Assembly (NCBI RefSeq): GCF_003287285.1
Contig: NZ_QMIG01000001.1
Coordinates: forward strand, 62,001 to 126,000
Source: Phytoactinopolyspora halophila
GTDB taxonomy: Bacteria; Actinomycetota; Actinomycetes; Jiangellales; Jiangellaceae
Length of the DNA stretch: 64,000 nt
Reading direction: 5' to 3'
Shown here: piece after piece, positions 1-64,000 of the stretch
How positions within the stretch are numbered: the first letter of the stretch is position 1
Layout of the letters: every line of letters starts with the position of its first letter
The notes under the pieces: generated by a model
Told to the model about the DNA's origin: nothing
Database searches by the model: none
What the model saw: only the letters and a program-made list of their open reading frames with translations
Translations under genes and position numbers: made by a program

Positions 1-659
1 GTGCCCGCGCTGAGAACGGTGGGCGTGACGGTCGCCCCGTCTGGTCCGGCGTCGAGCTCGGCAAGGGCCAGGACGTGGTGAGCCAGCTCCACCGCGGCGT
101 TCACACCGGCCCAGGGTTCCAGACCGGCGTGCGCCGCTCGCCCGTGGATGCGCAGTTCGTAGTGAGCGATGCCCTTGCGGGCCGTCTTCAGGGCGCCACC
201 ATCCGCGCTTCCCTCGAAGACGAGCACGGCGCGTGCACGTCGTGCCTCCTCCTCGATGAGCTCCCGCGACGTCGGCGCGCCCAGCTCCTCGTCCCCCGTG
301 ACGAGGACACTGATCCCGTCGGGATCCGGGAGCATGGCAAGAGCGTGGAACATCTGCACCAGGCCGGCTTTCATGTCGAAGCACCCCGGGCCGTACATCG
401 CGCCGTCGACGACCCGGCACGGATGTGCCTCCAGCGACCCCACGGGCCATACCGTGTCGTGGTGACCCAGCAGCAGCACCCGGTCACCGTCACCGAAGCG
501 CCATCGCAGGTGAGGCCGCCCATCGTCTAGCAGCCGCTCCGGCTCGGAGCCGGTGAGCCGGGCACCCAGTTCGCCCACGACGTCGGCGCTGCGGGCCAGC
601 GCGGCGAGATCCGACGACGGGGACTCGCATGTCACGAGGGTGCGTACATCGTCAATCAT
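1..659 (-). CDS. M20-family metallopeptidase (carboxypeptidase G2-like), 3' end outside window
   Basis: Reading leftward from ATG at 659, the protein has the M20 zinc-peptidase landmarks: a GHHDTVWP motif (metal His and catalytic Asp), GPGCFDMKAG (bridging Asp) and GDEELG (catalytic Glu and metal ligand). Next comes the start of the lid/dimerisation domain (KGIAHYELRIHGRAAHAG). About 220 residues are visible and the frame is open at base 1, so the C-terminal part is missing from the window. A GTG two codons upstream (663-665) is an alternative start. It is the last visible gene of the leftward peptide-uptake operon, 8 bases past the stop of the S9/beta-lactamase fusion. It probably cleaves C-terminal residues (glutamate-type) or dipeptides in the cytoplasm. 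Family certain, substrate inferred. Confidence 0.88.
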   Translation of the reverse strand, partial: MIDDVRTLVTCESPSSDLAALARSADVVGELGARLTGSEPERLLDDGRPHLRWRFGDGDRVLLLGHHDTVWPVGSLEAHPCRVVDGAMYGPGCFDMKAGLVQMFHALAMLPDPDGISVLVTGDEELGAPTSRELIEEEARRARAVLVFEGSADGGALKTARKGIAHYELRIHGRAAHAGLEPWAGVNAAVELAHHVLALAELDAGPDGATVTPTVLSAG

Positions 660-667
660 CGTCACGG

Positions 668-3600
668 TCAGCCGACCTTTCTGGTGGCGCGTACACCCAT
701 GTGCAGGTACGGCGTGCCGTCGTCGAGCGTGTAGAAGGTCACCGGCGTCCACGTGCGGGCGCCGGGCGCGCGTACGGCGAAGATCCGGTCCCGCACCGGA
801 ATCAGGTCGAACTCCCGGGGTGGATGGTCGATGCCCGCGATCTCGAGGGTAATCGTCAGCCGGAGCCGCGGGCCGGTGTCGGCCTGCCACACCTCGATGC
901 GCGCGCCCGCCCGCTCGTACGTACCCGCGTACGGCGTGACATCGGCGGTGGCCGACTCGTCCGGTGGCTGCAACGGGGCGGCCATCTCGATGCCAGCGAG
1001 CTCGCGGAACACCTCCCGGACCAGCGACTCGTACAGGTCACGGGAGAATCCGCCGTTGGTCAGCAACGTGACGGCGAGACCCTGCTCCGGCACGATCCGC
1101 AAGAACGCCGACTGGCCGATGGTGTTCCCGTCGTGCCCGATCAGCTCGGCACCGTTCCACGCCAGCCGGAACCATCCCAGGCCCCAGGACTGCGCGATGG
1201 TGTACGTGTCGGGCAAGGCTGCCTCGTGAGCCCGCATCGCCGCGACGGACCGCTCCGAAAGCACGCGGCGACCGTCGGCCGCCGTTCCCCCGGCCAGATG
1301 CATGCGTGCGAACGCCAGGACGTCGCCGACGGTCGAGGTGATCATGCCGGCCGGGCCGCCGGAGCGTTCCAATCCCCAGACCGGTGCCCGCCGGAACGGT
1401 TCGTCGTCCTCGTGGACATGACCCGTGGCCGTGCGGTGCAGCAACGCCTCCTCGGGTAGCGTGACGGTGCGGCTCAGACCGAGTGGCTCGAAAAGCCGTT
1501 CCTTCATCGCGTGATCCCACACCTGCCCGGTCAACGTCTCGATCACCCGGCCGGCGATCGAGTAGCCGGAGTTGCAATACGACCACGTCGCACCCAGGGG
1601 GTGGTTGAGCGGGACGTCCGCGAGCCGAGCCACATATCGTTCGAGGCAGTCGTCACCACGGCCGGTGTCGATGAACACGTCGCCGTCGATCCCGCTGGTG
1701 TGGGTGAGCAGGTGGCGCATCGTCACCTGCTCGGTGACCTCGCGATCGGACAGCACGAGCTCGGGAAGGTATGTCGCGAGGGGCTCGTCGAGGTCGAGCA
1801 GCCCCTCGTCGACCAGACTCATCACGACGCTTGCCGTCCACACCTTGGTCACCGAGCCGATCTGGAAGAGCGTGTCCGCGGTGACATCGACGCCGGTGTC
1901 GACGTTGGCCACGCCGTAGCCGATCTCCAGCGTCTCGTCGCCACGCTCGATCCCGAGGGCAGCTCCCGGCACCCGGCATCGTTTCGCGAGCTCCGCCAGC
2001 CGGCGTTCCCAGTGGCCCCGGTCCAGCTCGGCAACGGTCACCCGTGGCTCCTTCGCGGTGTGGTGGGTGAGCCAGTCGACGATGCGCCGGCAGTAGTCCG
2101 CCCGGTGGGAGGGGCGCCCGTCGAGGATGAACAGGTGTCCCGCTTCGGGATACAGCACGAGCTCGGCCGGGACGCCCCGGGCGCGCAGCGCCGCGAACCA
2201 TTGCTCGGCCTGGCCCGCGGGGCAACGGTGATCGGCCAGGCCATGCAGGATGAGCATCGGGGTTGCCACCCCCGCCACGTACGTCAAGGGTGATTGCGCG
2301 GCCAGCCGCTCGGGATGGCCGTGGGCCGAAGCGCGGGTCTCCAGCTCGGTGAGCAAACGCCCCTCGTCCGACGTGCCTGCCATGCTGGCGAGGTCGGTGA
2401 CCACGCCACCGGCCACCGCTGCCGCGAAGCGGTCGGTGCGGCCGGTGAGCCAGCACGCCATGTAGCCACCATAGCTGTATCCGCTGACAGCGAGCCGCTC
2501 CGGATCGGCCAGCCCCTCGCGGACCAGCTCGTCCACCGGTTCGAGGAGGTCCTTCTCGTCCGCCAGGCCCCAGCTGCCCACCGCTGCCGTGTAGAACTGT
2601 TCGCCGTACCCGTCGCTGCCGCGCGGGTTCACCAACAGGACCGTCCATCCACGGGCGGCCAGCATCTGGTGATAGACATGCTCGGCGTCGAGGACGGGAC
2701 TCCACGCGTTATGGGGGCCACCGTGGACGTCGAGCAGGAGCGGCGCCGGAGCCGGTGCCCGCCTGTCGCGGATCAGCCACCCGTGCACGACGGTGCCGTC
2801 GGAGATCGCGAACGAGCGTTCCTCGGCCACGAACGGCTCCACGTCGGTGGGCGTGTCGTCGTTGAGGACTGTCTCGACGCCGGTCTCGAGGTCGACGACG
2901 GCCACCGCCCCGTACGAGCGGGGCGAGGACACGACGACGGCAGCACGCCCGGACGCCACCGACAGCCCGGACACCACGCGGCCGGGTCCGCCCACCACGA
3001 GTTCCGGTTCACCGCCGTCCAGCCCCACCGCATACACCTGCGTACACCCGCGGTTCCGCGCGCAGAAGAGCACGGTGTGGCCGTCGTGGAATCGTGGCAA
3101 CCCGCCCGGATAGCCAGGACCGCCGGGCATGACGTTGCGGTCGAGCTGCTCGGTGAGGTCAACCGGGACGCCACCCGCCACCGGCACTCGCAACAGCCGG
3201 GTATGACCGACGCCGACCTTGCGGCTGCCCACCACCAGCAGATCCTCGCCACCGGGAGACCAGGCCACCGGGGTGGCAAGGCCATCCGGATCTCCGACCA
3301 GACGCGGCACCGGTTCGTCGATATCGGCGTCGACGACGTAGACCGCGGACGCGCCGGTGAGGTCAGCATCCGGCCCGGCCGGCGCGCCGAAGGCGAGCGT
3401 GCCCCCGTCCGGTGACCACACCGGATCCGACGCGTGCCAGTCACCGGAGGTGAGCTGGCGCACCGTCGACGAGCGCAGATCGACCACGAACAGGTGCTTG
3501 CGGTGTCCCCGGAGCAGCCCCGTGCCGTCCGCCTTGTACCCGAGCCGGTCGATCACGATCGGGGCACGTGCGCGCCGCGCGGCATGATCATTCCCATCCC

Positions 3601-4009
3601 GCCCGGCCCGATCACCGCCGCCCCCATCGGCTTCCCAGGTGTCCACGGGAGCCGCGAACGCGATCCGCGTGCCGTCGGGCGACCACACCGGCGCACCAGC
3701 GCCGCCGGGCAGGGCCGTCACCTGGACCGACTCACCCCCGTCAGCCGGCAGCGTATGGATCTGGGCGACCGCGCCTCCGGCCCGCACGAAGGCGATCGCG
3801 CCACCATCCGGAGACCACGCCGGGCACGAGTCGGCGGGGCCGCCGGTCAGCTGCCGGGCGGCGCCACCGTGCACCGGCACTCGCCAAAGCGACGTCCGGT
3901 CCTCGTCAGCATCCAGGTCAGCCATGCGCACGACGTAGACAACGCTGGTGCCGTCGGGCGACAGCGCGGGCTGCGACGGAGTCCGGAGCCGGTCGAGCGG
4001 AACTGTCAT
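668..4009 (-). CDS. S9 prolyl-oligopeptidase-type peptidase fused to a serine beta-lactamase (class C/S12)-fold domain
   Basis: 1113 residues from ATG 4009, which overlaps the upstream ATPase stop as TGATG and follows a GAGGAGAGA ribosome site. The N-terminal half has beta-propeller WD40-like/TolB repeats (several SPDG motifs, about residues 1-370), then an alpha/beta-hydrolase S9 domain with nucleophile S512 in GYSYGG, Asp593 (LADH) and His625 (AGHLF). After residue 656 a second enzyme begins: SxxK at S719-K722 (GSVTK), YCN and HDG, as in D-aminopeptidase/EstB-like class C folds. No stop codon separates the halves. An internal GTG at 2041 with a textbook ribosome site may also release the C-terminal 457 residues on their own. 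No signal peptide is seen, so it is probably cytoplasmic, acting on imported peptides. Separate genes for these two families are usual; the fusion is the oddity. Confidence 0.85.
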   Translation of the reverse strand: MTVPLDRLRTPSQPALSPDGTSVVYVVRMADLDADEDRTSLWRVPVHGGAARQLTGGPADSCPAWSPDGGAIAFVRAGGAVAQIHTLPADGGESVQVTALPGGAGAPVWSPDGTRIAFAAPVDTWEADGGGGDRAGRDGNDHAARRARAPIVIDRLGYKADGTGLLRGHRKHLFVVDLRSSTVRQLTSGDWHASDPVWSPDGGTLAFGAPAGPDADLTGASAVYVVDADIDEPVPRLVGDPDGLATPVAWSPGGEDLLVVGSRKVGVGHTRLLRVPVAGGVPVDLTEQLDRNVMPGGPGYPGGLPRFHDGHTVLFCARNRGCTQVYAVGLDGGEPELVVGGPGRVVSGLSVASGRAAVVVSSPRSYGAVAVVDLETGVETVLNDDTPTDVEPFVAEERSFAISDGTVVHGWLIRDRRAPAPAPLLLDVHGGPHNAWSPVLDAEHVYHQMLAARGWTVLLVNPRGSDGYGEQFYTAAVGSWGLADEKDLLEPVDELVREGLADPERLAVSGYSYGGYMACWLTGRTDRFAAAVAGGVVTDLASMAGTSDEGRLLTELETRASAHGHPERLAAQSPLTYVAGVATPMLILHGLADHRCPAGQAEQWFAALRARGVPAELVLYPEAGHLFILDGRPSHRADYCRRIVDWLTHHTAKEPRVTVAELDRGHWERRLAELAKRCRVPGAALGIERGDETLEIGYGVANVDTGVDVTADTLFQIGSVTKVWTASVVMSLVDEGLLDLDEPLATYLPELVLSDREVTEQVTMRHLLTHTSGIDGDVFIDTGRGDDCLERYVARLADVPLNHPLGATWSYCNSGYSIAGRVIETLTGQVWDHAMKERLFEPLGLSRTVTLPEEALLHRTATGHVHEDDEPFRRAPVWGLERSGGPAGMITSTVGDVLAFARMHLAGGTAADGRRVLSERSVAAMRAHEAALPDTYTIAQSWGLGWFRLAWNGAELIGHDGNTIGQSAFLRIVPEQGLAVTLLTNGGFSRDLYESLVREVFRELAGIEMAAPLQPPDESATADVTPYAGTYERAGARIEVWQADTGPRLRLTITLEIAGIDHPPREFDLIPVRDRIFAVRAPGARTWTPVTFYTLDDGTPYLHMGVRATRKVG
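2048..2053 (-). promoter_or_regulatory. Internal ribosome-binding site (AAGGAG) inside the S9/beta-lactamase fusion
   Basis: On the minus strand AAGGAG lies 6 bases before a GTG (2039-2041) exactly at the junction of the S9 and beta-lactamase domains. It looks like a former, or still used, gene start. Translation from it would give a 457-residue free beta-lactamase-fold protein in addition to the long fusion. Confidence 0.6.
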
Positions 4010-4794
4010 CACTCTCTCCTCGTGGCGTGGTCGGACGGGCCGAGCGCCGACCCGATCCGTGGAACGGATTCCAGCAACAGCTGGGTGTAGGGATGTTCCG
4101 GCCGCTCGAGTACCTCGTCCCCGCCGCCGAACTCCACGATCCGGCCCGAACGCATCACCGCGATCACATCGCTGACGTAGCGGACCACCGCGAGATTGTG
4201 CGAGATCAACAGGACCGCCAGATCGAGTTCCCGCTGGATGTCGCGGACCAGGTTGAGGACCGACCCCTGCACGGAGACGTCGAGGGCGGAGGTGATCTCG
4301 TCCGCGATCACGACGTCGGGCCGCGCGGCGAGCGCGCGGGCCAGGGCGATCCGCTGCCGCTGCCCACCGGAGAGATCGCCGGGCAGGGATGTGGCTCGCC
4401 ACGGATCGATGTCGACGAGTTCGAGTACCCGGGCGACTTCGGTGCGGCGCTCCGCCCGGCGAATCCCGCGTGGCAGCGCCTCGGAGATCGACTCGCCGAT
4501 CGTCATCCGGGGATCGAGCGACGAGTACGGATCCTGGAAGACCATCTGGACCCTCCGGCGCCGGAGGGTCCGGCCGCTCTGATCCACCCCGCCGAGCTCG
4601 ATCCGTCCGGAGGCCACCGGCACCAGGCCAACCGCGGCCTTGGCCAGGCTCGACTTGCCCGAGCCGGATTCACCCACCAGACCGACCACCGAACCCGGCG
4701 GGACTTCGAGGTCGACGCCGCGCACCGCCCACGTGGCGCGCGAGCCGCTGCCGAACCGGATGTGGACGTCCTCGAATACCAACGGTCCCGTCAC
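4009..4794 (-). CDS. Oligopeptide ABC transporter ATPase (DppF/OppF-like)
   Basis: 261 residues from GTG 4794, which overlaps the preceding gene's stop as GTGA. Walker A is GESGSGKSS, the signature is LSGGQRQRIALARAL, and Walker B (VVIADE) is followed by the ITSALDVSVQ D-loop typical of the peptide/nickel importer family. It ends shortly after the H-loop (LLISHNLAVV) and HPYTQLL, so it carries only a short version of the C-terminal region seen in most DppF proteins. It powers import together with the fused DppC-DppD protein, DppB and the lipoprotein encoded just upstream. An upstream extension to 5199 stays open but runs inside the previous gene and lacks the domain, so it is not used. Confidence 0.9.
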   Translation of the reverse strand: MTGPLVFEDVHIRFGSGSRATWAVRGVDLEVPPGSVVGLVGESGSGKSSLAKAAVGLVPVASGRIELGGVDQSGRTLRRRRVQMVFQDPYSSLDPRMTIGESISEALPRGIRRAERRTEVARVLELVDIDPWRATSLPGDLSGGQRQRIALARALAARPDVVIADEITSALDVSVQGSVLNLVRDIQRELDLAVLLISHNLAVVRYVSDVIAVMRSGRIVEFGGGDEVLERPEHPYTQLLLESVPRIGSALGPSDHATRRE

Positions 4795-6761
4795 TGGTCG
4801 TCTCCCGTCGTCACCCGGGCCGGCGTCTGTTCCGGTGACTGGCCCGCCGTCCCACCGGGCATCTCCCCCGCCGTCCCACCCGATACACTTTCCGCACGCT
4901 GCGGATGCCAGCAGGCTGCACGCTGCTGCGGCCCGACGACCTCCAGCACGGGGTCGGTGCTGCGGCAGAGATCGTCGGCGAACGCACACCGTGGGGCGAA
5001 GGCACAACCTGGTGACCGCTCCGAAGGCTCGGGAGGCCGGCCGGCGATCGTGGCCAGGGGAACGTCCTGTGGCGTGCTCATGTCGGGCACCGACGCCAGC
5101 AACGCTCGCGTGTACGGGTGAACGGCGCCGCCGTCCAGCCGGTCGACCGGCAGTTCCTCGACGATCCGGCCGGCGTACATGACCAGCACGCGGTCGCATA
5201 TCTGCGACACCACGGCGATGTCATGCGAGATCAACAGGATCGCCGCACCCGAGTCGTGCTGCACGTCGCGCAGCAGCCGGAGGATCTCGCGCTGTACGGT
5301 GACGTCGAGCGCCGTGGTCGGCTCGTCGGCGATCATCAGCTGGGGCCGGCCCATCAGGCCCATGCCGATCATGGCACGCTGGCGCATCCCGCCGGAGAAC
5401 TCGTGCGGGAATTGACCTGCCCGCATCTGCGGATCCGGGATGTGCACCCACGTCAACCGCTCGACCGCCCGGCGTAGCCCTTCGGCTCGGGACGTGCCGT
5501 CATGGGTCTGCGCGATCTCACCTAGCTGCCGGCCCACCCGCATGGAGGGATTGAGCGAGGACGTCGGATCCTGGAACACCATGGCGACGGACGTGCCCAG
5601 CCGGTCCCGGAGCTGCGCCTCGCTCGAGGCGAGCACGGGCACTCCGGCAACGTCGAGCCGGTCCGCCGACACCGTTGCCGATGCGGGAGCCAGGCCCGCC
5701 GCGGACAGCGCCGTCAGGCTCTTTCCCGAGCCGGACTCCCCGACGATGCCGACGGCTTCGCCCGCGCGCACGCCGAGGGTGACGCCGTCGACGGCGCGGC
5801 TGGTTCCCCGCTCCGCCGGAAACGCCACGGTGAGGTTGTCCACGTGCAACACCGTGTCGCCACCGGTACCGGCCGCTTCCTTTCCGGACTCGGGCTGTTC
5901 AGCATGCCGGGCGCGGCCAGCCACGGGTCCACGGCCGGTACGGACACCGAGCACGGCCGCGCACGTCTCGCCGAGCAACGCGAAGACCAGGCCTGCCACG
6001 ACCACCGCGACACCCGGTGCCAGCGCGGCAGCCGGATTGACGTAGATGCGGCCCAGACCTTCGCCCAGCAACCTGCCCCAGTCGTACGTCGGCGGCTGCA
6101 CTCCCAAACCGAGGAACGACAGCCCGGCGAAGGCGAGCAGCGCACCGCCGGCACCCATGGTGGCGTTGACCACCAGTGGTTCGGCGATGTTGGGCAGCAC
6201 GTGCCGCCGGATCAGGCGGAACCTGCCGACACCGGCGATGCGGGCCGCGGAAACGTAGTCCCGCCCCGCTACCGACGCGCTCAACGTCTGTACCAGCCGG
6301 GCGAACGACGGCGCGATCGCCATCCCGATGGCCAGCATGGCCCCACGCGCATCGAGACCGAAGATGACCGCGAAGAAGAGCGCCAGCAGCAGCGCTGGAA
6401 ACGCCACCAGGAAGTTCACGAGCGCCACCACCATGCGGCCCAGGCGCTGGCCGAGCACCACCGGCAGGGTGCCGAGAATCAGGCCTAGGGCGATGCCGAT
6501 CGCCGTCGCCCCGAGCGCCAGGCCCAGCGACGTCCGGGTGGCCACGAGAACCCGGGCGAGCACGTCGCGGCCGAGATCGTCGGTACCGAAAAGGTGATCG
6601 CCGGACGGCGGCTGGTTCATCGATGCCACGTCGGTCTCTTCCGCCGCGCTACCCCAGAGGACCGGGCCCGCCACGGCCAGCACCAGGAGGGCGAGCGACC
6701 CCGCGGCTGCCGTCGCACCCAGCGGCGTTCGCAACGCGGCGCGCCATCGAGCAGTCCTCAT
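4791..6761 (-). CDS. Fused DppC permease and DppD ATPase of an oligopeptide ABC importer
   Basis: 656 residues. Residues 1-270 are a DppC-type permease: an N-terminal membrane helix, HLFGTDDLGRDVLAR (the family's FGTDxxGRD motif) and about six membrane segments including the EAA loop around AARIAGVGRFRLIRRHVLPN. After a short linker (about 270-305) a complete DppD ATPase follows, with Walker A GESGSGKSL, signature FSGGMRQRAMIG, Walker B LMIADEPTTALD and the C-terminal oligo_HPY region (HPYTRALLASVP, then CAFAPRCAFADDLC with its Cys cluster). Permease and ATPase are normally separate chains, though DppC-DppD fusions occur. The start ATG is one base beyond the DppB stop (TGA-G-ATG), and the stop overlaps the next ATPase start. 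Confidence 0.93.
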   Translation of the reverse strand: MRTARWRAALRTPLGATAAAGSLALLVLAVAGPVLWGSAAEETDVASMNQPPSGDHLFGTDDLGRDVLARVLVATRTSLGLALGATAIGIALGLILGTLPVVLGQRLGRMVVALVNFLVAFPALLLALFFAVIFGLDARGAMLAIGMAIAPSFARLVQTLSASVAGRDYVSAARIAGVGRFRLIRRHVLPNIAEPLVVNATMGAGGALLAFAGLSFLGLGVQPPTYDWGRLLGEGLGRIYVNPAAALAPGVAVVVAGLVFALLGETCAAVLGVRTGRGPVAGRARHAEQPESGKEAAGTGGDTVLHVDNLTVAFPAERGTSRAVDGVTLGVRAGEAVGIVGESGSGKSLTALSAAGLAPASATVSADRLDVAGVPVLASSEAQLRDRLGTSVAMVFQDPTSSLNPSMRVGRQLGEIAQTHDGTSRAEGLRRAVERLTWVHIPDPQMRAGQFPHEFSGGMRQRAMIGMGLMGRPQLMIADEPTTALDVTVQREILRLLRDVQHDSGAAILLISHDIAVVSQICDRVLVMYAGRIVEELPVDRLDGGAVHPYTRALLASVPDMSTPQDVPLATIAGRPPEPSERSPGCAFAPRCAFADDLCRSTDPVLEVVGPQQRAACWHPQRAESVSGGTAGEMPGGTAGQSPEQTPARVTTGDDQ

Positions 6762-6762
6762 C

Positions 6763-7812
6763 TCATGACTCCCGGATGGTTGATCGCGGATCGGCGATGC
6801 CGAGGACCACGTCCACGGCCAGGTTCAGGAACAACACCGACGTTCCGTAGACCAGCACCACGCCCTGCACCAGGGGATAGTCCTTCTGCAGGATCGACTC
6901 GACGATCGTCATGCCGAGTCCGGGCCAGGCGAAGACGTTCTCGACCAGGACGGTGCCGATCAGCATCGCTCCCAGGACCAGACCTCCGATGGTCAGCATC
7001 GAGGTGAGGGCGTTCGGAAAGACGTGCCGCCGGTAGACGAGCCGGCGTGGCAGGCGCTTGGCTCGTGCCGTACGCACATAGTCCTCGCCGAGGACCCGGA
7101 GTGCCTCGACCCGCAAGATCCGCGCGAGCGCCATGGCCGGACCGAGCGCCAGCGCCAGCACGGGCAGCACGAACGAGGACGCACCGGACATGCCAGCCAC
7201 CGGGAACCACCCGAGGCTGACCGCGAAGACCGCCACCAATGCCACCCCGAGCAAGAACTCCGGGATCGCCGACATGACCGCCGCGGTGGAGGTGAACCCG
7301 AGCTCGACGCCCCGGCGCCGCCCATCCCGGGTGAGCAGGGCCATCGCAAGGCCCAGCGGAACCGCGATCGCCACCGCGGTCAGGAAGGCAAGCGAGCCGA
7401 GCAACGCCGTCTGCGGCAACCGGTCCGCGATGATCTCGGACACGGGGGTGCCGGAGATCATCGACGTGCCCAGATCTCCGGTGAACAGGCCACCCAGATA
7501 CGAGACGTATTGCGTGATCAGTGGTTCGTTCAGGCCCAGCGATTCCCGGCGCGACTCGACCAGATCCGCCGGAGCTGTCAGCCCGAGGGCGGCCCGGACC
7601 GGATCACCGGGAATCAGGTGGATCATCAAGAAGGTCGCGGTGACCACCACGAACACCGAGACCAGCAGCCGGGCGAGCCTGCGCGTCAGGAACCGCGTCC
7701 ACGGATTGCTCAGCCTGTCCAGCCCGTACGGCAGGCCGCCGCCGGCCGGCGCACCGGGTACGTCCGGCGCATCGGGCACGTCCGCCTGGCCGTACAAGCT
7801 CGCCCCCGCCAT
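6763..7812 (-). CDS. Oligopeptide ABC transporter permease DppB-like
   Basis: 349 residues from ATG 7812, overlapping the lipoprotein stop as TGATG (a GTG one codon earlier is also possible). A Pro/Gly-rich cytoplasmic leader of about 40 residues precedes the first membrane helix (LLVSVFVVVTATFLMIHLIPGDPVRAALG), which carries the DppB-family IPGDP motif. Five more membrane helices follow, with the EAA-type loop at DYVRTARAKRLPRRLVYRRHVFPNAL. It pairs with the DppC half of the next protein to form the membrane channel. Function is secure at family level; the peptide specificity is not visible. Confidence 0.93.
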   Translation of the reverse strand: MAGASLYGQADVPDAPDVPGAPAGGGLPYGLDRLSNPWTRFLTRRLARLLVSVFVVVTATFLMIHLIPGDPVRAALGLTAPADLVESRRESLGLNEPLITQYVSYLGGLFTGDLGTSMISGTPVSEIIADRLPQTALLGSLAFLTAVAIAVPLGLAMALLTRDGRRRGVELGFTSTAAVMSAIPEFLLGVALVAVFAVSLGWFPVAGMSGASSFVLPVLALALGPAMALARILRVEALRVLGEDYVRTARAKRLPRRLVYRRHVFPNALTSMLTIGGLVLGAMLIGTVLVENVFAWPGLGMTIVESILQKDYPLVQGVVLVYGTSVLFLNLAVDVVLGIADPRSTIRES

Positions 7813-9404
7813 CACTCGTACAGCCGGATGCTCGGCGGCACGTAGTTGTTCGCGAGCAGGCGCACCTCAACACCGTCAAGGAAGAGCGAGCGCACCTCGT
7901 CCACGAACGGGATGACGTCGGCATTGCTGACCAGCGCTCGGTCGGCGTCCTCCCACAACGGGCACCCTTCCTCCACGGGCAGCTGCGCCGCCTGGGCGGT
8001 GAGCTCCTGGTATTCCTCGTTGTCGAGATGGGCGAAGTTGGTGCCCTCGGGTGGAACCGGGCCGGAGAAGAAGGGGATCAACTGTGAGGGAAACGCGACG
8101 GTCAACCTGATCAACGCGGCGTCCCAGTCGCCAGAACCGAACACGACCTCGTTGATCTGGGTCTGCGTGATGGGTTCCAGTTCGACGCGAGCTCCCACGG
8201 CCTCCCACTGCTGGGCAAGCAGCTCGCTGCCGGCGGAGACACCCGGGCCCATCTCACTCAGATAGGTCAGCGAGAGCGCGAGGGGCTCGCCGTTCTTCGA
8301 GCGCACGCCGTCGGAGCCTTCCTCCCATCCGGCGTCGTCCAGCAGGGCCTCGGCGGCCTCCACGTCGTGTTCGGGGATGGTTTCGCTGACGGTGTCCGCC
8401 GAACACACCTGGGGATCCAGCACGCCCAGACCCTCGGCCGGCTGGCCGCGCCCGTCGGTGAGCGCCATCCCCACGGCTTCGAAGTCCGTCGCGTGCGCCA
8501 GCGCCTGGCGCACGGCCGGATCGGCGCCGGGCCTGCCGTCGGTCTGGTTGAAGAAGAGCTCACCGAACAGCGCGGGCAGTTCCAGCCTCGCGGCGCCGCT
8601 CTGCTCCACCCGGTCGATGTCGGCGCCGGTGAGATCCACGACGTCGAGATCTCCGGCGAGAAACATGTTCGCCGCCGTCGACTCGTTCGCCACCACGTCC
8701 AAGGTGACCGTCTGCGGAGTACCCGGGTCCGCCGCCGACGCACCCTCCGGTCCCCACGCGTACTCGTCGCGGCGTTCGAACGTGTAATGGTCGCCGGCCA
8801 CGAAGTCCACCAGCTCGAACATCCCGGTTCCGGATGAGCCTTCCTCCAGGATGGAGCGATCCGCCATACCCGCCGGGCACACGATCTGCATCAGGCCGCT
8901 GCCCTGCAGCAAGAACGGATCGGGCCCGGGCGACGTGATGGTGACGGTGCGCGCGTCGTCGTCCGCCGTGGCCGTCACCCCCGGTTGCACCCAGACGCCG
9001 AGCTGCGGCGACTCGTTGGCCGGGTCGGCCACGAATTCGACGTTCTCGGCGACGTCCGAAGCGGTGAGTTCGGTGCCGTCAGTGCAGGTGATGCCATCCT
9101 TCAGGGTGTAGGTCACGCGGTCGAGTTCGACGTCCCACGACTCCGCGAGGTAGGGGACGGCCTCGCCGTCCTCGTCGATGAAGATCAGCGAATCGTACAT
9201 GAACGTGGTGACCCAGCGGGTGATACTGAGCACCGTCATGTGCGGGTCGAGGTTGCCCGGATCACCCGTGATGGCACCACGAAAGGTGCCGTCCTCGATC
9301 GGGGTTCGTTCCTGTTCTGCCGAGGTGTCGTCGCCGTCTCCCGCCCCGCACCCGGCGAGGAGGACGGCGGCTCCCGTTGCGGCGATCATCGTCCTGGACC
9401 ACAT
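7812..9404 (-). CDS. Peptide-binding lipoprotein (SBP family 5) of ABC importer
   Basis: 530 residues. The lipobox LLAGC puts the lipid-modified Cys at residue 19, so the mature protein is anchored outside the membrane. Typical family-5 features follow: GDPGNLDPHMTVL near residue 50, YLAESWDVELDRVTYTLKDGITCTDG, and FNQTDGRPGADPAVRQALAHATD in the middle. A strong AAGGAGG ribosome site 6 bases before ATG 9404 suggests it is the most heavily translated cistron, as expected for a binding protein. It delivers peptides to the DppBCDF-type importer encoded immediately downstream. The two beta-lactamase-fold genes upstream on the same strand suggest cell-wall-type or D-amino-acid peptides as cargo (inference). 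Confidence 0.93.
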   Translation of the reverse strand: MWSRTMIAATGAAVLLAGCGAGDGDDTSAEQERTPIEDGTFRGAITGDPGNLDPHMTVLSITRWVTTFMYDSLIFIDEDGEAVPYLAESWDVELDRVTYTLKDGITCTDGTELTASDVAENVEFVADPANESPQLGVWVQPGVTATADDDARTVTITSPGPDPFLLQGSGLMQIVCPAGMADRSILEEGSSGTGMFELVDFVAGDHYTFERRDEYAWGPEGASAADPGTPQTVTLDVVANESTAANMFLAGDLDVVDLTGADIDRVEQSGAARLELPALFGELFFNQTDGRPGADPAVRQALAHATDFEAVGMALTDGRGQPAEGLGVLDPQVCSADTVSETIPEHDVEAAEALLDDAGWEEGSDGVRSKNGEPLALSLTYLSEMGPGVSAGSELLAQQWEAVGARVELEPITQTQINEVVFGSGDWDAALIRLTVAFPSQLIPFFSGPVPPEGTNFAHLDNEEYQELTAQAAQLPVEEGCPLWEDADRALVSNADVIPFVDEVRSLFLDGVEVRLLANNYVPPSIRLYE

Positions 9405-9419
9405 ACGGTCCCTCCTTGG

Positions 9420-10355
9420 TCATTCGCCACGCAGATGCTCGACGGCGAGCCGGGCGGCCTGCCCGATGGCGGCGTCGATCCGCGGCTGGCACGGGTCGAG
9501 CGATTCCGCGCGGGTGAAGACCGCCACCGCGTAGCTCTGGTCATCGGGATAGGTCACGACCCCGGCCTCGTTGCGCACGGCCGGCAGCGTGCCCGTCTTG
9601 CCTGCCACCTGGACGTCGCCGGGAAATCCCGACGTGAGCCGGTGGGGCCAGATCTGGTGCGCCATGATCGAGCGCACCTCGTCGCACGCCTCGGGCGGTC
9701 CGGCCTCGTCCGTCCAGATCGCGGCCAGCAACGTGGTCAGATCGCGCGGGGTGCTCGCGCTCGTCCGCGCCGGGTCCAGCACAGACAGCTTCCAGATGCG
9801 CTCCGGACCGGCCTCCACGAACGCCGGCCCGAGCTCGTCGAGCGAGACGCCGAGATCGGCCGCCATCGTGGCGAACAGGTCCTCGCAGCAGCCGATGATG
9901 TTCGTGCTGTGCAGTCCCACGTCATCGAGTACCGCCTGAATCCGCCGGTATCCGAGGCGGCGATACAGGACGTCGGTGGCCGCGTTGTCGCTCATCGTCA
10001 TCATGAACATGGCCAGATCGCGCCAGCTCATCTCGACGTCGTCCGCGCATCCGGCGGTGCCGACTCCGCCCGTGCGATCGCGCGCCGTCACGGTCGTGCG
10101 TTCGGCGGGGTCCAACCCGCCCGCCGCGGCCTCCCGGGCGTAGGCCACCGCAAACGGGATCTTGAATACGGAGGCGAGGACCACACGGGCGTCGGCATCG
10201 ACGTTCACCTCGGCTAGCCCAGCGGTGCCGGCGGCTTCCACGTCGTCGGCGGCGGGGGTGTCGATGGCGCCGGTCCCGATGCGGCGAGCATGCACGGCGC
10301 CGCTCGCCCCGGCCTCCTCGAAGACCTCCCGTATCCGGTGCGTGACGGCCTTCAT
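9420..10355 (-). CDS. Class A beta-lactamase-fold serine hydrolase lacking the usual deacylation Glu
   Basis: 311 residues from ATG 10355, one base past the stop of the previous gene. The class A motifs are in order: S62-V-F-K65 (SxxK), S122-D-N124 (SDN) and K253-T-G (KTG). The omega-loop motif ExxLN that carries Glu166 in true beta-lactamases is not recognisable. The corresponding stretch before RDLTT reads VLDPARTSASTP, without a Glu at the expected spacing. No signal peptide is visible, so it is likely cytoplasmic. It is better described as a penicillin-binding-like hydrolase or peptidase of the beta-lactamase-2 group than as a resistance enzyme. It sits between another beta-lactamase-fold gene and a peptide importer. 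Confidence 0.85.
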   Translation of the reverse strand: MKAVTHRIREVFEEAGASGAVHARRIGTGAIDTPAADDVEAAGTAGLAEVNVDADARVVLASVFKIPFAVAYAREAAAGGLDPAERTTVTARDRTGGVGTAGCADDVEMSWRDLAMFMMTMSDNAATDVLYRRLGYRRIQAVLDDVGLHSTNIIGCCEDLFATMAADLGVSLDELGPAFVEAGPERIWKLSVLDPARTSASTPRDLTTLLAAIWTDEAGPPEACDEVRSIMAHQIWPHRLTSGFPGDVQVAGKTGTLPAVRNEAGVVTYPDDQSYAVAVFTRAESLDPCQPRIDAAIGQAARLAVEHLRGE

Positions 10356-10356
10356 G

Positions 10357-11748
10357 TCAGCGCTCCACCCGCGGCACGGCACGCCCCTGGTGCAGGAACT
10401 TCGCCCGGCCATCGGGGTCACTGCCGACGAATGCGGCAGGCATGTGCATGCCATCGACCGGCTCGGCGGTGACGAAGGTGTCACCGGAGAGCCGGACCAG
10501 CTCGCTCCGGACCTCCTTCCGACCCGCCTCGGCCAGCACGCCACGCGGTGTCATGGTCTGCCAGAGCCGCCCCTCGGCGTCGCCCTCCACCGTGTACTCG
10601 ACCACGTCGGCCGCATAACGCCCGACGTAGCGTGCGGGGTCGGCGACGGGCTCGGGCCGATCCGGCGGCGCGGGCAGGGACGGCACGCGGACCCCGGCGA
10701 GCTCCTGCAGGATGTGGTCCATCACCGTGGAGTACAACGCCAGCGGATTGCCGCCGTTGGTGAGGACCGCGACCGCCACGCCGGTGCCCGGAACGATGCG
10801 CAGGAATGCCGATTGCCCGATGGTTCCGCCGTCGTGACCGATCACGACACCCCCGGCCCAATCGAAGATCTCCCAGCCGAGGCCCCACGCATTGCCCAGG
10901 ATGCCCAGATTCGGGAGCTCGACCTGGCGCTCCTGCATGGCCGAGACCGAGCCGTCAGACAGGATCTGCGCTCCGTCGGCGGACGTGCCCCCGGCGAGGT
11001 GCATGGCCGCGAAGCGCACGAGATCGGCGGCGCTCATGGCAAGCAGCGAGCCAGCCGGGGCGTTGGAGGCGGGCAGGGACCAGACCGGCGCCGGGACCTG
11101 CTCGGCTTCCGGCTCCGGTTCGATGTGACCGACCGCCGCGCGGTGCAAGATCGCTTCGTCCGCGTCGGTCGCCAGGTGCGACAGGCCCAGCGGTGTTGCC
11201 AGGTGGTCACGCAACGCCGTACCGAACGGCTTCTCCCGCAAGACCTCGACGATCCGGCCGAGGACGACGTATCCCGCGTTGTTGTAGGAGAACCGTTCCC
11301 CGGGCGCGAACAGCTGCGGCACCTCGGTGATGACGCCCAGGTACTTCTCGACGGCGTCGTGCCCGCGTCCCGTGTCGGTGAAGATGTCGCCCTCGAACCC
11401 GGCCACGTGACAGGTGAGCTGGCGGACCGTGATCTGCGCGCTCGCCCGCGCGTCCGCCACGGTGAACTCGGGGACGTACGCACGCACGGGGGCGTCGAGG
11501 TCGAGCCGGCCCTCGTCGACGAGCTGCATGATCAGGCTCGTTGTCCACACCTTCGTGATCGACCCGATCTGGAACACCGAGTCGGTCGTGGCGGCCACAC
11601 CGGTGCGCACGTTCAGCACGCCCGTAGCGGCCTCCGCGATGTCGCCGCCTGCCAGCACGGCCACCGACGTTCCCGGGACTCCGTGCCGGTTCGCGAGTTC
11701 CCCGAGATGGCCATCGAGCCAGCCCTGTATCTCGTGCAGGTCTCCCAT
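10357..11748 (-). CDS. Serine hydrolase of the class C beta-lactamase/D-aminopeptidase (S12) family
   Basis: 463 residues, first gene of the leftward operon. Start ATG 11748 follows AGGAGGGACGTG, a strong ribosome site. Catalytic motifs are S63-I-T-K66, Y155-N-N157 and HDGGTIGQS (HxG in place of KTG, as in D-aminopeptidases and EstB-type esterases). A C-terminal lipocalin-like stretch of about 100 residues follows (VADPARYVGRYAADVVEYTV), again as in this subfamily. It resembles the C-terminal domain of the S9 fusion protein, so the operon carries two related copies. No secretion signal is apparent. Probable role: hydrolysis of D-amino-acid-containing peptides or esters after import. Confidence 0.88.
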   Translation of the reverse strand: MGDLHEIQGWLDGHLGELANRHGVPGTSVAVLAGGDIAEAATGVLNVRTGVAATTDSVFQIGSITKVWTTSLIMQLVDEGRLDLDAPVRAYVPEFTVADARASAQITVRQLTCHVAGFEGDIFTDTGRGHDAVEKYLGVITEVPQLFAPGERFSYNNAGYVVLGRIVEVLREKPFGTALRDHLATPLGLSHLATDADEAILHRAAVGHIEPEPEAEQVPAPVWSLPASNAPAGSLLAMSAADLVRFAAMHLAGGTSADGAQILSDGSVSAMQERQVELPNLGILGNAWGLGWEIFDWAGGVVIGHDGGTIGQSAFLRIVPGTGVAVAVLTNGGNPLALYSTVMDHILQELAGVRVPSLPAPPDRPEPVADPARYVGRYAADVVEYTVEGDAEGRLWQTMTPRGVLAEAGRKEVRSELVRLSGDTFVTAEPVDGMHMPAAFVGSDPDGRAKFLHQGRAVPRVER

Positions 11749-11880
11749 CACGTCCCTCCTCTTCGTCGAGTGGCACCACGCTAGAAGGGCGCACATGGTG
11801 GTGGTTAGTCGTGTACAACGAATCGGCGGCCTTGAACTCGTGCGATAGTCCAGACTGCTATCAGTGGCCTAGATCACATA

Positions 11881-11911
11881 CTGGGGAACGTCCGCGCGGA
11901 CGTTGACCCAG
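11881..11911. promoter_or_regulatory. Palindromic operator in the divergent peptide-gene promoter region
   Basis: AACGTCCGCGCGGACGTT (11887-11904) is an 18-bp perfect palindrome, framed by CTGGG at 11881 and CCCAG at 11907. It lies in the 237-bp gap between the leftward peptidase/importer operon (start 11748) and the rightward symporter gene (start 11986). That position suits a regulator binding both divergent promoters. No regulator gene is adjacent, and the -10/-35 elements are not clear. Confidence 0.55.
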
Positions 11912-11985
11912 ATCTCAGTTCAAGACACGGTATTGCGCTGGGACTGGAAACACCTGACCGAACAGGCGGCGGCCGGGAGGGCCAC

Positions 11986-13380
11986 ATGTACATCACGATG
12001 ATCTCCGTCTACCTGGTCATCATCCTGGCGATCGGGATCTCGTTTCGCCGGTTCATCTCCGGCGTCGAAGACTTCGCCCTGGCCGGACGCAATCTGGGTC
12101 TGCCCGTCCTCATCGGCACGCTGTTCGCCACCTACATCGGCGGCGCGACCGTGGTCGGCTGGACCGGCAGCTTCTACGACCTGGGGATCGACTGGTGGTT
12201 CACCGGACTCGGGGCGCTGCTCGGTATCGTGCTGGCCACCGTCGTCATGGCCGAACGCAGCCGCAAACTCCGCCAGTACACGGTGCCCGATCTCCTCGCG
12301 TTGAGGTACGACAACACAACCCGATACGTCAGCGCGGCAATGATCATCGTGGGCGACATCGCCGTCGTCACCGTCCAGATCCTCGCGATCGCGGGGATCC
12401 TCGTCACGTTCACCGACCTCGACCGCACTCCGGCCATGGTCATCGGCGTCGTCTCATTCACGCTGATCTCACTCTTCGGCGGGATGAAGGGCGTCGCGTT
12501 TACCGACAGCATCCAGGCCATACTGATCTTCGGCGGCCTGCTCACCGGCGTGATCCTGCTGTTCCAGACCAACGGCGGGGTCGGCTCCGCCGCCGACGGC
12601 CTGCCCGACGGTTTCCTGCGGCCGTTCACCGACACCGACGGCCTCGGCGCGTTCAACATGGCCATCGCGGCACTCGGCACGACCGCCGTCTCCCAGGCAA
12701 TCATCTTCTCGCGCATCTTCTCCGCGCGCGACGAACGGGTGGCGAAGAAGGCCATGGTGCTCCTCGTACCGATGGCACTCGTCGGGTACGGCCTGGTGGC
12801 GCTCCTGGGCTGGGGTGGGCGCGCCATCCTCGGGCCCGACGTCGTTCCCGATGACGTGTTCGCCGCCGTCGTCACCGATCTCATGCCGGTCGCCATCGGC
12901 GGCCTGCTGCTCGCCACGGTCGTGGCCGCTATCGTCACGTCCACCAACTCGATCTTGCTCAGCGCCAGTATCAACCTCACCCGGGACTTCTACCGGCAAC
13001 TGATGCACCGCGAGACGTCGGACGTGGAGCTGCGCAAGGTCGGCCAGCTGGCCGTGGTCGTCTTCGCCGTGCTGGCGTTCACGCTCGCCGTCGCCATGCC
13101 GGACATCGTCACCGCGGTGGTCTTCGCCTACACCATGTACGCGGCAGCGTTGCTGGTGCCGCTCTATGCCGGCTACCTCTGGCGCGGCGCCACCGCCGCG
13201 GCCGGAACCTCAGCCGTCGTCGGCGGCGGTGGCACGGCGCTCATCTGGTACATCCTGGACCAGCCGTTCGACCTGCCGCCAATGGTGCCCGCGCTCGCCG
13301 TGTCGCTCGCGCTGATATTCGGCGTCAGCGCGTTCACCCGCAAACCGACCGAGCAACAGCTCGCGGTGCTCGACGTGTAG
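11986..13380 (+). CDS. Sodium:solute symporter (SSS) family transporter
   Basis: 464 residues, almost entirely membrane: about 13 hydrophobic helices. A short SSS-type signature region is visible early (FALAGRNLGLPVLIGTLFATYIGGATVVGWTGSFYDLG), and the sodium-site helix contains IVTSTNSILLSASINLTRDFYR. Start ATG 11986 follows GGGAGGG. It diverges from the peptide operon and is followed by a convergent dipeptidase gene, so a peptide-derived solute (amino acid or similar) is a reasonable cargo guess. SSS members carry proline, pantothenate, sugars and others, and the sequence does not settle which. Confidence 0.9.
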   Translation: MYITMISVYLVIILAIGISFRRFISGVEDFALAGRNLGLPVLIGTLFATYIGGATVVGWTGSFYDLGIDWWFTGLGALLGIVLATVVMAERSRKLRQYTVPDLLALRYDNTTRYVSAAMIIVGDIAVVTVQILAIAGILVTFTDLDRTPAMVIGVVSFTLISLFGGMKGVAFTDSIQAILIFGGLLTGVILLFQTNGGVGSAADGLPDGFLRPFTDTDGLGAFNMAIAALGTTAVSQAIIFSRIFSARDERVAKKAMVLLVPMALVGYGLVALLGWGGRAILGPDVVPDDVFAAVVTDLMPVAIGGLLLATVVAAIVTSTNSILLSASINLTRDFYRQLMHRETSDVELRKVGQLAVVVFAVLAFTLAVAMPDIVTAVVFAYTMYAAALLVPLYAGYLWRGATAAAGTSAVVGGGGTALIWYILDQPFDLPPMVPALAVSLALIFGVSAFTRKPTEQQLAVLDV

Positions 13381-13443
13381 CCGAACGAGCTACCAGGTTC
13401 GGCACCGACGCCAGCCCCCGGACAGCGCTCGCCGCGCGGAGCG
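13381..13443. terminator. Possible hairpins between convergent symporter and dipeptidase genes
   Basis: CCGAAC (13381-13386) pairs with GTTCGG (13397-13402), and CGCTC (13427-13431) pairs with GAGCG (13438-13442). Both are short and without a T-run. Position between two convergent stops is the main argument. Confidence 0.3.
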
Positions 13444-14505
13444 TCACGACGGGACACCGAGCTCCGCACGGAACAGGCGATGCACGTTCTCGCCGAGCAC
13501 GGCCCGGATGTCGGGCTCGTTCCAGCCCCGCGCGGCCAGAGCGTCGGTGACGAGTGGAAGGCCCGCCGGGCCTTCCAAGCCGGGAATGTACGAGAGCCGG
13601 GCGATGCCGCCGCCCGAGCTCGCCCCGGCCGGATCCTCACACCCCGGCGGGGTGATGTCGTGGATGACCTCCTGGACGAAATCCGGACCCAGCCCGACGT
13701 GCTCGACGCCGATCACGTCGACCATGTGCTCGAGATGATCTACGAGGCGATCGATGGTGTGTTCGCTCTCGTCGAGGAACGGCGCGAAGAAATTCAGGCA
13801 CACCACCCCGCCGGTGGCCGCGATTCCCCGGAGCTGTTCATCCGTGAGGTTGCGGTGGTGGTCCCGCAGCTTGCGCGCGGACGAGTGTGTCGCGATGAGC
13901 GGCCGGCTGGCGAGCTCCAGGACGTGTTCCACCCCGGATGCTCCCAGGTGGCTGACATCGAACATCATCCCGAGCTGCTCCATCAGCTCGACCGCGGCCA
14001 CGCCAGCCCGGGTCAGCCGGCTCCCCGTCGCGTCCTCGCCGCTGCCGTCGGCCAGCGGCGTCCGGCCGAAATGCGCCAGCGAAGCCATCCGCACGCCGAG
14101 GCGGTGCAGCGTTTGCAGCAGCTCCACGTCGTCGCCGACGCCAGGGGCACTCTCCAGCGCGAGGACGAAGGCGATGCGCCCGCTAGCCAAAGCAGAATCG
14201 ACATCCGCGCCATCGAGACAGAGCGCGACATCGTCGCGGTGAGCCTCGACGATCCGGTGGGCGCATTCGATCATTTGGAGGGTCTGCCGCAGCGCCCTCT
14301 CGGGCCGGTGCAGGGTGTCGATGTAGACCGGCAACACCTGGATGTTCACGCCGCCAGCCCGCAACTGCGGGAGCCAGCTCTCGCCGAAGAACTCACCCCA
14401 CCGGTGCACCGGCCGCAGCGCGACCGAACAGAGCAAGTCGTTATGGGTGTCGGCAACGACGGCCTGATCGTGCACCGTCCGCCAGTTCAACGTCGTCGCC
14501 ATCAT
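13444..14505 (-). CDS. Membrane dipeptidase (renal dipeptidase family, M19)
   Basis: 353 residues. The M19 metal motif DTHNDLL (residues 19-25) opens the protein, with the bridging-Glu region at [10 protein letters not shown] and the second His region at [54 protein letters not shown] and the [21 protein letters not shown] tail are also typical. M19 enzymes hydrolyse dipeptides, often with a C-terminal D-residue, and are classically able to open some beta-lactams. No signal peptide is seen. Located next to the peptide importer block but on its own transcript, convergent with the symporter gene. Confidence 0.93.
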
Positions 14506-14541
14506 CGATCCGGCGCGGAACGAGGACGCCGGGGTCCCGGC

Positions 14542-15843
14542 TCAGGCACTCTTCTCGCGCCGTTCCCGCCGGCCGCGCTGGGGCGCGGCATCTCGTGGAA
14601 CGAGAGTTGGCAGCACGTTACGCAACACGACCTCGCGATCGATCACCACCCGGCCGACATCGTCCCGGCTGGGCACCTCGTACATCACGTCGAGCAGGAC
14701 CTCTTCCATGACTGCACGCGTGCCCCGGGCACCGGTGCCACGCACCAGCGCCTGGTCGGCGACGGCCTCGATCGCGTCCGGCGTGAACTCCAGCTCGATG
14801 TTGTCGGCGATCTCGAACGTCCGTTTGTACTGCTTGATCAGCGCATTTCGGGGCTCGGACAGGATCCGGATCAGCGCCTCGCGATCCAGCGGGTTCACCG
14901 TCGTCAGCACCGGAAGCCGCCCGACGAACTCGGGAATGAGCCCGTACTTGAGCAGATCCTCGGGCATGACGTGCCGGAACAGCTCCGACGCGTCGTTGTC
15001 CTCCTTGCTACTGATCTCGGCACCGAATCCGAGACCGCGGCGACCGATCCGCTGCTGGATGATCTCGTCCAGGCCCGCGAATGCCCCGCCGACCACGAAC
15101 AGCACGTTGGTGGTGTCGATCTGGATGAATTCCTGGTGCGGATGCTTGCGACCACCCTGCGGGGGAACGCTCGCCACGGTGCCTTCGAGGATCTTCAGCA
15201 GGGCCTGCTGCACGCCTTCACCGGAGACATCGCGCGTGATGGACGGGTTCTCGCTCTTGCGAGCCACCTTGTCCACCTCGTCGATGTAGATGATCCCGGT
15301 CTCGGCCTTCTTGACGTCGTAGTCTGCGGCCTGGATCAACTTGAGCAGGATGTTCTCGACATCTTCACCGACGTATCCGGCCTCGGTCAGCGCGGTGGCG
15401 TCGGCGATGGCGAACGGGACGTTGAGCATCCGAGCCATCGTCTGGGCGAGATAGGTCTTGCCGCAGCCCGTCGGGCCGATCATCAAGATGTTGGACTTCG
15501 CCAGTTCAACGGGCTCGTCCTTGCTGTTCGCGCGACCGGCCTGGCGAGCCTGGACCCGTTTGTAATGGTTGTACACCGCGACGGACAGGGCCTTCTTGGC
15601 GGCGTCCTGACCGATGACGTACTGCTCGAGGAACTCGTAGATCTCGCGGGGCTTGGGCAGCTCGGCCAACCCCGGGGCTTCTGCGTTCTCGTTGAGCTCT
15701 TCCTCGATGATCTCGTTACACAGGTCGATGCACTCGTCACAGATGTACACCCCAGGGCCGGCGATGAGCTTCTTGACCTGCTTCTGGCTCTTACCGCAGA
15801 AAGAGCACTTGAGCAGATGGTCGGTGTCACCGATGCGTGCCAC
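14542..15843 (-). CDS. clpX: ClpX, ATP-dependent unfoldase of the ClpXP protease
   Basis: 433 residues. The N-terminal zinc-binding domain has Cys13, Cys16, Cys35 and Cys38 (CSFC...CDEC). AAA+ Walker A GPTGCGKT is at 123-130, Walker B in IIYIDEVDK, the IGF-loop equivalent is [12 protein letters not shown], and the ClpP-facing C-terminal region follows ([25 protein letters not shown]). It recognises tagged substrates and threads them into the ClpP1P2 barrel encoded 130 bp upstream on the same strand. Length and motifs are normal for the family. Confidence 0.98.
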
Positions 15844-15973
15844 GCGGTACGTCCTTCCGTCTCAGGTGCCGTCTTGCTCCTACCGCGGACCCATCTCGTC
15901 CCGCGTCCTACGAAAGTACCTCCTCGGCCGTCCGCGTGGCACCCATCTCACCAATCGGGCGAGTCGCCCCAGG

Positions 15974-16582
15974 CTAGACGGAATGCCGTGCCTTGCGGGA
16001 CGACGTGAAATTGTCCACCAGGCCGTAGTCAATGGCTTCCTGCGTGGTCAAGATCATATCGCGCTCGACGTCCTTGCGGACCTCCTCCACTTCCTTGTTG
16101 GAGTGCTTGGAGATCATCTCCTCCATCAGGCGGCGCATCCGCTCGATCTCGTTGGCCTGGATCTCGATGTCGCTGGCCTGACCGAACATCCCCTCCGGGA
16201 CGGCCGGCTGATGGATGAGCACTCGCGCGTTCGGCACGGCGAGCCGCTTACCCGGAGCGCCCGCGGCGAGCAGGACGGCCGCTGCCGAGGCAGCCTGGCC
16301 CATGCACACCGTGCGGACGTCGGGCTTGATGAACTGCATCGTGTCGTAGATGGTCGTCATGGCCGTGAACGAACCGCCGGGCGAATTGATGTAGATCTCG
16401 ATGTCCCGGTCGGGATCCATCGACTCCAGGCAGATCAACTGGGCCATGACCGCGTTGGACACGTCGTCGGAGATCGGCGTTCCGAGGAAGATGATGCGCT
16501 CCTCGAACAGCTTCGCGTACGGATCGATCCGACGGTAGCCGTAGGAGGTGCGCTCCTCCCACTGTGGAATGTAGTAATTCAT
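15974..16582 (-). CDS. clpP2: ClpP2, proteolytic subunit of Clp protease
   Basis: 202 residues from ATG 16582 (MNYYIPQWEERTSYG, a common actinobacterial ClpP2 opening). Catalytic Ser99 lies in MGQAASAAAVLLAAG and His124 in LIHQPAVPEG, with the Asp region in VERDMILTTQEAIDYGLVD. It stacks with ClpP1, encoded 40 bp upstream, to make the mixed ClpP1P2 tetradecamer. An upstream extension to 16660 would overlap clpP1 and is rejected. Confidence 0.97.
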   Translation of the reverse strand: MNYYIPQWEERTSYGYRRIDPYAKLFEERIIFLGTPISDDVSNAVMAQLICLESMDPDRDIEIYINSPGGSFTAMTTIYDTMQFIKPDVRTVCMGQAASAAAVLLAAGAPGKRLAVPNARVLIHQPAVPEGMFGQASDIEIQANEIERMRRLMEEMISKHSNKEVEEVRKDVERDMILTTQEAIDYGLVDNFTSSRKARHSV

Positions 16583-16622
16583 CGCAAAAGATCTCTCTCG
16601 TCTCGATGGGCGCGACTGCTGA

Positions 16623-17261
16623 TCAGGCTTCGGTGCTCGGGATCTCCGAGGCGCTGGCAACGACCTGGTCGATGAAGCCGTACTCCAGCGCCTCCTGGGC
16701 GGTGAAGTAACGGTCGCGGTCGAAGTCGCGCTCGATCTCCTCGGTCGAACGTCCGGTGTGCCGGGCGATGAGCTCGGCCATCTCCTTCTTGGTACGGATC
16801 AGTGACTCGGTGTGGATACGGACGTCGCTGGCTGTGCCGCCGACACCGCCGGAGGGCTGGTGCATGAGGATCTTGGCGTGTGGCAGGGCGTAGCGCTTAC
16901 CTGGCGTACCCGCAGCCAGCAAGAACTGCCCCATGGACGCCGCGAAGCCCATCGCCACCGTGACGATGTCCGGCTTGACGTACTGCATGGTGTCGTAGAT
17001 CGCCATACCTGACGGCACGGAGCCACCCGGCGAGTTGATGAACAGCTGGATATCCCGGTTGGGATCCTCCGCGGACAGCAGCAGCAGCTGCGCACAGATG
17101 GCGTTGGCGTTGTGCTCGCGCACCTCGGAGCCCAGGAAGATGATGCGCTCGCGCAGCAGTCGGTTGTAGATCTGGTCGTCCAGACCCATCGACGTTCCCG
17201 GTGGCGTCGTTTGGGCCTGCTCGGACGGGACGGGACCGGGTGTCTCCGGACGTGGGTTCAC
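16623..17261 (-). CDS. clpP1: ClpP1, proteolytic subunit of Clp protease
   Basis: 212 residues if translation starts at GTG 17261, chosen because GAGGAG lies 6 bases upstream; an ATG 24 codons later (MGLDDQIYNRLL) would also give a complete domain. Catalytic Ser109 (MGFAASMGQFLLAAG), His134 (LMHQPSGG) and Asp (ERDFDRDRYFTAQEALEYGFID) are present. The first 25 residues are a Pro/Thr/Glu-rich, probably processed, leader. It lies 200 bp downstream of tig and directly before clpP2. Confidence 0.96.
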   Translation of the reverse strand: MNPRPETPGPVPSEQAQTTPPGTSMGLDDQIYNRLLRERIIFLGSEVREHNANAICAQLLLLSAEDPNRDIQLFINSPGGSVPSGMAIYDTMQYVKPDIVTVAMGFAASMGQFLLAAGTPGKRYALPHAKILMHQPSGGVGGTASDVRIHTESLIRTKKEMAELIARHTGRSTEEIERDFDRDRYFTAQEALEYGFIDQVVASASEIPSTEA

Positions 17262-17401
17262 CGCATGCTCCTCAGGCTTTCGAATGGTTGTCGTCAGTCG
17301 ATCGGTGTGTCGCTCGGACGGCGAGTGTCGCACGGAACGCTTACCGCCGATGTACTGACATTAACCAACCGAACCCCGGACTCCATCCGCAGATCGGGCC
17401 T

Positions 17402-17420
17402 GTTCGCTGACGGCGTGCGT
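17402..17420. promoter_or_regulatory. clpP1: Candidate ClgR-type operator upstream of clpP1
   Basis: GTTCGCTGACGGCGTGC, 140 bp upstream of the clpP1 start, resembles the GTTCGC...GCG operator described for ClgR at actinobacterial clpP1P2 promoters. The match is by memory of the motif and is imperfect in the right half-site. The rest of the 200-bp tig-clpP1 gap shows no gene. Confidence 0.3.
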
Positions 17421-17461
17421 TCCCGGCTCCCGCCCGGCCAGATCGTCTCGGTGGTCCGCCC

Positions 17462-19027
17462 TCAGGCGTCGGCCTTGGGCTCCGGCTCCCCGTCCCCACC
17501 GGACGCGTCGTCGCTGCCGGACGCGTCGTCACCGCCCGACGCGGTGGCCGCACCATCGGAGTCATCCGAATCCGCCACAGCGTCGACCCGTCCGCTTTCC
17601 GCGGACTGCCCGGCGGTGTCGGCCTCGCTGCCAGCCTCCGTGGCCGCCCCGGCGCTCACATCGCTCTCGTCGCTCTGCTCGCTCTCATCCAGCTCGGCGA
17701 ACTCGACATCCGGCACGGCGCCCGCAGCCTCGGTTCCTTCACTCGCGCCTTCCTCGGCCAGCGAACCATCCTCCATCAACCGGTCGAGCTCGACCGGGTT
17801 GCCCGACGCGTCGCGGATCGTCGCCTTCTCCACGACCATGGCCAGCGCCTTGCCCCGGCGGACATCGGCCACCACCGATGGCAGCTCACCGTTGTCGACC
17901 AGCCGCTGCGCGAGCTGGTTCGGATCGATGCCGCGCTGCATGGCCTGCTGCACGACATAAGACGTGAGCTCCTCCTGCGACGCCTCGAGCTCCTCGGCCT
18001 GCACCAGCTCGTCCAGGACGAACTGCTGCACGAGGTTCTGGCGCAACTGCTGCTCGAACTCCCCGCGGTGTTCGTCGTCGCCGTGACCATCGCTGAAATG
18101 CTGTTCGAGCTGAGACTGGACGATCTCATCCGGAACCGGGACGTCGCCGACCTTCTCCAGCAGCGCCTCAAGCACCTTGTTGCGCGCCTCCGTGGCCTGC
18201 TCGATACGCGCCGAACGCGTCGCCTGCTCGCGAAGATCGTTCATAAGCTCGTCGAGCGTGTCGAACTCGCTGGCCAGCTGGGCGAACTCATCGTCAAGCT
18301 CGGGAAGCTGCTGCTCCTTGACCGCCGTGACGGTTACCTCGCAGTCGACTTCCTGTCCGTCGTGCGTGCCGACCAGCGTGGTGCGGAACGTCGTCGACTC
18401 CCCAGCCGACAGTCCGGTGACGGCCTCGTCGAGCCCGTCGATCATGCCACCCTTGCCGATCTGATAGGAGACACCCGAAGCCTGCCCGCCCTCGACCGGC
18501 TCCCCATCGGCCGTGGCGTTCAGATCGATCTGCACGAAATCGCCGTCCGCAGCCGGGCGCTCGACACCGACGAGCGTGCCGAACCGGGCACGCAGCGACT
18601 CCAGGCGCTCCTCGACATCGGCATCGCTGACCTGAAGATCGTCGACCTGGACCTCCAGGCCCTCCCACTCCGGCAGCTCGATCTGCGGCTTCACCGCCAC
18701 CTCGGCGGTGAACTTCAACTCCTCGCCGTCGTTGAGTTCGGACACGTCGATCTCGGGCTGGCCCAGCGGCTCCAGCTCGTTCTCCCGGACAGCGTCGCCG
18801 TACAGCTTGGGAACCGCGTCGTTGACCGCCTCCTGAAGGACGACAGGACGCCCCACGAACTGGTCGATCGCCAGCGGCGGCACTTTCCCCTTGCGGAAGC
18901 CGGGGATGTTGACCTGGCCACTGATGCGCTTGTAGGCGGACTTGATGTTCGGCTCGAGTTCGGAGAAGGGAACTTCGATCGCGAGCCGGACCCGCGTCGG
19001 GTTCAGGGTCTCGACGACGCTCTTCAC
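17462..19027 (-). CDS. tig: Trigger factor, ribosome-bound chaperone with PPIase domain and long acidic tail
   Basis: 521 residues. The N-terminal ribosome-binding domain contains the GFRKGKVP signature (residues 44-51). An FKBP-type PPIase domain spans about 160-245 (GDFVQIDLNATADG...GKGGMIDGLDEAVTGLSAGE), followed by the helical C-terminal chaperone arms. From about residue 430 the chain turns into a low-complexity tail rich in Asp, Ser, Glu and Ala. That makes it longer than the roughly 430-residue E. coli protein; such tails are known in actinobacteria. It folds nascent chains and sits directly upstream of clpP1-clpP2-clpX. Confidence 0.97.
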   Translation of the reverse strand: MKSVVETLNPTRVRLAIEVPFSELEPNIKSAYKRISGQVNIPGFRKGKVPPLAIDQFVGRPVVLQEAVNDAVPKLYGDAVRENELEPLGQPEIDVSELNDGEELKFTAEVAVKPQIELPEWEGLEVQVDDLQVSDADVEERLESLRARFGTLVGVERPAADGDFVQIDLNATADGEPVEGGQASGVSYQIGKGGMIDGLDEAVTGLSAGESTTFRTTLVGTHDGQEVDCEVTVTAVKEQQLPELDDEFAQLASEFDTLDELMNDLREQATRSARIEQATEARNKVLEALLEKVGDVPVPDEIVQSQLEQHFSDGHGDDEHRGEFEQQLRQNLVQQFVLDELVQAEELEASQEELTSYVVQQAMQRGIDPNQLAQRLVDNGELPSVVADVRRGKALAMVVEKATIRDASGNPVELDRLMEDGSLAEEGASEGTEAAGAVPDVEFAELDESEQSDESDVSAGAATEAGSEADTAGQSAESGRVDAVADSDDSDGAATASGGDDASGSDDASGGDGEPEPKADA

Positions 19028-19120
19028 GCTGACGTGTCTCCTGTAGATGAGGTGGTCTTTTTGGTCACGGTCAAAGTGGCAGGCCCGTAGGTCTCTGGAC
19101 CCACCACCGTACCCGTTGGC

Positions 19121-19196
19121 TGGTCGGGGCGACAGGACTCGAACCTGCGATCTCCTGCTCCCAAAGCAGGCGCGCTAGCCACTACGCTACGCCCCG
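19121..19196 (-). tRNA. tRNA-Pro, anticodon TGG
   Basis: On the minus strand the acceptor stem CGGGGCG pairs with CGCCCCG. The anticodon arm is CCTGC-TTTGGGA-GCAGG (anticodon TGG), followed by a GGTTCGAATCC T-arm, discriminator A and an encoded CCA (19121-19123). 76 nt. It lies upstream of tig, back to back with tRNA-Gly. Confidence 0.97.
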
Positions 19197-19260
19197 CATG
19201 CCCGTACAATTCTACGTCAGACGACCATGTACTCTAGTACGCGGAGGCACGCTCCTCCAC

Positions 19261-19334
19261 GCGGGTGTAGCTCAATGGTAGAGCCCCAGCCTTCCAAGCT
19301 GGTTATGCGGGTTCGATTCCCGTCACCCGCTCCA
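19261..19334 (+). tRNA. tRNA-Gly, anticodon TCC
   Basis: Acceptor GCGGGTG pairs with CACCCGC, the anticodon arm is CCAGC-CTTCCAA-GCTGG (anticodon TCC), the T-arm is GGGTTCGATTCCC, discriminator T, with CCA encoded at 19332-19334. 74 nt. The accessory region begins immediately 3' of this gene, the usual geometry for integration at a tRNA 3' end. No repeated copy of its 3' end was spotted elsewhere in the window. Confidence 0.97.
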
Positions 19335-19522
19335 CGCGCTCCGGCGCAGGTGAGGCCAGGTCCGTACCCGGGCCTTCGGGCCGCCCCTCGGTGCGGCCTG
19401 CCAGCGGCTCGGGCGGTCTACGTGCGTTTGGCTCGTTGCTCCGCACATCGCATAGTTTTCTGCCACAGCAAGCACGGCTCTGTTCCTTGCATTGCCAAGT
19501 CGACCTCGTGAGGAGGCGGACG

Positions 19523-20227
19523 ATGCTGGAAACCGAAGACCGGCCGTCAGATTCGCCATATGTCGCCCGGGTATGGCATAGCCGCAATGCTGGCGCCGAG
19601 CACATGATGTCCGTAGCGACATCGATCTGGGAACTCGTCGTGTGGAAGCATCGTGGCCTCCCCCACGCTGCGGTCCGGGGCCCGGAGACGACAGCCAGCA
19701 TGGCTGACGTGCCTGACGACCTCGAAGCCTTCGGGATCAGCTTCTCGGCCGGCACCTCGATGCCGCACTTACCGGTGTCGCAGCTGGTCGACCGGCAGCT
19801 GGACTGCCCCCATGTCACCGCCAAGGCGTTCGTGCTGCGGGGCGAGGAATGGGAACTGCCGAACTTCGAAAACGCCGAGGACTTCGTGGCCAGGCTCGCC
19901 CGTGAGGGGGTAATCGTCCACGATCCGCTCGTGGAAGAGGTCGTCGAGGGCGGAACGGCGACGGTCAGTATGCGCTCGGTGCAGCGGCGGGTCGTCACGG
20001 CCACCGGCCTCACACACAGCGCCATCCGGCAGATCGAGCGCGCCCGGCAGGCGGCGATCTTGCTCGGTGAGGACATGACGCCCACCGATGTGGCGCACCG
20101 GCTCGGCTACTATGACCAGCCGCACCTAGCCCGGTCACTCACCCGCTTCATCGGCCGCACGGCGACCCAGCTGCGGCGCGGCGATGCCGCGGAGCCGCTG
20201 TCGCTTCTGTACAAGACGGACGCCTGA
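19523..20227 (+). CDS. AraC-family transcriptional regulator
   Basis: 234 residues from ATG 19523, chosen because AGGAGG lies 6 bases upstream. The C-terminal third is an AraC helix-turn-helix pair, with the second helix region clear (TPTDVAHRLGYYDQPHLARSLTRFIGRTATQLRR) and the first weaker (VTATGLTHSAIRQIERARQAAILL). The N-terminal 130 residues are a sensor domain of the type found in actinobacterial regulators beside small DHFR-like genes. Codon 83 is TTA (19769-19771), a rare codon in such genomes that is developmentally controlled in Streptomyces. It precedes the DHFR-like gene by 130 bp on the same strand and may control it. Confidence 0.85.
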   Translation: MLETEDRPSDSPYVARVWHSRNAGAEHMMSVATSIWELVVWKHRGLPHAAVRGPETTASMADVPDDLEAFGISFSAGTSMPHLPVSQLVDRQLDCPHVTAKAFVLRGEEWELPNFENAEDFVARLAREGVIVHDPLVEEVVEGGTATVSMRSVQRRVVTATGLTHSAIRQIERARQAAILLGEDMTPTDVAHRLGYYDQPHLARSLTRFIGRTATQLRRGDAAEPLSLLYKTDA

Positions 20228-20357
20228 GCCCGTCCGTACCCTGGCGTCCAGCGTGGCACCGGCTTCACGCCGCGCTGGTTCGCCGGTGGCTCGGCCGGCG
20301 GATCATGAGCCACCAAGGCAACGGCCAACAGCATGGCCAGAAGGAGAACATCGAACT

Positions 20358-20894
20358 ATGGGCAAGATCGTCTCGAATTTCTTCATCACGCTCGATGATG
20401 TGGTGGAGTCGCCGGACCAATGGCACTTCCCCTACTTCAACGACGAGATGGAGGCCGTCGTCACCGCGGGCATCGACGAGAACAGTGCGCTTCTCATGGG
20501 ACGCAAGCTTTACGACGAGTGGTCGGCGTACTGGCCCAGCAGCACCGACGAGCCGATCGCCACCCACTTCAACGAGATTCCGAAGTATGTGATCTCCAGC
20601 TCGCTGACGAACCCGGAATGGAACAACACGACGGTGCTGCCAGGCGATGTCGACACGGTCCGCCGGTTCAAGGACGGCTTCGACGGCAACATCGGCATAT
20701 CCGGCAGTGCGACAACCGTGCGCTGGCTGCTCGCCAATGGACTGCTGGACGAGCTCCGGCTGCTCGTCCACCCGATCGCCGTCGGCAGTGGTCAGCACTT
20801 GTTCGAGAACACACCCACGCACAAGCTCACCCTCACCCACAGCAGCACGCTCTCCACCGGCGTACTCAACCTCACCTACGTGCCCGCCTCCTGA
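20358..20894 (+). CDS. Dihydrofolate reductase-like protein (RibD C-terminal/YyaP family), copy 1
   Basis: 178 residues from ATG 20358, with AAGGAG 11 bases upstream. It has the RibD-C/DHFR-like NAD(P)H-binding fold: MGKIVSNFFITLDDVVESPDQW at the N terminus, LLMGRKLYDEW, then GNIGISGSATTVRWLLANGLLDELRLLVHPIAVGSGQHLF, the family's C-terminal signature. These small proteins are found beside AraC or ArsR regulators in many actinobacteria, and their substrate is unknown. It is not the essential folate enzyme. Two paralogues lie at 28181 and 29461. Confidence 0.88.
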   Translation: MGKIVSNFFITLDDVVESPDQWHFPYFNDEMEAVVTAGIDENSALLMGRKLYDEWSAYWPSSTDEPIATHFNEIPKYVISSSLTNPEWNNTTVLPGDVDTVRRFKDGFDGNIGISGSATTVRWLLANGLLDELRLLVHPIAVGSGQHLFENTPTHKLTLTHSSTLSTGVLNLTYVPAS

Positions 20895-20922
20895 CCTTCA
20901 CACGCAGTCGGGGGTCTCCGGG

Positions 20923-21000
20923 CCCTGACTTCGATATCCAGACGTGCGGAAATGCCGTCGGATCGGCGAATAAGTGCATCTCTGGACATCGAAGTCAGGG
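20923..21000. repeat. 20-bp inverted repeat with 38-bp loop
   Basis: CCCTGACTTCGATATCCAGA (20923-20942) is matched in reverse complement by 20981-21000 with one mismatch (19 of 20). It lies between two genes transcribed in the same direction, with no T-run, so it could be a hairpin terminator/processing site for the DHFR-like gene, a small MITE-like insertion, or an operator for the VOC gene 84 bp downstream. Confidence 0.7.
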
Positions 21001-21083
21001 TCATCGGCAGGCGGGATACGATCGCCCGATCCGGGGGACCGTACCCCTAGAGTGATTCGGGACCTCATCGAACGGGAGCGGTC

Positions 21084-21500
21084 ATGACCAATCACCGCAG
21101 CCGCCTGTGCCACATCGTGATCGACGTCGATGACCTCGACCGTGGTGTCACGTTCTGGTCCGCAGCACTCGATGCGACCGAAGAGCCGCTCGCCGAACAG
21201 AGCCGCCACATCTACCGGCGGTTACGCCTGCCCGACTCCGACATCCGGATACTGCTGCACGCGACCAACGACCAGAAGGTCTCCAAGGAACGGATCCACG
21301 TCGACCTCGAAACCGACGACATCGAAGCCGAAGTCCAGCGACTCGAAATGCTCGGCGCCACCCGCTGGGACTATCAACACGAGCGTGACCACGACTTCTG
21401 GGTGCTGCGCGATCCATGGGGCAACGAGTTCTGCGTACTCCATGTCGAGTTTCCCGAGCTGCTCTCGCGACGCCCCACCTGGCCTTCTGACCAGTCCTGA
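21084..21500 (+). CDS. VOC-superfamily (glyoxalase/bleomycin-resistance-like) protein
   Basis: 138 residues with the paired beta-alpha-beta modules of the VOC fold: CHIVIDVDDLDRGVTFWSAALDA at the N terminus, HVDLETDDIEAEVQRLEMLGATRW in the second module and the closing DPWGNEFCVLHVEFPE, whose Glu/His residues usually bind metal. It could detoxify an electrophile, isomerise a small molecule or bind a drug; the substrate is not visible. A GGGAGC ribosome site precedes ATG 21084. Stand-alone gene downstream of the 20-bp inverted repeat. Confidence 0.85.
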   Translation: MTNHRSRLCHIVIDVDDLDRGVTFWSAALDATEEPLAEQSRHIYRRLRLPDSDIRILLHATNDQKVSKERIHVDLETDDIEAEVQRLEMLGATRWDYQHERDHDFWVLRDPWGNEFCVLHVEFPELLSRRPTWPSDQS

Positions 21501-21608
21501 CCTGCCACCCCTCCGACGACCACGGCCGTCCGAACGCGGTCGGCCGAGCCAACCGGCCGGTACCGACGCGCTCCTTCAATCGTCACCGTTCAGCGGGAAG
21601 CACCCGTG

Positions 21609-22292
21609 TCAGCGGGAGGCGTCCGGTCCGGATGCCGTCACCAAACCGCATTCGTACGCGAAGACGACGAGCTGGGCGCGGTCACGAACGGCGAGCTTGG
21701 TCATGGCACGGCTGACGTGCGTCTTGGCGGTCAACGGACTGATGACCATCTGTGCGGCGATCTCCTCATTGCTCAATCCCCGGCCGACCAGCGCCACCAC
21801 CTCACGTTCCCGGTTGGTGAGCTCCTCGAGACCAGCGGCGGTACGCACGGACGGCGGCCGGGACACGAACTCACCGATCAACTTGCGCGTGATGGCCGGA
21901 GAGAGCAGGGCATTGCCACGTGCCGCTGAGCGCACGGCTTGCAGCAGGTCAGCCGGCTCGATGTCCTTGACGAGGAAGCCGTTCGCCCCGGCCCGGAGCG
22001 CCTCAAACACATACTCGTCGGTACCGTAGTTAGTCAAGATCACCACGTGCACGTCGACGAGTTCCGGGTCGGACGCGATCTGCCGGGTGGCCTCGACGCC
22101 GTTCACCACGGGCATCTGGACGTCCACGAGCGCCACGACAGGACGGTGGCGGCGGATCAGTTCCACGCCTTCCTGACCGTTCGACGCTTCGCCCACCACC
22201 TCGATATCGTCTTCGGCATCCAGCAACGCCCGGAAACCACCCCGGATGAGCGGCTGGTCGTCCACCAGAACCACCGTGACCGGCTCGCTCAC
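21609..22292 (-). CDS. Response regulator, NarL/LuxR family
   Basis: 227 residues from GTG 22292, overlapping the kinase stop as GTGA. The receiver domain has acidic residues DD at 11-12 and phospho-acceptor Asp57 (VALVDVQMP). The LuxR-type DNA-binding domain is at the C terminus (LTNREREVVALVGRGLSNEEIAAQMVISPLTAKTHVSRAMTKL). It is the output of the kinase immediately upstream. The divergent FAD-oxidase/ABC-exporter operon starting at 23304 is the most likely target. Confidence 0.95.
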   Translation of the reverse strand: MSEPVTVVLVDDQPLIRGGFRALLDAEDDIEVVGEASNGQEGVELIRRHRPVVALVDVQMPVVNGVEATRQIASDPELVDVHVVILTNYGTDEYVFEALRAGANGFLVKDIEPADLLQAVRSAARGNALLSPAITRKLIGEFVSRPPSVRTAAGLEELTNREREVVALVGRGLSNEEIAAQMVISPLTAKTHVSRAMTKLAVRDRAQLVVFAYECGLVTASGPDASR

Positions 22293-23059
22293 GGTGCCCC
22301 CTTCACCGGAATCGCGGCACGGACCCGAAAGCCACCTTCCGGGCGGGGTTCGGCGCGCAGCCACCCTCCCAGGGCCGTCACCCGTTCACGCATGCCGGTC
22401 AGCCCGACGCCGGGCGACGGAGGTGCCTCGTCGGTCGCCTTGCCGTCATCGTTCACCTGGATGCCGAGCTCGCCGCCATCCTTCGTGACCTGGATCGAGA
22501 CCGAGGCGGGGCCGGCATGGCGGGCAACATTCGTCAGCGCTTCCTGGATGATCCGGTACGCCGCCAGGTCGACGTCCGCGGGCAACCCGTCCAGCTCGCC
22601 CTCCACGCTCACCGTGACCGGCAGGCCGGCCGATCGAGCCCGTTCGACCAACCCGTGCAAGCGTTCGAGTGCGCTGCTCGAATCCCCGTTATCGCTGCGC
22701 AGCACGTCGAGCGTCCCTCGAAGCTCGCGGACGGCGTCACTGCTCGCGTCTTGAATGGCCAGCAGCGCCCCGGGCACGTCCTCGCCGTTCTTACGGGCGA
22801 GGTGAACGGCGACACCGGCCTGAACCTTGATGATCGAGAGGTTGTGGGTCAGCGAATCGTGCAATTCCCGGGCAATCCGCAGACGTTCTTCCCCCGCGCG
22901 CCGCAACGCGGCCTCTTCGCGGGTTCGTTCTGCCTCCGCAGCGCGTTCCTCGACCTCGCGGACGTACGCGCGCCATTGACCGTAGGCGACGGCCATCCCC
23001 ACGGCGGAGAGCGCCCATCCGGCGACGAGGAACGTTCTCCAGCGGCGGTCGATGGCCAT
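22289..23059 (-). CDS. Sensor histidine kinase, HisKA_3 (NarL-partner) type, minimal sensor
   Basis: About 256 residues from ATG 23059; a GTG six bases upstream is an alternative and the ribosome site is weak. One membrane helix near the N terminus (FLVAGWALSAVGMAVAYG) leads straight into a coiled coil (REVEERAAEAERTREEAALRRAGEE), then the dimerisation/phospho-acceptor helix with His67 in RELHDSLTHNLSIIK. The ATPase domain has an N-box (IIQEALTNVARHA) and G-boxes (VNDDGK, GVGLTGMRERV). There is almost no extracellular domain, so the signal is probably sensed in or at the membrane, for example drug or envelope stress, as in exporter-linked kinases. Confidence 0.93.
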   Translation of the reverse strand: MAIDRRWRTFLVAGWALSAVGMAVAYGQWRAYVREVEERAAEAERTREEAALRRAGEERLRIARELHDSLTHNLSIIKVQAGVAVHLARKNGEDVPGALLAIQDASSDAVRELRGTLDVLRSDNGDSSSALERLHGLVERARSAGLPVTVSVEGELDGLPADVDLAAYRIIQEALTNVARHAGPASVSIQVTKDGGELGIQVNDDGKATDEAPPSPGVGLTGMRERVTALGGWLRAEPRPEGGFRVRAAIPVKGAP

Positions 23060-23303
23060 GGACACATCGTAGACCCACACTCCCACGTGTCCGTCCTCTC
23101 GGCAGAGACAGTCGCCGCTACTCCCGGGGGAGTACTTCAGCCCCGAACTACGCCCCATCCCGTACCGAGAACAGCCTTCTCACGTGCGACGACGCGGAGG
23201 CGAGCCACGGCCGAACATCGGAATGCATGACGCCTCACGGCACGAATCAGCTCCTACCCATCCGTGCGCCCTCTCCGGCGCGCACCCTCCACGAGGAGAC
23301 CCG

Positions 23304-24686
23304 ATGACAATTCCCGCGACGAGCGACGTCACCGCGACGCTGCGCTCCACGTTCGCCGGCCCCGTACACGTTCCCGGCGACCACGGCTACGAGACCGGGC
23401 GCGGCTCGTGGCACCGCACCATCGACCCGCACCCGGCAGTGGTGGCCGAGGCTGCCGGAGCCGACGACGTCCACGCCGCCGTCCGCGCCGCCCGGGAGCA
23501 TGGCGTCCCGTTCGCCGTCCAGGCCACCGGGCACGGAACGTACGTACCGGCCGACGGCGGCGTACTACTGAAGACGGGCCGGCTCAACCACGTCGAGGTC
23601 GATCCGGAGAGCCGCACGGTGCGAGCCGGCGCGGGCGCACTCTGGTCCGACGTCGTGGACGCCGCCGCTCCGCACGGCCTGGCACCACTGTCCGGGACGC
23701 TGTCGATCGGCGTGGCCGGCTACACCCTCGGCGGCGGAGCAGGCTACCTGTCACGAACGTTCGGCTTCGCCGCCGACAGCCTGGTGCGGGCAGAGATCGT
23801 CGTCAGCGACGGCCGGCTGCTAACGGTCAGTGGCGACGAACATCCCGACCTGTTCTGGGCGATCCGCGGAGGAAGCGGCAACTTCGGTGTCGCGACGTCG
23901 CTCGAACTACTGCTCTTCCCGGTCGATCGGGTGTACGCCGGGATGTCCTACTACCCGACCGACCGGGCCGAACACGTGCTCCGCTTTTACCGCGACTGGG
24001 CCGTCGACGAGCCCGACGAGCTGAACACATCGATCACTGTGATGCGAATTCCGGACGCGCCCCACGTGCCGGATCCAATCCGCGATCGGCCGGTCCTGGC
24101 CATCCGGCCCTTCTGCCTTGCCGGCTCCGTACGCGCTCGCACCTACCTGACGTCGCTGCTGAACGTGGCCGGGCCACCACTCGTCGACGGCATCGCCGAG
24201 TACACCTTCGCGGAGGCCAGCGCCGTACTCAGCGGGCCACCGCATCCACCGATGGCGGTCGATCAGCGATTCGAGCTGTTCCGAGATCTTCCCGATGACG
24301 TGATCAGCGCCGTCGTGGATTCCGTCGACACGGCCGTGACCGCAATCGAGCTACGCCACTGGGGCGGTGCCATGGCGCGCCCCAGTGCCCACGCCGGCCC
24401 GATCGGCCACCGAGACACGCCGTTCTCGCTCACGTCGGTGGCCATGGCCGCCGACCCCGACGGGCTCTCCGCGGGCAGCGCCGCCCTCGACCAGATCACG
24501 TCCTGGCTGCGGCCACACACGACGGGCGGCTCGTTCGTGAACTTCCTCGCCGACCCGGCCCGCACGGCCAGCGCCTACACCCCCGACGACTACCGCCGCC
24601 TCACAGAGGTGAAGCGTGACTGGGATCCGGACAACGTGTTCCGGAGCAATCACCACATCAGGCCCGCTGCCCAGGGAGCACGATGA
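23304..24686 (+). CDS. FAD-binding oxidoreductase of the BBE (berberine-bridge enzyme-like) family
   Basis: 460 residues from ATG 23304, after a GAGGAG site. FAD_binding_4 domain: PAVVAEAAGADDVHAAVRAAREHGVPFAVQATGHGTYV, whose His sits where the 8-alpha-histidyl FAD link forms in this family, and the TLSIGVAGYTLGGGAGYLSRTFG loop. A BBE C-terminal motif closes it (YRRLTEVKRDWDPDNVFRSNHHI). The second, cysteinyl flavin link seen in bicovalent members is not evident. Such enzymes oxidise alcohols, sugars or natural-product intermediates. It is translationally coupled (ATGA) to an ABC exporter and diverges from a two-component system, which suggests modification and export of one compound. Confidence 0.9.
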   Translation: MTIPATSDVTATLRSTFAGPVHVPGDHGYETGRGSWHRTIDPHPAVVAEAAGADDVHAAVRAAREHGVPFAVQATGHGTYVPADGGVLLKTGRLNHVEVDPESRTVRAGAGALWSDVVDAAAPHGLAPLSGTLSIGVAGYTLGGGAGYLSRTFGFAADSLVRAEIVVSDGRLLTVSGDEHPDLFWAIRGGSGNFGVATSLELLLFPVDRVYAGMSYYPTDRAEHVLRFYRDWAVDEPDELNTSITVMRIPDAPHVPDPIRDRPVLAIRPFCLAGSVRARTYLTSLLNVAGPPLVDGIAEYTFAEASAVLSGPPHPPMAVDQRFELFRDLPDDVISAVVDSVDTAVTAIELRHWGGAMARPSAHAGPIGHRDTPFSLTSVAMAADPDGLSAGSAALDQITSWLRPHTTGGSFVNFLADPARTASAYTPDDYRRLTEVKRDWDPDNVFRSNHHIRPAAQGAR

Positions 24687-25693
24687 CAGCCGAGAACGCC
24701 CACACCAGGACATCCACCATCACGTCCGGGACGACGCTCGCGATCGAGGCGAGCGGACTGGCCAAGTCGTTCGGCACGACCCGCGCCGTCGACGGTGTCG
24801 ACTTCACCATCGAGGCCGGAACGGTGCACGGTCTGCTCGGCCCCAACGGGGCGGGCAAGACCACCGTCGTTCGCCTGCTCGCCACGCTGCTCCGGCCCGA
24901 TGCCGGGCGCGCCGCCATCATGGGTCACGACATCATCCGGGATCCCGCCGCAGTGCGCCGACGGATCAGCCTCACCGGCCAGTTCGCCTCCGTCGACGAG
25001 GATCTGACGGGCGCGGAGAACCTGACGATGTTCGGGCAACTGCTCGACCTTCCCAAGTCTGCCGCGAAGGTCCGGGCTCGCGAACTGCTCGACGAATTCC
25101 AGCTCACTGAAGCCGGCGACAACCGGGTCCGCACATATTCGGGCGGCATGCGCCGCCGGCTGGACCTGGCCGCCAGCCTGATCGGCCGGCCCGACGTGGT
25201 GTTTCTCGACGAGCCGACCACTGGCCTAGACCCCGGCAAGCGTGAAGAGCTCTGGCAGATGATCCGGTCCATCGCCCGTAGTGGTGGAACCGTACTGCTG
25301 ACCACCCAGTACATGGAGGAGGCCGATGCCCTCGCCGACCAGATCACTGTCATCAACCACGGCACGGTGATCGCCCGCGGGACACCACCCGAGCTCAAAC
25401 GCATCGTCGGCGGGCAAATCGTCGTCGTCCGGCCAAAGGACACCGCCCGGATCAGCGAGGCCGCATCCATCGTCCAGGCTGTCCTTGGCTACGAGCCCGA
25501 CGCCGCAAGCACCGAGGTACTGACCGCGCCGGTGGATGGGGACGCCGACTTCGCCCGCATTGTCGCTCGGTTGGCGAGTGCGGGGATCGAGGTGGTGGAA
25601 CTATCTCTCCGGCTGCCCAGCTTGGACGAGGTGTTCTACACGCTCACCGGCCGGCAAACGGACAACGACGAAAACCAAGGAGCCGCAGCATGA
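24683..25693 (+). CDS. ABC exporter ATPase, daunorubicin-resistance DrrA type
   Basis: 336 residues. Walker A GPNGAGKTT, signature YSGGMRRRLDLA, Walker B VVFLDEPTTGLDP and the LLTTQYMEEADALADQITVINHGTVIARGTPPELK switch region typical of DrrA-like ATPases, with the extra C-terminal domain ending in LSLRLPSLDEVFYTLTGR. The start overlaps the oxidase stop (ATGA) and the stop overlaps the permease start (ATGA), so the three genes form one unit. It powers drug or natural-product efflux through the permease encoded next. Confidence 0.95.
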   Translation: MTAENAHTRTSTITSGTTLAIEASGLAKSFGTTRAVDGVDFTIEAGTVHGLLGPNGAGKTTVVRLLATLLRPDAGRAAIMGHDIIRDPAAVRRRISLTGQFASVDEDLTGAENLTMFGQLLDLPKSAAKVRARELLDEFQLTEAGDNRVRTYSGGMRRRLDLAASLIGRPDVVFLDEPTTGLDPGKREELWQMIRSIARSGGTVLLTTQYMEEADALADQITVINHGTVIARGTPPELKRIVGGQIVVVRPKDTARISEAASIVQAVLGYEPDAASTEVLTAPVDGDADFARIVARLASAGIEVVELSLRLPSLDEVFYTLTGRQTDNDENQGAAA

Positions 25694-26505
25694 CCGACAT
25701 GGCCGTCATGAGCCAGACGACGTCCGCGAGCTCCCAGCCGCGCCGCTGGGGTGTATTCCGGCACAGCCTGGTACTGGCGAGACGCAACCTGATCAAGACT
25801 CGGCGAAACCCCGGCCTCGTCGGGGATGCGCTCATGCTTCCGATCATCTTCCTGCTGTTATTCGTCTACCTGTTCGGTGGAGCGGTCGCCGGGTCGACCA
25901 CCGAATATCTGCAATACCTCTTCCCTGGCATTCTGGTCATGAGCACGCTCATTGCCGGCTTGCTGTCCACCGGGCTCAACATCAACATCGACATCAAGAA
26001 GGGCGTGTTCGATCGGTTCCGCAGCATGCCGATCGACCGTTCGGCTCCGCTCATCGGCTCGGTACTCGGTGACACCGTGCGCTACGTCGTCGCCGTGGTG
26101 ACCGTCTTCGCGGTCGGTTACGCGATGGGGTTTCGCGTGCAGACCGACTTCCCCTCCGTGCTGGCCGCATCCGCACTTAGCGTCACCCTGGGTTTCTGCC
26201 TGGGCTGGCTCACCGTTCTGATCGGCGTGACGGTCAACGAAGAGAACGTCGTATCGACCGTGGGCTTCCTTGGCATCTTCCCGTTGGCTTTCGGCACAGA
26301 CATGGTGGCGCCGAAGGAAACCCTGCCCGGCTGGCTACAGGCATGGGTAGAGGTCAACCCGGTGACCCATGCCGTCGACGCCACCCGCGGGTTGCTGCTG
26401 GGCGGCCCCGTCGCGGAGTCGGTGATCGTGACGTTGCTCTGGTCGGCCGGATTCCTTCTCGTCTTCGGAACGCTCGCGTTACGTGCCTACCGCCACCGTG
26501 CCTGA
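25690..26505 (+). CDS. ABC-2 type exporter permease, DrrB-like
   Basis: 271 residues with six predicted membrane helices, an N-terminal cytoplasmic stretch ending LARRNLIKTRRNPGLVGD and the ABC-2 signature region (GFLGIFPLAFGTDMVAPKETLPGWLQAWVEVNPVTHAVDATRGL). Codon 57 is TTA (25858-25860), rare in such GC-rich genomes. Forms the membrane part of the DrrAB-type exporter; the partner oxidase and ATPase are translationally coupled upstream. Confidence 0.95.
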   Translation: MTDMAVMSQTTSASSQPRRWGVFRHSLVLARRNLIKTRRNPGLVGDALMLPIIFLLLFVYLFGGAVAGSTTEYLQYLFPGILVMSTLIAGLLSTGLNINIDIKKGVFDRFRSMPIDRSAPLIGSVLGDTVRYVVAVVTVFAVGYAMGFRVQTDFPSVLAASALSVTLGFCLGWLTVLIGVTVNEENVVSTVGFLGIFPLAFGTDMVAPKETLPGWLQAWVEVNPVTHAVDATRGLLLGGPVAESVIVTLLWSAGFLLVFGTLALRAYRHRA

Positions 26506-26517
26506 CGGCGCCGGCTC

Positions 26518-26534
26518 TCGCGACTTGCGCGAGC
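26518..26534. terminator. Short hairpin after the exporter operon
   Basis: CTCGCG (26518-26523) and CGCGAG (26529-26534) form a 6-bp GC stem with a 5-base loop, 13 bp after the permease stop and ahead of a convergent gene. No T-run follows, as is common in high-GC actinobacteria. Weak call. Confidence 0.35.
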
Positions 26535-26647
26535 ACTCGACGGGCGCGAGCTCTCTCGACGATCGGCGTGTTCACGAGCACCACGACCCGCCCGCGGTGA
26601 TCTTCCAGATCGGCACGCGATGGGCGGCCGGCAGTTCTGGGCGAGAT

Positions 26648-27934
26648 TCAGTCCGCCAGTTCCACGGCCGTCAGCACCACGATCGCCGCCGTCCATGACA
26701 GCGGTGCCACCGCTGCAGGGCTACCATCCCCCAGCACCTTCTCCGGCAGTGCGCCTCTGACGGTCCGGTGCTCATCGAGCCACATCAGTGTCTCGCGGGC
26801 GATGGCATCCTCACCCATCGCCGCCGCTGTGAGGGCATACATCGCCGTGTGCGGGGTCCAGCTCACTCCGTCGTCGCGCCAGCCCGCGCCCGGAGCCAAA
26901 CCTCCGGCACGCCGCCGCATCTCGTCAGGGACATGCGCCCACGCATCGCGCACATCCGGATGGACCGACTCCGCCACCGGCGGCACCAAGTAGAACAGCG
27001 CCGCGTCCCGATCGGAACCGTCGGCATACCGGGCATAGCCGCCGGGGCCGAACTCGCGGTGCACCGCCGCACGCAGCCGTCCGGCGCCGTGGGCAGCGCG
27101 GTCGGCCGCCGCGGCGTCGTCGATCCAGCCGTAGATCTTCGCGGCCGACTCCAGCCCGGCCAGCAACGGCCCGACGGTTCCCAGGGTCACCTCGTCCTCG
27201 CTGAGCTCCCAGAAGTCCGGCGACGGCGGCGGCAGCGCCTGCTCGTTGTCAATCATCCGGAGGATGGCCCGCGTAGACCGGTCGACGAGCATACGCACGG
27301 TGTCGATGAACTGCGGCCGTTCAGCTGCCGGCATGTTCTCTGCCGTCTGCGCCACCGCCCACAGGGCCCATCCGGTGCCGTCGAGCTGAATACCGCGATC
27401 GTCCGGTGGTTCGCCCGAACCATCCGGCACGTATCGCGCCTCGAACAGGCCGTCGTCGCCCTGGACATCCTGAAGGAAATGAACGATCCGCGCCGCGTCG
27501 TCGTCGTGATCGACACTCGCGAGCGCGGCCGCGATGAACGCGGCGTCTCGCGGCCAGACGTAGCGCCAGCGCGACGACCATCCGGCCAGCGCCGCGCCGT
27601 TATCGAGCGTGAGCGTGTGCAGATCGAGAAGCGCCGTCTCGATCATGTCGGAGTATCCCGAACCGATGTCTGGCACGGTGGCCCCGTCCAGCCAGCTGAG
27701 CTGCTCTTCCGCCAGTTCGTCCGCCGAATCGGCGTCGCTGAGTACCCGGGTGCCCGGGACGAATTCGGCAGATGCGCCCTCGCGCACCATCAGTCGCTCG
27801 TCAGCCGAGGTGATCGCCACAGCTTCGGTGTAGAGGCCCGTCTCGGCTTCGCCGGACCGAAAGGACGCCATGACGACTGCCACGATCGCTATGCACCCCA
27901 ACACCGCCAGGGGATACGAGCGTCTCGAGCGCAT
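26648..27934 (-). CDS. GH15-like (glucoamylase/trehalase fold) glycoside hydrolase, membrane-anchored or secreted
   Basis: 428 residues from ATG 27934; an ATG at 27973 in the same frame would add 13. An N-terminal hydrophobic segment (YPLAVLGCIAIVAVVMASF) acts as signal or anchor. GH15 landmarks in order: WRYVWPRDAAFIAAAL (the substrate-site RD motif), FWELSEDEVTLGT (general acid Glu region) and GALPEKVLGDGSPAAVAPLSWTAA (catalytic base Glu region). The (alpha/alpha)6 barrel is shorter than classic glucoamylases because the N-terminal beta-sandwich is nearly missing (only about 70 residues). It would act outside the membrane on an alpha-glucoside. Divergent from DHFR-like copy 2. Confidence 0.72.
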   Translation of the reverse strand: MRSRRSYPLAVLGCIAIVAVVMASFRSGEAETGLYTEAVAITSADERLMVREGASAEFVPGTRVLSDADSADELAEEQLSWLDGATVPDIGSGYSDMIETALLDLHTLTLDNGAALAGWSSRWRYVWPRDAAFIAAALASVDHDDDAARIVHFLQDVQGDDGLFEARYVPDGSGEPPDDRGIQLDGTGWALWAVAQTAENMPAAERPQFIDTVRMLVDRSTRAILRMIDNEQALPPPSPDFWELSEDEVTLGTVGPLLAGLESAAKIYGWIDDAAAADRAAHGAGRLRAAVHREFGPGGYARYADGSDRDAALFYLVPPVAESVHPDVRDAWAHVPDEMRRRAGGLAPGAGWRDDGVSWTPHTAMYALTAAAMGEDAIARETLMWLDEHRTVRGALPEKVLGDGSPAAVAPLSWTAAIVVLTAVELAD

Positions 27935-28180
27935 GATCCGACGAACTGTATGCTGCTCGGATCCGAACCTCAATGCGCTCTCACCAATCCACGCAGCCAG
28001 GAACGAACCGCTGCATCGGGGCCACGGGCAACGGACGCGCCACGCCGCGCGCCCTTATGGACAAACAGTATCTCCCGTTACTTTTGTCGGCATGTCACCA
28101 GCCGGTACAGCGATGAGTTCCGGCGCCGTACGTGGTCTGAACATCGAAGCACCACGCCCATTTCCGGTGAAGGGACGAAC

Positions 28181-28720
28181 ATGGCCAAGGTTCTGTACTC
28201 GGCAACGATGTCGCTCGACGGCTTCATCGCCGGCCCCGGTGGGGACATGTCCTGGCTCGCCGAGCATTTGGAGCCCAATCCCGACATAGATGGGCTCGTC
28301 GCAGACATCGGCTCCCTGCTCGTCGGCAACCGCACCTTCGGCGGCGACGATCCGAACCGGGGGACGGACAAGGAAGGCGCCTTCGGCGGCGAATGGTCGG
28401 GACCAGCGTTCGTCCTCACACATCACCCTCCGGATACGCCCGTACCGGGGTTCACCTTCGTCAGCGACCTCCACAGCGGGCTGGCAGCCGCCAAGGACGC
28501 CGCCGGTGAGAAGTACGTCAACGTCCTGGGCGCCAATGTTGCCCGGCAGTGTCTCGAGGCAGGTGAACTCGACGAAATCCTCGTCATCATCGCTCCAGTT
28601 CTACTCGGTGACGGTGTGCGACTGTTCGAACACCCCGGCGGAACCAACGTCAAACTCGAGCGCGTCAGCGCAAGCCATGCGTCGCACGTCACCAACCTCT
28701 GGCTTCGTCCCGCACGATGA
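28181..28720 (+). CDS. Dihydrofolate reductase-like protein (RibD C-terminal/YyaP family), copy 2
   Basis: 179 residues. N terminus MAKVLYSATMSLDGFIAGPGGDMSW is typical of the family. LLVGNRTFGG is the cofactor-loop region, and the C-terminal signature appears as YVNVLGANVARQCLEAGELDEILVIIAPVLLGDGVRLFEHPG. No regulator is adjacent. The gene is 1.3 kb upstream of a third paralogue and 7.8 kb downstream of the first. The three differ enough in sequence to be separate acquisitions or old duplicates rather than a recent tandem copy. Confidence 0.88.
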   Translation: MAKVLYSATMSLDGFIAGPGGDMSWLAEHLEPNPDIDGLVADIGSLLVGNRTFGGDDPNRGTDKEGAFGGEWSGPAFVLTHHPPDTPVPGFTFVSDLHSGLAAAKDAAGEKYVNVLGANVARQCLEAGELDEILVIIAPVLLGDGVRLFEHPGGTNVKLERVSASHASHVTNLWLRPAR

Positions 28721-29001
28721 GCTCACGCCGTTCAGCTCGTTCGGATCCAAGCGCCGCGTGCGTCGATGATCCTCGGCCACGCCCAACAGCGTCGGGAGGA
28801 ACTCCGCCCGGCCGGCCGCGGAAGACATTTGACGGCGAATGCTCGTTTGTAGTTCCCAGCATCCGTACGGTTCGTTACCTGGCGATCTAGGCGAGCCGTG
28901 CGGTCGCGTCTCCTCCTGCTGGCCGCTGCCGTCATAGCTTCCGGACATGGAACGGCTGGCATCTCAGCACGCCTCCTACACCACGTGCCGCACCGCCGGG
29001 C

Positions 29002-29080
29002 CCCACCTACCGCGCCGCCAGCCCACTGCCGTGCACGCCGCGCCCACCTACCGCGCCGCCAGCCCACATGCCGTGCACGA
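29002..29080. repeat. Two-copy tandem repeat, period 41 bp
   Basis: CCCACCTACCGCGCCGCC followed by AGCCCAC occurs at 29002 and again at 29043, each continuing into TGCCGTGCACG. Only a base or two differs between copies. It runs straight into the 22-nt units. Confidence 0.75.
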
Positions 29081-29151
29081 TCAGTCCACCTTCCATGCAC
29101 GCTGAAACCACGTCGATCCAGCACGAAAAGCGCTTTCCTACGTGAACTCAC
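29068..29151 (+). repeat. Repeat element copy A: two 22-nt units plus 40-nt palindrome-containing block
   Basis: Units 29068-29089 and 29090-29111 share the pattern TGCACG...CCAC, the second containing TGCACGCTGAAACCAC. They are followed by a 40-nt block (29112-29151) that starts GTCGAT and contains the palindrome AAAGCGCTTT. The block recurs at 30425-30464 in the same orientation with 37 of 40 identities. The two copies bracket the operator-controlled DHFR-like gene. Confidence 0.8.
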
Positions 29152-29229
29152 CGCGCACGGCACGTCGCCCGGGGACTTTGTCAGCTGCACTCACTCACAA
29201 GACATCCCCACGGACGGTCCTCCGCAGCC

Positions 29230-29294
29230 TTGACAGCGATCCCGCGCCCCACCATAATCAACCTATAAGTTAATCAACTTTATGGTTGATTATG
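29230..29294 (+). promoter_or_regulatory. Strong sigma70-type promoter overlapped by an inverted-repeat operator
   Basis: TTGACA (29230-29235), 17 bp, then CATAAT (29253-29258) is a near-consensus promoter, rare in this GC-rich DNA. The -10 is the left end of an 11-bp perfect inverted repeat, CATAATCAACC (29253-29263) and GGTTGATTATG (29284-29294), with a third related half-site TTAATCAAC in the centre. A repressor bound there would cover the -10 and transcription start. It drives DHFR-like copy 3 at 29461, about 195 bases downstream. In the leader a small open frame (29282-29464, 60 codons) begins inside the operator and ends overlapping that gene's start as ATGA. It may be chance or a coupled leader peptide. 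Confidence 0.75.
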
Positions 29295-29460
29295 CAGGGC
29301 TGAGCCCACGTTCGCTGCAACCACCAGCGACAAGACGGGCAAGAATTCCGGCGCTGTGCGGGCTTCCCCAAAGACACCCGCTCCAACAGCTCGCGAAGGC
29401 CATCGCCGGAGATTCCGAGCCGGCGACGATTCCGACTACAGAACCAAATGGAGGCAACAA

Positions 29461-30054
29461 ATGAGCAAGGTGATCGTAGACATCAGCATGTCCCTCGACG
29501 GATACATGAGCGCTTCCCAGGTGAGCCCTGACGAGCCCATGGGCGAGGATGGTCAGCGACTACACGCGTGGGCCTTCAACGGCAACGACGAGCGCAACTT
29601 CGAGGCACTCGCCAACGCGGTCGGCGGAGTCGGGGCGATCATCACCGGACGCCGCACTTACGAACTCTCCGTGCCGTGGTGGGGACTGGACGGGCCCTCC
29701 GGGTCGAGGCGGACTCCAGTGTTCGTACTCACTCGCAGTGTGCCCCAGAACGTTCCGGACGGAGGCGTCTACACCTTCGTAAACACTGGCATTGACCAAG
29801 CCTTGACAGAAGCTCGGACCGCCGCGGACACCGCTGACGTGTGCGTCATGGGCGGAGCCGATGTCATTCAACAGTTCATCCGGGCCGGTCTCGTCGACGA
29901 GCTGTCGATCCATATGGCGCCAGTGCTGCTGGGCGGCGGTATCCGGCTCTTCGAGAACCACGTCGCCAACCATGTCGGGTTGGAAAGCATCAGCACGATC
30001 ACCACGGCCGAAGCCACCCACCTGCGGTTCCGAGTACTCAACACACAGGCCTGA
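29461..30054 (+). CDS. Dihydrofolate reductase-like protein (RibD C-terminal/YyaP family), copy 3
   Basis: 197 residues. N terminus MSKVIVDISMSLDGYMSASQ, the cofactor motif GAIITGRRTYEL and the C-terminal DVCVMGGADVIQQFIRAGLVDELSIHMAPVLLGGGIRLFENH are full family signatures. Start ATG 29461 has GGAGGC 8 bases upstream. It is the only one of the three paralogues under an obvious strong, operator-controlled promoter, and it sits between direct copies of a repeat element. Likely a flavin- or NADPH-dependent reductase of unknown substrate, induced by a signal seen by a repressor not encoded next to it. Confidence 0.9.
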   Translation: MSKVIVDISMSLDGYMSASQVSPDEPMGEDGQRLHAWAFNGNDERNFEALANAVGGVGAIITGRRTYELSVPWWGLDGPSGSRRTPVFVLTRSVPQNVPDGGVYTFVNTGIDQALTEARTAADTADVCVMGGADVIQQFIRAGLVDELSIHMAPVLLGGGIRLFENHVANHVGLESISTITTAEATHLRFRVLNTQA

Positions 30055-30336
30055 CAGGCATCACCCCGCTGACGATCGCCGACTCGACACGTACGGCCGC
30101 CTGGAGCCGCCCCCTGCACGGCGACGGGCTGCCTTCCCATGGCTCCCTCACCACGGCTCCGACGACGACTGGCCCACCGAACCATGGAGCCGGCCGAGCA
30201 TCTCCTCTCCGCCGACGATCCTGTGGTGACCTCGTCGTTCGTCGATCCTGTCCATGGCTTCGTCGTCCGTGGAGCGGCTGCTCTGTCTGCGCACCTCTAT
30301 ACGTCTGGTGTTGCGCCTTGCACGTCGAAGGAGCAC
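30055..30336. other. Gene-poor spacer after DHFR-like copy 3
   Basis: No supported gene and no clear repeat in this stretch. Short open frames on both strands lack ribosome sites and recognisable domains. Confidence 0.55.
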
Positions 30337-30464
30337 CGACCATGCACGCTGAGTCCACGTCCCTTGCACGCTGAACCCACCTTCCGTGCACGCTGAAACC
30401 ACCTTCCGTGCACGCTGAAACCACGTCGATCGAGCACGAAAAGCGCTTTCCCACGTGGACTCAC
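30337..30464 (+). repeat. Repeat element copy B: four 22-nt tandem units plus 40-nt block
   Basis: Units at 30337, 30359, 30381 and 30403 are each exactly 22 nt. The last two are identical (CTTCCGTGCACGCTGAAACC then AC), the first two diverged. The 40-nt block with AAAGCGCTTT follows at 30425-30464. Same order and orientation as copy A at 29068-29151. Copy B ends 133 bp before the first CRISPR repeat. The units differ from the CRISPR repeat in length and sequence and have no spacers, so this is a separate element. Confidence 0.82.
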
Positions 30465-30597
30465 CGTGCAAGGCTCTCCGCCCACGATCATGGTCACCTC
30501 GCCTCAGGACCCAGGGCAGCCCTCACGGCGATCAGACACAGGTATCGACTGTCCTCACGCCGGTCTCGCAGCTCCGCTCACGCTTGGCCCCCACACC

Positions 30598-31976
30598 TCG
30601 AAATCCCCGCGTGCGCGGGGAGCATCCCTTCTCGGTGGTGATGTCGAGCGTGGCGCCGGGATCATCCCCGCGTGCGCGGGGAGCATCACAACCCGTACCC
30701 GAACCCCGGTCGCAATTCGGGATCATCCCCGCGTGCGCGGGGAGCATGAGGGATCGACCCAGCCAGATCGGCGGGCGACAGGATCACCCCCGCGTGCGCG
30801 GGGAGCATGCTATCATCCGCAGCTCCCAGAAGTCGCGTGAGGGATCACCCCCGCGTGCGCGGGGAGCACTCCGATACCGACAGCCTCCACCCCAAAAGCT
30901 GCGGATCACCCCCGCGTGCGCGGGGAGCATTGCTGGTACTCGTAATCGGGGTCCACGTCGAACGGATCACCCCGCGTGCGCGGGGAGCATCCCATTGCTC
31001 GCCGGATCTCGGCGATCGTCGGAGGATCACCCCCGCGTGCGCGGGGAGCATTCCCATCTCACACGTCTACCCCGAAAGGGGCGCGGATCACCCCCGCGTG
31101 CGCGGGGAGCATGGGTTGCGTTGCAGGATGCGCGCCAGATCCTGGGGATCACCCCCGCGTGCGCGGGGAGCATAGAAGGCTGTGAAAATGATTCTTTGAT
31201 AAGGACGGATCACCCCCGCGTGCGCGGGGAGCATGTAATCCACTCAACAAGTCGATGATTTGAGCAAGGATCACCCCCGCGTGCGCGGGGAGCATTGAAT
31301 GTGGTACGCATGGTGAATTCCCCTCTGGGGATCACCCCCGCGTGCGCGGGGAGCATGAAGTCCTTCTTTTTCACTGAGCAAGAATACAGGGATCACCCCC
31401 GCGTGCGCGGGGAGCATACTATTTGTCGTCTGCGTTTGTGTCGAGGTCTGGGATCACCCCCGCGTGCGCGGGGAGCATTGGATATCGCCGGGGTGGTCTA
31501 GGGCGCGTTCGGGATCACCCCCGCGTGCGCGGGGAGCATTCGGAGCACCAGCGGACCCTACCCCGGTTGTCTCATGGTCGATGGATCACCCCCGCGTGCG
31601 CGGGGAGCATTACGGGGCCTGGCGGGGGAACCAGGCTCACGTCGGATCACCCCCGCGTGCGCGGGGAGCATGTTCATCGTGAACCAGCGCTCCCGGCCCC
31701 TGCTGGATCACCCCCGCGTGCGCGGGGAGCATGGGTCAGTGTCAGTCTTGTTAAGAATGTAGAGGGGATCACCCCCGCGTGCGCGGGGAGCATCCGTGAC
31801 GGGTCGGATTCCGCATCCCGTAACGGGGATCACCCCCGCGTGCGCGGGGAGCATGGAAAACCCCGTACCTGAAAATCCATCGCAAGAGGATCACCCCCGC
31901 GTGCGCGGGGAGCATTCTTCCATCGCCTCAGCGATCCAAGCTACCAACGGATCACCCCCGCGTGCGCGGGGAGCAT
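30598..31976 (-). CRISPR. Orphan type I-E-like CRISPR array, 23 repeats, 22 spacers
   Basis: A 28-nt repeat (plus strand GGATC-AC-CCCCGCG-TG-CGCGGGG-AGCAT) recurs mostly every 61 bp; the stem CCCCGCG/CGCGGGG is the I-E hairpin. Starts: 30598, 30659, 30720, 30781, 30842, 30903, 30964, 31024, 31085, 31147, 31207, 31268, 31329, 31390, 31451, 31512, 31583, 31644, 31705, 31766, 31827, 31888, 31949. Repeat 1 is degenerate at its left end. Repeats 2-3 have ATCAT instead of ATCAC. Repeat 5 ends in C. The 30964 copy lacks one C. Spacers are 32-34 nt except 31540-31582, which is 43 nt. Decay at the left end and comparison with known actinobacterial repeats (CTCCCCGCG... sense) indicate transcription leftward, leader on the right. 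No cas gene occurs in the window. Confidence 0.97.
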
Positions 31977-32160
31977 ACTTCTTGACCAGCAACGATTCAG
32001 CGGAGAATACCGAATTTGAGTCACTTGCGTCGAGGGTCGTCGGACCATCGGTGAAACGCACAAAGACACACATCGCCCCGTTCCCAGCTAGAGGATTGCA
32101 GATCAACGACTACGAACGCCTGAGAGCCGCGCAGGCAACCTTCTGGGCAGGCCATCCCAC
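31977..32160 (-). promoter_or_regulatory. Probable CRISPR leader
   Basis: The 230-bp gap to the right of the last intact repeat has lower GC than its surroundings and no supported gene, and lies on the side opposite the degenerate repeat. It is the expected leader position for leftward pre-crRNA transcription. No promoter could be pinned down. Confidence 0.45.
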
Positions 32161-32207
32161 ATGATCGAATACAGACGGCCCCCTCGCCCGACGTTTTCAA
32201 GCGTCTC

Positions 32208-33032
32208 TCAGCTGTCCGAACCCGAGTGTTCGAGCATGGGCAAGGGTTCACCGGTTTCGAGCAGGGTCTTCATGCTTGCCAGGAGTTCCGGCCACCCCTT
32301 GCTGACGGCTTCGAGCATTGCACTGCCGGGTTCGAATTCATCGTGGGTCACGGTCAGCTTCACCGCCCGCACGCCTGCTCCCTGGGGCTCGATGTCGAAT
32401 GTCACCTTTGAGCGCTTCTCCTTGAGCCGCTCCGCGAGCTCCTCATCACTCCAGCCAAAGAGTTCGGCGTGCTCGGGCTGGTAGGTGTGCCAGCTATAGG
32501 AGAGACGGCGGTACGGGTCAGATTCCAACACCACTTGGCCGAGGTCTTTGAATTCCTCACCGGGAGCGTTCTGCCACTTCACCGGTGATCCAACCGTCCA
32601 ATCGGATTCCAGCGCTACACCGCCCCAGTAGCGACGCGTGAAGGCTGGGTCGGTCAGCGCTTGCCACAGCCGTTCGGGGGTGGTGTTGATGTAGGTCGTG
32701 TAAACAAACACGGTGTCGCTCATTGACTGCTCCTCCAATGCTCTCTGCAGGTCGGCCAGCGCGTGGGCGTGCTGGCGGTGGTATCGGCTGATCCAGCGGT
32801 CGGCGACGGCGTTGATCGGCGCCACGTTGAGGAAGTGCAGCTTCTCTCGGCCATTCCACGTAGTAGTGACGAGCTCAGCTGCCTCAAGCACCGCCAGGTG
32901 CTTACTGACGGACTGCCGAGCCATGTCCAACCCCGCACACAGCTCACGCAGGCTCTGACCGTTTCGAGCATTCAAGCTATCCAGCAGCCGCCTGCGGTTG
33001 GCGTCAGCTAGCGCCTTGAACACGTCGTCCAT
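32208..33032 (-). CDS. ArsR-type repressor fused to an SRPBCC (AHSA1-like) ligand-binding domain
   Basis: 274 residues. Residues 1-95 are a winged-helix ArsR domain (FKALADANRRRLLDSLNARNGQSLRELCAGLDMARQSVSKHLAVLEAAELV) without the Cys metal sites of classic members. From about residue 105 (DTVFVYTTYINTTPERLWQALTDPAFTRRYWG) a full AHSA1/SRPBCC lipid-or-ligand pocket follows, through LTVTHDEFEPGSAMLEAVSKGWPELLASMKTLLETG. In most genomes these are two adjacent genes; the fusion is a known variant that puts sensor and DNA-binding domain in one chain. Its own promoter carries palindromic sites, so it is probably autoregulated. No obvious target gene is next to it. Confidence 0.92.
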   Translation of the reverse strand: MDDVFKALADANRRRLLDSLNARNGQSLRELCAGLDMARQSVSKHLAVLEAAELVTTTWNGREKLHFLNVAPINAVADRWISRYHRQHAHALADLQRALEEQSMSDTVFVYTTYINTTPERLWQALTDPAFTRRYWGGVALESDWTVGSPVKWQNAPGEEFKDLGQVVLESDPYRRLSYSWHTYQPEHAELFGWSDEELAERLKEKRSKVTFDIEPQGAGVRAVKLTVTHDEFEPGSAMLEAVSKGWPELLASMKTLLETGEPLPMLEHSGSDS

Positions 33033-33057
33033 GTCGGCTCACCTCGAATACGCAGCC

Positions 33058-33100
33058 AGTCAGCTGCATATAATTATGCAGCCAAACGGCTGCATGTCAA
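33058..33100 (-). promoter_or_regulatory. Promoter of the ArsR-SRPBCC gene with operator between -35 and -10
   Basis: Reading leftward: TTGACA (33095-33100), 16 bp, CATAAT (33073-33078). The 16-bp spacer is almost exactly the palindrome TGCAGCCGTTTGGCTGCA (33077-33094). Further TGCAGC/GGCTGC half-sites lie just downstream (33052-33067). A bound repressor would block the promoter, the expected arrangement for ArsR autorepression. ATG is about 34 bases after the likely start point. Confidence 0.75.
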
Positions 33101-33262
33101 AGCCAGCCATACCGAGCACGTTGAGCGTGGAACAAAATCAGCCTTTCCGGCCCTTACGGCGGACGGGCCACGTTCGATACCCGCCTACCGAAATGTCCCG
33201 GAACATGAATGACGGAGTGGACGCCACGAATCCGGGAATGACAGGGAACGCAGCCACCACCC

Positions 33263-33637
33263 TCAATGACCATGGGACAGATCGGCGAATCGGCCGCGCT
33301 TGCCCTGCTTCTCGTCCAGCATCGAACTCGTCATCGGGCCGCCGCCAGATACCTCCGATCCCGCGTAAGGACCAGAACCTTCCTGCTCAGCAACCTTCTG
33401 GCGCAGATATTCGATCTCCTTGCGCCGGGCTTGGGCGCGCCTGACGCCAACCAGCGCCACCGCCACGCCCGCCAGCATGATCAATCCTGTGACGACACCG
33501 GCGACGAACACTGCCCAGACCGTGGTGTCCACCTCGGTACCGAACGCCTCGACCGTGACCGCGTCGCCACCTTCAATCACCACCACGACGATGACCGCGA
33601 GCGCGAGTACGAGGAGGAGCACCGACAGAGCAATCAT
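33263..33637 (-). CDS. Small membrane protein, LapA/DUF1049-like
   Basis: 124 residues from ATG 33637 (GAGAGG upstream). Two membrane helices (IALSVLLLVLALAVIVVVVIEGG and VWAVFVAGVVTGLIMLAGVAVALVGV) flank a short loop, then a basic coiled-coil (RRAQARRKEIEYLRQKVAEQE) and a polar Gly/Ser-rich tail. This arrangement is seen in LapA-domain proteins. Function in actinobacteria is not known. It stands alone, divergent from the chitinase gene. Confidence 0.6.
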   Translation of the reverse strand: MIALSVLLLVLALAVIVVVVIEGGDAVTVEAFGTEVDTTVWAVFVAGVVTGLIMLAGVAVALVGVRRAQARRKEIEYLRQKVAEQEGSGPYAGSEVSGGGPMTSSMLDEKQGKRGRFADLSHGH

Positions 33638-33948
33638 GATCCAACCTCTCTCCACTGTTCCCACATGTCACGAGACGTTCGGGAGAACATACCCCTACGT
33701 CATGCCTACCGCACATTCGCGTCGCCTACCATCCTTTCCGAGATCGTCACGGAGCAAACCCCCGGCTGACCAGTCGAGCCGCCAGATCGGCGAGCCTTCC
33801 CTGAGCGCGGCACACGACGCGCAGCGACGCTGCGTCATAACACATAGACGATCTTTAGACCATCGGCCAAACGAATGATTGACGCTCTCGTGAGCGTTCT
33901 TAGCATGCGATTTATATAGGAAAGTTTCTTATAAATGGGAGGTGGACC
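33638..33948. promoter_or_regulatory. Upstream region of the chitinase gene with an AT-rich inverted repeat
   Basis: No gene in this 311-bp gap. At 33910-33936 an AT-rich imperfect inverted repeat (ATTTATATAGGAAA, then TTTCTTATAAAT) ends 13 bases before the chitinase GTG and could be a -10/operator region. CGCTCTCGTGAGCG (33883-33896) is a small hairpin. No copy of the DasR operator (dre) typical of Streptomyces chitin genes was seen. Confidence 0.4.
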
Positions 33949-35874
33949 GTGACTCAACGCCGAAGACTCACTCGACTCCTCGTCGCGTGCGCCGCGCTCG
34001 TGCTACCGGCAGCGTTTCTTCCCGCAGCACACAGCTCGGCGAGCGACGATCTGACCGCTACGTTCACCAAGAACTCGGACTGGGGTACCGGCTTTGGCGC
34101 CGAGTACACGATCACCAACGACGGCGACGAAGCCGTCTCCGGGTGGACGCTCGAATTCGATCTCGCCTCGACCCAGTCGATCACGAGCGTGTGGAACGGC
34201 GTGCACCAATCGGACGGTGATCACCAGGTCATCACCAACGCGAGCTGGAACGGCGACATCGCACCCGGAGCATCCGTCACCGTCGGATTCAACGGCACCT
34301 ACTCCGGCACGTGGACCGACCCCACCGGATGCACGATCAACGGCGCGCCCTGTGACGGCAACGGAGGCGGAGAGCCACCAGAGCCTCCCGCCACACCCGG
34401 CAACGTCGAGGTCACCGGCGTCACCGCCACGTCCGTCTCGCTCACCTGGGATGCATCCGACGATGCGGACAACTACCTCGTCTACGTCGACGGAGACCTC
34501 CAGTCGTCGCCGACATCGCCGCAGGCAACCGTTGGCGGGCTGACACCGGAGACGTCCTACGAGTTCACCGTCGCGGCCGAGAACGCCGCTGGAGTCTCCG
34601 ATCAGAGCGCCCCTGTCACGGCCGAGACGCTGCCGCCAGGCACTGGTCCGGGAGATGAGCGGCTCGTCGGGTACTTCACCCAGTGGGGCATCTACGGCCG
34701 CGACTTCCTGGTCCGTGATCTGCACACCAGCGGTGCGGCAGAAGAACTGACCCACATCAATTACGCGTTCGGCAACGTCTCCGAGAACTCCGAGTGCTTC
34801 ATCGTCAACCAGGAAGGCGTCGGTGACGCGTGGGCCGACTACCAGCGCGGCTTCAACGCGAACGAGAGTGTCGACGGCGAGGCCGACCAGTGGGATCAGG
34901 AGCTGAAGGGCAACTTCAACCAGCTCAAGAAGCTCAAGGAGATGTATCCGGATCTCAAGGTGTACATTTCCCTCGGTGGATGGACATGGTCGACGTACTT
35001 CTCCGATGCGGCACTTCCGGAGAACCGGGAGGACTTCGTAGAGTCCTGCATCGACCTCTACCTTCGTGGCAACCTTCCGGTTCAGGGCGGCGATCCCGCC
35101 GGTGGCGAGGGTTCGGCTTTCGGTGTCTTCGACGGCATCGACCTCGACTGGGAGTGGCCGGCCTCCGAGGGCCAGGAGGGCAACATCGTCCGGCCGGAGG
35201 ACCGCGAGAACTTCACCGCGTTGGTCGAAGAGTTCCGCACGCAGCTCGACGACCTCGAAGCCGAGACCGGACGGACATACGACCTGACGGCCTTCCTGCC
35301 CGCCGACCCGCGAAAGATCGACGCCGGGTATGAGGTCAACGAGATCTTCGACCACCTCGACTTCGCAACGGTGCAGGGATACGACTTCCACGGTGCGTGG
35401 GAGTCGACCACCAACCATCACGCGAACCTCTATGACACGCCGGGCGATCCCTCGCCGGTGCAGTTCAGCGTTGACACGGCGATTCAGGAATACCTCTCCG
35501 GCGGGGCGGCAGCAGACGAACTCGTCATCGGCATTCCGTACTACGGCCGTGGCTGGACTGGAGTGTCAGACGGCGGCAACGACGGCCTGTTCCAGGAATC
35601 CTCCGGCCCAGCGCCCGGTACCTGGGAAGAGGGCATCGAGGATTACAAGGTCCTGACCGAAAGATCGGGCGAACGGTTCCGCGACGAGTCCACGGGCGCC
35701 CTGTGGCTCTACGACGGGACCGAATGGTGGTCCTATGACGATCCCACCCAGCTCACCCAGAAGACCGGATACATCCAGGACAACGGCCTCGGTGGCGCGA
35801 TGGTGTGGTCGCTCGACGGCGACGACGCGGACGCCACGCTGACCAAGACACTGGGCGCCGGCCTCGCCAACTGA
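33949..35874 (+). CDS. Secreted GH18 chitinase with CBM2 and fibronectin III domains
   Basis: 641 residues from GTG 33949 (GGGAGGT upstream). Signal peptide residues 1-32 (basic head, LLVACAALVLPAAFLPAAHSSAS). A CBM2-type cellulose/chitin-binding domain spans about 33-135 (GFGAEYTITNDGDEAVSGWTLEFDL...ASWNGDIAPGASVTVGFNG) with the terminal Cys pair region. A Pro/Gly linker leads to an FN3 domain (about 147-228) and the GH18 catalytic domain from about 237. The catalytic signature DGIDLDWEWP puts the acid at Glu402 (D395, D398, D400). It hydrolyses chitin outside the cell. A strong hairpin follows the stop. Confidence 0.96.
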   Translation: MTQRRRLTRLLVACAALVLPAAFLPAAHSSASDDLTATFTKNSDWGTGFGAEYTITNDGDEAVSGWTLEFDLASTQSITSVWNGVHQSDGDHQVITNASWNGDIAPGASVTVGFNGTYSGTWTDPTGCTINGAPCDGNGGGEPPEPPATPGNVEVTGVTATSVSLTWDASDDADNYLVYVDGDLQSSPTSPQATVGGLTPETSYEFTVAAENAAGVSDQSAPVTAETLPPGTGPGDERLVGYFTQWGIYGRDFLVRDLHTSGAAEELTHINYAFGNVSENSECFIVNQEGVGDAWADYQRGFNANESVDGEADQWDQELKGNFNQLKKLKEMYPDLKVYISLGGWTWSTYFSDAALPENREDFVESCIDLYLRGNLPVQGGDPAGGEGSAFGVFDGIDLDWEWPASEGQEGNIVRPEDRENFTALVEEFRTQLDDLEAETGRTYDLTAFLPADPRKIDAGYEVNEIFDHLDFATVQGYDFHGAWESTTNHHANLYDTPGDPSPVQFSVDTAIQEYLSGGAAADELVIGIPYYGRGWTGVSDGGNDGLFQESSGPAPGTWEEGIEDYKVLTERSGERFRDESTGALWLYDGTEWWSYDDPTQLTQKTGYIQDNGLGGAMVWSLDGDDADATLTKTLGAGLAN

Positions 35875-35894
35875 TCAGAACGCAGCACACCGTC

Positions 35895-35939
35895 GGGGCG
35901 TCGCCGCTATCCATGTCACACGGGTAGCGGCGACGCCCC
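35895..35939. terminator. Bidirectional terminator hairpin between chitinase and MFS genes
   Basis: GGGGCGTCGCCGCTA (35895-35909) is exactly complementary to 35925-35939, giving a 15-bp GC-rich stem with a 15-base loop, 20 bp after the chitinase stop and ahead of the convergent MFS stop. Confidence 0.85.
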
Positions 35940-35965
35940 CCGGTTGCCGCGAGCGGGCTGCACTA

Positions 35966-35998
35966 GGAACTAGGCAGGAACTAGATAGGAACTAGGCA
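35966..35998. repeat. Three 11-bp tandem repeats at the MFS gene end
   Basis: AGGAACTAGGC, AGGAACTAGAT, AGGAACTAGGC follow each other with GGAACTAG cores at 35966, 35977 and 35988. The last copy includes the MFS stop codon. CTAG is normally scarce in such genomes, so three in 30 bp is striking. Confidence 0.7.
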
Positions 35999-37551
35999 TG
36001 GCCGTCGTCAGCCGTGTCAGGTTCGTCTTCGTCGCGCCGTTGCACCCGGCGCAGGAAAGTCGCCGCAAGCACGGCAAGACCGGCACAGATGACGGCACTC
36101 AATCCGGCAGCAACGCCGAATCCCCTGGCGAACGCGTCGTGCGCGGCGCCCAGCAGCTGTTCTCCGACGCCATCGGAGACCTGTGCAGCGGCGTCCACGG
36201 CACCCGCCAATGTGTCGTTCGCGGATCCAGCCAGATCGTCGGGAATCTCGGCAGGCACGGAACCCGCCATCTCACGGCTGTAGACGCCGGCAGCGAGGGT
36301 GCCCATGACGGCGATCCCGAGAGCCACCCCCAGCTCGCCGCTGGTCTCCGAAACCGCGGCAGCCGATCCGGAACGCTCCGGCGGGGCGGCACCAACGACG
36401 AGGTCGGTACCGAGCACGATGATCGGCGCGATTCCGAGCTGCGCGACGACAAGTCCCACCACGAGGATCGCCAAACCGGACGACACGTCCACGCGGGACA
36501 TCAGGACGAATCCTGCCGCCGCCACCCCCGCACCGATACCGACGATGTACCCCGGGGACATCCACCGCGTGAGCCTCGGCGTAACCATCGAGCCCGCGGT
36601 CACCGCCAAAGCACCGGGCACGGTCCACAAACCGGCCGCAAGCGGCGAGAGTCCGGATACCATCTGCAGGTATTGGGGATACAGGTACTCCATGCCGTTG
36701 ATCGCGACCATGCCGAACAGCAAGAGCGCAAGCGCCGCGCTGAAGGCACGTGACCGGAACAACTGCACGTCCACCAGCGGGAAGGTCAACGTTCGCTGCC
36801 GCCACACGAACAGCGCACCGGCCACGAGGCCAGCGCAGATCATCAGCAGAACATCTGCCGTCCATCCTTGCCCGGGTATTTCCTTGAAGCCGTAGACGAT
36901 CGGCATGATCGTCGCCATCGAGAGCAGAACGCTGAACAGGTCCAGCCGCGCCGGACCGGGATTGCGGTGCTCGGGCAGCGATCTCGGCGCTGTCACCACC
37001 ACGATCGCCATAACGGCGGCACCGGGGAGGAAGACCGCGCCCCACCAGAACGTGCTCAACAGCGCGCCGCCGGCCAGCGGGCCGATGGAAACGCCGACGG
37101 ACATGGTCGTGACCCACAGGCCGATGGCCCGGGCGCGGCGGCGCGCATCAGGGAAGATGACGGTTATCAGGGCAAGTGTGGACGGCATCAGGGTCGCGCC
37201 GGCGAGACCGAGCAGGGCGCGGGCCACGATGAGCATTTCCGCCGTCGTGGAGTAAGCCGCCACGAGCGAGGCAACGGCGAAGGCGGCCGCCCCGATCACG
37301 AGAAACCGTCGACGGCCGAGCCGATCGCCGAGGGTTCCCATCGTGACGAGGAAGCCGGCGATCAGGAATCCGTACACGTCGGTGATCCAGAGGAGCTGGG
37401 TGGCGCCGGGTTGAAGGTCGGCGCTCATGTGCGGCACGGCCAGGAACAGCACGCTGATGTCCATGGTCACGACGAGTGTTGGCAGGAGCAGCACGGGCAA
37501 GCTGAACCAGGTGCGCCACGTCGTCGATGTTGAGAGTCCTTCGGAAGGCAT
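35992..37551 (-). CDS. MFS drug efflux transporter, DHA2 (14-helix, EmrB/QacA-like)
   Basis: 519 residues from ATG 37551. About 14 membrane helices. The motif-A region GTLGDRLGRRRFLVIG, motif-B/C regions ARALLGLAGATLMPSTLALI and GLWVTTMSVGVSIGPLAGGALL, and VVTMDISVLFLAVPHM in helix 1 are DHA2 hallmarks. It exports cationic drugs or dyes by proton antiport. It diverges from a MerR-type regulator over 56 bp containing a 24-bp inverted repeat. The probable -10 is so close to the ATG that the mRNA may be nearly leaderless. Confidence 0.95.
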   Translation of the reverse strand: MPSEGLSTSTTWRTWFSLPVLLLPTLVVTMDISVLFLAVPHMSADLQPGATQLLWITDVYGFLIAGFLVTMGTLGDRLGRRRFLVIGAAAFAVASLVAAYSTTAEMLIVARALLGLAGATLMPSTLALITVIFPDARRRARAIGLWVTTMSVGVSIGPLAGGALLSTFWWGAVFLPGAAVMAIVVVTAPRSLPEHRNPGPARLDLFSVLLSMATIMPIVYGFKEIPGQGWTADVLLMICAGLVAGALFVWRQRTLTFPLVDVQLFRSRAFSAALALLLFGMVAINGMEYLYPQYLQMVSGLSPLAAGLWTVPGALAVTAGSMVTPRLTRWMSPGYIVGIGAGVAAAGFVLMSRVDVSSGLAILVVGLVVAQLGIAPIIVLGTDLVVGAAPPERSGSAAAVSETSGELGVALGIAVMGTLAAGVYSREMAGSVPAEIPDDLAGSANDTLAGAVDAAAQVSDGVGEQLLGAAHDAFARGFGVAAGLSAVICAGLAVLAATFLRRVQRRDEDEPDTADDGHA

Positions 37552-37563
37552 GCGGAAACGGTA

Positions 37564-37587
37564 GACTCTCACATCAATGTCAGAGTC
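37564..37587. promoter_or_regulatory. MerR-type operator in the divergent MFS/merR promoter
   Basis: GACTCTCACAT (37564-37574) and ATGTCAGAGTC (37577-37587) form a 24-bp inverted repeat with one mismatch. On the minus strand TTGACT (37584-37589) is followed after 19-20 bp by CTACCG/TACCGT, the overlong -35/-10 spacing typical of promoters that MerR-family proteins activate by untwisting. This fits control of the MFS gene by the MerR protein encoded at 37608. Confidence 0.72.
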
Positions 37588-37607
37588 AACCTCAATCTGG
37601 AGCGCGC

Positions 37608-37994
37608 ATGCGAATCGGCGAGCTCTCCCGGCGCACCGGCGTCAGCGAGCGGCTACTGCGGTATTACGAGGAGCAGGGCCTGCTGCACCCCTATCGGCGC
37701 CCGTCTGGCTACCGCGAGTACGACGAAAGCGACATCGCGACGGTGAGCCGTATCCGCACCCTCCTAGCTGCCGGCCTCACCACCGCCATCATCGCCGAGG
37801 TACTTCCTTGCCTGGGTGAAGACGAGAAGCATCTCGCACCGATCTGTTCCGAGACGGCAGAGCACCTGCACCGCCACCGGACGCAGATCGACGAGTGCAT
37901 CGCCGAGCTCCAGACCGCGCGCCGCATGCTGGATGCGATCATCACCGGCGCTGCACGAGAGCACGCGCCCACAACCGCCGACACCACGCCCTGA
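37608..37994 (+). CDS. MerR-family transcriptional regulator
   Basis: 128 residues from ATG 37608 (GGAG 6 bases upstream). N-terminal winged helix MRIGELSRRTGVSERLLRYYEEQGLLHPYRRPSGYREYDESDIATV is classic MerR. A coiled-coil dimerisation helix follows (ETAEHLHRHRTQIDECIAELQTARRMLDAII). Two Cys residues (in LPCLGE and PICSE) lie near the effector region. It probably activates the divergent MFS efflux gene in response to a drug or oxidant. Confidence 0.95.
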   Translation: MRIGELSRRTGVSERLLRYYEEQGLLHPYRRPSGYREYDESDIATVSRIRTLLAAGLTTAIIAEVLPCLGEDEKHLAPICSETAEHLHRHRTQIDECIAELQTARRMLDAIITGAAREHAPTTADTTP

Positions 37995-38064
37995 TCACCA
38001 TCGGCCACGACGGCTCACCGAGTGGCGACGGCGCCAGCCCTGCGGCACCTTCCCGGCCGCTGGC

Positions 38065-38703
38065 CTAGTCTTTTCTGCCGGTCAGGGCCAGCCCGACTCC
38101 GAGCCCGACCATCGTGAGCCCGGCCGCGCCGCCCACCAGCTCCAGGCGCCGCGCCGAACGCGCGAACCAGGCGCGAACCGCGCCGGCTGTCACGCCCCAG
38201 ACGGAATCGCAGGCCAGCGCGATCAATGTGAAGATCGCCCCGAACGTCAGCATCTGCAAGGCGGGGCTGCCTGCTTGCGGCTCGACGAACTGGGGCAAGA
38301 CGGCAGCGAAGAAGACGGCCGACTTGGGGTTGGTCACGCTGACGACGAAGCCCTCCCACCACGTCCGCCGGTCGCTGACCACGCTGGTGTCTGCGTTGAA
38401 CGCCGAATGCAGCGCGTGCCGCTGCCGGAAGGCCCGAACTCCCAGGTACACGAGGTATGCCGCCCCAGCCATCTTGACGATGGTGAAGGCCAGCGCGGAC
38501 GTTCGCACGATCGCGCCGATGCCGACGGCTACGGCGACGGCCAGCGCGAAACTCCCCACCGCTCCTCCGACGACAGTGAGCAGTGCGGCCCGCCGGCCAT
38601 ACGCCAGTGCCCGGCTGACGACGAAGAGCACCGTGGGGCCAGGAATGGCGATCAGGACGACGGCGGCCGTCGCGAAGGTGAGCAGCGAGCTGGTGCCGGG
38701 CAT
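38065..38703 (-). CDS. LysE/RhtB-family amino-acid exporter
   Basis: 212 residues, six membrane helices. The family signature is at the start (LTFATAAVVLIAIPGPTVLFVVSRALAYGRRAALLTVVGGAVGSF), followed by YLVYLGVRAFR and FVVSVTNPKSAVFFAAVLPQFV. It exports amino acids such as threonine or homoserine derivatives; the substrate is unknown. Convergent with the merR gene. Confidence 0.93.
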   Translation of the reverse strand: MPGTSSLLTFATAAVVLIAIPGPTVLFVVSRALAYGRRAALLTVVGGAVGSFALAVAVAVGIGAIVRTSALAFTIVKMAGAAYLVYLGVRAFRQRHALHSAFNADTSVVSDRRTWWEGFVVSVTNPKSAVFFAAVLPQFVEPQAGSPALQMLTFGAIFTLIALACDSVWGVTAGAVRAWFARSARRLELVGGAAGLTMVGLGVGLALTGRKD

Positions 38704-38779
38704 TCCCTCATGTTAGACGACCCGCCGGAGCCCGGCACCCGGATTATCCGCGCGCCACTGGTCACCCATGCACAGCTGG

Positions 38780-39520
38780 TCATCCACGCGCAGCCGGCCA
38801 GGGCCGCAGCTCCGGCAGATCCACCGGCTGCCCGTCGCGCGCGGCCTTCGGCATCTGTCGCGGCTGCCGGCCCGCCAGCCACAACGCCACGTCTCGAATC
38901 GGGCCCCGTACCACGAGCCAGCCCGTCTCGTCATCGGCGACGCTCGCGGGCGGGAACCGCCACGGCGCGGAATCGTCCGGGCGCAGCTCGACGTATCCGC
39001 CAGCGGGCAGGCGAGGCGTCAGGAAGTCGAACAGGTGCCGGCAGAAGTCCTCGCTCCAGCTCTCGACATCGACTCCGAGGTCGACGTCGAGCAGGTGGAT
39101 ACGGATCTCGCGCCACCACATCAGGGCGACGTCGGTGACCGTGCCCTCGCGGAACGTCACCGGTTGTTCCCACATCGGTGAACCGCTTTCCGGCCAGGCG
39201 GCGGCCAGGCGTTCGAGCATGCGCACGACGCGCTGCTGGTGATCCGCCAAACCCAGGGCGGAGTCGGCTTCGATGGCGGAGTCTCGCGCCGCGCGGCCCC
39301 CATCGTAGAACTCGACGAGTTCACCACGGGCCGCGTACTCGACCTGCCGGGCAGCGGCGTCACCGACATTCGTCAGGTGCGCCAGCACGTGCGCTCTGCT
39401 CCAGGCAGGCAGGGCGGACGGTTCGCGCAGCTGCGTCTCGCTCATGGTGCCGACGACGTCACCCAGGGTCGATCCTGCTGCACGGCAATCGTCGATGATT
39501 TTGTCAAGTCCAGGTCTCAT
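38780..39520 (-). CDS. Maleylpyruvate isomerase-family (DinB-like, mycothiol-linked) protein
   Basis: 246 residues from ATG 39520, overlapping the pdxH stop as ATGA. The N-terminal four-helix DinB/MDMPI domain has the signature SALPAWSRAHVLAHLTNVGDAAARQVEYA with a metal-type His, and MWWREIRIHLLDVDLGVDVESW carries the other His. A C-terminal MDMPI_C-like segment follows (GYVELRPDDSAPWRF...GPIRDVALWLAGR). Members use mycothiol as cofactor in isomerisation or thiol transfer. Reaction here unknown; co-transcribed with pdxH. Confidence 0.82.
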   Translation of the reverse strand: MRPGLDKIIDDCRAAGSTLGDVVGTMSETQLREPSALPAWSRAHVLAHLTNVGDAAARQVEYAARGELVEFYDGGRAARDSAIEADSALGLADHQQRVVRMLERLAAAWPESGSPMWEQPVTFREGTVTDVALMWWREIRIHLLDVDLGVDVESWSEDFCRHLFDFLTPRLPAGGYVELRPDDSAPWRFPPASVADDETGWLVVRGPIRDVALWLAGRQPRQMPKAARDGQPVDLPELRPWPAARG

Positions 39521-40164
39521 GGCCACAGCCTCACCTTCTGCCAACCCTCGCCGTCCCGGTCATAACGCAACCGAACGTGTGCGCGGTCGTGTGACGCCTG
39601 CCAGAACTCCACGGCGGACGCTCGTATCCGGTAAAGGGTCCACGACGACTCGACGTGCCCCGGCTCCTCCTCGATTCGTTCCCGCGCCGCAGCCAGCGCC
39701 TCGGTGACGTCGCCGGGATTAGCCAGCCGCTCGCTCTGCCCACCGACCAGCGCCGCGGCACGAGAGCCCGCCGAACGGGCCAGAAAGTCACGGGCGCTGG
39801 CATCCGCATCCATCGCGGACGCCACACCCTCGACACGCACCTGCCGGCCTCGCTGCGCCCAGAACACGGACAGCGCCACACGTGGATTCGCCGCGATGTG
39901 ACGCCCTTTCGGGCTGTCCGCCCGGCTGGCGACATACCAACCGGACTCGTCGTATTCCTTCAGGATGAGCACGCGCGCCGACGGCTGACCACCTGGGTCG
40001 ACGGTGCAGAGGGTTACCGCATGGGGCGCAGGAACCCCCGCCGCGACGGCGTCGTCCAACCAGGCGCGAAACAGCAACGCCGGTTCCTCAGGCGTCTCCT
40101 CCGGATCGAAGGCGGGGAGAACGTCCGGGAACACGGGCAGCGCGCGCAGTTCAGAGGGTTGCAC
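39517..40164 (-). CDS. pdxH: Pyridoxamine 5'-phosphate oxidase
   Basis: 215 residues. FMN-binding split-barrel with the PNPOx signatures PHAVTLCTVDPGGQPSARVLILKEYDESGWYVASRADSPKGRHIAANPRVALSVFW and the C-terminal dimerisation motif ending in VRLRYDRDGEGWQKVRLWP (other PdxH proteins end RLxP). It oxidises PNP/PMP to pyridoxal phosphate, the cofactor used by several enzymes in this window (CysM, threonine dehydratase). An FMN-dependent relative with altered substrate cannot be excluded. Confidence 0.85.
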   Translation of the reverse strand: MQPSELRALPVFPDVLPAFDPEETPEEPALLFRAWLDDAVAAGVPAPHAVTLCTVDPGGQPSARVLILKEYDESGWYVASRADSPKGRHIAANPRVALSVFWAQRGRQVRVEGVASAMDADASARDFLARSAGSRAAALVGGQSERLANPGDVTEALAAARERIEEEPGHVESSWTLYRIRASAVEFWQASHDRAHVRLRYDRDGEGWQKVRLWP

Positions 40165-40355
40165 GGAACCGCACTATACCGGCCGGCTCGGCCCGCAAAG
40201 GCGCCAGCACGGGGGCGTACGGGCCTGGCCCGACGAGAACGTACCCACCCGTAGGTGAACATTCCAGAATCATTCGGACGGAGCTCAGCACTTTCGCCAT
40301 GACGAGGAGTATGACATCCTCCACATACTGTGCACGACTCGACGTCAGGAGCGTG

Positions 40356-41390
40356 ATGACCGTGGCTTCTACGCGGATACGCAGGCTCGCCGCCACCGTC
40401 ACCGTCACGAGCCTCACCGGCCTGATGCTGTCCGTCCAACCTGCCACTGCCGAAGCCCCGGCGCCAATCCCGGATAACCCGGCAGACAAGGACGCCGCCG
40501 GCCCCATGATCATGGACGATGAGGCCACCGCCGACGAGTTGAAACGCGCGAACGCCTGGGTTCCGCAGAGCCAGCAGCTCCAGTTTGGCGCAGAGCCGTT
40601 GAGCTACGTTGAGGACGCGGCGGCCCGGGCCGCGAGCGAGGCCAGCTGCAGCGTCAGCGACAACGCCGCCACGGCACTGGTGATCGCCATGACGTGGCCG
40701 GAGGTCGCACCGAGCGGTGAGCCGCCGTCACCGATGACGCTGTCTCGCTACGACACCCAATCCAGCCTGGGGGATCCCCAGAACCGGGCATCCGGCCTCT
40801 GGTTCCATCCAGGCATAGGCATGTGGCAGCTCGATTCAGCCGGGCTCGGAACGAACGTCACAGCAGGCGAAGCGATCGACTCCAAGCTCGCAGCGGAACG
40901 GATGGCACCGTTCATCGTCGGCAAGTACTGCGATCGCATCAACTCCGGCGCCAGCGCCGCCGCCGCGCGCTCGCACGCCTGGACCGACTGGGTCGCCTGC
41001 AACGACGGAGCATGCGAGGACACGTACCAGCGCGCCCTCTCCGGCGTCACACCGGTGGAAGGTGTCGGCCGGTACGGCGGGGCGGATATGCGTCGATGCT
41101 GGTATCAGGGTGCCGCGCACGATTGCGTATTCGTCGACCCGGCGAACGCGCGAGGCGCGGATTGGTGGGCTTCCCCCAGCGGCGGCCGCTCGCCACTCGC
41201 CGCCCCCTTCTACGTCATCCGCCTCGACACGTCGCCGACGACGGAGCTGCGCTACTGGCTGTCCGGAGATTCCGGCGCGAACACCGACGTCGAGGCCAGA
41301 AGGCCCTTCGGATCGAACGCCCGAGGGGGATTGACCTGGTCGAACGGGCCTGGGCTGTGCGACATGACAGAGCAGCGCGGCGACTGCTGA
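40356..41390 (+). CDS. Secreted protein of unknown function
   Basis: 344 residues from ATG 40356 (AGGAGCG just upstream). Signal peptide about 1-34 (basic start, LAATVTVTSLTGLMLSVQPATA). The mature part has seven or more Cys, probably disulphide-linked. It contains GLWFHPGIGMWQLDSAGLGTNVTAGEAIDSKLAAERMAPF, faintly like the substrate-groove segment of lysozyme/transglycosylase folds, and an acidic-start region ADELKRANAWVPQSQQLQFG. No family was recognised with confidence. The GIGMWQLD resemblance is only a lead. Stand-alone gene facing away from pdxH. Confidence 0.7.
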   Translation: MTVASTRIRRLAATVTVTSLTGLMLSVQPATAEAPAPIPDNPADKDAAGPMIMDDEATADELKRANAWVPQSQQLQFGAEPLSYVEDAAARAASEASCSVSDNAATALVIAMTWPEVAPSGEPPSPMTLSRYDTQSSLGDPQNRASGLWFHPGIGMWQLDSAGLGTNVTAGEAIDSKLAAERMAPFIVGKYCDRINSGASAAAARSHAWTDWVACNDGACEDTYQRALSGVTPVEGVGRYGGADMRRCWYQGAAHDCVFVDPANARGADWWASPSGGRSPLAAPFYVIRLDTSPTTELRYWLSGDSGANTDVEARRPFGSNARGGLTWSNGPGLCDMTEQRGDC

Positions 41391-41589
41391 CAAAAAGGAC
41401 GTGTATATCGTTCCCCCTCGGAGTATCGTATACATCATGTGATCGTTCCTGAGCGCTGCAGCGTCTCGTCGACGCCGAGCGCCTTCACAGCCGCCCCGTC
41501 CATCGAGCATCGGCCCTGCAGCCGCGCTCATGGCACGCGCCACGATGTGGCCCGGCTGCCCGTGCTCACAAGCATCTCAGGAGGTCATC

Positions 41590-41778
41590 ATGACAGTCCC
41601 GTCGGACCGTTCACTCCCGCCACACGATCCAGCGCCGCTCAATCGCGCTGCCCGGCGCGCGGAGAAGAAGGGAAAGCGCACGTCCGCGCAACGGGCCGTC
41701 ATGCCCAAGAAGGATCAGACGAAGCGGAGTCAGGTTCTCGCCCAGCGCCGGGACCAGGGCCGGCGCGGCAACAAGTAG
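41590..41778 (+). CDS. Small basic hypothetical protein
   Basis: 62 residues, very rich in Arg and Lys (NRAARRAEKKGKRTSAQRAVMPKKDQTKRSQVLAQRRDQGRRGNK), no Cys and no hydrophobic segment. AGGAGG 5 bases before ATG 41590 and a strong terminator hairpin 18 bp after the stop support a real gene. The composition suggests nucleic-acid or ribosome binding, but that is inference. Confidence 0.65.
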   Translation: MTVPSDRSLPPHDPAPLNRAARRAEKKGKRTSAQRAVMPKKDQTKRSQVLAQRRDQGRRGNK

Positions 41779-41795
41779 GACTCGCCGGGCGACGT

Positions 41796-41844
41796 GCCGG
41801 CCGGGGTTCGTTCAGCACCCTCTGACGTACCGACCCCGGCCGGC
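41796..41844. terminator. Bidirectional terminator hairpin between the small basic gene and NUDIX gene
   Basis: GCCGGCCGGGGT (41796-41807) pairs perfectly with ACCCCGGCCGGC (41833-41844), loop 25 bases, between two convergent stops (41778 and 41864). Confidence 0.75.
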
Positions 41845-41863
41845 GACGGCTCACCGCTCGGGC

Positions 41864-42346
41864 CTATCCCGGATCGGACGTATCGAACCCGTAGGCGAGG
41901 ACCGGAGGAACGTGACCCGCGCGCACGTGCTCCAGCACGAGCAGCTCGTGTGGAACGACGGGGTGCGGCAACGCATCAAGGGCAAACCACTGCAGGTCAG
42001 CTGCCTTATCCGGTTCGACGAGGTAGGGCTCACCGCGCCATCGCCGGCATTCGAAGAAGAAGTCGACACGTTGATCGATCGGTGCGCCACCGGTACGCGT
42101 CCGGTGCATCACGCACAACGACGTGAGCTCGTGCACCTCGACAGTGACACCAACCTCTTCGGCCACTTCCCGGCACGCCGCATCGAAGACCGACTCGCCA
42201 TCCTCGACGTGCCCGGCGGCAGCGACAGCCCAGTAGCCGTCCATGAATCCCGTGTCCTTACGCAGCTGCAACAACACCCGCCCTGCGCCGTCGTCGCGAC
42301 GCATCACGACATACGCGGCGGGGACCAGGCGAAACCGATCAACCAC
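41864..42346 (-). CDS. NUDIX hydrolase
   Basis: 160 residues from GTG 42346 (AGGGTCGG upstream; the frame stays open further but without similarity). The Nudix box is complete: G, five residues, E, seven residues, REVAEEVGV, starting GHVEDGE. The core reads VPAAYVVMRRDDGAGRVLLQLRKDTGFMDGYWAVAAAGHV. It cleaves nucleoside-diphosphate-linked compounds such as oxidised dNTPs or sugar nucleotides; the substrate is not predictable. C-terminal VEPDKAADLQWFALDALPHPVVPHELLVLEHV is typical of this subgroup. Confidence 0.92.
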   Translation of the reverse strand: MVDRFRLVPAAYVVMRRDDGAGRVLLQLRKDTGFMDGYWAVAAAGHVEDGESVFDAACREVAEEVGVTVEVHELTSLCVMHRTRTGGAPIDQRVDFFFECRRWRGEPYLVEPDKAADLQWFALDALPHPVVPHELLVLEHVRAGHVPPVLAYGFDTSDPG

Positions 42347-42549
42347 GCTGCCGACCCTACTGCCAGATGCCGGCGAACCCGCCACGTGCGCACCGTGCGC
42401 GTCGCTCTCCTCCCCAGGAGGCACGGCGTGTCGGCGATTCGTCCGTACGCAGGAGACCAGCAACCATACCGCGAGCCCAGGGAACGGTGACTCCGTGCGG
42501 GTACCCTCGACCTGCAATCTTCAGGGCCATCACGACGAGAGGAGCCACA

Positions 42550-43254
42550 GTGGTCGACAGCTCGCCCGACCACAGCAGCCGGGTCACCGAGCGTTCGGCA
42601 GCCGCACTCGCATTGCTCTTCGGCGGCTTTCCCATCGCCGGAGCCCTGATCGGCTGGCTGCTGACGCCGCTGGCCTCCTGGCTGGTCACCCTGCCGTGGG
42701 CGCCGTTGCAGGGTCCGGCGGAGCTGCTCGAGTCCCTGCCACAACCGCAGGTCACCATCGGCGCGATCGTCGTCGGGATCATCGCCGGTGCCGTCCTCGG
42801 CGCGGTGGGGCTCCACGAGGCACTCACCATCGACATCTCCTCCGGGAGGGTAGTGCTCACCCGCGGCGGCGACGTGCAACGAATCGACGGCAGCCACGTG
42901 GCCGTCGCCTTCCTGACCGGAAAGCACCTCGTCCTGCTGGACAGCGCGACCCGCGAACTCGCCCGCGCGAAAACCGACCTCAAAGCCGGCGACCTGGAGC
43001 CTGCGTTCCGGGCGCACGGCTACTCGTGGGCGGCCGACGATCCGCATCGCGACGACTACGAGCGCTGGGTCGAAGACCTTCCCGACCTTCCCATCGGCGC
43101 CGATGCCCTGTTCAAGGCGCGACAGCGCGCTCTCGATTCGGGCGACGGCGACGACGCCGAGGAGCTGCGGGCCGAACTGGCCAAGCTGGGCATCGTGGTA
43201 CGGGACGTGAACAAGCGCCAGTACTGGCGCCTGGTCCGGGACACGTCCGGCTGA
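42550..43254 (+). CDS. YqeB-family membrane protein
   Basis: 234 residues from GTG 42550 (AGGAG 6 bases upstream). Two membrane helices with a loop (AALALLFGGFPIAGALIGWLL...WLVTLPWAPLQGPAELLESLPQPQVTIGAIVVGIIAGAVLGAVG) precede a cytoplasmic domain that ends in GDDAEELRAELAKLGIVVRDVNKRQYWRLV. The PWAPLQGP loop and this C terminus match the actinobacterial YqeB family as I remember it. Function unknown; sits 49 bp ahead of the KhtT-like gene. Confidence 0.8.
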   Translation: MVDSSPDHSSRVTERSAAALALLFGGFPIAGALIGWLLTPLASWLVTLPWAPLQGPAELLESLPQPQVTIGAIVVGIIAGAVLGAVGLHEALTIDISSGRVVLTRGGDVQRIDGSHVAVAFLTGKHLVLLDSATRELARAKTDLKAGDLEPAFRAHGYSWAADDPHRDDYERWVEDLPDLPIGADALFKARQRALDSGDGDDAEELRAELAKLGIVVRDVNKRQYWRLVRDTSG

Positions 43255-43303
43255 CCTTCTCCCAGCGTCCCTTTCACCAGCGCCGACGGCACCTGTCCTG
43301 GTA

Positions 43304-43810
43304 ATGTCGCATACCGTGGGTGTACGCCTCGAACGAACCGACCTTCCGGGCATCGGCGTCCGCCACGAGCTCGTCACCTCCTCGGGAGAGCGCGTGGGGA
43401 TCGTCGCGCACCACGACGGCCGCCGCGACGTCGTGGTGTTCGACAAGGAAGACCCGGATGCGTGTCTGTACTCCATCCAGCTGGCCGACGACGAGGCCGC
43501 CGCGCTGGCGGACATCCTCGGCACGTCGATCATGCTGAGCCAGCTCTCCGAGGTCGGCAGCCACGCCCACGGGCTACTCACCGAGCAGCTCACCATTCCC
43601 GCCGACTCTCCGTATGTCGACCGCCCGCTTGGCGAGACCCGAGCCCGGGTGCGCACCGGCGCCTCGGTGGTCGCGATCCTCCGGGATCAGGACGTGATCA
43701 CCTCTCCGGGGATCGACGTGACACTGCGCCAGTCGGATATCATCGTCGCCGTCGGCACGCGGCACAATCTTGATCAGCTCGCCAGCCTCTTCGCAGGGAC
43801 GTCGGAGTAA
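43304..43810 (+). CDS. KhtT-like regulatory subunit of a K+/H+ antiporter (TrkA-C domain)
   Basis: 168 residues. N-terminal half with VGVRLERTDLPGIGVRHELVTSSGERVGIVAHHDGRRDVVVFD as in KhtT proteins. C-terminal RCK_C/TrkA_C domain from about residue 95 (IPADSPYVDRPLGETRARVRTGASVVAILRDQDVITSPGIDVTLRQSDIIVAVGTRHNLDQL). It gates the antiporter encoded 12 bp downstream, probably by binding a nucleotide or sensing pH/K+. Confidence 0.93.
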   Translation: MSHTVGVRLERTDLPGIGVRHELVTSSGERVGIVAHHDGRRDVVVFDKEDPDACLYSIQLADDEAAALADILGTSIMLSQLSEVGSHAHGLLTEQLTIPADSPYVDRPLGETRARVRTGASVVAILRDQDVITSPGIDVTLRQSDIIVAVGTRHNLDQLASLFAGTSE

Positions 43811-43822
43811 CGCGAACGTTCC

Positions 43823-44995
43823 GTGGACGACGGCACGCTGCTCCTGATCCAGGTCGGTGGCCTGCTCTTCGGCATGAGCGTGCTCGCCCGCCTGGCGAGC
43901 CGGATCGGCCTCTCACCGATTCCCCTCTACCTGCTCGCCGGGCTCGCGTTCGGTCACGGCGGGCTCGTTCCGCTCTCCGCGAGCGAGGGCGTATTCGAAG
44001 TGGGCGCGGAGGTCGGCGTAATCCTCCTGCTGGTGATGCTCGGGCTGGAGTATTCCGCTCCCGAGCTCATCCGCAGCATTCGCACGTCGGCGCGCGCTGG
44101 TGTCCTCGACGCGCTGCTCAACGCGCTGCCGGGTGCCGCCTTCGCACTCCTGCTCGGCTGGGGTCCGGCAGCGGCCGTCGCACTGGCCGGGGTGACCTGG
44201 GTGTCCTCCTCCGGTGTCATCGCCAAACTACTTCGCGATCTTCGCAGGCTGGGGAACCGGGAGACACCGGTGATCATCTCGATTCTCGTCATCGAGGATC
44301 TGGCGATGGCGTTCTACCTGCCCGTGCTCTCCGCGCTGGTGATCGGCGCGGGTCTCCTGCACGGTGCCACCACGCTCGCGGTGGCCGTGACCGCCGTGTT
44401 GATCATCCTCTACCTCGCGCTGCGCCGTGGAGAGCTCATCTCACGCCTGCTCACCACCAAGGATGCGGAGGCGCTCCTGCTCGGCGTGCTCGGGCTGACC
44501 ATGCTCGTCGCTGGCATGGCCGAGCAGGTCAACGTCTCCGCCGCCGTGGGCGCCTTCCTGGTCGGCATCGCCATCTCCGGGCGGATCGCGCACCAGGCCA
44601 CCGAGCTGCTCACCCCGTTGCGTGACGTCTTCGCGGCGGTGTTCTTCATCTTCTTCGGCCTGGTCACCGACCCGCGCGAGATCGTGCCCGTATTGCTTCC
44701 CGCGCTGGCACTCGTCGCCGTCACGGCGGTGACCAAGGTGGTGACCGGCTACATCGCCGCGGCACGAGCCGGTATCGGCGTACCGGGGCGCTGGCGAGCC
44801 GGGTTCGGTCTGGTTCCGCGCGGGGAATTCTCCATCGTCGTCGCGAGCCTTGCCGTCGGTGCGGGCGTGGAACCCCGTCTCGCCCCGCTCGCGACTGCCT
44901 ACGTCCTGATGACCGTGGTTCTCGGGCCGCTGCTGGCCAGGCTCACCGAGACGCGCCGGTTCAAGTCGGCCGTGGCCCGCCCGCCCACGAGATGA
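43823..44995 (+). CDS. CPA2-family cation:proton antiporter (KhtU-like)
   Basis: 390 residues, about 12 membrane helices. Starts at GTG 43823. Family regions: IPLYLLAGLAFGHGG, VGVILLLVMLGLEYSAPELIR, VIISILVIEDLAMAFYLPVL (the essential acidic pair region ED), and GAFLVGIAISGRIAHQATELLTPLRDVFAAVFFIFFGLVTDP. With the KhtT-like subunit it forms a K+ efflux system. The classical cytoplasmic RCK-N domain is absent, as expected when regulation is supplied in trans. Confidence 0.94.
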   Translation: MDDGTLLLIQVGGLLFGMSVLARLASRIGLSPIPLYLLAGLAFGHGGLVPLSASEGVFEVGAEVGVILLLVMLGLEYSAPELIRSIRTSARAGVLDALLNALPGAAFALLLGWGPAAAVALAGVTWVSSSGVIAKLLRDLRRLGNRETPVIISILVIEDLAMAFYLPVLSALVIGAGLLHGATTLAVAVTAVLIILYLALRRGELISRLLTTKDAEALLLGVLGLTMLVAGMAEQVNVSAAVGAFLVGIAISGRIAHQATELLTPLRDVFAAVFFIFFGLVTDPREIVPVLLPALALVAVTAVTKVVTGYIAAARAGIGVPGRWRAGFGLVPRGEFSIVVASLAVGAGVEPRLAPLATAYVLMTVVLGPLLARLTETRRFKSAVARPPTR

Positions 44996-45029
44996 CCGGC
45001 ACGTGGGAGCCGGGCGGCACACTGGACGC

Positions 45030-45890
45030 ATGGCTGTCAGCGGTGGATCGGTACTCAAGGGCATCGTGGTCGCCGCCGGGATCGTCGTGATCCTGCTCGG
45101 CGTGCTCTGGCTCGGCCAGCGCCGGCTGATCTATCTGCCGGACACCTCGTCCGTCCCGCCTGCCGCCGACGCCGTATCGGGCGCGCGAGACGTCACGCTG
45201 ACCACCGAGGACGGCCTGGAGCTCGGTGCCTGGTACGTACCCGCCCGCAGCCAGGACGAGGACACCGACACGCGTGGCACCGTTACCGTCCTGGTCGCCA
45301 ACGGAAACGGCGGAAACCGGCAGAGCCGTGCGAGTCTCGCCGAGGCGCTCGCCGACGCGGGTCTCGCGACGCTACTCTTCGACTACCGGGGCTACGGCGG
45401 CAACCCGGGAAACCCCACCGAGGACGGCCTCGCGCTCGATGTCCGGGCCGCCTACCGGTACCTCGTCGAGGAACTCGGCGTCGCGCCCGAAAACCTGCTC
45501 TATTTCGGCGAGAGTCTCGGCGCCGGCGTGGTGAGCGAGCTGGCAACCGAGCATCCTCCGGCCGGGCTCTTCCTGCGCTCGCCCTTTCCCGACCTCGCCA
45601 CGGTCGCGCAGCGGCACTACCCGTTCGTTCCGGCCCGGTGGATGCTTCGCGATCGTTACCCCGTCACGGAGCGCCTGACAACGGTCGACGTTCCCACAAC
45701 GGTGTTCTACGGCACATCGGATTCGATCATCGCGCCCGAGAGCAGCATCGAGGTCGCGATGGCCGCTGCCGGGCCGGTGGAGGAGGTCGCCCTGCAGGAT
45801 GCAGAGCACAACGACCCGGCCATGTTCCACGGCCGCGAGCTGGTCGATGCCGTGCTCGATCTCGCCGAGCGGGCCGTTCCCCGCCGGTGA
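45030..45890 (+). CDS. Membrane-anchored alpha/beta hydrolase
   Basis: 286 residues from ATG 45030. One N-terminal membrane helix (GIVVAAGIVVILLGVLWLG) is followed by QRRLIYLPD, typical of ABHD13/BEM46-like hydrolases. The nucleophile elbow is GESLGAG, the oxyanion region VANGNGGNRQSR...LLFDYRGYGGNPG, the acid D in YGTSDSIIAP and His in DAEHNDPAMF. It follows the antiporter by 34 bp on the same strand. Substrate unknown. Confidence 0.88.
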   Translation: MAVSGGSVLKGIVVAAGIVVILLGVLWLGQRRLIYLPDTSSVPPAADAVSGARDVTLTTEDGLELGAWYVPARSQDEDTDTRGTVTVLVANGNGGNRQSRASLAEALADAGLATLLFDYRGYGGNPGNPTEDGLALDVRAAYRYLVEELGVAPENLLYFGESLGAGVVSELATEHPPAGLFLRSPFPDLATVAQRHYPFVPARWMLRDRYPVTERLTTVDVPTTVFYGTSDSIIAPESSIEVAMAAAGPVEEVALQDAEHNDPAMFHGRELVDAVLDLAERAVPRR

Positions 45891-45962
45891 CCGGTGTGCC
45901 CCGTCCGTTCCGGTGACCGGTTAGGATCGCACCAAACATCGGATGATTCTGGGGAGCAGGCT

Positions 45963-46709
45963 ATGAACACCATGACGGGCATGGCGGCGATCGTGACGGG
46001 TGGGGCGTCGGGTATCGGGCTGGCCACGGCGCGGCGGCTGGCCACCGCGGGCGCTGGCGTCGCCGTCCTCGATGTGGATCCGGACGGCGTCACCGCACCG
46101 CTGCACGGCATCAAGTGCGACGTGGCCAACCGGGAATCTGTGCAGGTCGCCGTGGCTACAGCGGCCGAGACGCTGGGCGGCATCGACATCGTCGTCAACA
46201 ACGCCGGCATCGGCGCGGCCGGCAGCGTCGAGGACAACGACGACGCGGAATGGGCGCGCGTGCTCGACATCAACGTCACCGGCATGGCCCGCGTCAGCGC
46301 CGCCGCGCTGACGCACCTGCGCCGCTCCACACACCCGACCATCGTCAACGTCTGTTCCATCGCGGCCACCGCCGGGCTGCCCCAGCGCGCGCTGTACTCG
46401 GCGTCCAAGGGGGCGGTGCTGGCGCTGACCCGCGCGATGGCCGCCGACCACGTCGATGATGGGATCCGGGTGAACTGTGTCACGCCGGGAACGGTCGACA
46501 CCCCGTGGGTGGGAAGGCTGCTCGACCGGGCCGACGACCCGGCCGCCGAGCGCGCCGCCCTGCAAGCGCGCCAGCCGATGGGCCGGCTGGTCAGCGCCGA
46601 CGAAGTCGCCGAGGCCATCGCCTACCTCGCCAGCCCGGCCGCCGGATCGACCACCGGCACCACCCTGCCCGTCGACGGCGGCATGCACGGCCTGCGGGTA
46701 CGGCGCTAG
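45963..46709 (+). CDS. Short-chain dehydrogenase/reductase
   Basis: 248 residues from ATG 45963 (GGGGAGC upstream). Classical SDR: cofactor motif TGGASGIG (12-19), NNAG (79-82), Ser132, Tyr145 and Lys149 of the catalytic set (YSASK), and the C-terminal GTTLPVDGGMHG. The acidic residue at the end of strand 2 (VLDVD) predicts NAD(H) preference. It oxidises or reduces an alcohol/ketone not identifiable from sequence. Confidence 0.93.
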   Translation: MNTMTGMAAIVTGGASGIGLATARRLATAGAGVAVLDVDPDGVTAPLHGIKCDVANRESVQVAVATAAETLGGIDIVVNNAGIGAAGSVEDNDDAEWARVLDINVTGMARVSAAALTHLRRSTHPTIVNVCSIAATAGLPQRALYSASKGAVLALTRAMAADHVDDGIRVNCVTPGTVDTPWVGRLLDRADDPAAERAALQARQPMGRLVSADEVAEAIAYLASPAAGSTTGTTLPVDGGMHGLRVRR

Positions 46710-46710
46710 G

Positions 46711-47814
46711 TCACGGGGTGCGCCAGAGCAGGAGCAAGGCACGATCGTCCTCCTCCGACGACGCCACCGAGTCGATCAGCTTGGGCGCGCCGTCCCGGAA
46801 CCCCTTCGTCACCAGTCGCTCGGCCTCACCCTGCAACTTGTCGATACCGTCAGCAAGATCGCGGCGGGGCGCCTCGACCAGGCCGTCGGTGTAGAGCATG
46901 AGCGCGTCTCCCGGCCGCAGCCGGCCCGTCGCCGGCTCGTAGACGTCCTTCTCGAAGACACCGAGCAACCCGCCGCTTGCTTGCAGGCTCGTCCACCTTC
47001 CGGATCCGGACTGGTAGTGAATAGCCGGCGGGTGGCCGGCCGAGCGCACCTCGAAGGTGCCGACGCTGAGGTCGACCACGGCGTGTACTGCCGTCGCGAA
47101 TCCCTCCTGCCAGCTTTGCCGCAGCAAGTACGCGTTGGCCGCCGGCAAGAATTCCGCCGGCGGAAGCGAACCGAGAAGGCCACCGAAGGCACCCGACAGC
47201 AGCAATGCTCGGGTTCCGGCGCTGTGACCCTTGCCGGAGACGTCGACGAGGGCGACCTCAAGCATGAGGCCGCCGGCGGAACGGGCTGCCACGAGGAAAT
47301 CGCCGGAGAACTGGGAGGCTCCCGCCGAGCGGTGCACCATCTCGACCTCCCACCCCGCGGGCAGCGGCGGCAGGGACCCGTGGGCGGTGAGCCGGTCACG
47401 CAGATCGACCAGCATGGACTCTCCCGTCGTGCCGGTGACTCCCAGGCGCGCTCGCGAACGTGCCAGTCCCAGCGACACCGCCGCGGTGACCAGGACGACG
47501 GCCGCCGTGGCCAGGTATGCCGCATCGAATCCACCCAGTGCTCCCGCCACGGCCAGAAATCCGATGGTCAGCCCCACGATCCAGCGCAGCCAGGAGAAAG
47601 CGAGAACGATGCCGCCGAGCAAGACCGGGAGCACGAGAAGGCTCACCGGGACGACCTCGCGCCCGGCCAGCGTGGCCGCGCCCAGCACTACGGTGAGCCC
47701 GAGCAGAACCACGAAACGGGCATGGCGATGTGCCCGCACGCGCTTCACGGTACGGGTCACCCACGTCACGGCAACGCCGAGCGAATTCGCCTGGCGGACA
47801 CGCGCGGAGTCCAC
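46711..47814 (-). CDS. Membrane PP2C-type (SpoIIE) serine phosphatase
   Basis: 367 residues from GTG 47814. Four to five N-terminal membrane helices (about 30-125), then a SpoIIE phosphatase domain: SAGASQFSGDFLVAAR (metal Asp), LEVALVDVSGKGHSAGTRALLLSGAFGGLL (metal Asp/Gly), FEVRSAGHPPAI and MLYTDGLVEAPR, ending in SEEDDRALLLLWR with the terminal metal Asp pair. It dephosphorylates an anti-sigma-antagonist or similar protein in actinobacterial partner-switching. No partner gene lies nearby. The stop is one base from the SDR stop. Confidence 0.93.
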   Translation of the reverse strand: MDSARVRQANSLGVAVTWVTRTVKRVRAHRHARFVVLLGLTVVLGAATLAGREVVPVSLLVLPVLLGGIVLAFSWLRWIVGLTIGFLAVAGALGGFDAAYLATAAVVLVTAAVSLGLARSRARLGVTGTTGESMLVDLRDRLTAHGSLPPLPAGWEVEMVHRSAGASQFSGDFLVAARSAGGLMLEVALVDVSGKGHSAGTRALLLSGAFGGLLGSLPPAEFLPAANAYLLRQSWQEGFATAVHAVVDLSVGTFEVRSAGHPPAIHYQSGSGRWTSLQASGGLLGVFEKDVYEPATGRLRPGDALMLYTDGLVEAPRRDLADGIDKLQGEAERLVTKGFRDGAPKLIDSVASSEEDDRALLLLWRTP

Positions 47815-47872
47815 ACTCGTGACACTAACCGCACACCGCCGGATCCATCAGCGACTTCGGGACATCAGAAGG

Positions 47873-48700
47873 TCAGCCCTGGCAACGCGGGCACCAGAAC
47901 ACGTTGCGGCCGGCTGCTTCACGCCTGCGAACGTCGGTCCCGCAGGCGTGGCACGGCTGGCCGCGCCGCCGGTAGACGTACACCTCGCCTCCGTGATCAT
48001 CGACACGGGGCGGGCGCCCCATCGCGTCGGGCTCGTGCTCCGCCCGGACAGTATCGATGCGCCCGGTCTCGACGCCGGCCTTCATCAGAACCGTCAGATC
48101 GGCCCAGATGTCCTGGAGCACGTCCGGGTGGATCTCGCATCCCGGCCTGGCCGGGTCGATCCCCGCCCGGAACAGCACCTCCGCCCGGTAGACGTTGCCC
48201 ACACCGGCGATCACGCTCTGATCCATCAGCAGCACTCCGATCGGTGATCTGCTGCGGTGAATGCGTGCCAGCGCCGCGGTGGGGTCGTCCCCGCGCACCG
48301 GATCGGCGCCCAGCCGGTCGTGCACGGCCGCTTTCTCCGCCTCGTCGAGTACGCGGCACGACGTCGGCCCGCGCAGGTCGGCATGGGCCGTGGGTGTCTG
48401 CAACCGCATCCGGACCGCTCCCACCGGCGGGCCCGCTGCGTGTGCATGGATGGCGAGCTTGCCATACAGGCCGAGGTGGACATGTACCCAGCGGCGGTGG
48501 CAGGACTCCGGGGGCGATCCCCGCACGAACTCCAGGAACAGGTGCTTGCCGTGCGCCTGCGCCGACGCCATCTGTGACCCGTCCACCAGGGCAGCTCCCT
48601 CGGCGAAGCGTCCCTGCGGGCTGGTAACCGAGACCGTCGTCCCGCCGAAGCACTCCTGCAGCTCACCGGCGAGCCGGTGGATCGTGTGACCCTCGGGCAC
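47873..48700 (-). CDS. nei2: Endonuclease VIII-type DNA glycosylase (Fpg/Nei family)
   Basis: 275 residues. MPEGHTIHRLA is the Nei-type N terminus (Pro2 and Glu3 catalytic, GHT rather than the Fpg LPEVE). The H2TH region is QSVIAGVGNVYRAEVLFRAGIDP. The C-terminal zinc finger is complete (CHACGTDVRRREAAGRNVFWCPRCQG). It removes oxidised bases and nicks the backbone. It lies in the conserved actinobacterial cluster with rpiB, a DsbA-like protein and pepN. Confidence 0.95.
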   Translation of the reverse strand: MPEGHTIHRLAGELQECFGGTTVSVTSPQGRFAEGAALVDGSQMASAQAHGKHLFLEFVRGSPPESCHRRWVHVHLGLYGKLAIHAHAAGPPVGAVRMRLQTPTAHADLRGPTSCRVLDEAEKAAVHDRLGADPVRGDDPTAALARIHRSRSPIGVLLMDQSVIAGVGNVYRAEVLFRAGIDPARPGCEIHPDVLQDIWADLTVLMKAGVETGRIDTVRAEHEPDAMGRPPRVDDHGGEVYVYRRRGQPCHACGTDVRRREAAGRNVFWCPRCQG

Positions 48701-48714
48701 GTACCGTCCTCTAT

Positions 48715-48966
48715 ATGAACAACCGTGAAGGGCGCGAAGACCCCCGGCTGGACCAGGTGGACCGCCGCTCCCAGGTCACCGTATCCCGGGCCATGCGCGC
48801 ACGGGACGTCTCCCGGCCCAGTGCCGAACAGATCGACGAAGCGCTCGCCAAGCTGGACACGCTCGGGGTGCAGCGGTTCAAGCCGACGGAGACGTCTGGA
48901 ACGACGGAGCGCTCGCAGAAGCCGAAGGCAGCGGAGGAAGCTCCCCCGACTCCTCGTAACGAGTGA
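48715..48966 (+). CDS. Small conserved-looking hypothetical protein
   Basis: 83 residues, divergent from nei2 with only 14 bp between starts and no clear ribosome site, so it may be leaderless. Contains DQVDRRSQVTVSRAMRARDVSRPSAEQIDEALAKLDTLG, a charged helical segment; the tail is Pro/Thr/Glu-rich. Its 3' 89 bases overlap the low-complexity tail of rpiB on the opposite strand. I do not recognise a family. The reading frame is kept because the rpiB-nei2 gap would otherwise be empty. Confidence 0.5.
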   Translation: MNNREGREDPRLDQVDRRSQVTVSRAMRARDVSRPSAEQIDEALAKLDTLGVQRFKPTETSGTTERSQKPKAAEEAPPTPRNE

Positions 48967-49390
48967 GCATGCCGATCCGGCCGGTGTGGCGCTCTTCACC
49001 GGAGTACGGCGTGTTCAAGAACGCCTCGATGAACGCGGTGACGTCCTCGATGGCGTGCATGCGGGCGCCGACGGCCACGACCGTGGCGTCGTTATGCTCG
49101 CGCGCCAGCCGGGCCGTCTCGTCGGACCACGCCAGCGCCGCGCGCACGCCGCGCACCTTGTTCGCCGCGATCAGCTCGCCGTTGCCCGAACCCCCCAGGA
49201 CCACGCCACGGCTGTCCGGATCCGCCGCGACGGCCTCGGCGGCACGCAGGCAGAAGACCGGATAGTCGTCCTCGGCGTCATAGACGAAGGCACCGTGATC
49301 GACCACCTCGTGCCCGGCCTGCCGCAGCGCCTCCACCACCTGGTTCTTCGTATCGAACGCCGCGTGATCGGCTCCCACGTGCACTCGCAT
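48878..49390 (-). CDS. rpiB: Ribose-5-phosphate isomerase B
   Basis: 170 residues. RpiB/LacAB fold: MRVHVGADHAAFDTKNQVVEALRQAGHEVVDHGAF, substrate/catalytic region VVLGGSGNGELIAANKVRGVRAALAWS (the Cys base of E. coli RpiB is replaced by Ser, as in the actinobacterial branch where Glu takes over), and VVAVGARMHAIEDVTAFIEAFL. Interconverts ribose-5-P and ribulose-5-P in the pentose phosphate pathway. The last 23 residues are a Ser/Pro/Ala tail that overlaps the opposite small gene. Confidence 0.95.
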   Translation of the reverse strand: MRVHVGADHAAFDTKNQVVEALRQAGHEVVDHGAFVYDAEDDYPVFCLRAAEAVAADPDSRGVVLGGSGNGELIAANKVRGVRAALAWSDETARLAREHNDATVVAVGARMHAIEDVTAFIEAFLNTPYSGEERHTGRIGMLTRYEESGELPPLPSASASAPSFQTSPSA

Positions 49391-49395
49391 GGCGC

Positions 49396-50058
49396 TCAGC
49401 CTACGGGGTCAAAGATCGGCTCGCGGGTACGGGTCCGCTTCAACTCGAAGAATCCGTCATACGACGCCAGCGCCTGGACGCCATCCCAGATCCGGCCGGC
49501 CTGTTCACCCTTCGGCGCCGGGGAGAGCACCGGGCCGAAGAACGCGTAGCCGGCGACGGCGATCACCGGGGTGCCGACATCCATGCCCACCTGGTCCATG
49601 CCGGCATGGTGACTGGCCTTGACCGCGTCGTCGTACTCGTCGCTGCTCGCGTAGTCGGCCAGCGACTGCGGCAGCCCGACCTCGCGCAGCGAGTCCGCGA
49701 TGACACCGGGAATGTCGTCCTTCTGCCCGCGCACGTGGATGCGCGTGCCCATGGCGTCGTACAGGGGCTTGACGTACTTCTCGCCGTGAAGCTCCCGCGC
49801 CGCCGCGACCACCCGGACCGGCCCCCAGCTCTCGGCGAGCAGCGCCGCGTACTCGGCGGATACGTCGCGCTCGGAGTTGAGGTAAGCCAGGGACATGACG
49901 TGCCAGCTGATGGTGATTGGCCGGACCTTTTCCACCTCGAGCAGCCACCGGGACGTCAACCACGCCCAGGGACACCTCGGATCGAACCAGAAATCGACCG
50001 CCTGCCGGGCCGAATCGGTCTGTGCCTCGATGTTCTCGGTCGCCGTCACTGAGCTCAC
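49396..50058 (-). CDS. DsbA-family (mycothiol-dependent oxidoreductase Rv2466c-like) protein with a single active-site Cys
   Basis: 220 residues. The thioredoxin-like start QAVDFWFDPRCPWAWLTSRWLLEVE matches Rv2466c-type proteins, and the helical insertion and cis-Pro loop (GTPVIAVAGYAFFGPVLSP) are present. The redox motif reads C-P-W-A, with only the first Cys kept, where Rv2466c has C-P-W-C. That implies a monothiol mechanism, for instance mycothiol-dependent reduction or isomerisation. Located between rpiB and pepN, as in Mycobacterium. Confidence 0.88.
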   Translation of the reverse strand: MSSVTATENIEAQTDSARQAVDFWFDPRCPWAWLTSRWLLEVEKVRPITISWHVMSLAYLNSERDVSAEYAALLAESWGPVRVVAAARELHGEKYVKPLYDAMGTRIHVRGQKDDIPGVIADSLREVGLPQSLADYASSDEYDDAVKASHHAGMDQVGMDVGTPVIAVAGYAFFGPVLSPAPKGEQAGRIWDGVQALASYDGFFELKRTRTREPIFDPVG

Positions 50059-50147
50059 CTCATCTTCATCGTTGCGACGCTGTCATCAAGACCAACTCCG
50101 GCGAAAGGCAATCGATTCCTGTCTCGTCATCTGTCAGGATCACATGC

Positions 50148-52700
50148 ATGCCTGGTACCAATCTCACCCGAGACGAGGCGCGCACGCGCGCGGAACAGAT
50201 CACGACATCGTCGATGGAGTACACCGTCGAGCTGGACCTCACCGGCGACGACGCGACGTTCCGATCGACGACCACGCTTCGCTTCCAGGCGGAGAAGGGC
50301 TCGCGAACCTGGCTGGATCTCATCGCGCCTGCCGTGCGCGAGGTGAGTCACAACGGTACCGACCTGGATCCGGCCGAGGTGTTCGGCGAATCCCGGATCC
50401 AGCTGCCGCCGCTGGCCACGACCAACGAGGTCCGGGTGGTCGCCGACGCGGCCTACATGCGGACCGGTGAGGGCTTGCACCGTTTCGTCGACCCCGTGGA
50501 CGGCGAGACGTACCTGTACTCGCAATTCGAGGTCGCCGACGCGCGCCGCGTCTTCGCGTGCTTCGATCAACCGGATCTCAAGGGTACGTTCACATTCGTC
50601 ATCGACGCGCCCGCGCACTGGATCGTCGTCGCCAACTCGCCGGCCAGCATCTCCGACGTGCGCGAGGGCGTGCGGCGCTGGAGCTTCGAGACCACCCCGG
50701 CGCTCTCCCCCTATGTCACCGCGGTCGTCGCCGGCCCCTACCACGAGGAACGTGACGAGTACGCGAGGCACGACGCCACCGTGCCGTTGCGGCTGTTCTG
50801 CCGGAGGTCGCTCGCCGAGCACCTCGACGCCGGCGAGCTGTTCGACCTCACCAAGCGGGGCTTCGCCTTCTACGAGGACGTGTTCGGCCTGCCGTACCCG
50901 TTCGCCAAGTACGACCAGCTGTTCGTCCCCGAATTCAACGCCGGAGCCATGGAGAACGCCGGTGCGGTCACCTACCGGGACGATTACGTCTTCCGCAGCC
51001 GCGTCACCGACGCCTCCTACGAGCGACGCGCCGAGATCCTGCTGCACGAGATGGCGCACATGTGGTTCGGCGATCTGGTCACCATGCGATGGTGGGACGA
51101 TCTCTGGCTCAACGAGTCCTTCGCCACCTGGGCCAGCGCGCTCGCACAGAGCGAGGCAACCCGCTGGGACGAAGCGTGGACGACGTTCGCGGTGACCGAG
51201 AAACTGTGGGCACTGCGCCAGGACCAGTTGCCGTCGACCCACCCCATCGCCGCGGACATCCGTGATCTCGAAGACGTCGAAGTCAATTTCGACGGGATCA
51301 CCTACGCCAAGGGCGCCAGCGTGCTGAAACAACTCGTCGCCTGGGTGGGACGAGAAGCGTTCCTCGACGGCGTGCACTCGTACTTCACCTACCATGCCTG
51401 GGCGAACACCACGCTCGCCGACCTGTTCTCGCACCTGGAGGAGACCAGCGGCCGCGACCTCGCCACCTGGGAACGGCAGTGGCTGCAGACGGCCGGGGTG
51501 AACACGCTGCGGCCGATCACCGAGGTCGGCGCCGACGGCACCTACATGTCCGTCGTCATCGAGCAGTCCGCGGCCCCCGAGCATCCCACCGTGCGCTCGC
51601 ACCGCGCGGCCATCGGGCTCTACGACCTCGACGACGGCCAGCTCACCCGGCGCCGGCGGGTCGAGCTGGATGTCACGGGCGCGCGAACGGAGGTGGCCGA
51701 CCTCGTTGGCGAACGCCAGCCCGACTTGCTGCTCGTCAACGACGACGACCTCACGTTCGCCAAGATCCGGCTCGATGACCGTTCTCGCCGTACCGTGCTG
51801 ACGTCGATCTCCACGCTGCCGTCGCTTCCCCGGGCGCTGTGCTGGACCGCCGCCACCGACATGCTGCGCGACGCCGAACTGCCGACGCGGGAATTCGTCG
51901 AGCTCGTCCTGGGCGGAATCGAGCGGGAAACGTCGATTTCCGTCGTCCAGCACGTGCTGCACACCGCACGGATGGCCATCCACCTGTATGCCGACCCGAG
52001 CGAGCCGCTGCGGCTTGCCGCACGCTGGGCCACCGGCCTGCGGGAACTGGCGGGCGCCGCCGAACCCGGCAGCGATGCCCAGCTCGCGTTTACCCGCGCC
52101 TGGGTCTCCTCGGCTGGCAGCGAGCAGCACGTCGCCGAGATCCGTGCACTGCTCGATGGCTCCGACGTCCTTCCCGGCCTGATCGTCGACACCGATCTGC
52201 GCTGGCATCTCCTGCAGCGCCTCGCCGTGCTCGGCGCAGCCGACGACAAGGAGATCGATAGCGAGCTGGCGCGGGACAACACCTCCACCGGGGAACGACA
52301 CGCGGCGTACGCCCGCGCGGCACAGCCGACGGAGGAGGCCAAGGCCGACGCGTGGCGGAAAGCGGTGGAATCCGACGAGCTGCCCAACGCGTTGCTCACC
52401 GCCACCATCCAGGGCTTCGCCCAGCCGGAGCAGCGCGCCCTGCTCCGGCCGTATGTCAGCCAGTACCTCGAGGCGGTGCCCCGGGTATGGGCCGAGCGCA
52501 CCATCGACACGGCGCAGAAGATCGTCCAAGGGCTCTTCCCCCGAGTCCTCGCCGACGCCGAAACCGCGTCGGCCGTCCGGGAGTGGCTGGAAGGGGCCGA
52601 CATCCCCGACGCTGCGCGTCGGCTGGTGGCCGAAGGGCTCGCCGATCTTGATCGGGCGCTGCAAGCGCAGGCATGCGATCGCTCCGCGTCTCACAGCTGA
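50148..52700 (+). CDS. pepN: Aminopeptidase N (M1 zinc metallopeptidase)
   Basis: 850 residues from ATG 50148. The exopeptidase motif GAMEN is at 266-270, zinc motif HEMAH at 300-304 with the third ligand Glu323 in WLNESFA, and the transition-state Tyr region follows (YAKGASVLKQL). An N-terminal beta-saddle (YTVELDLTGDDATFRSTTTLRF) and a long helical ERAP1-like C-terminal domain complete the M1 architecture. It removes N-terminal residues from peptides, downstream of Clp. The last codons and stop lie inside a 67-nt palindrome that doubles as terminator. Confidence 0.97.
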   Translation: MPGTNLTRDEARTRAEQITTSSMEYTVELDLTGDDATFRSTTTLRFQAEKGSRTWLDLIAPAVREVSHNGTDLDPAEVFGESRIQLPPLATTNEVRVVADAAYMRTGEGLHRFVDPVDGETYLYSQFEVADARRVFACFDQPDLKGTFTFVIDAPAHWIVVANSPASISDVREGVRRWSFETTPALSPYVTAVVAGPYHEERDEYARHDATVPLRLFCRRSLAEHLDAGELFDLTKRGFAFYEDVFGLPYPFAKYDQLFVPEFNAGAMENAGAVTYRDDYVFRSRVTDASYERRAEILLHEMAHMWFGDLVTMRWWDDLWLNESFATWASALAQSEATRWDEAWTTFAVTEKLWALRQDQLPSTHPIAADIRDLEDVEVNFDGITYAKGASVLKQLVAWVGREAFLDGVHSYFTYHAWANTTLADLFSHLEETSGRDLATWERQWLQTAGVNTLRPITEVGADGTYMSVVIEQSAAPEHPTVRSHRAAIGLYDLDDGQLTRRRRVELDVTGARTEVADLVGERQPDLLLVNDDDLTFAKIRLDDRSRRTVLTSISTLPSLPRALCWTAATDMLRDAELPTREFVELVLGGIERETSISVVQHVLHTARMAIHLYADPSEPLRLAARWATGLRELAGAAEPGSDAQLAFTRAWVSSAGSEQHVAEIRALLDGSDVLPGLIVDTDLRWHLLQRLAVLGAADDKEIDSELARDNTSTGERHAAYARAAQPTEEAKADAWRKAVESDELPNALLTATIQGFAQPEQRALLRPYVSQYLEAVPRVWAERTIDTAQKIVQGLFPRVLADAETASAVREWLEGADIPDAARRLVAEGLADLDRALQAQACDRSASHS

Positions 52701-52755
52701 TCATCGGCAGTTTTCGACCCCTGGGGTCGAAAACTGCCGATGATCAGCTGTGAGA
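52689..52755. terminator. 67-nt perfect palindrome between pepN and the molybdopterin oxidoreductase gene
   Basis: Arm 52689-52721 (33 nt, beginning TCTCACAGCTGATCATCGG and ending TTTTCGACCCC) is exactly complementary to 52723-52755, with a single central base. The hairpin includes the last pepN codons and its TGA. It lies 20 bp from the convergent gene's stop, and so would act as a terminator in both directions. Stem length and perfection are extraordinary. Confidence 0.9.
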
Positions 52756-52775
52756 ATGCGAATGCGGGGTGCGGC

Positions 52776-54410
52776 TCACTCGACCGTGACGGCGATCCGG
52801 TGCCAGCCCGTCGCCCCGTCCGGTGCGGGCGGCGCCTCGTCGCCGGTCTGGGTCTCACCATCGGCGGTGACGGCACGGACTTCCAGCTCGTGCTCGCCCG
52901 CGGTGGCGTCCCACTCGTAGACCCACTGCCGCCACGTGTCGTCGTTGGGCACGCCGCCGAGCCGGGCCGGTATCCACGGCCCGGCATCCACCCGCACCTC
53001 GACGGCTTCGATCCCACGCTGCTGCGCCCACGCACTCCCGGCCACGGCAACCTTTCCCGCACCGACACGCGCGCCATCCTCGGGCACGTCGATCCGCGAC
53101 GACACCTTGATCGGACCGCGTTCGGCCCAGCCCCGGGTGGTCCAGTACGCGTCGAACTGGTCGAACCGGCTCACCTCCAGATCCACCACCCATTTCGTGG
53201 CGCTGACGTACCCGTACAGGCCGGGCACCACCATGCGCACCGGGAATCCATGTTCGACCGGTAGCGGCTCCCCGTTCATGCCCACCGCGAACAACGAGCC
53301 GCGCTCGTCGGTCAGGGCCTCCAACGGCGTGCCGCACGTCCAGCCGTCGTGCGAGGTGGACAGCACGGCGTCCGCGTCCGGCAGGGGCCGCGCCCGGTCC
53401 AGCACATCTGCGATCGGCACGCCGGTCCACAGCGCGTTACCCACCAGGCCACCGCCGATCTCGTTGGAGACGCAGGTCAGAGTGGTCCAGCGATCGACCA
53501 GTCCCATGCCGACCAGATCGTCGTAGCCGAGCTCCAGTTCCTGCTCCACCATCCCGTGGATGCGCAGCCGCCATTCCTCGGGACGGATGGACGGCGCGCT
53601 GAAGGCGGTGTCGATCCGGTAGAAATCCTCGTTGGGTGTGCGCCACGGTTCCGACCCGGAAATACCCAGCTCCGCGTCCGGTGGAGGGTCCGCAGCGGGC
53701 AGGTCGACGTCCACCCCCAGGTCGTCGCGGGCGGATTCCACGCCGATCCGGTCCGCACTCATCCAGCGGCCCGCACCAGCGGCGAGTGCCGCCAGGGCAG
53801 CCGTCGCGCTGGCACCGGTCACGAATGCCCGTCTGGAGGGAGCGCGCACCTGCTGGCGAAACGCGCCCGCGTCACCGGGTCCGGAGTTCCCGGAGCGGCC
53901 GGTGCCGGAACTGTCCGGGCCCGACACACTGGTGTCCGGGCCCGGCGCACCACCCGGCGCCGCCCGCTCCACGAGCCCTGCCAGCCAGGCCAGCGCGGGC
54001 AGGGCAACGACTCCGGCTGCGAGACTGGGCGCCAGGTCCAGGCTCGACGTCTCCCGGCGCGACCAGACGACCAGCAGCGCGACCACGACGAGCACGGCCG
54101 CGACGCCCAGAGCGGCACGCCGGTGGTGCCGAGCGAGCACGCCGATACCCGCCCCGGCCAGCGCCAGGACAACGGCGACGCCGATACCCAGGGCCAGCTT
54201 GTCGGCGGTCCCGAACCACGTGATCGCCAGGTCGGCCAGCCAGGCGGGCACCACGTCGATGAACCACTCGGCCGCCGCAACCACGGGTGATCCTGCCGGC
54301 CGGTCCAGCACGCCGGCGACCAGTTCCGCGGTGCCCAGGCCCAGACCGAGAGCCAGCACTCCCGCCAGGGCGGGTCGCCAATTGGTGGATATCCGGGACG
54401 AGATGGTCAT
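52776..54410 (-). CDS. Membrane-anchored molybdopterin-dependent oxidoreductase (sulfite-oxidase family)
   Basis: 544 residues. Four membrane helices in the first 150 residues, a Gly/Ser/Pro linker (155-182), then RRAFVTGASATAALAAL (a further hydrophobic segment), then the sulfite-oxidase fold molybdopterin domain. Cofactor Cys313 lies in TLTCVSNEIGG, with GVPIADVLDRA, HDGWTCGTPLEAL, GMNGEPLPVEHGFPVRMVVPGLYGYVSATKWV, and a C-terminal Mo-co dimerisation domain (residues about 440-544). The catalytic part is likely outside the membrane. No paired cytochrome gene is visible. Substrate uncertain (sulfite, sulfoxides or other). Confidence 0.92.
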   Translation of the reverse strand: MTISSRISTNWRPALAGVLALGLGLGTAELVAGVLDRPAGSPVVAAAEWFIDVVPAWLADLAITWFGTADKLALGIGVAVVLALAGAGIGVLARHHRRAALGVAAVLVVVALLVVWSRRETSSLDLAPSLAAGVVALPALAWLAGLVERAAPGGAPGPDTSVSGPDSSGTGRSGNSGPGDAGAFRQQVRAPSRRAFVTGASATAALAALAAGAGRWMSADRIGVESARDDLGVDVDLPAADPPPDAELGISGSEPWRTPNEDFYRIDTAFSAPSIRPEEWRLRIHGMVEQELELGYDDLVGMGLVDRWTTLTCVSNEIGGGLVGNALWTGVPIADVLDRARPLPDADAVLSTSHDGWTCGTPLEALTDERGSLFAVGMNGEPLPVEHGFPVRMVVPGLYGYVSATKWVVDLEVSRFDQFDAYWTTRGWAERGPIKVSSRIDVPEDGARVGAGKVAVAGSAWAQQRGIEAVEVRVDAGPWIPARLGGVPNDDTWRQWVYEWDATAGEHELEVRAVTADGETQTGDEAPPAPDGATGWHRIAVTVE

Positions 54411-54638
54411 GCTTCAAGGATGCGCCGAACACCATGCCGAGAACAGGCAGCGGCGGCAGACGTCAGCAAATGTTCAGGATCGCCCGCTCGCCGCCGCTGA
54501 TCATCGACGATATGCGTGGCCACAGCCGACGAAACCCTTCATGATCATGGCAGGGGTGAGTGGGGGCGAGGTTGGCGGCGTGGTGTTCGACACGTTCGGC
54601 CTCCACGAGCCACGAACAGCACGTACCCTCATTGAGCG

Positions 54639-55475
54639 ATGGAAGACACGAACGACGCACCGATCGGGGTCTTCGACAGCGGCGTCGGTGGTCTCACGGT
54701 GGCGCGTGCCGTCCTCGACCAGCTCCCGCACGAGCCGATCCGCTACATCGGCGACACCGCACGCGGTCCCTACGGCCCCCGGCCCATCGCCGAGGTCCGG
54801 GCATACGCACTGGACATCATGGACTGGCTCGTCTCGGACGGCGTCAAGGTCCTGGTGATCGCCTGCAACTCCGCCAGCAGCGCGGTCCTCCGCGATGCGC
54901 GCGAGCGCTACGACGTGCCGGTCGTCGAGGTCATCCAGCCTGCGGTGCGCCGTGCGGTCGCGACGACACGGAACGGGCACGTGGGCGTCATCGGAACATC
55001 GGCAACAGTGCTGTCCCAGGCCTACGAGGACTCCTTCGCAGCAGCGCCACACCTGCGGGTGAGCTCGCAAGCCTGCCCGCGCTTCGTCGACTTCGTCGAG
55101 CGCGGCATCACGCACGGGGCCGACCTCGAGCAGTGCGCGCGGGAGTACCTCGAACCGTTGCTCGCTCGCGGCGTGGACACGCTCATCCTCGGTTGCACGC
55201 ACTATCCGATGCTCGCCGGTGTCATCTCTTACGTGATGGGTGACGCCGTGACGCTGGTCAACAGCGCGGAAGAAACCGCACGGGATGTCTACCGCGTGCT
55301 GGCCGCACACGGTCTCGCCCGCGCCGATACGATGCCGCCACGGCACCAGTTTCGTGCCACGGGAAATGCCGCGCAGTTCATCGAACTGGGACGACGCTTC
55401 CTCGGCCCGGAGATCCGCGGCGTGGAGGAAACCGGAGAGATACCCCGCGTCGGCCCGGAGGTGGTCACGGGATGA
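54639..55475 (+). CDS. murI: Glutamate racemase
   Basis: 278 residues. [15 protein letters not shown] (Asp13), [13 protein letters not shown], first catalytic Cys76 in VIACNSAS and second Cys186 in [11 protein letters not shown]: all diagnostic. It makes D-glutamate for peptidoglycan. First gene of a rightward run with a coupled metallo-beta-lactamase-fold gene (ATGA overlap), a PIG-L gene, rph and rdgB. The 54411-54638 gap holds its promoter but no clear box was found. Confidence 0.97.
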
Positions 55476-56242
55476 GACTCACCGTCCTCGGATGCTCGGG
55501 GTCGATGCCGGGTCCGACGTCGCCCGCATCGTCGTACCTCGTCGAAGCCGGAACAACCCGCGTCGTGCTCGATCTCGGCAGCGGATCGATGATCAAGCTG
55601 CAAGACAAGATCGGCTTCGAGGCGCTCGACACGCTCGACGCGGTGCTGATCAGCCACCTGCACCCCGACCACTACATCGATCTGTGCGCGTATTACGTGG
55701 CGCTGCGCTACGGGATGGGCCGCGATTACCGCCGGGTACCCGTGTGGGGGCCCGATGGCACCGCCGAACGGCTCGCCCGGGCGTACGGCGAGCGACCCGA
55801 GCCGGATCCGGTGATGTCCGCGGAGTTCGAGTTCCACACGTTGCCCGGCCCTCCCACACCCCGTTTCACCGTCGGGGACATCTCCGTCGAGGTCACTCAC
55901 GTGGTCCATCCGATCACCGCGTATGCATTCCGGCTCGAACACGACGGCCGCTCGATCGTGTACTCCGGAGACACCGGCCCGTGTGCGGCACTCGTCGAGC
56001 TCGCCCGCGGCGCGGATCTGATGCTGTGCGAGGCCGCATTCCAAGATCACCCCAATCCCCCGCCGAACCTGCACCTCACCGGGGAAGAGGCCGGCGAGCA
56101 CGGCGCCCGCGCCGGCGTGGCGCGCATGGTCATTACCCACGTCCCACCATGGGGTGACCCCGAACGGGCCGTCGCCGGCGCACGCGCCACGTTCGACGGC
56201 CCGGTCGTGGCCGCTAGCGTGGGCGCCACCTGGGATATCTAG
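55472..56242 (+). CDS. Metallo-beta-lactamase-fold hydrolase, Rv1339-type (likely cyclic-nucleotide phosphodiesterase)
   Basis: 256 residues. Metal motif [11 protein letters not shown], third His in [13 protein letters not shown], bridging Asp in YSGDTGPC and last His in [12 protein letters not shown] terminus [25 protein letters not shown] is typical of the group next to murI in actinobacteria. The mycobacterial relative Rv1339 has been reported as a cAMP phosphodiesterase, so cAMP turnover is the best guess, by orthology of position and family. Confidence 0.9.
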
Positions 56243-56270
56243 ATCGGAAACGACGAAAGGGACCCGAACC

Positions 56271-57017
56271 GTGACCGACGCGCACGAGCCCGCAGTACAG
56301 CCATTGCAGCACCTGCCCGAAGACTGGGAACGCGGGTTGGCCCTGGTGCCTCATCCAGATGACATCGAGTACGGCGCCGCAGCGGCCGTGGCCCGCTGGA
56401 CCGGACAAGGCAAGACGATCTCCTACGCCCTGGTGAGCAGCGGCGAAGCGGGAATAGACAGCATGCCTCCGGAAATGGCCGGCCCGCTACGCGAAGACGA
56501 GCAGCGCGAGTCGGCCCGGATCGTCGGCGTCGAGCACGTGGAATTTCTGGGCTACCCGGACGGGATGATCGAGTACGGGCTCCCGTTGCGCCGGGACCTG
56601 TCCCGGGTCATCCGCCGGCACCGGCCGGAGATCGTCATCACCGGCAACTTCCGCGAGACGTACGGCGGCGTGTTTCTCAACCAGGCCGACCACATCGCCG
56701 TCGGCCGGGCGGTGCTCGACGCGATACGAGACGCCGGAAACCGGTGGGTGTTTCGGGAGTTGCTCGACGAGGGCCTCGAGCCGTGGAACGGTGTCCGGGC
56801 CCTCTGGGCGGCGGCATCGCCGGAGGCCGGACACGCTGCCGACATCACGGAGACGTTCGACACCGGTGTCGAGTCGTTGCGCGCGCACCGTGCCTACCTC
56901 GCCGGGCTCGGCGAGGACGCACCCGATCCCGGTGAGTTCCTCGAAAGTGCTGCGCGCGCCACCGGGCAGGGTCTGGGCTGCTCACTGGCCACGTCCTTCG
57001 AGGTTTTCACGTTCTAG
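56271..57017 (+). CDS. PIG-L/LmbE-family deacetylase
   Basis: 248 residues from GTG 56271 (AAAGG upstream). Zinc motif reads PHPDD (residues about 24-28) where the family usually has AHPDD; the second motif [20 protein letters not shown] supplies the His. Enzymes of this fold remove N-acetyl groups from GlcNAc conjugates, including mycothiol precursors. It sits between the MBL gene and rph, where M. tuberculosis has no such gene, so it is an insertion in an otherwise conserved order. Substrate unknown. Confidence 0.9.
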
Positions 57018-57069
57018 CACCGGGCGAGCCCGTGAAGGCTCGCGTGACGGGCCGGATAGTCTCGATGTC

Positions 57070-57792
57070 ATGACTCGAATCGATGGCCGCAGCGCCGATG
57101 AGCTCCGCCCGGTAAAATTTGCCCGCGGCTGGCTCGAGCACGCCGAGGGATCGGTGTTGGTCGAGTCCGGCCGGACCCGCGTCCTGTGCGCGGTCTCGGT
57201 CATCGAAGGTGTGCCCCGGTGGCGCAAGGGATCCGGTCTGGGCTGGGTCACCGCCGAGTACGCGATGCTTCCACGCTCCACCAACACCCGCTCCGACCGG
57301 GAGTCCGTAAAGGGCCGGCTCGGCGGTCGCACCCACGAGATCTCCCGGCTGATCGGCCGGTCGCTGCGCGGAATCATCGACATGTCCGTTCTCGGGGAGA
57401 ACACGCTTACCGTTGACTGCGACGTCCTGCAGGCCGACGGCGGCACCCGTACGGCAGCCATCACCGGCGCCTATGTGGCCCTGCACGACGCCGTCACCTG
57501 GCTGGGGACGCGGGGCCTGGCCAGCTCGGAGTCCGTCCTGTCCGACTCGGTGGCCGCCGTCTCGGTCGGCGTCGTCGACGGCGAGCCGATGCTCGACCTG
57601 AAGTACGAGGAAGACGTCACCGCCGAGACGGACATGAACGTGGTGATGACGGGAGGAGGATCGTTCATCGAGGTGCAGGGAACGGCCGAGGGAGCCCCAT
57701 TCAGCCGCAGCGAGCTCGACGAGCTCCTGCTGTATGCCGAGACGGGGTGCGCCCGGCTCACCGAGCTGCAACGTGAGGCACTGGCTTCGTGA
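57070..57792 (+). CDS. rph: Ribonuclease PH
   Basis: 240 residues: [42 protein letters not shown], the [20 protein letters not shown] and [26 protein letters not shown] phosphate- and RNA-binding segments, and [30 protein letters not shown] phosphorolytic 3' exonuclease that trims tRNA precursors. Its stop overlaps the rdgB start (GTGA). Confidence 0.97.
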
Positions 57793-58415
57793 CATCCGCA
57801 TACCGAATCGTGCTGGCGACCCACAACCAGCACAAGGTGCCCGAGATCCGGCGCATCCTGTCCGAAGCGGGAGCCGCCGTCGAACTCGTCAGCCTGGCCG
57901 AGTTTCCCGACGTCGACGACGTGGTGGAGACCGGCCTGACGTTCACCGAGAACGCCCTGCTCAAGGCGCGTGCCGTGGCAGCGGCGACCGGCCTGCCGGC
58001 GCTCGCCGACGACTCCGGGATCAGCGTGGCGGCGCTCAACGGCATGCCCGGCGTCTTTTCGGGCCGATGGTGCGGGCGCCATGGCGACGACGGCGCGAAT
58101 CTCCAGCTGCTCCTCGACCAGATACGCGACGTCCCGGATGCACATCGCCAGGCGGCGTTCGTCTGTGTGGCCGCGCTCGTCACTCCGGACGGGACCGAGA
58201 TCGTCGAAGAGGGACGGGTGCCGGGCACGCTCACCCGCGAACGCCGTGGGGACGGCGGGTTCGGCTACGACCCGATCTTCGTTCCGGACGGCGACACCCG
58301 TACCACCGCCGAGATGAGCGCGGCGGAGAAGGACGCCATCAGCCACCGGGGTCGCGCGTTCCGGGCGATCGCCCGCGAGATTCCGCCACCGTCGCGTGAT
58401 GAGGCGTTTGCGTGA
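57789..58415 (+). CDS. rdgB: XTP/dITP pyrophosphatase (RdgB/HAM1)
   Basis: 208 residues from GTG 57789. [18 protein letters not shown] at the start, [44 protein letters not shown] (metal Asp-Asp-Ser-Gly) in the middle, and [35 protein letters not shown] at the end are diagnostic. It removes deaminated purine nucleotides. The stop abuts the convergent cysM stop with no base between (TGATCA). Confidence 0.97.
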
Positions 58416-59384
<969 letters not shown>

Positions 59385-59660
59385 TCAGCTACCGCCTGCC
59401 ACGGCGGGCAGCACGGTCACCGCATCGCCATCGCTCAGCGGTGTCTTCAACCCGTCGAGAAAACGGACGTCCTCGTCGTTGAGATAGACGTTGACGAAAC
59501 GGCGCAGCTCGCCGTTCTCGACGAGGCGGTCGCGCAACCCGGAATGGCGCGACTCCAGGTCGTCGATCAGTGCGGACAACGTATCGCCGCTGCCCTCGAC
59601 GGTCTTCGCGCCGCCGGTGTGTTGACGCAGGATCGTGGGAATACGGACCTCGACGGCCAT
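59385..59660 (-). CDS. cysO: CysO sulfur-carrier protein (ThiS/MoaD fold), C terminus Gly-Gly-Ser
   Basis: 91 residues, beta-grasp fold: VEVRIPTILRQHTGGAKTVEGSGDTLSALIDDLESRHSGL and FVNVYLNDEDVRFLDGLKTPLSDGDAVTVLPAVAGGS. The carrier normally ends in an exposed Gly-Gly that is thiocarboxylated; here one Ser follows the pair before the stop. It delivers sulfur to CysM for cysteine synthesis. The Mec protease, encoded upstream, could trim the extra residue or release cysteine. Confidence 0.94.
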   Translation of the reverse strand: MAVEVRIPTILRQHTGGAKTVEGSGDTLSALIDDLESRHSGLRDRLVENGELRRFVNVYLNDEDVRFLDGLKTPLSDGDAVTVLPAVAGGS

Positions 59661-59829
59661 CGATCTTGCTCCCAGTGGTCTCGGTTGACTCTCACGTCAT
59701 CGGCTATACAAGGCAACAGGCGCGACCCGCCCATCATTCCCTACCGGCGAGCGTCGCGTCGACGGGGGCGATGTGCAAGGCCACGTTCCCGTATTCACAG
59801 GTGTACCCACGAGGCACGACCTCTCGCCG

Positions 59830-60249
59830 TCAATCGACGATCTTCACATCCTCCTCGGTAACCTCACCATCAACGATGCGAAAGGACCGCAGCTCGACGT
59901 CGTTCTCGTCGCGCGTGGACACCAGCACGTAGTGCGCGTTCGGCTCGGACGCATACGAAATGTCCGTGCGCGAGGGATACGCTTCGGTGGCGGTGTGCGA
60001 GTGATAGATCACCACGGGTTCCTCGTCGCGATCATCCATCTCCCGGTACAGGCGCAACAGGTCCATGGAGTCGAACTCGTAGAACGTGGGCGAGCGCGCG
60101 GCGTTGAGCATCGGGATGAACCGCTCGGGCCGGTCGGAACCCTCGGGCCCGGCGACGACGCCGCAGGCCTCGTCGGGATGGTCGCGACGGGCATGGGCGA
60201 TGATCGCATCGACGATGTCACGGCGGATGGTCAGCACACCTGCCAGCAT
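59830..60249 (-). CDS. mec: Mec, JAMM-type metalloprotease that releases cysteine from CysO
   Basis: 139 residues from ATG 60249; a GTG four codons later is also possible. The JAMM motif is complete: Glu27, then H83-S-H85 and Asp96 with HSHTATEAYPSRTD spacing. In M. tuberculosis this enzyme cleaves the CysO-cysteine adduct. The 169-bp gap to cysO shows no gene. Confidence 0.94.
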   Translation of the reverse strand: MLAGVLTIRRDIVDAIIAHARRDHPDEACGVVAGPEGSDRPERFIPMLNAARSPTFYEFDSMDLLRLYREMDDRDEEPVVIYHSHTATEAYPSRTDISYASEPNAHYVLVSTRDENDVELRSFRIVDGEVTEEDVKIVD

Positions 60250-60280
60250 ACGAACTCGGGTTCGCGGCTGCGCTCCCCGG

Positions 60281-61222
60281 TCACCGTCCGCCGGCATCCG
60301 TCGGACCGGTGCCGAACCGTTCGAGCTTGTCCGGGTTGGAGACGAGGAACACCGCGCTGATCACGTCTCCAGAGACGGCGAAGGTCAGCACGTGAAATCG
60401 GCCGGGACCGCGAACGACCAGCCCCGGCGAGCCGTTGATTTCCCTCGCTTCGAGGTCGACGTCGCGGTCCGGACCGTAGATACCTGCGAAGAATCGTGCC
60501 ACCTTCTCCACGCCGATCACGGCGTTGCGCGCCGCACTGGCCTTGCCACCGCCGTCGGACCAGGCCACCACGCCGTCGTGCAATACCTTGCGCAGCCCGG
60601 CGAGATCGCCCCTGCGAGCCGCCTGCACGAAGTGCTCGAGCAGCTGCGAATGATCCTGCCGGCTCGGAGCGAACCTGCGCCGATCATCAGCGAGCCGGTC
60701 CCGTGCCCGATGGAACAGCTGGCGGCAATGTGCCGCATCCCGTTCGACGATCTCGGCTATGTCCGCATAGGGCACCTCGAAGGCGGCACGCAGGACGAAG
60801 ACGGCCCGTTCCACCGGGTCGAGCCGTTCCATGAGATACAGCGTGGCGGTTGCGGCCGAGTCGCGCCGTTCCGCCGTCTCCGCCGGGTCGGGCGCCAGCG
60901 TTTCCGTGGTCACCGGCTCGGGCAACCAGGGGCCTACGTACGACTCGTGCCGGCCCCGCGCCCGCAATCGGTCAAGCGCCAGCCGCGTGACGATCCGGGT
61001 GAGGTAGCGGCGCGGTTCGCGCACCTCGGCCGTCGCGACGTCGCGCCAGCGCAGGTACGCATCCTGGAGGACGTCGTCGGCATCGGTGGCGGAACCGAGC
61101 AGCCGGTAGGCCACGCCGAACAGCATCGGCCGGTGCCGCTGCAGCTCGTCGGCTGGCTCATCCCGGGTTCCAGGCGCTGTTCCGGGCACTGCTCGGTTCC
61201 CCTCCCGATGGCGATCCGGCAC
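60281..61222 (-). CDS. ECF41-group extracytoplasmic-function sigma factor (SigJ-like) with SnoaL-type tail
   Basis: 313 residues. Sigma region 2 is PMLFGVAYRLLGSATDADDVLQDAYLRWRD and region 4 is LDPVERAVFVLRAAFEVPYADIAEIVERDAAHCRQLFHRARDRL. A SnoaL_2-like C-terminal extension of about 110 residues follows. All three group-41 hallmarks are present: WLPEP in the linker, DGGGK and NPDKL in the extension. These sigma factors have no anti-sigma; the extension itself controls activity. Downstream (15 bp) of its usual partner, the carboxymuconolactone-decarboxylase-like gene. Confidence 0.95.
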   Translation of the reverse strand: MPDRHREGNRAVPGTAPGTRDEPADELQRHRPMLFGVAYRLLGSATDADDVLQDAYLRWRDVATAEVREPRRYLTRIVTRLALDRLRARGRHESYVGPWLPEPVTTETLAPDPAETAERRDSAATATLYLMERLDPVERAVFVLRAAFEVPYADIAEIVERDAAHCRQLFHRARDRLADDRRRFAPSRQDHSQLLEHFVQAARRGDLAGLRKVLHDGVVAWSDGGGKASAARNAVIGVEKVARFFAGIYGPDRDVDLEAREINGSPGLVVRGPGRFHVLTFAVSGDVISAVFLVSNPDKLERFGTGPTDAGGR

Positions 61223-61237
61223 TGAACGTCTGTCGTG

Positions 61238-61675
61238 TTACTCCGGAAGGGCCTTTCTCGTCGGTATCGCGATGCGATTCCACAGGTTGATGGTGCCAAT
61301 GGCGATGACAAGGGCAGCCAACTGCTGCTCCGACCAGACGGCGGCCGCGCGATCCCACACGTCGTCCGGTACGCCATCGTTGCCCAGCCGGGTAATCGCG
61401 TCGGTCAACGCCAGCGCCGCACGCTCCTCCTCGGAGAAGAACGGAGCCTCTTGCCAGGCCGCGACGGCGAACAGCCGGCGGCTGTCCTCTCCCGCTTTCA
61501 ACGCGTCCTGGCTGTGCATGTCGACACAGAAGGAGCATTCGTTGATCATCGACGCCCGCAACTTCACCAGTTCCAGCAACTGGTGATCGACGTTGGCTTG
61601 CACGTACTGCTCCACGGCGTACACGGCGCGATACCCGTCGGGCGCGGCCGTCGCCATGTCGATGCGCTGTGTCAT
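61238..61675 (-). CDS. Carboxymuconolactone decarboxylase/AhpD-like protein, ECF41 partner
   Basis: 145 residues. The AhpD-type redox motif CSFCVDMH (E-C-x-x-C-x-x-x-H) is intact (INECSFCVDMHSQDAL), followed by DAITRLGNDGVPDDVWDRAAAVWSEQQLAALVIAIGTINLWNR. Likely a peroxidase or thiol-disulphide protein. Genes of this kind are the conserved targets of ECF41 sigma factors. On the minus strand TTGTCACG (61739-61746) resembles the ECF41 -35 box, but the -10 spacing is not convincing. Confidence 0.92.
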   Translation of the reverse strand: MTQRIDMATAAPDGYRAVYAVEQYVQANVDHQLLELVKLRASMINECSFCVDMHSQDALKAGEDSRRLFAVAAWQEAPFFSEEERAALALTDAITRLGNDGVPDDVWDRAAAVWSEQQLAALVIAIGTINLWNRIAIPTRKALPE

Positions 61676-61812
61676 CGGGGTGCCTTTCGGTTCGGGCTAC
61701 TGATGGACTACCCGTACGACCACGTGAGCGTGCGCCAGCGTGACAACCGTCAAGGTGATCTATCTCATAGCCTGCCGCTCGTGGCGCCCCGTGCGCCCGG
61801 ATCACGCATGTC

Positions 61813-62868
61813 TCATCCCCCGGGCCCCGTCCCGGTGACGAGCCGCGCGAAGCGCTCCGCGCTGACGTTGCCACCCGACACGATCACGCCAACGCGCGCA
61901 TCACGCGCACCGATCAGACCGTTCAACAAGGCAGCCACGCCGACAGCACCGCTCGGCTCCACCACGAGCTTCGTCCGCTCGAACAGCCACCGCATCGCCT
62001 CGACGATCTGCTCGTCGCCGACCAGCAGGATCTCGTCGACGAGCTGCCGCATGATCTCGAACGGCAACGCGCCCGGCCGATCCACAGCCAGGCCGTCGGC
62101 CACCGTACGCGGCACCTCACCGGACACCCGGACACCAGATTCCAGCGACCGCTTGGTGTCGTCGCCCGTTTCCGGCTCGATACCGACGAGGCGAACTCCC
62201 GGCAGGCGCTGGCGCACCGCCAGCGCCGATCCGGCCAGCAAGCCACCACCACTCACCGGAACGAGCAGGACGTCGAGCTCGCCGACCTCGTCGACAAGCT
62301 CCCGCGCGGCAGTACCCTGCCCGGCAATGATGTGCGGATGATCGAACGGTGGCAGCACGGTCGCTCCCGATTGGCGGGCGAGCTCATCGGCCAGCGCGGC
62401 GCGATCGTCCTCGTAGCGGTCGAAGCGCACGATCCTCGCGCCATAGCCCTCGACGGCTGCCGCCTTGCTGGCCGGAGCATCGAGTGGCATCAAGATCGTT
62501 TCCTGGATGCCCAAAACCCGGGCGGCCAGCGCCACCGCCTGCGCATGGTTGCCCGACGAGTACGCCACCACGCCCCTGGCCCGCTGCTCTGGCGACAATC
62601 GCACCAGCGCGTTGAACGCGCCACGAGCCTTGAACGCGCCGGCACGCTGGAAGTTTTCACATTTGAGAAAGACCGAGTTGCCGCAGATCTCGTCCAAGGT
62701 GGATGCCGACATGACCGGCGTGCGATGCACGTACGGTTCGATGCGGCGGGCCGCCTCGTCGACATCTGCCCCGGTTACCGAACCGTGCCCGGCGAGGGCC
62801 TCGGATGCGGAAACGGCATCGCGATCGCCTGTATGGCTACCCGTCTGGCCGTCAAGGAATCCACTCAC
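61813..62868 (-). CDS. Threonine/serine dehydratase (PLP fold type II)
   Basis: 351 residues; the first 30 are unlike the family, and a GTG at about residue 31 (VTGADVDEAARRIEPYVHRTPVMSAST) may be the real start. PLP Lys80 is in RAGAFKARGA, with SSGNHAQAVALAA, the PVSGGGLLAGSALA phosphate loop and VEPSGAVGVAAL. No ACT regulatory domain, so it is a catabolic-type enzyme (deamination of Thr or Ser) or a racemase-like relative. Alone on the minus strand. Confidence 0.92.
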   Translation of the reverse strand: MSGFLDGQTGSHTGDRDAVSASEALAGHGSVTGADVDEAARRIEPYVHRTPVMSASTLDEICGNSVFLKCENFQRAGAFKARGAFNALVRLSPEQRARGVVAYSSGNHAQAVALAARVLGIQETILMPLDAPASKAAAVEGYGARIVRFDRYEDDRAALADELARQSGATVLPPFDHPHIIAGQGTAARELVDEVGELDVLLVPVSGGGLLAGSALAVRQRLPGVRLVGIEPETGDDTKRSLESGVRVSGEVPRTVADGLAVDRPGALPFEIMRQLVDEILLVGDEQIVEAMRWLFERTKLVVEPSGAVGVAALLNGLIGARDARVGVIVSGGNVSAERFARLVTGTGPGG

Positions 62869-62945
62869 GGTCTCAACCTATCCGACCCGTGCGGCACACC
62901 CCGTTGACCCTGGGCGCCGAGCACGTCGGCACTGGCAGGCCCGCC

Positions 62946-64000
62946 TCACGTGGTCGAGAAAGCGAAGACGGTGGTCGAGCGGTATTCCTCGTCCGGCCGC
63001 AGGACCACCGACGGGAACTCCGGCCGGTTCGGCGCGTCGGGAAAGTGCTGCGTCTCCAGGGCCAGCCCGTCGCCCTGCCGATACGTCCGCCCGCTGGCAC
63101 CGACGAGCGAGCCGTCCAGGAAGTTGCCCGAATACACCTGGATTCCTGGTTCGGTGGTGTGCACCGTGAGCACCCGCCCGCTGGTGGGCTCGCTCAACCT
63201 GGCCGCGAAGGCCAGCTCGTCGCCGGAACGGTTGAGCACGTGATTGTGGTCATATCCCTGGGCCAGGACCAGCTGTGGATACGGGTCCCGGATGCGGGCC
63301 CCGATGTCCACGGGTTCCCGGAAATCGAGCGGCGTTCCCTCCACGTGGGCGATCTCGCCCGTGGGTACCAGATTCTCGTCGATCGGAGTGTAGTGTTCCG
63401 CGTTGAGCTGGAGCTGGTGACCGAGGACACTGCCGCTGCCTTCACCGGCCAGGTTGAAGTAGGCATGGTTGGTGAGATTGACGACGGTGGGTGCGTCGGT
63501 GCTCGCACGGTACTCGATCCGGATCTCGTTGTCGCTCGTGAGCGTGTATCGCACCGTGGTCGTCAACGTGCCCGGATACCCCTCCTCCCCGTCCGGACTG
63601 GTATAGCGAAGTTCCAGAGCCACGGCGTCGCTCGCGTCGTCGTCGATCACGTCCGCGTCCCACACCTTCGTGTCGAACCCCGCGACACCACCGTGCAGGT
63701 GATTCGGCATGCGGTTGCGCGCCAGGTCGTAACGGGTGCCATCGAGTGTGAAACCACCACCGGACATCCGGTTGGCGCACCTGCCCACGAGCGCGCCGAA
63801 GAAGGGGTTGCGTTCGACGTAGTCCGTGAGATTGTCGAAGCCGAGCGTGACGTTGGCGAGCGTACCGGAGCGGTCGGGCACCTCGATCGATTGCAGGATA
63901 CCGCCGTAGGTGAGGATCCGGACACTCATACCGCCGGCGTTCTTCAGCGTGTACACCGCCACTTCCGAACCGTCACGAGCGTTGCCGAACGAACTCTTCG
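62946..64000 (-). CDS. galM: Aldose 1-epimerase (mutarotase), 5' end outside window
   Basis: The open frame continues past the right edge. Codons before GTG 63962 read SFGNARDGSEVAVYTLKN, which fits the usual GalM N terminus, so the start lies beyond 64000. Landmarks: FFGALVGRCANRMSGGGFTLDG, NRMPNHLHGGVAGFDTKVW (His), VNLTNHAYFNLAG (catalytic His), GYDHNHVL, and VHTTEPGIQVYSGNFLDG (catalytic Glu). Interconverts alpha- and beta-anomers of hexoses. Confidence 0.95.
   Translation of the reverse strand, partial: KSSFGNARDGSEVAVYTLKNAGGMSVRILTYGGILQSIEVPDRSGTLANVTLGFDNLTDYVERNPFFGALVGRCANRMSGGGFTLDGTRYDLARNRMPNHLHGGVAGFDTKVWDADVIDDDASDAVALELRYTSPDGEEGYPGTLTTTVRYTLTSDNEIRIEYRASTDAPTVVNLTNHAYFNLAGEGSGSVLGHQLQLNAEHYTPIDENLVPTGEIAHVEGTPLDFREPVDIGARIRDPYPQLVLAQGYDHNHVLNRSGDELAFAARLSEPTSGRVLTVHTTEPGIQVYSGNFLDGSLVGASGRTYRQGDGLALETQHFPDAPNRPEFPSVVLRPDEEYRSTTVFAFSTT

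Follow-up and report, generated by a model that had tools for sequence, protein, structure and literature searches.

We found that a 68-nt palindromic element, here termed S1, is dispersed through the intergenic DNA of an actinobacterial chromosome, and that two of its copies bracket a gene for a predicted nuclease. S1 is probably a non-autonomous member of a system that resembles REPIN/RAYT in its workings and is built on an unrelated nuclease. The family came to light through a pair of copies in the window, the stretch of 64,000 nt analysed here (G000:C12:62001-126000, from the 5.04 Mb genome G000).

Two copies of S1 in the window

The two copies, A and B, have the same orientation, lie 1,313 nt apart and together span positions 29068-30475 (Table 1). 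Their 68-nt cores are 91% identical, and the 40-nt block that an earlier note on this DNA had described as 37 of 40 identical between two direct copies does differ at just three positions. The 22-nt units of that note, two adjacent ones being identical, were likewise borne out: the period is exact in copy B (3.7 copies with 90% matches, counting the unit inside the core), where units 30378-30399 and 30400-30421 have the same sequence. Copy A has a degenerate second unit with a 41-nt duplication before it. AAAGCGCTTT occurs at just two sites in the 64,000-nt window, one per copy (expected 0.00), and the unit core, with at most three mismatches allowed, has seven matches in the window versus 0.6 expected, six of them at copies A and B. 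The anatomy proposed earlier, a palindrome plus 22-nt units, was correct for what it included and missed an inverted unit beyond AAAGCGCTTT. Each copy is thus a palindromic element with arms on either side of AAAGCGCTTT, and is composed of an arm (CCGTGCACGsTGAnTCCACGT), a box (GGAAAGCGCTTTCC), a spacer and an inverted arm; the tandem units of A and B are additional arms.

Table 1. S1 copies A and B and the features around them (window positions)
Feature	Position	Strand	Evidence
Copy A, 68-nt S1 palindromic element	29093..29160	-	profile R1 match G000:C12:91093-91160, 66.9 bits; arm-AAAGCGCTTT box-spacer-arm on - strand
Degenerate tandem units / 41-nt duplication joined to copy A	29016..29092	+	
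Copy B, 68-nt S1 palindromic element	30406..30473	-	profile R1 match G000:C12:92406-92473, 73 bits, the best in the genome
Three additional 22-nt arm units joined to copy B	30340..30405	+	tandem repeat, period 22
AAAGCGCTTT internal palindrome, copy A	29127..29136	.	
AAAGCGCTTT internal palindrome, copy B	30440..30449	.	
Probable bystander gene, RibD_C / DHFR-like, flanked by A and B	29461..30054	+	Pfam RibD_C E 1.9e-19
Another RibD_C gene, divergent and upstream of copy A; bystander	28181..28720	+	Pfam RibD_C E 1.3e-17
24-nt inverted repeat, operator-like, upstream of RibD_C gene; outside the S1 family	29248..29299	.	inverted-repeat pair I1

The S1 family in the genome

A BLAST search of the G000 genome with the repeat returned 28 matches. 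Profile R1, a sequence-only model built from 22 copies (alignment A1), gave 62 matches with both strands of the palindrome counted, which correspond to 31 distinct loci, so the repeat is by no means confined to the site at which it was first noticed. The idea of the earlier note thus withstood one of the two conditions set there for its refutation, a lack of further copies in the genome. Nearly every copy is a gapless 68-nt element, the ends in G000 being CCGTGCACG, and some copies carry extra tandem arm units of 22 nt or, in one case, of 31 nt (L006, G000:C49:81979-82146). Arm matches above background are found in whole elements; the idea that single S1 arms form the borders of a longer transposon was rejected, as no clear isolated arms rise above the background, and so was a plasmid or phage origin, as no similar plasmid or phage DNA was found. 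The median identity between copies is 72%, and the 91% of A and B stands behind that of two tandem segmental duplicate pairs. Neighbouring copies less than 2 kb apart form four pairs, compared with 0.3-0.4 expected.

When the S1-type elements of four genomes are pooled, they prove to be intergenic, with gaps between convergent genes favoured (21/49, p 0.005) and divergent gaps disfavoured (6/49); this placement was made with a simple and crude GC3-based gene caller, and there are a few overlaps with the ends of reading frames or with short, uncertain frames. We also considered a role as structured RNA. Copy B alone folds well on both strands, but the arms of the family pair in 83% of cells, which is not above a control in which the 3' letters were exchanged at random between sequences; there were no compensatory changes between the arms, the covariation that is a feature of structured RNA, and no match to S1 in Rfam. 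The RNA-structure reading was thus rejected, since without covariation between the arms the S1 data do not require a folded hairpin. S1 looks like an element that acts as DNA rather than as RNA, and its conserved letters resemble protein-binding arms.

The nuclease bracketed by S1

The gene bracketed by two S1 copies (G000:C49:142946-143923) codes for a protein with an AbiEi-type winged helix followed by an EDxHD/DUF559-like nuclease domain, recognized in Pfam as AbiEi_4 and as a weak match to DUF559. The AlphaFold2 model computed from 39 sequences (alignment A3; pLDDT 92, pTM 0.89) was compared with known structures using Foldseek, which identified the AbiEi antitoxin 6y8q (E 1.6e-5), Rv2827c (1zel) and the catalytic domain of I-Bth0305I (3r3p: probability 0.99, TM on the target 0.63, E 0.04). 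The DUF559-type structure 3hrl was matched both by Foldseek and by the sequence profile (E 0.0036), and PADLOC assigned proteins of the family to its AbiEi model. The predicted structure supports a fold composed of AbiEi and an I-Bth0305I-like catalytic domain, and the residues E212, D244, E255 and K261, invariant in 39 proteins, are consistent with an active site of the PD-(D/E)XK/EDxHD type.

In G000 the nuclease gene is a neighbour of FtsK, and it occupies the same locus in four species of another genus (G004, G007, G010 and G012). The nucleases of these genomes are 60-70% identical, with a range of 58-70% among G000, G004, G010 and G012, compared with mostly 80-92% for the proteins of the neighbouring genes, and a palindrome pair flanks the gene in all five genomes. 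The two G000 copies at this locus score 27 and 56 bits with R1 and are not the most alike pair. Searches of the family genomes with R1 found S1 relatives only in G004, G010 and G012, all diverged, with the ends changed from CCGTGCACG to CATGGCACG, GCATGGTGCG and CTTGGTGCG, respectively, and the pair at the orthologous gene of G007 has CCTGGTGCG ends. Because of these changed ends, the exact architecture of S1 was not found in other species.

One site in G004 (L083) carries an S1-type element that is absent from all four congeners, a comparison in which the divergence is too great to show the junction. The orthologous intergenic site in G007:C15 (L181) contains a different perfect palindrome (CCCTTCCCATGATCATGAACAC...). 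Together with the observations above, the absence at this site in four relatives makes the repeat itself, which is dispersed, always whole, intergenic and linked to a nuclease gene, a well supported case of the "unrecognised mobile or recombination element" that the earlier note had suggested.

Palindrome pairs at nuclease genes across the class

All four paralogues of the nuclease that were scored in G000 have adjoining palindromes. Elsewhere, too, its paralogues and homologues lie between palindromes, whose sequences are different and depend on the species. Across the class, a flanking repeat pair (600-nt flanks, score at least 40) was found at 33 of 47 testable nuclease loci, versus about 3% in the controls. 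The family contributes 20/29 loci versus 24/812 mismatched flank pairs, a conservative control, as some mismatched pairs are syntenic homologues; the other families of the class contribute 13/18 versus 11/306. The flank comparison of L121, a truncated-contig artefact, was excluded from these counts. Direct (16) and inverted (17) pairs are about equally common among the 33 loci, while the remaining 14 of the 47 include a syntenic clade that keeps the conserved residues intact. An outer motif, TGAYCAYGT, points inward at 10/47 loci and outward at one. At one locus (L165, G050), and in contrast to S1, the differences between the flanking palindromes in one arm are matched by those in the other.

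In most cases checked, the flanking palindromes are dispersed in their own genome. The G014 type is represented at about 39 listed loci with 87-93% identity; no target-site duplication was found in 36 of its copies, and an inverted arrangement of their outer flanks was discarded, being equal to the shuffled control. Three of the ten class-wide types have few copies, and S3 is present in G000 at its own nuclease gene only. The window contains an imperfect palindrome with 25-nt arms (20923-21000) that bears a weak likeness to the S3 pair at the nuclease paralogue on G000:C41, and a perfect one with 33-nt arms and a 1-nt loop (52689-52755) that is single-copy in the genome. S4, at about 35 loci in G000, takes two forms: solo palindromes that are almost perfect, and inverted pairs of ends with unrelated DNA between them. 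The ends of a pair are 0.2-1.6 kb apart, and one pair encloses an M14 carboxypeptidase gene. A search for remnants of nuclease genes between S4 pairs gave no DNA match beyond the S4 ends themselves, and what matched at the translated level was weak and uninformative.

Comparison with known systems

REPs and REPINs are dispersed extragenic palindromes whose copies are non-autonomous, and their partners, the RAYTs, are Y1 tyrosine transposases (Pfam PF01797) flanked by inverted REPs (PMC2817692, PMC3116915, PMC8049555). RAYT genes are bracketed by REPs at a fixed locus, evolve fast and have coevolving extragenic palindromes (PMC2817692, PMC8049555). The S1-type system shares with them the dispersed extragenic palindromes, the non-autonomous copies and the bracketed partner gene, which resides at a fixed locus and diverges faster than its neighbours, the palindromes diverging with it. 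It differs in that the flanked genes match AbiEi_4 and DUF559 rather than Y1, that the pairs are direct or inverted, and that the elements measure about 55-100 nt; where REPs have a GTAG/CGTC foot and a size of 20-40 nt, S1 lacks the tag, is 68 nt long and ends in CCGTGCACG. As the enzyme is unrelated and the features of the element differ, we regard the system as one that works like REPIN/RAYT without being a member of it.

The likeness to type IV toxin-antitoxin systems (AbiEi/AbiEii) is limited to the N-terminal AbiEi fold: the proteins described here have an additional nuclease domain and palindrome pairs, and neither AbiEii (the nucleotidyltransferase) nor a transposase was found among the neighbour genes of several loci scanned, which encode FtsK, MiaB-type radical SAM, DUF7711, ABC, ROK, aconitase and mycothiol transferase proteins. 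MITEs of DDE insertion sequences are also short and dispersed with palindromic ends, and the solo and long forms of S4 resemble end-to-end derivatives, but no DDE transposase was found between the ends, and the G014 copies show no target duplication. In text searches largely confined to open-access papers, we found no literature that links AbiEi/DUF559 proteins with palindromic repeats.

A possible mechanism and its alternatives

We infer that the nuclease binds, cuts and copies the palindromes, as well as the direction of this copying. The protein would bind the arms, its specificity drifting along with the arm ends, and would nick or cut the palindrome; as the broken end is repaired or replicated, the element could then be copied, or tandem arm units added, at near or distant intergenic sites. 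A bolder version, which we entertain only tentatively, is that this is mobile DNA distributed across the class of actinomycetes: one AbiEi-EDxHD nuclease, whose chemistry is neither DDE nor HUH, would replicate palindromes within the genome and could also move the DNA between two ends, such as the window's DHFR-like gene or the M14 peptidase gene that S4 ends enclose.

It seems unlikely that the palindromes are instead regulatory or structural sites, i.e. operators of AbiEi-like winged helices or bidirectional terminators, which were spread by recombination and flank the nuclease gene through its self-regulation. AbiEi proteins are known autorepressors, the N-terminal domain is of this type, and convergent gene ends are favoured, as would be expected of terminators. 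Against such a role, the promoter-bearing divergent gaps are avoided, the pairs stand on both sides of the gene while dozens of copies lie far off, the ends differ in concert between species, and a repressor would need no conserved nuclease domain.

We likewise give little credence to a free-standing homing endonuclease, for which the palindromes would be targets or repair scars that the nuclease does not amplify. The predicted catalytic fold is close to that of I-Bth0305I, a Vsr-like EDxHD homing endonuclease, and the gene is intergenic between two target-like copies. In the proteins studied here, however, this domain is fused to an AbiEi winged helix, is encoded in actinobacterial chromosomes outside any intron or intein, and is linked to dispersed palindromes; the gene has kept one locus in two genera with no hopping, the palindromes alone disperse, and a homing event should have split one site instead of leaving two whole ones.

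The earlier view of A and B as the borders of a cassette with the DHFR-like gene found no support, and a composite mobile cassette is very doubtful: A and B are the closest S1 pair apart from tandem segmental duplicates, share their orientation, have a spacing similar to that of the pair at the nuclease locus and find a parallel in the S4 end pairs around unrelated DNA, but no second A-gene-B unit was seen, the RibD_C homologues of relatives are at unrelated positions, and local clustering is general among S1 elements. Local duplication of an S1 element is probably the simpler view of how the two copies came to flank the RibD_C gene, although the carriage of a gene between such paired ends may occur. 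The DHFR-like gene is tied to the S1 family by position alone, and no usable conserved synteny was found at the window locus among relatives. A CRISPR array (30601-31976, mostly with a 61-nt period) lies next to B, similar arrays being present in G000 contigs C7, C9, C34 and C37; no link between the array and S1 was found, and its vicinity to A and B, like that of the DHFR-like gene, is probably incidental.

Implications

The association between this nuclease and its palindromes looks like an unrecognised actinobacterial counterpart of the REP/RAYT mobile repeats. AbiEi/DUF559 proteins, which many actinobacteria have, match models of antitoxins and defence proteins; if they are in fact the engines of resident palindrome populations, many annotations and counts of defence systems would change. 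Actinobacteria would then gain a non-homologous counterpart of REPIN/RAYT, and with it a second independent case for the question of why bacteria keep replicating palindromes for so long. The cognate pairs of nucleases and palindromes, with their changing ends, would form a natural series for studies of DNA recognition.
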